Origin: a virus
IMG/VR virus record: IMGVR_UViG_3300025736_000127
Span: 1-29,574 of that record
Length of the DNA: 29,574 nucleotides
Strand: one strand, 5' to 3'
Shown here piece by piece: positions 1 through 29,574 of the stretch. Positions within the stretch are counted from its first letter, which is position 1. Every line of letters starts with the position of its first letter. The position numbers were made by a program, and so were the translations under genes. The notes below the pieces were generated by a model that had not been told where the DNA came from, made no database searches, and saw only the letters and a list, made by a program, of their open reading frames with translations.

Positions 1-105
1 GAATACCTTCCCGCAATCCTGACACTCGTAAGTCACAGGATCGTCATAGATCTCAGCTATCTGCGCTGATCCGCAATCTGGACAGGTGATTACCTTTGTA
101 GACAT
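1..105 (-). CDS. Zinc-ribbon protein (3' end beyond window)
   Basis: The frame opens with ATG at 105 and runs off the window edge after 35 codons. It encodes two CxxC pairs (C8/C11 and C28/C31) separated by 16 residues, a typical zinc-ribbon arrangement (CPDCG ... CQDCG). Small proteins of this kind are common in phage genomes and may bind nucleic acid or protein; the role here is unknown. It follows the PKD lipoprotein stop by 10 bases. The ribosome binding site is weak (GAGAGA about 13 bases upstream), so coupling to the upstream gene is likely. The four cysteines in good register make a real gene likely despite the truncation. Confidence 0.6.
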   Translation of the reverse strand, partial: MSTKVITCPDCGSAQIAEIYDDPVTYECQDCGKVF

Positions 106-115
106 GTCGTTGTAA

Positions 116-565
116 TCATCTCTCTACCCTAACCTTGCGCGTCGTCGAACCCTTATTGCCTTCGTAATCCCACACGGTCAGGCGCACGGTGTACCCGCCT
201 GGTTCAATGTACTTATGCCACGGCGTCTGCATACCAGACGCTACCATGCTCCACGCCCATTCACCGTTCTTCCACACCTTCTCTGTCGTTGTCCAGGCCC
301 CCTCGACAACGGGTGTTTCGTCACCATAATCCCACTCGCCCCACATGATCTCATCGTTGGGGTCGTATGACGCAGAACCGTCAAACCTCACCTTTGAATC
401 TGTCTGAATTGGCGGCGGGTTTGAATAGAAGAAATCAGCTACAGGAACAGTTCGAGGCGGATCAACTGGATCGTCTGGATCTACTGCCGGATTGAACGGC
501 GCGAAGCATCCAGCTAAGGCGACGCAAAGAACCGCAACAAGCCCAAGAATCGTCAGTCGTTTCAT
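116..565 (-). CDS. Lipoprotein with PKD domain
   Basis: 149 residues. The N-terminus is a lipoprotein signal (MKRL, a hydrophobic stretch, then lipobox LAGC with Cys20), followed by a Pro/Asp-rich linker. Residues about 60-149 look like a PKD-type beta-sandwich: FDGSASYDPNDEI, then WDYGDETPV, and near the end a HxYxxPGxYTVRLTVWD strand. PKD domains are usually extracellular binding or spacer domains. The start has GGAGGT five bases upstream. It is the second of two consecutive lipoprotein genes beginning MKRL. In a phage, such a protein is plausibly a cell-surface product made in the infected or lysogenic host (superinfection exclusion or lysogenic conversion), but that is inference. It could instead belong to host DNA beside a prophage. 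Confidence 0.75.
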   Translation of the reverse strand: MKRLTILGLVAVLCVALAGCFAPFNPAVDPDDPVDPPRTVPVADFFYSNPPPIQTDSKVRFDGSASYDPNDEIMWGEWDYGDETPVVEGAWTTTEKVWKNGEWAWSMVASGMQTPWHKYIEPGGYTVRLTVWDYEGNKGSTTRKVRVER

Positions 566-574
566 ACTTACCTC

Positions 575-1213
575 CTATCCACAATCGGCTCTGCCGGTGA
601 GCGGCTTCTCAGAATGGAGATAGCCCTCAGCCCCGCGCTCGTCAACAACCCAAATCTCTATATGGTAGATCGTCCCAGGCGGAATGTATGTACCCGTCAT
701 TTCATAGTCATCGCAAGGCGGCGAGTAACTTGGAAGAGGCATCACAGGGATTGCCACTCCGTTAGGATCATACCTCCATCGAGCAATCGCGGGCCAGATG
801 ATAAACGCATTGTCGAGCATGTGTCCATTCGCAGGGACAAGAGCAGTCCCCACGTGATACTCAACCTCTCCAGGAGATAGCGGTGGAGTAAATACTGGAT
901 CATCTATGCGCACGTTGTTCAATTCATACCAGCATTCAACGTTGGTGATCTTCCAGAGGTCGTTCTCAAAGTCGATGAATCCAGACTTGGTCGGTGAGGA
1001 CCATGCAAATCCAGCGGACCATTCGTGATAGTTGCAATCAACCACATACATGTGCCCCGGAACAAGAGAGTTAGCAAGCGGCCCAAAAGGATCATAGCCA
1101 TACGGACCTGTATTCTCTATGGGCACAACGTCAGGAAGGTCTATCATAGGTTCGATACATCCATACATACCAAACGCCACAAGCAGTGCAAGCAGCGCGA
1201 TCAGTCGTTTCAT
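575..1213 (-). CDS. Probable lipoprotein, unknown function
   Basis: 212 residues from ATG at 1213. A longer open frame exists, but GGAGG lies just upstream of this ATG and the protein then begins with a clear signal sequence (MKRLIALLALLVAF) ending in MYGC, a loose lipobox with Cys19. The mature part is rich in Pro, Tyr and Trp and looks beta-rich; near the C-terminus a PPGTIYHIEIWVVDERG stretch resembles an Ig/fibronectin-type strand pair. I recognise no family. It lies directly after a rho-independent terminator, so it is either read by readthrough or has a promoter I cannot see. It shares the MKRL start and likely export route with the next lipoprotein gene, 9 bases downstream. Confidence 0.65.
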   Translation of the reverse strand: MKRLIALLALLVAFGMYGCIEPMIDLPDVVPIENTGPYGYDPFGPLANSLVPGHMYVVDCNYHEWSAGFAWSSPTKSGFIDFENDLWKITNVECWYELNNVRIDDPVFTPPLSPGEVEYHVGTALVPANGHMLDNAFIIWPAIARWRYDPNGVAIPVMPLPSYSPPCDDYEMTGTYIPPGTIYHIEIWVVDERGAEGYLHSEKPLTGRADCG

Positions 1214-1231
1214 TGCTCCTCCATTACCTCC

Positions 1232-1269
1232 AAAAGAAAAAAGGGAGGGGTGCCAGCGCACCCTCTCCC
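1232..1269 (-). terminator. Rho-independent terminator
   Basis: On the minus strand a GC-rich stem is formed by 1269-1258 and 1253-1243 (arms GGGAGAGGGTGC and GCACCCCTCCC, one bulged base) closed by a GCTG tetraloop. TTTTTTCTTTT (1242-1232) follows immediately. It lies after the beta-barrel-like gene and just before the ribosome binding site of the next lipoprotein gene. It is the only classical terminator I found in the window. Confidence 0.85.
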
Positions 1270-1334
1270 CTGGCCATGCCCGCGTTAAGGAGGCAGAACA
1301 CGCGAGGCACATTGTGAATCGTCATCTTACTGTG

Positions 1335-1829
1335 CTACCACTCTGCGTCGAATCCGAAGAAGAACGATGTGCTGAAGACATCGACCGGCCACGCATTCAC
1401 GTACTTGAATAGTACGCCCGCATTAAGCGTGAGGACATCGCTTACGTAGCCAACAACCTCAACACCGCCATCCCACGTCAACAGATCAATGGAAGTAGGC
1501 AACGGCGCATAGTCGATTTCCGCAGATGTCGTGAAGATGATGTCGAAATCGTTGACATATCCAAAGACAAGCTCGCCATCGAACCCCATCAATCCAGACA
1601 GGATGCTTGCGCCCCAGTTGTATGTCCGCGTTACGACGAAATCTCCCGACACTGAGATAGGCCCCATGTTGATGAACGGTGCATCAAAGCCCCACCCAAC
1701 GTATGCGTCAAGCGGATAGCTTCCTAGCCCTACGTCAACGCCCTGCTCTGCCCCAAACTTCCAACCACCCAAAGCGACGGCTGAGAATGCCATCACGCCT
1801 ACCAATGCTATGATTAGTGCTCGTTTCAT
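1335..1829 (-). CDS. Exported beta-barrel-like protein (possible outer membrane protein)
   Basis: 164 residues with a Sec signal peptide (MKRALIIALVGVMAFSAVALG). The mature part is a run of amphipathic strands rich in Gly, aromatic residues and Asp, with alternating hydrophobic residues (for example DAYVGWGFDAPF, LVFGYVNDFDIIF, LNAGVLFKYVNAW), and ends in FFFGFDAEW. A C-terminal aromatic residue after alternating hydrophobics is the usual outer-membrane barrel end signal, although Trp is less common than Phe. About 8 to 10 strands would fit. The start has GGAGG five bases upstream. It sits between a promoter-like site and a terminator together with the preceding small gene. Lambda lom is an established example of a phage-carried outer membrane protein gene; the equivalence here is inference and I see no clear sequence match. 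Confidence 0.65.
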   Translation of the reverse strand: MKRALIIALVGVMAFSAVALGGWKFGAEQGVDVGLGSYPLDAYVGWGFDAPFINMGPISVSGDFVVTRTYNWGASILSGLMGFDGELVFGYVNDFDIIFTTSAEIDYAPLPTSIDLLTWDGGVEVVGYVSDVLTLNAGVLFKYVNAWPVDVFSTSFFFGFDAEW

Positions 1830-1837
1830 GTTCCCTC

Positions 1838-2095
1838 CTATAGCCCTAGCCCCTCGACTAGATTCTCCGCGATGGCGTCAAGGATTGTCTTGATCGCATC
1901 TGCGAAGTCGTCATCCCATGTCGCCGCAGTTTCTTTCGTCAGCGATTGGAACTTCTGTGCCACCTTTGAAAGCTCGCCACTCACGGCGGCGATCTTCGCA
2001 GGGACATTCCCTTCCTCCTCGACAATCTTCTTGATCGCAAAGGCACTTCTTACGGCAGCAATCGCAACATAGATCGCTGCTAGAATCGTTTTCAT
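1838..2095 (-). CDS. Small exported or membrane-anchored protein
   Basis: 85 residues. Two in-frame ATGs exist, at 2101 and 2095. The GAGGAGG sequence abuts the first and is six bases from the second, so the second (MKTILAAIYVAIAA) is the better start. Residues 1-20 form a hydrophobic segment ending SAFA, which may be a cleaved signal or an anchor. The rest (IKKIVEEEGN onward) is a charged amphipathic helix region predicted to be helical, ending VEGLGL. No family was recognised. It is the first gene after the promoter-like site at 2120-2147 and is followed after 8 bases by the beta-barrel-like gene, so the two are probably made together. Confidence 0.6.
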   Translation of the reverse strand: MKTILAAIYVAIAAVRSAFAIKKIVEEEGNVPAKIAAVSGELSKVAQKFQSLTKETAATWDDDFADAIKTILDAIAENLVEGLGL

Positions 2096-2119
2096 ACGCA
2101 TCCTCCTCTACTGCTCGCC

Positions 2120-2147
2120 ATTATACGTCATTCGCTGTCATATCCAA
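2120..2147 (-). promoter_or_regulatory. Sigma70-type promoter for the two-gene exported unit
   Basis: On the minus strand a perfect TATAAT (2125-2120) lies 16 bases downstream of TTGGAT (2147-2142), which matches three of six -35 positions. The site lies in the gap between the YvrJ-like gene and the small exported gene, which is wider than most gaps in this packed cluster. Transcription would start near 2113 and give a leader of about 18 bases containing the ribosome binding site. Confidence 0.5.
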
Positions 2148-2148
2148 A

Positions 2149-2388
2149 TCAATCGACAACCAGCTTGTCTGTTACCCGACGGTTTTTTCCTACACGCCTC
2201 TTTGTCGTTACAGCTTCAATCACCTCAGAGATGTCCTTGTTCTTCATCCCGTTGGATTTTGCTGCGACTATTGTCAGCGCCATAATAGACGAATCAAGCC
2301 GCTTGATCGCTGGCTCCATTCTAACTAATACGAAGACAGCAACGAATATCGGAAAACCTAGATCCTTGATTACGTCCATCCATACCAT
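2149..2388 (-). CDS. YvrJ-like small membrane protein, candidate holin
   Basis: 79 residues with one membrane segment near the N-terminus (GFPIFVAVFVLVRME, residues about 11-25) followed by a charged, mostly helical tail. The GFPI...VR-E pattern resembles the YvrJ family of small membrane proteins and small phage holin-like proteins of the BhlA type. The start has GGAG six bases upstream, partly overlapping the stop of the preceding gene. Position after the tail genes fits a lysis function, but no endolysin is visible in the window, so the holin role is only a suggestion. Confidence 0.55.
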   Translation of the reverse strand: MVWMDVIKDLGFPIFVAVFVLVRMEPAIKRLDSSIMALTIVAAKSNGMKNKDISEVIEAVTTKRRVGKNRRVTDKLVVD

Positions 2389-2397
2389 AAGTAACTC

Positions 2398-2790
2398 CTA
2401 TTCTGGCTCCTCGATCAAGGGCAGCAGCCCCACCATGACGCCAGTCTCAACCAGCATCGTACCTTCAGGATCCTCGAATTTGTCCAGCGTCAGAGCGTCC
2501 ATCTTGATCTCGAATTCCTGATCAGACAGCTCCTTGAATGCTACGTTGAATGCGTCGCGGTCCTTGAAATCAACCACACCATTTTCGCCAATGATGAGTT
2601 TCTTCTTCTTGTCCTTCTTCCCGTATCGATCAAGCAATCCTTGTCGCGTTGTCTCGAATGCCTCAGCCTCAGGTCCGATCTGCTTGGCCGAGCGTGCTAG
2701 CCAGTAGGCCGTCTTCACCGGCAGCTTCAACTCTCTTGCCGCAAAGATCGCGTTTAGGATTGTCTGTGCATCTCCTGCCTTCAGTTTCAT
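2398..2790 (-). CDS. DUF1617-like phage protein
   Basis: 130 residues from ATG at 2790. This start overlaps the upstream stop as ATGA and has GGAGG six bases ahead; the longer open frame upstream lacks such support. The first half (AGDAQTILNAIFAARELKLPVK, then AYWLARSAKQI) resembles the DUF1617 family found in siphovirus late regions, where a helical segment ends in LPVK followed by a Y.LA+...I motif. The middle is Lys-rich (KKDKKKK) and the C-terminus is acidic (IEEPE). It is probably cytoplasmic, with no signal or membrane segment. Function is not known for the family. Confidence 0.55.
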   Translation of the reverse strand: MKLKAGDAQTILNAIFAARELKLPVKTAYWLARSAKQIGPEAEAFETTRQGLLDRYGKKDKKKKLIIGENGVVDFKDRDAFNVAFKELSDQEFEIKMDALTLDKFEDPEGTMLVETGVMVGLLPLIEEPE

Positions 2791-3284
2791 ACATCTCCTC
2801 CAATTGTGATTGTGACGAAGCTCCACTTGTAAGGCCACCACGAAGGCGGCGTCCACATTGTTCTTGCTGGTTGTCTTGGATCGTTCCAATCCACCATAAG
2901 GCTTCTATCAGGCTCGATGTTTAGGATGAACTGAGATGGCCATATTGCTACCCCTAGTGCGCGGAATTGAGTAAGGTGTATTCGCTCATGGGCGATTACA
3001 TAGTCTGCGTATACACCGTCCAAGTGATCGCCCAATATCATCACATTACCGAAAGCCATTCCGTTGGCATGACGCAGCAAAGCTATCTCGCCCGGAACCA
3101 ATACAGCCCACATAGGATGGATTCCGAACGTTGTTTCGGAAGATGAAACAGAGGCCGTTAGATACAATCTGTCTAGCGAAACATCGTATCCACAGGAGCA
3201 GAACAGAAGTAATATGACCGCCGAACACACGCTGAGTAGCGAAAATTGAATGTTCATTGTGCCCACATTATACATCATATCCAC
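2787..3284 (-). CDS. Exported HExxH-motif protein, putative metallopeptidase
   Basis: 165 residues from a GTG at 3284 that overlaps the hub-gene stop by one base (TAGTG) and has GGAG eight bases upstream. ATGs at 3278, 3275 and 3257 are alternatives. The N-terminus carries a strong hydrophobic segment (FSLLSVCSAVILLLFCSCG) that could be a signal peptide or a loose lipobox (CSC). Around residue 99 the sequence VIAHERIHLTQF contains HERIH, a HExxH zinc-peptidase motif followed by xxQ as in several small phage and bacterial metallopeptidases. No third metal ligand can be assigned by eye. Residues after this are Trp- and Pro-rich. It could act on envelope proteins or peptidoglycan cross-bridges; the motif alone does not prove activity. 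Confidence 0.6.
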   Translation of the reverse strand: MDMMYNVGTMNIQFSLLSVCSAVILLLFCSCGYDVSLDRLYLTASVSSSETTFGIHPMWAVLVPGEIALLRHANGMAFGNVMILGDHLDGVYADYVIAHERIHLTQFRALGVAIWPSQFILNIEPDRSLMVDWNDPRQPARTMWTPPSWWPYKWSFVTITIGGDV

Positions 3285-5278
3285 TACACTGGCTCCCTGA
3301 ATGCCACATATCGCAACACTCCCCCCACATCAAATGTCATCAGCCCTTCATGGCCGACCTTCAAAGAAACAGAATCCGTCGAGGAAATAGCTTGCAGTTT
3401 AGCGGTTGTTCCAGTCGCAACATCAAACCAGATTTCGCCGCCTGAATCTATCCGAACGTCATCCCCAGAAGTGAGGCTAAGTCGTGCTCTCCCATATACG
3501 CTAGTTACCGAAGTTGCCCCGGAGCCGCTATCAACATCCATAGCAGTGGCAGTCAGGAAAACATTGGGATATACAGCAGACTTGGTGCTGTCAAAGAATA
3601 CACCCTGGCACCCCATAACTGCATGGTTAGTTGCCCCCGGCCTGAACTGGAGATCGCCATCAATATAGATCTCGCTTGTCCTCACAGCGTTTTGAGCGAT
3701 GGCAGCATTGACGACAGAATTTATTCCCATCATAGAAGAGATGATGCTGACGGACGCCGCGCTTATTCGATCGAAGTCCATAGCCCCCGTCGTAATGTCA
3801 TCAGCGACTAGCGTTCCTCTGATTGTAGCATTCCGGAACTCAGCCGATCCGTCGTTGTCTATCTTCCAGCCAGCCGATCCCGCTGAGTAGTTATCAGACT
3901 TCACCGAGCCACCGGCCTTCAGATTCATGGCAACGGTTAGATCCCCTGCTGTCAGGTTAGAGATGGACACCGAGCCGATCCATTCACCGTCTGAGTGGAT
4001 TATGAGGGGTACTACGGCGTCAGGGTCGAACGTCAGATAGTGTGTCGCGTCCCCAACGAGCTTGAACTTGCCATCGATGTCAAAGTACGCACGCCAGTCC
4101 GAGCCATCTGAGAATCCGAGATAGGACGTTGAAGCATACAGCCCCGCTGCTGACGGCGCAGCGGGCAAGGCCCCGACTACACCGCCAGGAATGTCGATCA
4201 TCTGAAGGGCTGACAAGTCATTCACCGACACAGCCTCACGGAAATCAAACTCAATCGTCTTGTTCGCTACCTGAATCTGGACATCACCCGGCGCGCCATT
4301 CACGTCACTCTTGACGATGGATACAATCCGCGCTTGCACAGAGATGTCTAAGTCGTCATACGTCACCTCAACCAGTGTTCCCAATACGAACTCGTCAATG
4401 GATTCGCCTGAGAGGGAATAGAGATCAGCCCCCGCCACGTTGTAATGCACACGAGGTACAGAGAATTCCGCTATCAAGCTTACCGCGGCATCGTAGAGAT
4501 TCTGAGCGACAGAGTATCGCTGGTCGATCAATACCCGCTCAATGAGGCCATAGGTGCCCACGTTGCTAGACACGTAAGCATTCCCACTAGGCTCGATGCT
4601 CGTGATGTCAAGCTGATCTGCGCCGGAGAGATTCCCATACGGGTATAGCCGCGTAACGATTTGAGTGTAGTCCTCATCTTCTTCAACGCTCAGCAGATTG
4701 CGCCCACGGTCAAGATAGGAAGATACGACAACGGGAGGTTCGATAAGGTTCACTGTCCACGGATAGCTCGACGTGTCGAACGTCCATTGATACGAGCATC
4801 CAAACCGAGCAGGGATGTCTGACATCGCCTCAAGCAAAGATGTACCCGGCTCCCACGTATACAGGAATTGCCGATCGAAGTCCGAGGAACCTAAAGCCCA
4901 GTTGATCGTGCCTTGAAGGGCAAGCACGTCGCCAATGCTCGTGATCGTCCCCGGTCCAGAATTCAGTGTAGTCTTGATCTCGTCGTTCATCAGCATTCCG
5001 AATACGTGTTCGCACTCGAAGCGATAGTACGTCTTTTCGCCAGTGCCTCTCTTCTTCTTCTTGATGATGCGGAATAGGTCCACTCTCTCGTCACCGTTAT
5101 AGATCTCCGCATACCTCAAGCCTGTGCATTCTGATATGTGTGGGTCGTTGTAAGGAAGTGAGAACCCCGCCCGATGAAGCTCGTTGATGCGCTGCTCATA
5201 GCCTACATCGAAAGCGAGCTTCAAGTCTGCCTGTACGTCCAGGTTCGAGTCATAGATGATTACACTGGCGTTTGCCAT
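3284..5278 (-). CDS. Tail hub / fibre protein (prophage tail endopeptidase-like N-terminus)
   Basis: 664 residues. Residues about 1-350 resemble the N-terminal hub region of siphovirus tail-tip proteins (prophage tail endopeptidase / phage minor structural protein family): an N-terminal beta domain with the LHRAGFSLPYNDP segment, a FRIIKKKKR strand, a YRFECEHVFGML helix, and later YDDLDISVQARIVSIVKSDVNG. From about residue 380 the protein becomes fibre-like: GFSDGSDWRAYFDIDGKF, then GWKIDNDGSAEFRNATIRGTL, a motif common where tail-tip proteins turn into fibres. The C-terminus is beta-rich and ends FREPV. It starts at ATG 5278 in a TAATG overlap with the preceding gene, with GAGG eight bases ahead. 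It probably forms the central hub and a short fibre. No peptidase residues could be assigned. Confidence 0.75.
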   Translation of the reverse strand: MANASVIIYDSNLDVQADLKLAFDVGYEQRINELHRAGFSLPYNDPHISECTGLRYAEIYNGDERVDLFRIIKKKKRGTGEKTYYRFECEHVFGMLMNDEIKTTLNSGPGTITSIGDVLALQGTINWALGSSDFDRQFLYTWEPGTSLLEAMSDIPARFGCSYQWTFDTSSYPWTVNLIEPPVVVSSYLDRGRNLLSVEEDEDYTQIVTRLYPYGNLSGADQLDITSIEPSGNAYVSSNVGTYGLIERVLIDQRYSVAQNLYDAAVSLIAEFSVPRVHYNVAGADLYSLSGESIDEFVLGTLVEVTYDDLDISVQARIVSIVKSDVNGAPGDVQIQVANKTIEFDFREAVSVNDLSALQMIDIPGGVVGALPAAPSAAGLYASTSYLGFSDGSDWRAYFDIDGKFKLVGDATHYLTFDPDAVVPLIIHSDGEWIGSVSISNLTAGDLTVAMNLKAGGSVKSDNYSAGSAGWKIDNDGSAEFRNATIRGTLVADDITTGAMDFDRISAASVSIISSMMGINSVVNAAIAQNAVRTSEIYIDGDLQFRPGATNHAVMGCQGVFFDSTKSAVYPNVFLTATAMDVDSGSGATSVTSVYGRARLSLTSGDDVRIDSGGEIWFDVATGTTAKLQAISSTDSVSLKVGHEGLMTFDVGGVLRYVAFREPV

Positions 5279-6987
5279 TATAGATACCTCGGAGAATGCA
5301 CAATTTCTAGCTTGATAGTTCTTGCCCCTTCGCTGTCAGTCCACACGATCTCGCTGTCACCGACAAACAGATGCCAGAAGTCATCGCTATGGTTTTCCCT
5401 GTCCTCGACACCATTCTTCTTCATGGTCATCTTGTCACAGTCGATGACAAGCACGTCGTCAGCAGTAAGCGTTCCTGTATAGCCAAGCACCTTAGCTATG
5501 TATAGAATCGCAGCGGCGGTAAGGCTTGACGAGGTTGTAATCTCGACAACGCCATATTCCACGGATACGATAAGGGCGCTCAACGAACACGCTGCGGTCA
5601 TCGCTATGATTGCGCTCAGCAAACGATGTGCCTCTGCCGACAGTTCAGCAGACGTAGTGATTCCAGTAATCGCCTGCATGATTGCGCTACTACTTACAGA
5701 TGCCTCAGTGCCAGTTTCAATTTCTGATACGCCAGATGCTATCAAGCCACCACTCTGTACGGTCGTTGCTGCCGATGTGATGGCACATACTGCGTAGTGC
5801 TTCCCTATCTCGCCAACCAAAGACAAGCTAGCCGCTTGTGAAATCGCGGCAATTGCTGATGATAGGATTCGCGTTTGAAGTGCTGTTATAGTAACTGCCT
5901 GAGATACATCAACAGAGCCGACGGCCTTCAATGCCTGAAGCGCGGATAGTACAGATGCGCTATTAATTCCAACAGAACCAGAGGCAATAAGAACCCCGGC
6001 AATAGTCATCGACTGTGCCGACGTTACAGCCACAACACCCGATAGCGTCTCGCCAGTGTCCCAAAATTGGAATGTGCCATAGCTTGTGCCCACAGAGTTG
6101 GTCGCGTAAGCGCGGTAGTAGAATCTAGTTGCTTCAGCGAGTCCAGTCTTTGCCTGATCGAACGCGCCTTCTGATCCCGCCCCTAGTTCTGAATAGCCGT
6201 CTGCCCCTGCGATGTTGACAGGATCAGATCCGGCCTTCCAACAGAATCCATGCTGGGTGATCGATAGATCTCCGTCATCCGTGATGTTGCCGTTTAGGGT
6301 TGCACCGCCTGGGACGATGGCGTCAGCCGTTTGCGTGGTAACTGTTGGAGCAACTATTGGCTCCCAAGCAAGCCCTGTAGGTGTTGTGTCTGGGCTTGCG
6401 AAGCTTGTTGTTACCGTGGAAGTGTTCCCAGAATGCTTGTAGATTTTGTCAGTATCCCACGCGCATGACCATAGATGCGTGCCGTCCCACGTTATAGAAA
6501 ATGCGTCCGTTGCAGGCGCTGAAAAACTAGATGTGATAGTAGCTGTCCCACCCGAGTGGTGATAAATAACAGCTTGCGCGTCGTTGCCATAGTCAATTGA
6601 CCAAAGATCTGAGTCAAACCACACAAGGCCAGAGCAGTAAGTGCTTGGAGAAGAGAAGCTTGTTGTAATCGTCGATGTTTCACCAGAGTGCTGATAGATC
6701 TTATTCTGCCCAACATCTGAAGACCAAATGTTAGTACCATCAAAAGCTAGTCCGGAAGGCGCGGTGGACGGGGTTGAGAAGCTTGTAGTGATCGTGCTTG
6801 TTCCGCCAGAATGCTGATAGATTTTTACAGCGGTAGTATCTACAGACCAAAGATCTGAGTCAAACCACACAAGGCCAGAGCAGTAAGTGCTTGGAGAAGA
6901 GAAGCTTGTTGTAATCGTCGATGTTTCACCAGAGTGCTGATAGATCTTGTTTGATGTGCTGCCGGAAGACCATAGGTTACCCGCCAT
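5278..6987 (-). CDS. Tail-tip protein: beta-propeller, 20-residue repeats and Dit-type C-terminus
   Basis: 569 residues in four parts. Residues 1-208 contain five repeats of about 41 residues with the core LWS...KIYQHSG..STITTSFSSP....GL.W, which look like the blades of a five-blade beta-propeller whose last blade is completed by the N-terminus. Residues about 210-305 are a fibronectin-III-like domain nearly identical to one in the 1451-residue protein. Residues about 310-495 hold nine units of a 20-residue repeat. Residues about 499-569 (GYTGTL ... VIDCDKMTMKKNGV ... IVWTDSEG ... HSPRYL) match the end of a distal tail protein C-terminal domain. The start overlaps the glycosyltransferase stop by 11 bases. 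The propeller is a plausible sugar- or receptor-binding head. No enzyme motifs were seen. Confidence 0.7.
   Translation of the reverse strand: MAGNLWSSGSTSNKIYQHSGETSTITTSFSSPSTYCSGLVWFDSDLWSVDTTAVKIYQHSGGTSTITTSFSTPSTAPSGLAFDGTNIWSSDVGQNKIYQHSGETSTITTSFSSPSTYCSGLVWFDSDLWSIDYGNDAQAVIYHHSGGTATITSSFSAPATDAFSITWDGTHLWSCAWDTDKIYKHSGNTSTVTTSFASPDTTPTGLAWEPIVAPTVTTQTADAIVPGGATLNGNITDDGDLSITQHGFCWKAGSDPVNIAGADGYSELGAGSEGAFDQAKTGLAEATRFYYRAYATNSVGTSYGTFQFWDTGETLSGVVAVTSAQSMTIAGVLIASGSVGINSASVLSALQALKAVGSVDVSQAVTITALQTRILSSAIAAISQAASLSLVGEIGKHYAVCAITSAATTVQSGGLIASGVSEIETGTEASVSSSAIMQAITGITTSAELSAEAHRLLSAIIAMTAACSLSALIVSVEYGVVEITTSSSLTAAAILYIAKVLGYTGTLTADDVLVIDCDKMTMKKNGVEDRENHSDDFWHLFVGDSEIVWTDSEGARTIKLEIVHSPRYL
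6599..6948 (-). repeat. Blade-coding DNA repeats
   Basis: Positions 6599-6702 and 6845-6948 are identical over 104 bases and lie 246 bases (82 codons, two 41-residue blades) apart. They encode the same half of blades one and three of the propeller. Identity at every base, including third positions, points to recent duplication or gene conversion. Confidence 0.85.
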
Positions 6988-7600
6988 CTTTGCTCACCAA
7001 GTCCTTGTTCACGGCAAGGCTCCGCGTGTGAATGTCGTGATCGCAGATAGCATTGAAGTCAACTGCTATAGGGAAGCCAGCGTCCTTGACACGCTCGCAG
7101 AAATAGAAGTCCTCGGAGAGACCTTCCGTTCCGAACTCATCTGTCTGAGTGAAAGCAAACGCCGGACGTTCGACGGCCTCCATTACCTCGCGCTTGATGA
7201 GAGTCGCTGCGCACGTCGTCACATCAACTGACTGCAACCCTGCGCCATAGTGTGGCTTGTATCCGTTCGCCTTCTTATCCCAGCGCATAGCCATCGGTAT
7301 CAGATGCTCTTGCCAGATCTGAACAAGGCCAGCAACCATAGGCACGTCGTGCGCAAGGAGTCTGTCTATGATGTCAGGCTTCGGAATCGTGTTGGCGTCT
7401 AGGAAGAAGAGATAGTCATATCCTTCGTTTAGAAACTCTTTGTGGCACAGATTCCTTGCCCTGTCCCACGGCTTGACATTCTGCGGAGCGAACACCTTCA
7501 AGTCATACTTGCCAGAGGCAAACCACGCTAATAGATTCATAGTGTTGTCTGTTGCAATGTTCCCAAGATTCGGAATGGCGATGAAGATGCTTGGTTTCAT
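6977..7600 (-). CDS. GT-A type glycosyltransferase
   Basis: 207 residues. The fold signature is that of GT2-like nucleotide-sugar transferases found in phages: an N-terminal strand IFIAIPNLG, a DRARN motif (residues 46-50), the strand DYLFFLDAN (residues 62-70) at the place of the metal-binding DxD motif, IPKPDIIDRLLAHD, MVAGL, and near the C-terminus GLSEDFYFCERVKDAGFPI, where the ED pair is the usual acceptor or base region. The DxD position reads DAN. It starts at ATG 7600 in a TAATG overlap and ends inside the start of the beta-propeller protein. Its place between two Ser/Thr-rich repeat proteins suggests it glycosylates the tail tip, or modifies a host surface glycan. Neither target can be shown from sequence. 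Confidence 0.8.
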   Translation of the reverse strand: MKPSIFIAIPNLGNIATDNTMNLLAWFASGKYDLKVFAPQNVKPWDRARNLCHKEFLNEGYDYLFFLDANTIPKPDIIDRLLAHDVPMVAGLVQIWQEHLIPMAMRWDKKANGYKPHYGAGLQSVDVTTCAATLIKREVMEAVERPAFAFTQTDEFGTEGLSEDFYFCERVKDAGFPIAVDFNAICDHDIHTRSLAVNKDLVSKDGG

Positions 7601-7959
7601 TATCTCCCTTTGCCGCGCAGTGCGTCATCCCTGTCTTTAGCAATCGCATGAACGTCAAACAGCCGCGACTTGCTCCCATCGGGTTTATCTATCTGAGGTC
7701 GCCATGCCCGGCCTTTCTCGTTGGCCTCCACTTCGTCAAGCTCAGTAATCATAGGATCGTTCTTCGCTGCGATGACAAGCCACGTCGTATCATCACATAC
7801 ACAGACAGCACCTTCCGTGCGCTTGCCGTGCGCTTCAGGATGATCTTCTAAGGCAACTACATCAACCTGTTCATATACCTCTCCCCACCAAGACGGCCAC
7901 TCGAATGATGTCTCTTTCTCGCCGCGATTCTTCTTGATCTTTACTTCAAATGCCTTCAT
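7600..7959 (-). CDS. Unknown small protein between tail genes
   Basis: 119 residues starting MKAFEVKIKKN, with GGAG six bases upstream of ATG 7959. It has no signal peptide or membrane segment. A Trp-rich segment (FEWPSWWGEVYEQVDVVAL) is followed by a short strand-rich core (GAVCVCDDTTWLVIAAKND) and a basic C-terminus ending RGKGR. I recognise no family. It is translationally coupled to the glycosyltransferase (shared TAATG), so it may work with it, for example as an accessory or small structural protein. Confidence 0.6.
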   Translation of the reverse strand: MKAFEVKIKKNRGEKETSFEWPSWWGEVYEQVDVVALEDHPEAHGKRTEGAVCVCDDTTWLVIAAKNDPMITELDEVEANEKGRAWRPQIDKPDGSKSRLFDVHAIAKDRDDALRGKGR

Positions 7960-7968
7960 GGTTTACTC

Positions 7969-10900
7969 CTATAGATACCTCGGTGAATGTGCTACACTTA
8001 GGTCAATATCTCTCGATGCTTCGTCGTCATCCCATTCCATCTCGCTTGTGCCTACTAGCAGCTTGAGGAACGCGCCGGTGAAGTCCTTGCGCACGTTTGT
8101 CCCATTCTTCGTAATCGTCAAATCGTCACAGTCGATTATCACCTTGTCGCCAGATGCAAGCGTTCCGGTATAACCAAGCACTTGAACCAGATACAGGAGA
8201 GCGGCTGTCTCCAAGCTAGACGATGCTGAGATCTCAACAACGCCGTCAAGGATTTTAGCACTCAGAATATCCAGCGCACACGAGACGGCGATGGCGACGA
8301 TGCCATTACATATCACTTTGGGCTGTGCCGTCATCTCTGTTGCTGAGGTTATCCCAGCGATTGCCTGCGCGATTAGGTTCCCTTGTGCATCAATCTCTGC
8401 CTGTGTCGCAATAGGAACAACCCCACCCCAGACCATTGACGGATCGGCACCAAGTGTCGCAGCCTGCCCGACGAACATCGCCGATGTACCTGAGATAATC
8501 AGCTTCTCATCAGCCGTCATCTCAAGGCCAGAGAGCATGTCAACAATGGCCTGTATGCGCTTCCCACCGAATACTGACAATGACGCGCCAGTATCAATGG
8601 CCGTCACCCCTGCGTATACAGCAGATGGAAAACCAGACAGCTCGACAGCAGACGCAATGGCCGCAATTCCTGGAATGATTAGCTTATCATCTGCCGTCAT
8701 CTCAAGTGCCTGCGTAATGGCTGTAAGCGCGGCAAGAGTTCCGAATCCTACGGCTGACAACTCTGCACCCTGGGTAATCTCTGCTGTGCCGAATTTGAGT
8801 AGCAACTGAAGCGCAGCCAGCGTTGACGCCTGAGACACAGCAGATGATCCAGAGGCGGTCAATGCCTGAAGCGCGGCGAGGACTACAGCGTTATCAATAT
8901 CTGCAACGCCTGATGCAATCAGCTTCTCATCTGCCAGCATCTCGACTTGCTGGGTAATGTCACTTATTGCAGAAGATATGACGAGAGTTTGCAGCGCATC
9001 TAATACAGCCGCCTGGGTAATTTTAGAACTACCTAACGTAGTTAATGTCTGTAGGGCTGTAAGCACAACAGATGAATCTATCCCTGCAATAGCCGAAGCA
9101 AGAATCCTGGTAGACAATGCCGTGAGTGTCGATGGCTGAGCGATGGCAGATGATCCAGAGGCGGTCAATGCCTGAAGCGCAGAGAGTGTAGCAGCTTGTG
9201 TAATATCGGAGGTTCCACCAAGCTTGAGAAGCTGTAGGGCATCCACTGTCACAGCATTTTCAATAGCCGCCACGCCTGAAGCAGTCAACGCCTGAAGCGC
9301 AGAAACAGTTGCTTCTTGTGTGACATCAGAGGTTCCCCCAAGCTTGAGAAACTGTAACGCTTCAAGGACTGCCGCTTGAGTGATGTCTGCAATTGCCTGT
9401 TGGATTCTAGTTAACTCCGCAGATATTACAACGCCGTTCTCAATGGCTGATACCCCGCTGAATGTCATCGAAGGATCGGCACCAAGCGTTGCAGCCTGCC
9501 CGACAAACATCGCAGACGTGCCGGAAACGATTAGCTTTTCATCTGCAACAATCACAACAGCCTGCGCAACGGCACAGATTACCGCGGCTAATACTCTCGT
9601 TGAGAACGCCGTAAGAGTTGCGGGCTGAGTGATAGCCGCCGCGCCTGAAGCAATCAACTTCTGAAGTGCAGACAGCACCCCCCCGTTTTCGATAGCCGTC
9701 GCGCCTGAAGCGGTCAATGCTTGAAGTGCTTCCAGCGTTACGGCGTTATCAATAGTCACCACGCCAGGAAGAAGCAACGACTGAAGCGCCTCAAGCGTGG
9801 ACGCCTGAGAGATGGCCGCAATTGCCGTGGATAGGATTCTTGTTTGCAGGGCCGTCAGCACGATGTCTTGCTCGACAAGGGCAACACCTGACATCGTTAA
9901 TGCCTGAAGTGCAGAAAGGACAGTGGCATTCTCGATAGTTGCCGTACCGCCAACGCGCAACAACCCCTCAGCTGACAGATTAACGGGTGTTGTTTGTTCT
10001 GTGTAATCCACCTCGACGTAGACTTGGGTGCAATAGGTATCAAAATCAGTAGGAGCCTCAAGACTTACACCTATTTGCAAATCGTCTATATCTGCCCATT
10101 CCCATGCCTCAGAATCATCAGGGTTTAATGCCCATTCCTGTGAAAATGTCTCCCAAGTGTCTGCTACTGCCAATGTCTTCTCATCACCGTCGGCTACAGT
10201 AGTGCCAGATTTGATAGATGCTTTAGGATGCCACGTATTATCATATGTAACATATCGAAAAAACACTGTTATCTTGTTTATTGTGCCTGACCCAGATGAT
10301 GCAGGCAGGGAATACAAATCGCGTTGATATGTTGCGCTGTTGGTGTGTACACAGGTTGTATAGTCATCAGCCACCACTTCGTCAACTTTGTCCCAATGAT
10401 AAGTGGATTCTGGAATTTGAGACTTGATCGCTGTCTCATCACCCGCACCATTCGGTCTAAGAATCTCGGTTTCGCTACCACCAGCCCCACCAACCAGGAT
10501 GTTCGCAATTGCCTGTTTGATAAACGCCGCAAGCGCTTCAATCACACACGACTGTGAGATTGTAACTGTTCCAGATGCGGTCAACGCCTGGAGTGCAGAC
10601 AATACAACCTGCTGAGAAATGGCAGATACTCCAGATGTGGTCAACGCCTGAAGCGCGGATGTTGTCGCGGCTTGTGTGATGTCAGAAGACGCGCCGTGCC
10701 TGAGAGTCTGTAGCGCTTCAAGAACAACCGCTTGAGTGATGTCTGCAATTGCCTGTTGGATTCTAGTTGACTCCGCAGATATTACAACGCCGTTCTCAAT
10801 GGCTGATACCCCGCTGAATGTCATCGAAGGATCGGCACCAAGTGTTGCAGCCTGCCCGACAAACATCGCAGACGTGCCGGAAACGATTAGCTTTTCATCT

Positions 10901-12324
10901 GCAACAATCACAACAGCCTGCGCAACGGCACAGATTACCGAGGCTAATACTCTCATTGAGAACGCCGTAAGAGTTGCGGGTTGAGTGATAGCCGCCACTC
11001 CAGATGCGGTCAACGCCTGGAGAGCCGTTAATGTCGATGCCTGAGACACCGGCACTACGCCTGAAGCAGTCAACGCCTGAAGCGCAGACAATACCACCCC
11101 GTTTTCAATTGACACCACGCCAAAAATACTAAGCACCCGAAGCGCGGATACTACAGCGGCTTGATCTATCGTTGACGCACCGCCGTGCTTGAAAAGTTGT
11201 AACGCCTCAAGAACCACTGCATTTGTAATGTCGCAAACTACTGATGCCAATACCCTCGTTGACAGCGCCGTAAGCGTTGCCGACTGAGTGATGGCCGTCA
11301 CTCCAGATGCGGTCAATGCCTGGAGAGCAGATGCCACAGCCGCCTGATTTATTGCAGATGTTCCACCGTGCTTGAGAATCTGGAGCGCGTCAAGAACAAC
11401 AGCGTTCGCTATTTCGCATATTGCTGATGGCAGGATTCTAGTTGACAACGCGCTTAACACAACCGACTGGGATATGCCAGATATTCCCGATGCGGTCAAC
11501 GCTTGAAGTGCAGAGACAACTACCTGTGCTGACGATATAGCCACAATGCCTGATAACGTCTCACCTGTAGTCCAGCTTTGAGCCGCCCCGTAGCTTGTGT
11601 CCTCCGAGTTGATTGCATAGGCGCGATAGTAGAACTCTGTGTTTTCTGTTAGCCCCGTCTTCGCCTGATCGAATGCACCTTCGGCCCCTGCTCCTAGTTC
11701 GGAAGAGCCATCAGCCCCAGCGATGTTCACAGGATCAGATCCAGCCTTCCAACAGAATCCGTGCTGGGTGATTGACAGACCTCCATCATCCGTGATGTTA
11801 CCGTTCAGCGTTGCCCCGCCTGGGACGATCGTGTCGACTGCCTGAGTTGTGACTGTTGGGGCTTCCAGTGTCGCGCCCGTACCGTGGATGCTGCATAGAT
11901 CGCCAGCCAAGATTGTGGTATATGTTTGTTCCGCAGCACCAGTTTGATCCCCGGCCATATAGTACAAACCCAATCCGCCCGTGGGATCTCTATCAAGATA
12001 GCCACCGGTTGAATAAAAGCCAATAAGGTCGCCAGTCTTAACGGAAAGAGCTATTGGATCAGACGAGGAGTCAGTAGTGATTGTCTGTTTTGATCCTGAG
12101 GTAACGGAGCCGATTGTTACCACGTCTCGTGGTGTGAACTTCGCTACGTCTCGTGAGAATGTAGCCACCTTAAGCCCTGTGAGGTTTGTCCAACACCAGA
12201 TTTCAATGGAGTCGATGTTCCCGTCACCATCTGCTGGATTGTTAAGATCAATTACTGTATACGTTGGTGGATTCCAATAAGCAGTTCTGTCAATCGCCGC
12301 TGCGCCAACATCAATGACAGCCAT
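7969..12324 (-). CDS. Giant repeat tail-tip protein with Dit-type C-terminus
   Basis: 1451 residues. Residues 1-150 form a beta-rich, jelly-roll-like domain (AYWNPPTYTVIDLNNPADGDG, LIGFYSTGGYLDRD). Residues about 155-250 are the fibronectin-III-like domain shared with the 569-residue protein. Then come 17 units of a 20 to 22-residue repeat (consensus near ALQALTASGVSAITQAATLS), a second beta-sandwich at about 611-788 (TYHWDKVDEV, RDLYSLPASSGSG, EAWEWADIDDLQIGVSL, resembling carbohydrate-binding or virion sandwich domains), about 29 more repeat units, and from about 1380 a Dit-like C-terminal piece (GYTGTL ... VIIDCDDLTITKNG ... HSPRYL). The start overlaps the upstream stop by 14 bases. The repeats probably form an elongated beta-structured rod extending from the tail tip. 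No cysteine framework or enzyme motif was seen. Confidence 0.75.
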   Translation of the reverse strand: MAVIDVGAAAIDRTAYWNPPTYTVIDLNNPADGDGNIDSIEIWCWTNLTGLKVATFSRDVAKFTPRDVVTIGSVTSGSKQTITTDSSSDPIALSVKTGDLIGFYSTGGYLDRDPTGGLGLYYMAGDQTGAAEQTYTTILAGDLCSIHGTGATLEAPTVTTQAVDTIVPGGATLNGNITDDGGLSITQHGFCWKAGSDPVNIAGADGSSELGAGAEGAFDQAKTGLTENTEFYYRAYAINSEDTSYGAAQSWTTGETLSGIVAISSAQVVVSALQALTASGISGISQSVVLSALSTRILPSAICEIANAVVLDALQILKHGGTSAINQAAVASALQALTASGVTAITQSATLTALSTRVLASVVCDITNAVVLEALQLFKHGGASTIDQAAVVSALRVLSIFGVVSIENGVVLSALQALTASGVVPVSQASTLTALQALTASGVAAITQPATLTAFSMRVLASVICAVAQAVVIVADEKLIVSGTSAMFVGQAATLGADPSMTFSGVSAIENGVVISAESTRIQQAIADITQAVVLEALQTLRHGASSDITQAATTSALQALTTSGVSAISQQVVLSALQALTASGTVTISQSCVIEALAAFIKQAIANILVGGAGGSETEILRPNGAGDETAIKSQIPESTYHWDKVDEVVADDYTTCVHTNSATYQRDLYSLPASSGSGTINKITVFFRYVTYDNTWHPKASIKSGTTVADGDEKTLAVADTWETFSQEWALNPDDSEAWEWADIDDLQIGVSLEAPTDFDTYCTQVYVEVDYTEQTTPVNLSAEGLLRVGGTATIENATVLSALQALTMSGVALVEQDIVLTALQTRILSTAIAAISQASTLEALQSLLLPGVVTIDNAVTLEALQALTASGATAIENGGVLSALQKLIASGAAAITQPATLTAFSTRVLAAVICAVAQAVVIVADEKLIVSGTSAMFVGQAATLGADPSMTFSGVSAIENGVVISAELTRIQQAIADITQAAVLEALQFLKLGGTSDVTQEATVSALQALTASGVAAIENAVTVDALQLLKLGGTSDITQAATLSALQALTASGSSAIAQPSTLTALSTRILASAIAGIDSSVVLTALQTLTTLGSSKITQAAVLDALQTLVISSAISDITQQVEMLADEKLIASGVADIDNAVVLAALQALTASGSSAVSQASTLAALQLLLKFGTAEITQGAELSAVGFGTLAALTAITQALEMTADDKLIIPGIAAIASAVELSGFPSAVYAGVTAIDTGASLSVFGGKRIQAIVDMLSGLEMTADEKLIISGTSAMFVGQAATLGADPSMVWGGVVPIATQAEIDAQGNLIAQAIAGITSATEMTAQPKVICNGIVAIAVSCALDILSAKILDGVVEISASSSLETAALLYLVQVLGYTGTLASGDKVIIDCDDLTITKNGTNVRKDFTGAFLKLLVGTSEMEWDDDEASRDIDLSVAHSPRYL
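9372..9640 (-). repeat. 269-base duplicated block, copy A
   Basis: Copy A of a block also present at 10728-10996, exactly 1356 bases (452 codons) away. I count five mismatches across 269 bases. It encodes repeat units reading AQAVVIVADEKL, GQAATLGADPSM and ENGVVISAE, which break the usual LQAL pattern. Confidence 0.9.
10728..10996 (-). repeat. 269-base duplicated block, copy B
   Basis: Copy B of the block at 9372-9640, in the same reading frame. The surrounding 20-residue repeats are far more diverged at DNA level, so this block was copied within the gene more recently than the rest of the array. Confidence 0.9.
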
Positions 12325-12679
12325 GTATCACCCGCAGTCTCTCTCTACGACTCCATTGGCCATAGAAGAGAGGAAGCAACGCATCGCCTTGTTTGATTAT
12401 GTCTTCGGTAGCATCCATCGGGAAAAACCCAATGTGATTGTGAAAGGGATTCGTTTGCCATGCCTTCGGTAAAGCGTTCCGCCATGCCTTGTAATCGTCT
12501 ATCGAATCAGGCTGCCCGTGTTTGTCTTGCTTGCCTTTGTATCCTTCCTTTGGAATGACTGGTAGATTGACGTGATGCTCTGAATACCGTGCGTCACCCG
12601 GCTCCAGATAGAAGCAGAACCGGATCTGACGCATACCTTTTCTTTCGCAACAGCCTGACTCTTCAATTTCCCAGCGCAT
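12311..12679 (-). CDS. Unknown phage protein
   Basis: 122 residues from ATG 12679, which has GGAGGG eight to nine bases upstream; an internal ATG at 12634 is a weaker alternative. There is no signal or membrane segment. Notable stretches are FYLEPGDARYSEHHVNLP, a basic Gly/Lys loop (KEGYKGKQDKHG), and AWQTNPFHNHIGFFPMDATEDI, giving an unusually His- and aromatic-rich protein. I recognise no family. It overlaps the start of the giant repeat protein by 14 bases, which suggests coupled translation and perhaps a role in tail-tip assembly. Confidence 0.6.
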   Translation of the reverse strand: MRWEIEESGCCERKGMRQIRFCFYLEPGDARYSEHHVNLPVIPKEGYKGKQDKHGQPDSIDDYKAWRNALPKAWQTNPFHNHIGFFPMDATEDIIKQGDALLPLFYGQWSRRERLRVIHGCH

Positions 12680-12698
12680 TCAAACAACCCTCCACTCA

Positions 12699-12989
12699 TC
12701 ACCTCGGGCAAGCTTCATTATCGGATTGCATCTGCTTGATCTCGTCAACGATCGCCTTCGAGTCCGCACCTGGTTCTTTGAGCGCAGTTGTTAGCTCAAG
12801 CGTTCTGAGAATCTGCTCAACCGACAGCCCTCGAAGCTGGATTGTGATCTTCTCGCCGCCCAACTCCTCAGGGCTTAACCCCTCTGCCATACATTCGCAC
12901 GACAGAGAGACATCAGCTCCAATACGTCTTGTGGGGTGAGCGCCAACGTCCGACATAGAATTCAAACTACACGATGCGTTGAGTATCAT
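12699..12989 (-). CDS. Unknown small protein
   Basis: 96 residues starting two bases after the preceding stop (TAGCGATG). Upstream GGGG is a modest ribosome binding site, so coupling is likely. The first 34 residues are Cys/Ser-rich; the rest (GLSPEELGGEKITIQLRGLSVEQILRTLELTTAL) contains a strand followed by an amphipathic helix, and the C-terminus is a charged helix (DSKAIVDEIKQMQSD). Start sites at the internal Met12 or Met34 are possible but lack ribosome binding sites. No family recognised; it could be a small chaperone or virion component. Confidence 0.5.
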   Translation of the reverse strand: MILNASCSLNSMSDVGAHPTRRIGADVSLSCECMAEGLSPEELGGEKITIQLRGLSVEQILRTLELTTALKEPGADSKAIVDEIKQMQSDNEACPR

Positions 12990-12991
12990 CG

Positions 12992-13393
12992 CTATGCCCC
13001 AGCAGAGAACGTTATATCGACGTTGCCAGTGGAGAATACAATCTGATCTCCTACGCCGACAGTCTTAGCCACTGTGAGTGCGCCGTAGTAAAGACCATCC
13101 ACCGTCGCATACGTGCCCGACTTGCATATCATCAAGTGTGTTATCTCACCCCACGTTGTTCCAGTAGCCACTGGGAATGTGCAATCAGCCGAGTTATCAA
13201 TCGTTCGAGTTGCTCCATCGTCGTCAAACGTAATCGCCGTTCGTGCATACGAATAGTCATCTGCGACTTGGTTTGCGAGCAATCCCGCGTCGGTTGGATC
13301 TGCTGTAAAGAGTGCCGCGTATACAGGTGCAGCCGTCTTCAGATCGGCAGTCAATGTTTCGTTCGCATGTACTGTTACTATCCCGCTTGCCAT
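12992..13393 (-). CDS. Gp80-like small virion protein, paralog 1
   Basis: 133 residues. The pattern ALFTADPTDAG, YARTAITF, a central TFPVATGTTWGEITHLMI strand pair, YYGALTVAKTVGVGDQIVF and a final VDITF strand matches a beta-rich family of phage virion proteins (Gp80-type), often encoded among tail genes. It is homologous along its whole length to the next gene upstream. The leader GGTGATTTAG before ATG is nearly the same as that of the major tail protein gene. It may be a tail decoration or tip component; the exact location in the virion is not known. Confidence 0.7.
   Translation of the reverse strand: MASGIVTVHANETLTADLKTAAPVYAALFTADPTDAGLLANQVADDYSYARTAITFDDDGATRTIDNSADCTFPVATGTTWGEITHLMICKSGTYATVDGLYYGALTVAKTVGVGDQIVFSTGNVDITFSAGA
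13056..13138 (-). repeat. 83-base perfect repeat in paralog 1
   Basis: Identical base for base to 13493-13575 (offset 437). It covers the C-terminal core of the two Gp80-like proteins, while flanking parts of the genes differ at many sites. This is the pattern left by gene conversion or recent recombination. Confidence 0.9.
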
Positions 13394-13431
13394 CTAAATC
13401 ACCTCTCTAGTGCTATTGTTGTGAATCATCG

Positions 13432-13824
13432 CTACCCGGCAGAGATTGTTACGTCAATGTTTCCGATAGCGAACACAAGCTGATCGCCGACACCGACAGT
13501 CTTAGCCACTGTGAGTGCGCCGTAGTAAAGACCATCCACCGTCGCATACGTGCCCGACTTGCATATCATCAAGTGAGTAACCGTTCCCCATGTTGCAGTA
13601 GTGCATACCGGGAATTCGCACGCCGCTGTGTTCTGAATCGTCCGGCCTGCAGCAGCGTCGCCAAACGTAATCTCAGTTCGCGCATACGCATTTGCATCTG
13701 TAACTTGGTTCGTTAGTAAACCAGCGTCGGTCGGATCTGCTGTAAACAGAGCGCCGTAGCAGGCTGTTCCCAAGTCAGCATCCAAAAGATCGTTCGCCAC
13801 TGCTGTTACCATTCCACTTGCCAT
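13432..13824 (-). CDS. Gp80-like small virion protein, paralog 2
   Basis: 130 residues, a tandem paralog of the 133-residue protein. Shared segments include the start MASGxVT, LFTADPTDAGLL, YART.ITF, and a 27-residue stretch around KSGTYATVDGLYYGAL that is identical. Between the two genes are 38 bases without features. The ribosome binding site is GGGGTGA. It lies directly after the Dit gene and so among the tail-tip genes. Having two diverged copies could allow a mixed oligomer or two positions in the tail; that is inference. Confidence 0.7.
   Translation of the reverse strand: MASGMVTAVANDLLDADLGTACYGALFTADPTDAGLLTNQVTDANAYARTEITFGDAAAGRTIQNTAACEFPVCTTATWGTVTHLMICKSGTYATVDGLYYGALTVAKTVGVGDQLVFAIGNIDVTISAG
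13493..13575 (-). repeat. 83-base perfect repeat in paralog 2
   Basis: Partner of the repeat at 13056-13138, in the equivalent position of the second Gp80-like gene and in the same frame. Confidence 0.9.
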
Positions 13825-13836
13825 TTTGAATCACCC

Positions 13837-14412
13837 CTATTTTAATGCTCGTGTCGTCAACGTGAATCCCACCACGCTGCCTACTCCGTCGTTCGTTATC
13901 GTAATCACCGGCGGCGTTCTGTAATCGCCTGCGTTTTCGATATCTTCCGTCTGCCCATCTGTCGTGATGGTGAATGTATCTGTATCCTCTGCGCCGTATG
14001 AGAATGGATCAGCCGCGACGAGAGGCAATGAGAAGTAGCCCTTCGAGCCGCCAATCAATCGTTGTAGCGGCATGTTCCCTGAGTACCGCACCGTATACGT
14101 CTTGTTCGGTTCCTTAGTGAATACAAGCGCCACGTCTTCAGGATGCCCGTCTTGATCCAACAGCACAGCGGAGAATGTCTTTGTCAGGCTTTGCAGCGTC
14201 TCCGGCGTCGTCGAGTCAATCATCACGAGATCAAGCACGATCTCACGCGCTCCGAGATCAGAGCTGAATAACGTGCGCCCGTGTTTACCTGGGACGTCTA
14301 CATACCTATCACGCGTCTGAGGCAGTACCGGCTCTTGGAAGTCAGGAAGCAACTCAACGCCTAGCGCAGTATTAGCCGTGCCACCCAGAGAGAACCTTGA
14401 AATGTCGCTCAT
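13837..14412 (-). CDS. Distal tail protein (Dit), C-terminally short
   Basis: 191 residues from ATG 14412, which overlaps the tape measure stop as ATGA and has GGGAGG about five bases ahead; the longer frame upstream is inside the tape measure gene. The sequence matches the SPP1-type Dit family: FSLGG, RDRYVDVPGKHGRTLF, DLGAREIVLDL, a helix before the VALVF strand, KTYTVRYSG, and PLVAADPFSYG. The family usually continues into a C-terminal galectin-like domain. Here the domain begins (TPPVITITNDGVGSVVGFTLT) but the frame ends seven residues later. Dit forms the ring joining the tail tube to the baseplate or tip. Location between tape measure and tip genes is canonical. Confidence 0.85.
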   Translation of the reverse strand: MSDISRFSLGGTANTALGVELLPDFQEPVLPQTRDRYVDVPGKHGRTLFSSDLGAREIVLDLVMIDSTTPETLQSLTKTFSAVLLDQDGHPEDVALVFTKEPNKTYTVRYSGNMPLQRLIGGSKGYFSLPLVAADPFSYGAEDTDTFTITTDGQTEDIENAGDYRTPPVITITNDGVGSVVGFTLTTRALK

Positions 14413-17400
14413 ACGTTCCTCCCGATACCGCGCATACGTGAACGCCATAGTGAATGAGTCTCTTCGGCTATGCGTGAGATGTCTTGATCGTCACGGACGT
14501 TGATCGTTGCACCGTCGTACAAGCCCCGCATGTCTACCTGAATCGACCCGCCGCCCGCTCCTGCACCTGCAAGCGCCGGTGTCGCTGTAGGCACGCTGAG
14601 AGCATCGACGATGCCTTGTCCGATGTTGCCGAAGATGCGCGGGCTTAGTGGTAGGTATGCTTCAGACACGCCGCCCTCAGCTACCATGTGTGGCGGTAGT
14701 AGTGTTGGTTTTGTGAAGAGTGCTCCCTTTGCGAACGGCACCCAGTTCCCACTATCATCCTTCTTGAACTTATTCCCATACTGGTCAGTTTTCGTAATCC
14801 CGCCGCCATATTGCTGACCAAGAAGCGTTTCAGTTATCCACTTGTTTACATTCGCTACCCAGTTTGCCACCTTGTCCGATGTACCGATAAATATAGGCAC
14901 TGCGATTCCGGCCAGATTCCACAGCAATGTGCCAAGTCCAGCAAGACTCCCACCAGTAGTCGCCAATGTAGTTGCAGCTGCGTCTGCTGTTGCACCAACT
15001 GTTGGTGTAATTGTCGCAGCCGCTGTTGTCGCCGCTGTTGTAGCCTCGGCACTGCCAAACACAATACGAGCTAATTGCTCAACCGCCCAATCAACAGCCT
15101 TGTCTATCCCAGAGTTGAGAATCGTTGTTGCTATTCCCTCCATCGTATCTTTAACGATGTCGAGAATTGTTACCTTGTTCTCCTTATACGCCGCCTCTTC
15201 ATCTGCAAGAGCCTGGTCTCGATCGGCTACATTATCTTCAACCTGGCGCGTATGGTCCGTGTCTATGTCCCCAAGCTTGCGAGCGTAGTCCTCTCTTTCG
15301 TCTGCTATGTCTTGTTGGTAATCAGCTTCGATCTTGGCTCGCTTTGCAAAATAGTCATCAGCATCATCGAAGTCTTCAATTCGCAGATCAGCTAGATCTC
15401 TGTTGTACTTTTCGGTAATGTCTTCCATGTCACGGTTGTGATCCGTAAGCGCGTCCTCTTCCTTCCTTGTTCTGTCGAGCAAATCATCAACCACGTTGTC
15501 TGAATATCTGTCTGCAATATCTTCTAGAGCTTCTTCGTGATCCTCAGCAGCTTCAGTCATCCGCTTGAATCCGTCTATGACGTCCTCGATAGCACCACGA
15601 ACAACGCCAATTATCTCTTTCGCAAGATCCTTGAATGCCGATTTCTGATCTTCAAGTGCATCCTCTGCTTCTTTAGTTGCCTTCTCAAGCGCCTCTTGCT
15701 CTTCGGCATACTTGATAGTCGAAGCAATCAACGCGGTCAGGCTTGCGTCCACTTCGATGTTCTGATCTTCTAGGAACTCGGCAACCTTCACTAGGTTCTC
15801 ATGGAAGGAAACGAGATCCTGCAACGCTTCACCATAGGCATACGAGCCGACGACCGTATCGTCTAGCGCATCTTGAAGCTCGACCAGCTTCTCAGCCATG
15901 TCCTCTGCGCCAGTCTTTAGAGTTTCGGTTACGCTGTCAACGGCTGTCTGGATGTCGGCATTCGCATCTGTTATTCCGCCCTCAACACCATCACCGTATG
16001 CCTCGCCGGTTGCTTCACCGGCTATGGCTGCGTCCACAGGTGCTTCTTCTAGCGGCACCATCGTGCTGTCGATTAGCTCTTGCCCTGCAGCGATTAGTTC
16101 TGCACCCTTCGAGCGCATACCGTCGATGAGTCCTTGGTCTATGTCCTCGCCGTATCCTTCTGCAACCTTAGACGGCGAGTGCATATCTCCTTCATCTTCG
16201 ATTCCAGTAAAGACCGCTCCGATAGCCTCAGCTCCAGCCGTTTCAAGGGCTCCGAACTTGCCTTCTAAGCCATTGATTATTCCGTCGCCACCAAACGATC
16301 CAAGAGACTCACCTGCGTCTTCGGCGTCTGATTCACCGTCAGTCAACGCGCCAGCAAAAGCAGAAACGAGATCCTCTCCAGCTTCTTTAGCCTCATCGAC
16401 CGTCATGGCAATAGCTTTGACAGCTGCGCCCGCTACGTTCTCAGCGGCCTTCTCCACGCCAGCCTTGCCAGATTCTATTCCCTCAGCGTAGGAATCAGCG
16501 GACTCCTCGCCCCAGCCCAGCCACCTTTGTATGAATCCAGGAATGATAGATCTCACCCAGTCAATCGCTGATTGGAATGCGCCTGTGATGGAATCCCAGA
16601 TCTTGTCGAAGAAGTCGCCAATAGCAGTCCACTTGGTAATGGCGTCTTGCTTGATGTAGTCCCATGCTTCAGAGATCTTGTCAGATAATCCAACAACGTC
16701 TAGGATGGCGACGATACCGTCCCAGATTCCTGATAGGAATGTCTTGAAGTCAGTCCATGCTTGTGACCAGTCTCCTCTAAGCAATGATGCCCAGAAGTCG
16801 AACAGATCAGACCATCCGTCTATCAAAGTAGTTGCCGCGATTAGTAGGATATCGAATATACCCTTAACAACATCGCTGAACGAGATAGCCTCTTCTCCGG
16901 TTTCGCCAAAGACTCCCATGATGCTAGTGAACGCATCATTTATTGCGCCCCACAGATTAGAGGCCGCTGTCTTCAGGCTATCCCATGCTTCGATAAGCCC
17001 GGCCCCATGTTCATCGAATGATTCCTTGATACCAGCCCATGCCTCGACAGCCTTGTCCTTGATCCAAACAAATCCAGCAACAGCGCCATCCTTGATAGCC
17101 GTCACAGTAGATAGGATCTTATTCTTAACGCTATCAGGGATAGGAAGCTCATCCCACTGAACAACCACATACGCGATACCTGCTGCGAGCGCAGCGAATG
17201 CCGCTATGATGAGACCAACCGGGTTCAACATGGATGCGAAGCCAGAAACTAGCGCGGCTATCTTAATACCAGCCATAGCAACGGCTACACCAGCGAACGC
17301 GCCAATGATGACTTCTTTGTGATCCAACAACCACAGGAACGCAGCCTTGATCCCATCTCCGATGGCTTGTAGCGCAGTGCTTATTCCACTCTTAATGCCA

Positions 17401-18836
17401 TCAGGTATAGGCAACGCTTCCCATGCAGTAACGACCAGGCTAGTTATCGTTTCAAGCACAGTCACAGCGACGGACTTAATGCTTTGCCATGCTGCGCTCC
17501 AGTCACCTGTGAAGACGTTCTTGACGAATGACCATAGATCTTTCAGCACACTCCAGACGCCTTCAACAGCGACCCTCACGAACTCATTCGATTCGATCCA
17601 GTCAGCAGCGGCTAGAATGTAGTGCCCGATGGCTACCATCACGTGCCCGATGACGCCCTTTAGTCCGCCCATCTCTTTGATCCAATTCCTAAGAGCGTTT
17701 GTTATCGGAATAATGTGATCGCGTAACAGGTTCTCAAGCATAGGAAGCACAGTTACTCCAAGCGTCTGAAACAGCAACTCAAGCGATCCCTTCCAAATCG
17801 TCCATTGGCCTTTAAGCGTGGCAATCATTTCCGCTTGTTTGTCAAATGCTTTTGTTGTTCCAGTTATCTCTTCCGTATACCTTTCCAGCTCTTCAGAGCC
17901 TACTCCAAGCAAGTTGCTGAACTGCTTGACCGCGCCAGTTCCAAAGATGGTTGCCATAGCCGCGAGTTTTTGTTGCTGAGTTAGACCATCGAAACCGATC
18001 TCCAGTTGTTCAAGAGCCCCTTCCATCCCTACGAATTCACCATTCGCATCGAACATAGAAATGCCGAGTTCGTCCATCAGTTCGACAGCTTCATCTGTAG
18101 GCTTGGCCAATCCTTGCAAAGATGTCTGAAGAGCACGTGTAGCTATCCCGCCCTTCAGTCCAGCATCACCTAACTTGCCAACGGCTGCGACAGCCTCTTC
18201 AAGGCTCATGCCCATCGCATGAGCAATCGGCCCGAAGAACTTCATCGACTCACCAAGGCTCTCAACGGTCGTGTTAGAACTAGATGCAGCAGCAGAAAGC
18301 AGATTGACAACTCGGTCAGCATCCGCTGCCTCTAGTCCGAATTGGCGAATCATGTTCGCGGTGATCTCAGCAGCTCGTGCAAGGCCAATTGTCTCAGCCT
18401 CTGCTAGGGCAACGACCCCGCCCATTGCATCAATGATCTCACCGGCATCAAATCCAGCACGTCCGAGGGCTTCCATCCCAGCAGCTATGTCGGTCATTGT
18501 CTGAGCAGTTGATAATCCAAGCTCCTCAGCTTTTTCAGTCAGCGCAGCAAACTCCTCGGCAGTAGCCCCAGTAACGGCGCTAACCTTAGCCATTGCAAAC
18601 TCAAAGTCAGCCGCAGTCTTGATAGCCTTGACGAAGATAAGAGCACCGGCGGCGGCTATAGCAGCAAATGCCACTAGAGCCACCTTACCGATAGTCTTGA
18701 ACACTTTCCCGAGCTTAGTCCCCAGGCCAGCGCCAGCAGCGTTGACAGCGTTAAGATCCGCTATCGCTTTCGCTTTATTGATGCTAATAGTCCCGAATAA
18801 TCTGAATACCTCAATTAGATACCACCACCCTATCAT
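14409..18836 (-). CDS. Tail tape measure protein
   Basis: 1475 residues. It sets tail length and is threaded through the tail tube. Residues about 8-50 (EVFRLFGTISINKAKAIADL ... LGKVFKTIGK) and a hydrophobic segment at 52-70 precede a TP901-type core at about 75-330 (FEFAMAKVSAVTGAT, GLSTAQTMTDIAAGMEALGRAGF, ALQTSLQGLA). A second hydrophobic region lies at about 500-560, with LPIPD repeats near it. A HSPSKVAEGYG motif lies at about 885, a long charged coiled coil at 1045-1220, and a C-terminal PTLLPPHMVAEGGVSEAYLPLSPR motif typical of the family. By the rule of about 0.15 nm per residue the tail would be near 220 nm. The start ATG lies inside the HNH gene without a clear ribosome binding site. 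Confidence 0.92.
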   Translation of the reverse strand: MIGWWYLIEVFRLFGTISINKAKAIADLNAVNAAGAGLGTKLGKVFKTIGKVALVAFAAIAAAGALIFVKAIKTAADFEFAMAKVSAVTGATAEEFAALTEKAEELGLSTAQTMTDIAAGMEALGRAGFDAGEIIDAMGGVVALAEAETIGLARAAEITANMIRQFGLEAADADRVVNLLSAAASSSNTTVESLGESMKFFGPIAHAMGMSLEEAVAAVGKLGDAGLKGGIATRALQTSLQGLAKPTDEAVELMDELGISMFDANGEFVGMEGALEQLEIGFDGLTQQQKLAAMATIFGTGAVKQFSNLLGVGSEELERYTEEITGTTKAFDKQAEMIATLKGQWTIWKGSLELLFQTLGVTVLPMLENLLRDHIIPITNALRNWIKEMGGLKGVIGHVMVAIGHYILAAADWIESNEFVRVAVEGVWSVLKDLWSFVKNVFTGDWSAAWQSIKSVAVTVLETITSLVVTAWEALPIPDGIKSGISTALQAIGDGIKAAFLWLLDHKEVIIGAFAGVAVAMAGIKIAALVSGFASMLNPVGLIIAAFAALAAGIAYVVVQWDELPIPDSVKNKILSTVTAIKDGAVAGFVWIKDKAVEAWAGIKESFDEHGAGLIEAWDSLKTAASNLWGAINDAFTSIMGVFGETGEEAISFSDVVKGIFDILLIAATTLIDGWSDLFDFWASLLRGDWSQAWTDFKTFLSGIWDGIVAILDVVGLSDKISEAWDYIKQDAITKWTAIGDFFDKIWDSITGAFQSAIDWVRSIIPGFIQRWLGWGEESADSYAEGIESGKAGVEKAAENVAGAAVKAIAMTVDEAKEAGEDLVSAFAGALTDGESDAEDAGESLGSFGGDGIINGLEGKFGALETAGAEAIGAVFTGIEDEGDMHSPSKVAEGYGEDIDQGLIDGMRSKGAELIAAGQELIDSTMVPLEEAPVDAAIAGEATGEAYGDGVEGGITDANADIQTAVDSVTETLKTGAEDMAEKLVELQDALDDTVVGSYAYGEALQDLVSFHENLVKVAEFLEDQNIEVDASLTALIASTIKYAEEQEALEKATKEAEDALEDQKSAFKDLAKEIIGVVRGAIEDVIDGFKRMTEAAEDHEEALEDIADRYSDNVVDDLLDRTRKEEDALTDHNRDMEDITEKYNRDLADLRIEDFDDADDYFAKRAKIEADYQQDIADEREDYARKLGDIDTDHTRQVEDNVADRDQALADEEAAYKENKVTILDIVKDTMEGIATTILNSGIDKAVDWAVEQLARIVFGSAEATTAATTAAATITPTVGATADAAATTLATTGGSLAGLGTLLWNLAGIAVPIFIGTSDKVANWVANVNKWITETLLGQQYGGGITKTDQYGNKFKKDDSGNWVPFAKGALFTKPTLLPPHMVAEGGVSEAYLPLSPRIFGNIGQGIVDALSVPTATPALAGAGAGGGSIQVDMRGLYDGATINVRDDQDISRIAEETHSLWRSRMRGIGRNV

Positions 18837-19476
18837 TGAGCCAATTAGAGTATTCTTCGGGCGTCTTATCTTTCTTTCTACAGTTACACCTTACACAGCA
18901 CGGCGCGATGTTCCCGATGTCATTTGATCCACCACGTGATAGTGGCATTTCGTGATCTGCTGTAACGGTTTCCACGTCAAGTTCACATCCGCAATACGCA
19001 CACTCCCATTCCTTCTCTTGGCATAGAGACAAGAACTCGGCATAAGTGAAGTCTCCGTCCGCAGCCGCCTTCAAAGCTCTGCGCCGATACGTGTTGTCTT
19101 TCCAGAACGAACGAATACGTTCTGGATGTTCTCCCTTCCACTTATCGTGATATTCCTTTCGCTTCTCTGGATGAGCTGCGAACCATTCGCGGTGCTTCTC
19201 TGTGACATGTTCTTTATTCGCTTCTTCCCATCGCTTTGTTGCTGCTCGTGCTTTCTCTGGATTTGCCTTTCTCCATCTATCGCGTGCTATTTTAGCAACA
19301 GCACGCGCATCAGGATTCTCGGCAATACGTTTCGCGGAGTTCTTAATCTGTGACTTCCTGTATTCTGGATGAGTACGGTAGTAATCCTTGCCCTTACACG
19401 ATACAGAACAATGCCGTGATCGCACTGTCTTGGGCTCGAACATCTCACCGCAGAACTCACAGACCTTGACTTCCAC
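18811..19476 (-). CDS. HNH homing endonuclease (free-standing)
   Basis: 221 residues from GTG 19476, overlapping the upstream stop (TAGTG), with GGAG five bases ahead. The N-terminus has a small Cys cluster (C6, C9, C23, C27), then a helical linker with repeated NPEK/HPEK units, then an HNH domain: CAYC at 159-162, the DHEMPLSRGGSN motif with D174/H175, NIAPCCVRCN with C194/C197 as the second zinc pair, and N198. These enzymes cut DNA at sites lacking the gene and spread the gene by repair. Tight overlaps on both sides leave no room for an intron core, so it appears to be a free-standing invader between the chaperone and tape measure genes. The 3' end overlaps the tape measure start by 26 bases. 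Confidence 0.88.
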   Translation of the reverse strand: MEVKVCEFCGEMFEPKTVRSRHCSVSCKGKDYYRTHPEYRKSQIKNSAKRIAENPDARAVAKIARDRWRKANPEKARAATKRWEEANKEHVTEKHREWFAAHPEKRKEYHDKWKGEHPERIRSFWKDNTYRRRALKAAADGDFTYAEFLSLCQEKEWECAYCGCELDVETVTADHEMPLSRGGSNDIGNIAPCCVRCNCRKKDKTPEEYSNWLNDRVVVSN

Positions 19477-19730
19477 TACTTCTCCTTGAACTTCATCCCA
19501 GGTGCAATCACTGGGATCTTCTTGAATCCCTTGGCGAACGCTTTCTTGATGTCTTCCTCAGTCAGCGTCATGCCCTTCTCTTCAACTTCTATTCCGAGTC
19601 CTAGTTGTGCCGCCCAATTCTCGAACGGTATCACCTGCCTGTCTTTACCATCTCCGATCGTCGGGGGCTGCGCCCTGTAGCTCCAGAGTGCATCCCATCT
19701 GCGTTCATCCCGCTTCGCTTCACCCGTCAC
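19476..19730 (-). CDS. Tail assembly chaperone T-part (frameshift extension)
   Basis: 84 residues if started at GTG 19730, but no ribosome binding site precedes this codon. The same frame is open upstream through the end of the chaperone gene, in the -1 register relative to it. It encodes AIDRIQARYGWSDEY, then GLSYSRLLQLVRVTGEAKRDERRW, then this segment. A YGW-xEY motif followed by a helical LL..L stretch is typical of the second half of siphovirus tail chaperones (lambda GT model). It is therefore best read as the extension of a fused product of roughly 280 to 300 residues rather than a separate gene. It ends KEK just before the HNH gene. Confidence 0.7.
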   Translation of the reverse strand: MTGEAKRDERRWDALWSYRAQPPTIGDGKDRQVIPFENWAAQLGLGIEVEEKGMTLTEEDIKKAFAKGFKKIPVIAPGMKFKEK

Positions 19731-19780
19731 TCTGACGAGCTGTAGTAACCGCGAATATGAAAGCCCGTCGCCACCTTCAG

Positions 19781-20380
19781 CTAATCGTCGTCCTGTGGTG
19801 TACTCGTCGGACCATCCGTATCTAGCTTGGATTCGATCAATAGCTTTCTCGAAAGCGCCTTCTCTTTCTTCGCTTCGGTTTTGTCTATGATCGTCTTCAC
19901 GAACGGGATCTCCTTGATGGCCTGCCCCACGGTAAAAAGGTTCACCACGTCCGGGTGCTCACTGAGCATCAGAAGTAACTTGACCTCTGACCCCAACGGG
20001 AATACGCTAGGATCACGCATCGTCCCTTCGTTGGGATCTTGCGGATGATCTGCCTTAGACTTCTTGCGCTTATCTTCAGCAACATCAAACGGGATTCCCG
20101 TCTTCAACCCGATAACACTCCCCATGAAATCAACAATCTCGTCCATCGCATAGGGCATGAAGTCAATGAAGAACTGGACACCCTTCTGAGGCGTCATATC
20201 ATCAAAGCTGGTCATCTGTAGAGCGTCAACCGACTTCGAGACCTTCTTCACGATCACGAGTATTCGCTCAATGTCAACCAATCCAAGTTTCCGTAGAGGG
20301 TATTTCTTCCCCTCAATGTCCAGCACAGGGGGCTCTAGCATAAGAGCCCCGGCACCAGTTGTCTTACCTTTCTCAGCCAT
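19781..20380 (-). CDS. Tail assembly chaperone (G-part)
   Basis: 199 residues from ATG 20380 with AGGAGG six bases upstream. It lies between the major tail protein and the tape measure gene, the canonical place of the lambda G/GT pair. The sequence has an N-terminal strand region (LEPPVLDIEGKKYPLRKLGLVDIERIL) followed by helices (VQFFIDFMPYAMDEIVDFMGSVIGL), a charged loop, and a further helical part (GSEVKLLLMLSEHPDVVNLF). The C-terminus is charged and low in structure, ending PQDDD. The protein would bind the tape measure and recruit major tail protein during tail assembly. The extension in the -1 frame supports the assignment. Confidence 0.75.
   Translation of the reverse strand: MAEKGKTTGAGALMLEPPVLDIEGKKYPLRKLGLVDIERILVIVKKVSKSVDALQMTSFDDMTPQKGVQFFIDFMPYAMDEIVDFMGSVIGLKTGIPFDVAEDKRKKSKADHPQDPNEGTMRDPSVFPLGSEVKLLLMLSEHPDVVNLFTVGQAIKEIPFVKTIIDKTEAKKEKALSRKLLIESKLDTDGPTSTPQDDD
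19841..19885 (-). other. Probable -1 ribosomal frameshift region
   Basis: Both the 0 and -1 frames read as plausible protein here, and downstream only the -1 frame keeps chaperone-like features past the stop at 19781. No classical XXXYYYZ heptamer is visible. Candidates are an A-AAG tetramer at 19847-19844 (AGA AAG) and the A-rich run between 19882 and 19861. The exact slip site is not determined. Confidence 0.5.
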
Positions 20381-20390
20381 TCAATTCCTC

Positions 20391-21506
20391 CTAGATTCCG
20401 TAAGGTACCCACAGCTCGACAGGCGCTTCGTCAAGATCAAGCCCATCAGCAGGATCAAAGAATCCCGTCCATGTTGTCTTGAGCAGCGTCTCGTTGATGC
20501 GTTCTCCAGGAATCTCAATCGTGTCTGGCTCGCTCAACGGATTCTTGATGATGAACACGACTGGATACGTCTGATCTGGATCTGATACTTCACACAGGAG
20601 AGCGATGTTCGTGAAGTGATCCGCTGCTGCAATCTGGCCAGGAGTGATAATGGTGAACGTATCGCCGCTCGCCGTATTGTCGTATACGTAGAACACCGTG
20701 ATCTTGTCGCCATCGAGGACAGCGCCGCCAGCCGTTGCGAGTACAACCTGATAGACCATCGTCGCATGAGCACTTGCGGTGATCACGTTCTTCGTACCTG
20801 TAGTTGATCTGCTAAGAGACACAACGCCAAGCGCCGATGTCGCAGTCACGCCAGGAACGCCATACGTACCATCGTTGATACATATTGCAAGCTCCACAGC
20901 GTCGGCAGTGTCGTCTCCAGAGATGTCAAACTCTCTGTCAGCAACGGTAGTTGTATCTGTATCCGCCGTGAATGTCAGTCCTTCGATAACAATAGTATCA
21001 AGATTGGCCATTGACGCGATCGTGATCTGATCAACCACGTTATAATCCGTGGCAAGCGTCAGCTCTACACCAATACCAAGCGCAGCTGGTGTACGCCACA
21101 CCTCAAGCGTGCTTTCGTCAATGCTCGGCGTCCCAGCAGGTGCTACACCAACATCCACTTCCGTCCCGACGCCGATGTACTCGCCCTTAATCCCTGTAGG
21201 CGTCTGATCTGCGCTATCTGCGCCAGGCAGATCCCACAGGTAATGGTTGACCGAATGCTCCAATAGGCTTACCGCAAGCGTCGGTACGATCTTGTCAATC
21301 ATCCGATGTCCAACGATCAAGCCCATCGCTCCGTCCGGTTCTACGTCATGGAATGTCAGACCATAGCTGAAACTTGACCCGCCCTTCGTCTCTCCAAGAG
21401 CGGTCCCAGGAGACGCAATCGACGTGAAGTCCTTGTATAGCGTTCCTCCACCCCTTAGATACTTGTTTACCGCTGCCGCTGTGATACCCGTCCGAATCGT
21501 TCCCAT
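20391..21506 (-). CDS. Major tail protein with inserted beta-domain
   Basis: 371 residues, starting MGTIRTGITAAAVNKYL after a GGGGTGATTTAG leader. The N-terminal and C-terminal parts (SFSYGLTFHDVEPDG, VDKIVPTLAVSLLEH-like region, and at the end IPGERINETLLKTTWTGFFDP with VELWVPYG) fit siphovirus tail tube proteins by pattern and position. Residues about 160-252 form a separate small beta-domain (IVIEGLTFTADTDTTTVADREFD, ELAICINDGTYGVPGVTA) that recurs in two head-side proteins of this window. The outer strands on either side (VELTLATDYNVV and YQVVLA...GDKITVFYVYD) appear to be one Ig-like domain interrupted by it. It would project from the tail surface. Tube identity rests mainly on gene order. 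Confidence 0.75.
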   Translation of the reverse strand: MGTIRTGITAAAVNKYLRGGGTLYKDFTSIASPGTALGETKGGSSFSYGLTFHDVEPDGAMGLIVGHRMIDKIVPTLAVSLLEHSVNHYLWDLPGADSADQTPTGIKGEYIGVGTEVDVGVAPAGTPSIDESTLEVWRTPAALGIGVELTLATDYNVVDQITIASMANLDTIVIEGLTFTADTDTTTVADREFDISGDDTADAVELAICINDGTYGVPGVTATSALGVVSLSRSTTGTKNVITASAHATMVYQVVLATAGGAVLDGDKITVFYVYDNTASGDTFTIITPGQIAAADHFTNIALLCEVSDPDQTYPVVFIIKNPLSEPDTIEIPGERINETLLKTTWTGFFDPADGLDLDEAPVELWVPYGI

Positions 21507-21511
21507 CTAAA

Positions 21512-21943
21512 TCACCCCACTGTATTTGTTATGTCTCTTGCTGCCCCGATCCACAGGTTCCACTGCGTCGCGTAGTGCCACACATTAGCTGCATCAGTTT
21601 CAATGTAGCCACCTGAAAACCATTCCAACAATATGTTCGCCTCGTCAGAGCCCGTATCTGTCCCTAGTTCGTGTAGAAGGATCTTCACTCGGTCAATTGC
21701 CGAATCAGGCACAGCCGAATCGACACCGTAATACCATAGGTCTAGGTAGTAGGTATGCACGCCATGTAGCAGATTCCCGTTCATCGAGAGCTTCTGCCAG
21801 AAGTAAGGCATCGTAGGATCAGCCGGTCCCATCACGCGATAGACATTCACGGGATCGCCCAGCACACTTTTCAACGTGGCGTCTGTAGTGAGCCGTGTCC
21901 ATAGATAGGCGATGATCGCCTGTCCTGTCTCGACCTCTGCCAC
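21512..21943 (-). CDS. Tail terminator / completion protein
   Basis: 143 residues. GTG 21943 is the chosen start because it overlaps the upstream stop (TAGTG) and follows AGGTGG by five bases; another GTG nine bases upstream is possible. The sequence has an N-terminal helix (GQAIIAYLWTRLTTDATLKSVLG), then VYRVMGPADPTMPYFWQKL, then strand pairs (HTYYLDLWYYGVDS) and a helix SAIDRVKILLHEL, matching the layout of small tail-terminator proteins (DUF3168 / SPP1 gp17 type). It lies between the gp10-like protein and the major tail protein as usual. It would cap the tail tube and join it to the head. Confidence 0.7.
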   Translation of the reverse strand: MAEVETGQAIIAYLWTRLTTDATLKSVLGDPVNVYRVMGPADPTMPYFWQKLSMNGNLLHGVHTYYLDLWYYGVDSAVPDSAIDRVKILLHELGTDTGSDEANILLEWFSGGYIETDAANVWHYATQWNLWIGAARDITNTVG

Positions 21944-22341
21944 TAGAACCACCTCTTGTTGAGTTCAAGCAGCATCCTCGGCTTTGCCTGATCAAGAGAT
22001 CGCTTGAGCCACGGACGACCGCCTTTATTCGCAGGCTTCTTCTCAAGCGGCGCTGCATATTTGCTGTTCGATCCAACCTGTACTTCTCCTCCGACTACTT
22101 TGCGCTGTACACTTCCTCTCAATTCTCCGAACCTCTCGTGAGACGGGAACTGACCGGGAGCGGACGCCGTGTAATAACGGTTCGTCTTTGGAACCTTGTA
22201 TACGTGCCCAGTTCTAGGGCCACCCGCAGCAGTAAGATTCTTCACTGTCTGATTCCTTCCGACATCAGCGGTTGCAATCAGCGCCTTCTCAGAAGCGACT
22301 TTAATCGCGGCAACAGCGGCAGGCATATAGGAAACGAACAT
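21943..22341 (-). CDS. HK97 gp10-like neck protein
   Basis: 132 residues from ATG 22341, one base after the preceding stop; a GTG at 22350 closer to the AGGTGG sequence would add three residues. The protein begins with a helix (PAAVAAIKVASEKALIATADV), followed by a basic loop rich in Gly, Pro and Tyr (PRTGHVYKVPKTNRYYTASAPGQFPSHERFGELRGSV), a strand (VQVGSNSKYAAPLE) and the ending GGRPWLKRSLDQAK. The GxY-xxAxxxxPG-PxxxxG-L+ pattern and the Y-A-xxxE ... RPF/WL segment are characteristic of the HK97 gp10 family of head-tail joining proteins. Position in the neck cluster agrees. Confidence 0.8.
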   Translation of the reverse strand: MFVSYMPAAVAAIKVASEKALIATADVGRNQTVKNLTAAGGPRTGHVYKVPKTNRYYTASAPGQFPSHERFGELRGSVQRKVVGGEVQVGSNSKYAAPLEKKPANKGGRPWLKRSLDQAKPRMLLELNKRWF

Positions 22342-22342
22342 C

Positions 22343-22708
22343 TTAGACACTGGCCACCTTCTTCTCTCTGTCCTCTTCAACGAGCACCGTCGTAATGATT
22401 CCTTCACCGTCAGCGTTCACCGGACTAGACTTCGGCCAGTAGATCTTCAGGTAGTCATCGCTCCCATTCGTGAACCAGACGAACCGCGTACCGCCTAGCG
22501 TGATCGTCGGCTTATCGTAGAATCGAAACTCCTTGCGCACGACTGCATCAAGTTCGATGTCATATCGCTGAACCGCCATCGCAGGGCTGATCGAAGACAC
22601 TTCACACCAACGAGTATCAGATGAAGCAGTCACCCACGCACCAAGCGGAGAGGTCGCTGTCGATGTCCGTGTGCCTGTATCAATCCTTACCCTCTGATTC
22701 GCGTTCAT
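22343..22708 (-). CDS. Head closure (head-tail stopper) protein
   Basis: 121 residues starting at ATG 22708, in an ATGA overlap with the connector gene. It is beta-rich: RVRIDTGTRTSTATSPLGAWV, WCEVSSISPAMAVQRYDIELDAVVRKEFRFY, ITLGGTRFVWFTNGSDDYLKIYW. This follows the head-tail joining / head closure family layout (SPP1 gp16, lambda FII type), with a W..V centre and a final small barrel. It would seal the connector after DNA packaging and bind the tail terminator. The family call is from pattern and gene order. Confidence 0.7.
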   Translation of the reverse strand: MNANQRVRIDTGTRTSTATSPLGAWVTASSDTRWCEVSSISPAMAVQRYDIELDAVVRKEFRFYDKPTITLGGTRFVWFTNGSDDYLKIYWPKSSPVNADGEGIITTVLVEEDREKKVASV

Positions 22709-23394
22709 CCTAGCCCCGGACTCAATCGCAGATGGCTAATGACGTCATACGTGTCTGCCATTCCCGACTCCTCAGACTTCATCGACACGTACATCGACTG
22801 TCCAATTCCCGCCGGTGAATCCATCATCAACGCAGAACGGTTTCTGAAGTGCCGCCGCACTCGCTGGTAGAGCCACTGATTCACGTCTTCAGGTATCGTC
22901 TGTGATGTGAGCACATCACGGGTAAGAAGCGTGTCTTCGTCCGAGCTAGTTACCACGATGTCATCAGCGTAGCCATAGTCGGCTTTGAGCGTAACCGAGC
23001 CGCTAGTATTGGCCGCTGTCACTCCCTCGACTCCAGTGGCCCCGTAAGAGCCTCCTAGTGACGTTGAGTTGACATAGGCCGCGAAGTTGTCAGCGGTATC
23101 CGAGTCAGTAGTACCGAGTGCAAACTCAAGTTCATCCTCATCAGCCGTCGCCTTGCAGGTGTACGTCTTGCCGTTGACAACGATGTAGTCGTCTGCAACT
23201 ACGCCGTCGAATACAACAGTCGGCACGATCTCAGTAAATGGGTTGTTCAGGTATTCGTCTGCCTTGCGCTTCGAGGCGTTGAACAGCACCGTAAGCAAGG
23301 CATCGTGATCTGATCCGTCCACGCCGCAATAGGCACGCACAAGCTCTGTGTAAGTTGCCCACGCTAGACCTGTATACACTGGACCGTCTGCCAT
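22705..23394 (-). CDS. Head-tail connector with inserted beta-domain
   Basis: 229 residues, ATG 23394 with AGGAGA upstream. Residues 10-50 (YTELVRAYCGVDGSDHDALLTVLFNASKRKADEYLNNPF) and 167-229 (VNQWLYQRVRRHFRNRS ... ) look like the helical gp6-type connector adaptor. Between them, at about 58-162, sits a beta-domain (YIVVNGKTYTCKATADEDELEF, DTADNFAAYVNS, SGSVTLKADYG) that does not belong to the family core and resembles inserted domains in the major tail protein and the 270-residue protein. The protein would form the ring under the portal. The insert would face outwards. Typical members are near 100 residues, so the extra length is explained by the insert. Confidence 0.72.
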   Translation of the reverse strand: MADGPVYTGLAWATYTELVRAYCGVDGSDHDALLTVLFNASKRKADEYLNNPFTEIVPTVVFDGVVADDYIVVNGKTYTCKATADEDELEFALGTTDSDTADNFAAYVNSTSLGGSYGATGVEGVTAANTSGSVTLKADYGYADDIVVTSSDEDTLLTRDVLTSQTIPEDVNQWLYQRVRRHFRNRSALMMDSPAGIGQSMYVSMKSEESGMADTYDVISHLRLSPGLG

Positions 23395-23403
23395 CGCTGT
23401 CTC

Positions 23404-23502
23404 CTATTTCTTTGGGAACCCGATTGGCCCTGCACCCTTGCCAGTGCCTAGACCTTTTCCCTTACCGCCTGACTTGATCCCGCTTCCTGGACATTTCGCC
23501 AT
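23404..23502 (-). CDS. 32-residue Gly/Lys-rich peptide
   Basis: A short frame from ATG 23502 to TAG 23404 preceded by GGGAGG five bases upstream, which overlaps the end of the preceding gene. The peptide begins MAKCPGSGIKSGGKGKGLG and ends GPIGFPKK, with many Gly and Lys residues. It fits exactly in the gap between the 80-residue gene and the connector gene. Very short Gly/Lys-rich genes occur at this place in other siphoviruses in my recollection, but the function is unknown. The strong ribosome binding site and the neat fit are the evidence. Confidence 0.6.
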   Translation of the reverse strand: MAKCPGSGIKSGGKGKGLGTGKGAGPIGFPKK

Positions 23503-23504
23503 CT

Positions 23505-23747
23505 CTACCTCCCGAATACCTTATGACCTGAGAAGCGTCGAGCACCACTTGTCGTAACCGTAGTGGCAATTTGTATGACCTCTGCGCCACCTTCCATTAC
23601 ACCACGGTTCTCAGGCTCTTCGATCATGCGGTTCGCAACGCCTTCAGAAATCAGCCGCTCGCCGTATTCCTTGTTGACGATCACTTCATCCCCTGGCTCG
23701 TAGTCTTTCGTCTTGATCGTCTGTGCTTCCGTCAATGTGATCTTCAT
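23505..23747 (-). CDS. Small unknown protein in head module
   Basis: 80 residues, ATG 23747 preceded by GGGGGTGAGGA. The first 45 residues (ITLTEAQTIKTKDYEPGDEVIVNKEYGERLISEGVANRM) form a short strand-turn-helix unit with a YxPGDEV..V...YGE+LI..G.A pattern that is common in small phage proteins encoded between capsid and connector genes. The C-terminus is VTTSGARRFSGHKVFGR, basic and probably unstructured. No signal or membrane segment. A small virion or head-assembly factor is likely from position. Confidence 0.6.
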   Translation of the reverse strand: MKITLTEAQTIKTKDYEPGDEVIVNKEYGERLISEGVANRMIEEPENRGVMEGGAEVIQIATTVTTSGARRFSGHKVFGR

Positions 23748-23768
23748 TCCTCACCCCCAAGGGAGAAG

Positions 23769-23792
23769 GGCAGGGAGCCGAAACCCCCTGCC
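23769..23792 (-). other. Intergenic hairpin
   Basis: A perfect 7 bp inverted repeat (GGCAGGG / CCCTGCC) with a 10-base loop lies in the gap after the 459-residue gene. No T-run follows on the minus strand, so it is not a standard terminator. It may protect or process the transcript. Confidence 0.4.
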
Positions 23793-23800
23793 GTAAGTTG

Positions 23801-25180
23801 CTATAAAGCGCCCGGTGCACCCATCGTCCACTCGATGTAGACCGTGGCCGCGCCTGCTGTACCGTTGTTGTTCTGATCTGCAACAGAGACAAGGATGTCT
23901 CTGGCAGTACCGCCTACACTTAGTCCGAAGTTTGAATACACGTCGGCATAAGCCCATCCGTCTGCTGCCTTGATATCAAGATCGCTCGCAAATCCCTCAA
24001 GCGTGCCTGACCATCCGATGTCACATGTCAGCGTACCACTCTCGTTAAACGCGGTAGTCGTCATAACCTTGACTTCAGTTACATACGCATTGGCCGGAAT
24101 CGTGAAGACCGTAACAGCAGATGCCGTCTGCGTGTAGACGATGTTGTAGGCACTGATGTACATTGCGCCTGAGTTAGTCGCATTGGCCACAATCACGTTC
24201 GCTTGATGAGTAGTGATTCCTTGGACGTTCAACGTATCGTCGATGTCAGTGACATCCAAGTTCGTGATGCCATCGACATCAAGATCCGTCCCAACGTTGA
24301 CTCTCTTAGCAACTCCAAGTCCACCGTCAGTATGGATTGATCCAGTAATCGTAGTCGTTGAATCAGTCACGTCGTCGATAGATAGAATCCCTGATCCGGT
24401 GATCGCATCAAGCGTGATACTGCCAACAAAGTCAAACGAGGCAGCCGTCCATGTGACCGCCGTGCCGCTACCAGCCATCGTAATAGCCAAAGCGCCGGTC
24501 GTGTCGGTTGTAGTGAACGTTGTTGCTGCGCCAACGTCAAATCCCACCATAAAGATCGGCGTGTAGTTGATCACGGACGTAGAACACGTAAACAGGCCAG
24601 TCGTACCAGCCACATCCAACGTGCCGTCAATATCCGTGTCGTCTAAATTAGCCGTCCCGTCTACTGCCAGATCGGTTCCGACCCATGCTTTCTTGGCGAC
24701 ACCAAGGCCGCCATCTGTATGGATTGAACCAGTGACCGCGCTCGACGTGTCGGTCACATCATCAACCGATATGATTCCAGAGGCCGTGACAGCGTCAAGA
24801 TCAATAGCCCCAACGAAGTCAAAGCCACCACTAGCCGTCCACACCACTGCCGGAGCATTCCCCGTGTGAGTGATTGTCGTGATGCCGCTAATCGCCGTGG
24901 TCGCAATCGACATGTAGATCGTCGTGCTAACGCCGATACGATTCGCAGCCGCTTCAAGACTGGTGAATCCCGCGCTAATCAGCCGCGCAGAAGTGCTACC
25001 GTCTAATGCGACAAGCGTACCGTCTACGGTTAGATTGCCAACGACGCTGATCGCTCCGAACGTAGTTGTGCCTACGACCTCAACGTCGCCTCCGATATAC
25101 AGATCATCGAAGTAGTTCGTCTTTGCCATACACGTCACTCCAATGAGGAGGACGAGACTCAGTACAAGTGCTTTCTTCAT
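23801..25180 (-). CDS. Exported fibre-like repeat protein in head module
   Basis: 459 residues, ATG 25180 with GGAGGG four bases upstream. The N-terminus (MKKALVLSLVLLIGVTCMA) has all the marks of a Sec signal peptide. The body is beta-rich with repeats: a TGSIHTDGGLGVAK...VGTDL.VDG..NLD.TDID.TL.V.G unit occurs twice (near residues 150-195 and 280-325), a pattern known from phage fibre shafts and trimeric spikes. Two FDFVG(A/S)I.LDA(V/I)T units precede them. The last 115 residues (FTIPANAYVTEVKVMTTTAFNESG ... ATVYIEWTM) resemble the 138-residue protein encoded just upstream. It may be a head fibre or decoration. The signal peptide is very unusual for a virion protein. Confidence 0.68.
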   Translation of the reverse strand: MKKALVLSLVLLIGVTCMAKTNYFDDLYIGGDVEVVGTTTFGAISVVGNLTVDGTLVALDGSTSARLISAGFTSLEAAANRIGVSTTIYMSIATTAISGITTITHTGNAPAVVWTASGGFDFVGAIDLDAVTASGIISVDDVTDTSSAVTGSIHTDGGLGVAKKAWVGTDLAVDGTANLDDTDIDGTLDVAGTTGLFTCSTSVINYTPIFMVGFDVGAATTFTTTDTTGALAITMAGSGTAVTWTAASFDFVGSITLDAITGSGILSIDDVTDSTTTITGSIHTDGGLGVAKRVNVGTDLDVDGITNLDVTDIDDTLNVQGITTHQANVIVANATNSGAMYISAYNIVYTQTASAVTVFTIPANAYVTEVKVMTTTAFNESGTLTCDIGWSGTLEGFASDLDIKAADGWAYADVYSNFGLSVGGTARDILVSVADQNNNGTAGAATVYIEWTMGAPGAL

Positions 25181-25189
25181 GTCACCCTC

Positions 25190-25606
25190 CTAGAGTGCTC
25201 GCTTGTAATACACAGTTACACGAGCTTTGCCCGCTGTCGGCACAGTGCTCGTGTGTGTGAAGATTGCCGACACAATGACATCAGAGGTCGGCGTGTAGTC
25301 GATGATTGTGGTTTCCACCGTCTCGCTATCTGCGTTCGTCGGATGCCCGTCTGCGATGAAGTAGTTCGTGTCGGTAGGTATCCCAACGATCAGCGCGTTA
25401 TCCGCACCGGCGTCGAAAGCAGTCACAACCCACACACTACATCCAAGGAACGTCGCGCCTGCGGGGATGGTCCCAACTACTACCGTTCCCGTGCCACCTA
25501 CTACATCCGTGTATTCAATCAGCTCAGAGAGCTTGCCGTCACCCGGTGCCCACGCGCAGGGTTCGCCAGGATCTGCAATGTTATGAGGTTTCAATATATA
25601 ACCCAT
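25190..25606 (-). CDS. Beta-sandwich virion protein
   Basis: 138 residues starting MGYILKPHNIADPG after GGGGG. The region from about residue 35 is a beta-sandwich (GTGTVVVGTIPAGATFLGCSVWVVTAFDAGADNALIVG) ending in KARVTVYYKRAL. Such single-domain proteins are often encoded next to capsid genes and also appear as C-terminal heads of fibres. The C-terminal domain of the next protein (459 residues) shares the IPA.A......V.V.TAF pattern and a final VY strand, so the two are paralogous there. A capsid decoration role is plausible from position. Confidence 0.65.
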   Translation of the reverse strand: MGYILKPHNIADPGEPCAWAPGDGKLSELIEYTDVVGGTGTVVVGTIPAGATFLGCSVWVVTAFDAGADNALIVGIPTDTNYFIADGHPTNADSETVETTIIDYTPTSDVIVSAIFTHTSTVPTAGKARVTVYYKRAL

Positions 25607-25615
25607 GATTACCCC

Positions 25616-26428
25616 CTATGCCGCAGCCGAAGTGTCGGTAACAGATACTGCTTGACCAACAGGTCCGTACCCGGCCATTGCACGCTCTAGCGTCGCAACG
25701 GTAAATGTGGTCGCATCGACAGAGGTAAACGCAGCGCCGATGTGAGTGAAGTTGTTAGTCCTGTCAAGATCCTGTACGTACACCTCGAAGTCTGCCATCT
25801 GAATGAGATCCGTTACGATCAATCGGCCAACTGCTCCGGCCAATTCAGTGATGTCGAATGCTCCAGTACCGTTGTCAGCACAAAGCACGGTACGATCGCC
25901 GCCGCCTGGCTCGGTGCAAGTAAGCAGAACCGTACCAGCAGTAGCAACAGCCAACATCCCAGGCACACCGTAAGTCGCATCGTTGATACAGGCTGCCAAT
26001 GAAGCCCCAGTCGCCGTGTCGTCGTCGTCATAATCGAACTCACGATCTGGTAAGCTCTGAGCAGTAGCAGCCGTGAATGTCAACGCTGTGCCTGCTGTAA
26101 GAGTCCCTTCGCCGTTGAAGTAGTACGGCGTGATAATTACCGTATCGGAAGCTGTAACAGACGAGCAGACGACCTGCGCCATCGTTACCTTGCTGCCCTG
26201 AGTGAATGTAAGAGCAGCGCCAAGGGTCTTAGCGCCAGTACCAGTCGCATCGCTTGCTTGAGTAACAGTCAGTACGCAGGTTGCTCCTGTGAGCTGCCCA
26301 CGAACGATACCATGAAAGTTCGCCTTAGCGAATGTGTCCATGCGGAACCATTCACCCGTGAGGCCCGTGTTGTCGTAATCCGGCTTGATTGCGCAGTCAA
26401 ACTTTGTAGCTTCTCTAATCATGTGCAT
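25616..26428 (-). CDS. Virion protein with inserted beta-domain, next to capsid gene
   Basis: 270 residues, ATG 26428 with GAGGAG seven bases upstream. Residues 1-100 (KPDYDNTGLTGEWFRMDTFAKANFHGIVRGQLTGATCVLTVTQASDATGTGAKTL) resemble beta-rich proteins encoded directly after capsid genes. Residues about 105-200 hold the inserted domain (LTFTAATAQSLPDREFDYDDDD, SLAACINDATYGVPG) shared with the major tail protein. The C-terminal part (DFEVYVQDLDRTNNFTHIGAAFTSVD) returns to the first fold, so the domain looks inserted. A decoration or minor capsid role is inferred. A weak 4 bp GC hairpin in the gap before it is not a convincing terminator. Confidence 0.65.
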   Translation of the reverse strand: MHMIREATKFDCAIKPDYDNTGLTGEWFRMDTFAKANFHGIVRGQLTGATCVLTVTQASDATGTGAKTLGAALTFTQGSKVTMAQVVCSSVTASDTVIITPYYFNGEGTLTAGTALTFTAATAQSLPDREFDYDDDDTATGASLAACINDATYGVPGMLAVATAGTVLLTCTEPGGGDRTVLCADNGTGAFDITELAGAVGRLIVTDLIQMADFEVYVQDLDRTNNFTHIGAAFTSVDATTFTVATLERAMAGYGPVGQAVSVTDTSAAA

Positions 26429-26464
26429 ATTAGTTCTCCTCGCCCCGTAGGGCTAGACTTCTCT

Positions 26465-27802
26465 CTATGCTACGTCAGTCAGTTGAATGAACGGGCTGAC
26501 AGTATTCGTACCATCTTGCAGCGTGAGTGCATTAGTGATCCACGGTTTGCCATCATCGTAGTACACCATACGCATCGTTTCCTTGCCTGACTTGAAGTTG
26601 GCATAGGTGTTGTCGCTCTTGAGCGCCGCACCCATTCCAGGTTTCCTCATGTAGTAGTCAAGGTTGACCAGTCGCATGTCGCCTTCAGTACCGAGCGTCG
26701 GGCTGATCTCATTGAAGAAGACCGGCACACCACCCAAAGTAGGAGCGGGGATTCCTTCGCGTGCGTTGGATGCCCACATCAACTGTCCTGCACCGTCAGT
26801 CATAAACATCAACTGAGGAAGCATCGTCACTTTCTGGCATATCCACACGAAGCGTCCGCCGCCGTTGGACATAGCTCGTGCCAACATGTACACCATATCG
26901 GCATACTGGAAACGGTCGGCTGTCTGTCGAGCGATGTCAATCATCGCAGGAGAGTCGGCAAAGCCCTTGAATTCACCGGCACCAGTTCCCGTCTGGATCT
27001 TGTCATCACGATATGCCATGACTGCACCGTTGACGAGCGGGAGCATCATTGATCCCATCTGAGGCGTATTCGCTTGGGCCTCTTCGGAGATGGTCCAGAA
27101 CACGCCCGTCTTCTCAGGCTTGAAGCTTACCGGAATGATTTTAGGAGTGTTCGTCTCAGATACATCCTCCAATTCCTTCGAGGAGTAGACAGCAACACCG
27201 CCATAGATTCCCTTCGATCCAGACTGGTCGAATGCGTTGAACGTAAACTCGGCATTCGGCGGGTCGGTCGCCGGAAGGTTGCGAATTAAGCTAGACAGCC
27301 ATTGCTGATCTGGCGGAATCTGTAGCAACTGATCGGAAAATTGCGGTCGCATCCAGAAGGCTCCGCCTGTCCCAGTAAGAGTATCGAACCCTCGCTCTTC
27401 CAGTCGGCGGCGTTCGATTTCGCCATTGTGCATCTTCAGTAGGCGCTCAGGCGTTCCCATGCCAGCAGCAGCGGCCCTGACCTCTTCAAACATAGCACCG
27501 ATGCTATCAGCCTCGTTGCCATAGCCGTAGTCTTCCTCGCGCTCTTCGGTCGCTACTATTCCAGGTGCTTGTAATGCCTGGGCAGCTTCCGTGTATCGTT
27601 TCTCGGCTGCGTCCAGCTTCTCTTCCATCTCTTCGTAGTGAGCCGTCGCGTCTCCGGTGATGTCCTTCACGCGCCGCTCGACTTCCTCTTTCACTGTCTC
27701 AGGAATGTCTCCAAGTGAATCGCCAATGCCCTTGATTTTGACATTCAGCTCTTCAAGTGTCCGTTGCTCATCGCTCATTTCAGTCTTAGTTTCATCCGCC
27801 AT
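26465..27802 (-). CDS. Major capsid protein, HK97 fold
   Basis: 445 residues from ATG 27802 (MADETKTE), with GAGGGG eight bases upstream and an 11-base overlap with the protease gene; a GTG nine bases upstream is less likely. Residues 1-90 are charged coiled coil (EEVERRVKDITGDATAHYEEMEEKLDAAEKRY), the delta/scaffold segment that the prohead protease removes; cleavage near residues 95-110 is likely. The rest has HK97-family features: SSLIRNLPATDPPNAEFTFN, FKPEKTGVFWTISEEAQANTPQ, NGAVMAYRDDKIQTGTGAGEFKGF, FVWICQKVTMLPQL, PAPTLGGVPVFFNEISPTLG, and a final strand PFIQLTDVA. It builds the icosahedral shell. Order protease-capsid is canonical. Confidence 0.92.
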   Translation of the reverse strand: MADETKTEMSDEQRTLEELNVKIKGIGDSLGDIPETVKEEVERRVKDITGDATAHYEEMEEKLDAAEKRYTEAAQALQAPGIVATEEREEDYGYGNEADSIGAMFEEVRAAAAGMGTPERLLKMHNGEIERRRLEERGFDTLTGTGGAFWMRPQFSDQLLQIPPDQQWLSSLIRNLPATDPPNAEFTFNAFDQSGSKGIYGGVAVYSSKELEDVSETNTPKIIPVSFKPEKTGVFWTISEEAQANTPQMGSMMLPLVNGAVMAYRDDKIQTGTGAGEFKGFADSPAMIDIARQTADRFQYADMVYMLARAMSNGGGRFVWICQKVTMLPQLMFMTDGAGQLMWASNAREGIPAPTLGGVPVFFNEISPTLGTEGDMRLVNLDYYMRKPGMGAALKSDNTYANFKSGKETMRMVYYDDGKPWITNALTLQDGTNTVSPFIQLTDVA

Positions 27803-28532
27803 CTCGATCACCCCTCATGGTTTTCTTGATTACGCCTTGGAGCCAGAGCACCGAGTCCTGAAGCGTCCGGGTGTCTAATGACGGGCCTTCTGCTTTCACG
27901 AGTGTTGCCGTAGTTCCTATGTCTTCTCCCGCAGGCAGTGAAACGTTATACGTTTCAAGTACCGTGCGAAGCTTTGCTACTTCCTCAATGAATCTATCCT
28001 CGTTGCCAGTCTTGAGTGCGGTATTAAGACGCCGCATGTGTTCAGTTGCTGCACGCACCTGCTCGACGCCAGCCTCAGGGTTTGCGCCGAAGTTCATCGT
28101 CACAATTGCCAACTCCGACAGAATGACTTCCTTCTTATGAGCTACGCCGTCTTTGTCGTCAGTCTCACGGACAGTACGGAATCCGTGGCTCATGTCGCTG
28201 TAGTAGCCACTCGCAGGGTTGCCATCGTGAGCCAGCCCCATGTAGACGGTGTTCGCACGAGGAGTCTCTATATTCAGATACCCTTCCTCGATCAGCAATC
28301 CTGTGGCGTCTTCCTTAACACCACGTGCCATGCCGATAGGATCCCACCATTCATGATTGACAGTCAGAGGGAATGCTCCTTTGTGAGCCTTGATCGTTCG
28401 CTTGAAACACCCAGCGTCAAAGATCGTCCCATAGCTATCAACGTTTCCGAATATCGAAGCATGGCCGGTGAACATGCCATCGCCGTCAATCTCCCTCACT
28501 TCTAGCGGATATGTTCGTGTCTCAGTGAACAT
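27792..28532 (-). CDS. HK97-type prohead protease
   Basis: 246 residues from ATG 28532 (MFTETRTYP), with GGAGGG six bases upstream; the longer frame has no such site. Domain residues 10-155 match the U35 family of capsid maturation proteases: GMFTGHASIFGNVDSYGTIFDAGCF at the start, then H60 in VNHEWWDPIGM, S115 in DMSHGF, and E140 in ILSELAIVTMNFGANPEA, which fit the His/Ser/acidic catalytic set by position. The usual motif is SFGF; here it is SHGF. Residues 165-246 are a helical C-terminal extension that may act as an internal scaffold. It processes the capsid protein encoded next to it. Confidence 0.88.
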   Translation of the reverse strand: MFTETRTYPLEVREIDGDGMFTGHASIFGNVDSYGTIFDAGCFKRTIKAHKGAFPLTVNHEWWDPIGMARGVKEDATGLLIEEGYLNIETPRANTVYMGLAHDGNPASGYYSDMSHGFRTVRETDDKDGVAHKKEVILSELAIVTMNFGANPEAGVEQVRAATEHMRRLNTALKTGNEDRFIEEVAKLRTVLETYNVSLPAGEDIGTTATLVKAEGPSLDTRTLQDSVLWLQGVIKKTMRGDRDGG

Positions 28533-28534
28533 GG

Positions 28535-28993
28535 CTATCCCTCCGTCCCTGAGCCTTGCCACACCCACACGACGGCTGAGGTATAGTTGTCAGCGCCCTT
28601 GCTAGTCACTGAGATCAGATAAGACGTGCCCTGCTTGAGTAGTGTGTGGTTGCCACCCTCTGCGCGAAGCTCCACCTTAGTCAGGATTTCCGTCCCGCCT
28701 GTGTACGTTCCGCCTTGCTCGATCAAGCATGCGCAATCATCTGGATGATCGCCTTGACGGTTGCGGGCATAGAACACCATCGCCGTCCCAGCGGACCCGA
28801 TCGTCACATCCTCAGTGAGCGTCACATTGACCATCTGATGTGAGACAACATCGTGCGCTAGCCAGTAGGAACCCGTTGCCGGTGTCGTCACCACGATCTT
28901 CATCACATCGGCTATAGCTTGGCTGGCATCAAAGAGTGACGCCCGATACCCGCTGTCCATTACAGAACTATGTCTGAATCCCATACCCCTCAC
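28535..28993 (-). CDS. Beta-rich virion-associated protein
   Basis: 152 residues if GTG 28993 is used, just after the preceding stop; ATG 28984 is an alternative (three residues shorter). Segments include ATGSYWLAHDVVSHQMVNVTLTEDV, then VFYARNRQGDHPDDCACLIEQGGTYTGGTEI, and LLKQGTSYLISVTSKGADNYTSAVVWVWQG. The NRN/NRQ segment followed by an L+.G..YLI.+TS strand and a W-W end resembles small beta-sandwich phage proteins often found between portal and protease genes. The position fits. Function, probably virion surface, is not established. Confidence 0.6.
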   Translation of the reverse strand: MRGMGFRHSSVMDSGYRASLFDASQAIADVMKIVVTTPATGSYWLAHDVVSHQMVNVTLTEDVTIGSAGTAMVFYARNRQGDHPDDCACLIEQGGTYTGGTEILTKVELRAEGGNHTLLKQGTSYLISVTSKGADNYTSAVVWVWQGSGTEG

Positions 28994-29574
28994 CTACCCC
29001 TTGTAAATCGCAACACATCTGCAATTCACGTCGTTAGTCCCGTCACCTGGATAATCCGCACCGTCTGAGAACGTATCCCCGAACGCTATCCACCCCTGCC
29101 CCGTGTTATTCACGTGCGCCGTTCTCACCCGATCGTCACCCGCGTCAAGCCATGCCTTCTGTTTCGCCACTCCGCTCTGTCTAGCTGATTCGTGCATAGC
29201 CGTCCCAGCCGCTTGATGCACCTCAGTACGTGCGATCATCATTGCGCGATAGGTGTCCGTGCCGCCTTCCCAATCCTTGAACACCTCTTTGATGCTGCGT
29301 GCTATCTTGACGCTGCTATCGCCGCCCTTGATCCCTTCGAGCACAACAGCACGGATGGCCTTCTTCGTCGTCTCTTCTATTAGCTTCACCTCAGCAGCGG
29401 CGTGAGCATTCACATACTTCTCAATCTCATCTGACCACGGATCGAAGTCTCGTGTCTCTACCTGATCAATGGATCTAGGCACAAGCACATCAAACGTGTC
29501 GTCTCCGAAGTCCTCTATGACTGCTCTGTATACGGCGGTGAAGGTCTTAACCCACGCGCTCCGCTGGGATTCAA
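28994..29574 (-). CDS. SPP1 gp7 / Mu F-like minor head protein (5' end beyond window)
   Basis: The frame is open to the window edge, giving at least 193 residues plus the stop; the first codons in the window read ESQRSAWVKTF. The C-terminal domain is diagnostic of the Mu F / SPP1 gp7 head morphogenesis family: ARTEVHQAAGTAMHESARQSGV, KAWLDAGDDRVRTAHVNNTGQ, then FSDGADYPGDGTNDVNCRC, whose final Cys-x-Cys lies near the C-terminus. Upstream helices (SVKIARSIKEVFKDW) also fit. The family helps form the procapsid and DNA ejection apparatus. Portal and terminase genes would be expected just beyond the window. Confidence 0.9.
   Translation of the reverse strand, partial: ESQRSAWVKTFTAVYRAVIEDFGDDTFDVLVPRSIDQVETRDFDPWSDEIEKYVNAHAAAEVKLIEETTKKAIRAVVLEGIKGGDSSVKIARSIKEVFKDWEGGTDTYRAMMIARTEVHQAAGTAMHESARQSGVAKQKAWLDAGDDRVRTAHVNNTGQGWIAFGDTFSDGADYPGDGTNDVNCRCVAIYKG

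Follow-up and report, generated by a model that had tools for sequence, protein, structure and literature searches.

The record IMGVR_UViG_3300025736_000127 is an uncultured phage of 29.6 kb whose virion genes are carried on the minus strand, and throughout this work we refer to the whole analysed stretch of 29,574 nucleotides as the window. The question here is whether its major tail protein (MTP), its head-tail connector and a protein of 270 residues (p270) carry the same domain and, if so, what it does there. An earlier note on this DNA had proposed that one small beta-domain interrupts each of these proteins, and that it may be a mobile surface domain giving head, neck and tail a common outer coat or binding function.

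Virion genes and location of the shared insert

The features of the locus are collected in Table 1. The MTP consists of a tube fold, a peripheral module and a nested insert. The p270 gene lies directly after the major capsid gene, and p270 is probably a capsid-associated (decoration) protein. The motifs described in the earlier note were present in the MTP, p270 and the connector where it had placed them, and the connector copy additionally has a 7-residue extension (GGSYGAT region). No other open reading frame of the window carries the domain, so there is no fourth copy.

Table 1 Virion features of the window and the evidence for each.
Feature	Position	Strand	Evidence
Major tail protein (MTP), 371 aa	20391..21506	-	phrog_885, E = 4.9e-16; BFVD major tail proteins by fold
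MTP peripheral module, first half, residues ~107-156	21039..21188	-	module HMM
Shared insert domain, MTP residues ~157-258	20733..21038	-	HMM matches; missing in L071-L074 and L034
MTP peripheral module, second half, residues ~259-288	20643..20732	-	module HMM
gp6-like head-tail connector, 229 aa	22705..23394	-	PF05135, E = 3.7e-4, first half only
Shared insert domain, connector residues ~56-163	22906..23229	-	HMM of non-connector copies, E = 7.2e-13
p270, 270 residues	25616..26428	-	gene order; AF2 model; BFVD homologues of 120-160 aa
Shared insert domain, p270 residues ~95-201	25826..26146	-	pairwise alignment, HMM, AF2 model
HK97-type major capsid protein, without insert	26465..27811	-	PF05065, E = 6e-15

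Homology of the three copies

Copies of the insert are 85-110 residues long, with about 90 being typical. The MTP and p270 copies share ~53% identity over the core, and their pairwise alignment score of 148 was equalled in 0 of 1000 shuffles (maximum 67). The connector copy was only marginal by the same comparison, with 1-3 of 1000 shuffles being as good, and therefore we tested it with profiles from which connector copies had been excluded. The window connector was recovered by the HMM of all non-connector copies with E = 7.2e-13, by an MTP-only HMM with E = 8.5e-11 and by a p270-only HMM with E = 6.9e-9. In the reverse direction, a connector-only HMM found the window MTP (E = 1.5e-6) and the window p270 (E = 1.4e-6). 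Control searches of 5547 reversed and 5547 shuffled open reading frames gave zero matches up to E = 10. The proposal of one domain common to the three proteins is thus borne out by reciprocal profile searches with clean controls, and on these sequence profiles the connector insert can firmly be regarded as homologous to those of the MTP and p270.

Fold and family of the insert

Structures of p270 and the MTP were modelled with AlphaFold. The p270 model (AF2) reached a pLDDT of 88.5 and a pTM of 0.85, and the MTP model was weak (pLDDT 60.5, pTM 0.42). Both inserts run through the same elements, beginning with two strands, followed by the short strand REF, a single helix and two further strands, and the helix of 13-15 residues (137-149 in p270, 200-214 in the MTP) lies between strands. 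Since the helix is present in both models, the term "beta-domain" has to be read as a mixed beta-alpha-beta domain in which two beta-hairpins flank a central helix. The consensus comprises a beta-hairpin with [I/V]xINGxTFTA, the strand REF, the helix DTADAxxLAxCIN and the second beta-hairpin. The motif CINDATYGVPG is conserved across unrelated host proteins in the window's subfamily; connector copies have it in altered form, and distant copies have lost it.

For the search of a named family, we used Pfam, PHROG, NCBIfam and PDB profiles, none of which gave a match above threshold. The models for Ig-like, Big (Big_1, Big_2), I-set and FN3 domains were unmatched in Pfam scans of 13 and 25 copies, and the helix between strands in both models departs from the all-beta sandwich by which Ig-like, FN3 and Big domains are recognised. 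PDB profile matches, such as those to filamin-C and to a GABA-B receptor entry, were short and were judged to be chance. A Foldseek search of p270 against the PDB returned nothing below E = 0.001, with TM values below 0.2, and the insert fold has no clear likeness to any solved structure. The Pfam family matched most often was Flagellin_IN (PF07196), always below threshold: 3 of 25 members matched, the best at E = 0.069 and 13.8 bits against a cut-off of 22.7 bits, one member reached E = 0.042 in another Pfam scan, and the window record itself had no match. CBM_5_12 was likewise matched only below threshold, by two divergent carriers with E values of 0.016 and 0.073. No ligand-binding family matched the insert copies, and we found neither a conserved active-site pattern nor a known ligand for the insert. 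The family appears to be unnamed in the libraries searched.

Insertion sites in the host proteins

It had been claimed that the insert interrupts the host fold in each case. This is right in that all three host proteins are interrupted, but in the MTP it is not the tube fold that is broken directly. The insert there sits within the peripheral module, which in turn is a first-order insertion into the tube protein, and the module HMM gives two separated matches in the window MTP and one continuous match in insert-less MTPs. Such homologues, of ~280 aa, were found in loci L071, L072, L073 and L074, where the sequence runs continuously through the junction TDYTV/NESTGVVT, and the L034 MTP likewise lacks the insert. 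Four lineages of the same clade (L071, L072, L073/L074 and L034) therefore do without it, and the MTP insert is not part of a core conserved in all relatives. L073/L074, the nearest of these lineages, have an MTP without the insert, yet their insert-bearing connector is 91% and their insert-bearing p270 72% identical to those of the window.

The MTP of locus L006 presents a different situation. It shares 94% amino acid identity with the window MTP over residues 1-97 and 97% over residues 286-371, with 43-54% in between, and blastn aligned the two loci at 86-90% up to position 20664 and again from 21096, leaving 20665-21095 unaligned. Its insert falls in a different clade (support 100/89) from the window type (100/99). 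On this sequence comparison, a swap of the L006 insert from another lineage is well supported. A transfer from the p270 of the same phage was not supported, since the copy clusters with that of the L027 MTP and with one from L045. Among window-type relatives no part of the MTP changes faster than the insert (65-76% identity compared with 82-96% elsewhere), its rate being about twice that of the host. Foldseek with the weak MTP model supported a tail protein and nothing finer, with matches to a 189-aa protein of phage RcTitan, gp13.

The intact connector matches PF05135 over residues 19-55 only, that is, over its first half. After removal of the insert, residues 19-89 matched profile positions 7-82 continuously (E = 1.7e-6), and an alignment of insert-removed connectors gave a weak match to HK97 gp6 (3jvo, E = 0.74). 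Among near relatives, conservation of the connector insert equals or exceeds that of its host (91-93% compared with 81-89% identity), which fits structural contact better than free decoration. For p270, the best structural matches in BFVD were phage proteins of 120-160 residues spanning the host fold, whose length implies homologues without the insert, and the p270 homologue of locus L008 carries an unrelated insert at the same site. The view that the insert could belong to the core of these two proteins therefore fails for the families at large, in which the insert is not universal, but every close relative that we found of the window connector and p270 keeps it. Another type of connector (L085) has the domain at another site near its N-terminus. 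An accessory N-terminal domain of connectors holds the insert in L124 but has an empty site in L146; as far as the junction, the DNA of the two is 76% identical.

Other carriers and copies per phage

Beyond the three proteins of the window, the domain was found in an unrelated 653-aa tail protein (L008), in a second type of tail-located carrier assigned by position and length alone (L120, L123), in nozzle proteins (L104, PF25675, E = 8e-143; also L125 and L129), in a capsid protein (L147, phrog_267) and in a tail fibre (L139). The carriers of L106, L138, L142, L145 and L148 are probably capsid proteins as well. Single proteins with two or three copies occur in L045, L105 and L122. In one domain scan, two or more domain-bearing proteins were present in 11 of 47 loci (4.6-12 kb each), a fraction not comparable to a base rate since the loci had been fetched by a pattern scan and the HMM is more sensitive. 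One of these 11 represents the window clade, and L124 has four domain-bearing proteins in one locus.

Searches for cultured phages with window-type or consensus sequences returned none; a distant member alone led to Rhodobacter phages. Distant versions of the domain occur in cultured Rhodobacter capsulatus phages, namely in RcOceanus and nine relatives, whose tail tube protein carries it. In RcTitan, one copy was assigned to gp13 near the capsid gene and two to gp17, at the expected position of the tail tube gene, an assignment that rests partly on a fold match, the HMM scores having a large composition bias. The domain thus behaves as a promiscuous virion accessory domain would, occurring in several unrelated virion proteins and being present or absent among close homologues of one host protein (the MTP; L124 and L146).

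Mobility and selection

The suggestion that the domain is mobile found good support. Empty sites, swapped copies, many unrelated hosts and independent insertion sites together make its gain, loss and exchange well supported. Within the window clade, the copies cluster by host protein and not by phage: connector copies (99/97), window-type MTP copies (100/99) and window-clade p270 copies (100/97) each form a clade. Each copy was therefore inserted before the window clade diversified and then evolved mostly in place. For the same reason, gene conversion between copies within one genome was rejected for this clade. The dN/dS ratio was about 0.05-0.3 for inserts and hosts alike, indicating purifying selection in all copies tested; no diversifying selection was seen in them.

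Interpretation and alternative explanations

We consider the insert to be a self-contained accessory domain that is promiscuous among the virion proteins of tailed phages (probability roughly 0.77). Recombination would place the domain in loops of unrelated virion proteins, where it would stand off from the host fold as a lobe of its own, and the inserted copy would then evolve in place. The lobes are likely to lie on the outside of the particle, at head, neck and tail, because of the locations of the host proteins and the precedents of Ig-like domains (PMC9022992) and of YSD1 domain2 (PMC8718954). There the domain would most likely be passive and present in many copies per particle, contributing contacts that are weak but multivalent. 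Its partners could be the cell envelope or the surroundings, as has been proposed for Ig-like domains and for carbohydrate-binding modules, or else adjoining subunits. A putative binding role is speculative.

Several other explanations were weighed against these data. The insert could mainly brace neighbouring subunits of rings or the shell through lateral contacts, its reuse reflecting easy insertion and not a common ligand. The host proteins do form rings or lattices, all three copies are under purifying selection, which is strongest in near connector relatives, where the insert is more conserved than the ring core, and YSD1 domain2 is an inserted beta-sandwich with a large inter-subunit interface (PMC8718954). 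However, the MTP insert is the part of its protein that changes fastest, and it is gone in near relatives with similar neck and head proteins, so the tube does not require it; we hold this explanation as a tentative one. It is rather unlikely that all copies form a common adhesive coat binding one shared ligand of host or environmental origin (glycan, mucus or particle) for multivalent capture. Several copies per phage do recur, carbohydrate-binding modules on the neck and tail of 936 phages bind host cells (PMC6669499), and CINDATYGVPG is kept across unrelated hosts in the window's subfamily, but this motif looks like fold core and changes or disappears in the connector and distant copies, ligand-binding families and diversifying selection are both missing, and the window-clade copies do not cluster by phage.

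A small, easily folded domain dropped into permissive loops without a function of its own would explain the wide range of host proteins and sites as well as the gain, loss and swapping in the MTP. We regard such a neutral passenger as unlikely, since the insert is retained in every connector of the clade and dN/dS is low in all tested copies, although selection for folding alone could produce part of that signal. It is improbable, too, that tailed phages of several lineages place copies on head, neck and tail because all copies engage one common partner. Such a partner might be the copies themselves, a soluble molecule that coats virions or a single host ligand, and the particle would then be coated via inserts in structural proteins and not by a dedicated decoration protein. 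Chance or convergent likeness of low-complexity T/A/D/G-rich beta-strands has next to no probability. The weak pairwise scores of the connector and the biased composition (HMM bias scores) would agree with it, but reciprocal profile E-values down to 1e-13, the clean reversed and shuffled controls and the element order common to two models rule it out for the three window copies.

Significance and comparison with known systems

Promiscuous domains on phage virion proteins are already known as a kind; what appears new is the insert family itself and the fact that a single phage has homologous copies of it in its head-associated, neck and tail proteins. In the open-access literature, we found no description of such multi-protein use with one copy nested in another module. 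With the insert, the few modules known to be plugged into phage structural proteins gain a non-Ig family that is apparently unnamed, and the filled, empty and swapped sites of the insert, defined at residue level, provide material on how insertions arise. Loops of a connector, a tail tube and a decoration protein that tolerate 90 extra residues would be useful for display. Why a single particle should carry one module at its head, neck and tail alike becomes a testable question, for which the cultured Rhodobacter capsulatus phages with their distant versions offer a laboratory system.

Domain shuffling is an ongoing process in phage virion proteins, neck proteins included (PMC10684548); this is a general survey, in whose described content the window's insert domain does not figure. 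Domain2 of the YSD1 MTP is likewise inserted within a tail tube fold, but it is a beta-sandwich folded against the next subunit (PMC8718954), and the likeness is one of position, not established homology. Flagellin_IN, a hook-associated motif, has a conserved "IN" in common with the insert but is shorter (55 positions) and matches below its cut-off, so homology is not established. The carbohydrate-binding modules of 936 lactococcal phages are also add-ons, located on the neck passage structure, MTP and Dit (PMC6669499). They bind host cells, whereas binding by the window's insert is speculative; their combinations are mostly exclusive, with all three in 1 of 113 phages (PMC6669499), whereas most members of the window clade have the insert in three proteins.

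A parallel in behaviour is offered by the Ig-like domains of tailed phages, which are promiscuous in several classes of virion protein including tail tube and capsid (PMC9022992), are surface-exposed and, in some phages, are dispensable for the tube (PMC9022992, summarising Fraser et al. 2006). Like them, the insert is an accessory domain spread over several virion protein classes. It differs in having strands with a central helix and another sequence, and in lying inside the proteins of the window, whereas Ig-like domains are C-terminal or frameshifted extensions; its hosts also include connectors and nozzles, and one phage can have it in several proteins.

Modular inserts among the virion proteins

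In the major tail protein (MTP), the shared insert domain is nested inside the peripheral module, which it splits and which appears to be a second promiscuous module. In sequence, this peripheral module is similar to a motif that is common in phages, with LEVW followed by TDYTV, TGTITF and VTVxYxYD. By eye, a similar stretch was also seen in the connector of the phage locus L128, where it is inserted at a different point. The tail protein homologue of Parageobacillus phage JGon-2020a (locus L075) has no peripheral module, and in its place a C-terminal chitobiase-like repeat domain was recognized by eye.

The 459-aa protein carries a signal-like stretch at its N-terminus (MKKALVLSLVLLIGVTCMA) and two near-repeats (VDDVTDTSSAVTGSIHTDGGLGVAKK). 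The shared insert domain is absent from the 138-aa protein. In the phage locus L124, each of the three clustered genes of the type encoding the 270-residue protein (p270) contains a separate diverged copy of this domain.

Coordinates and matches of the features described
Feature	Location	Setting	Match
459-aa protein	window 23801-25180	among head genes	PHROG of unknown function, weak, E=8.5e-4 (only match)
138-aa protein	window 25190-25606	adjoins p270	phrog_2694 (unknown function), E=3e-5
MTP peripheral module	window 20643-21188		
p270-type genes	L124:4873-7710	downstream of capsid gene	
Connector	L128:1997-2923		
Tail protein homologue	L075:5971-6819		
Connector	L008:5265-6182		
Tail protein	L008:7062-9023		

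The connector and tail protein of another phage locus, L008, have in common a second domain unrelated to the shared insert domain (E=2e-8, 55 aa aligned, 56% identity); of this pair, only the tail protein contains the shared insert domain, the connector being without it. The sharing of inserts among the virion proteins of a single phage may be general.
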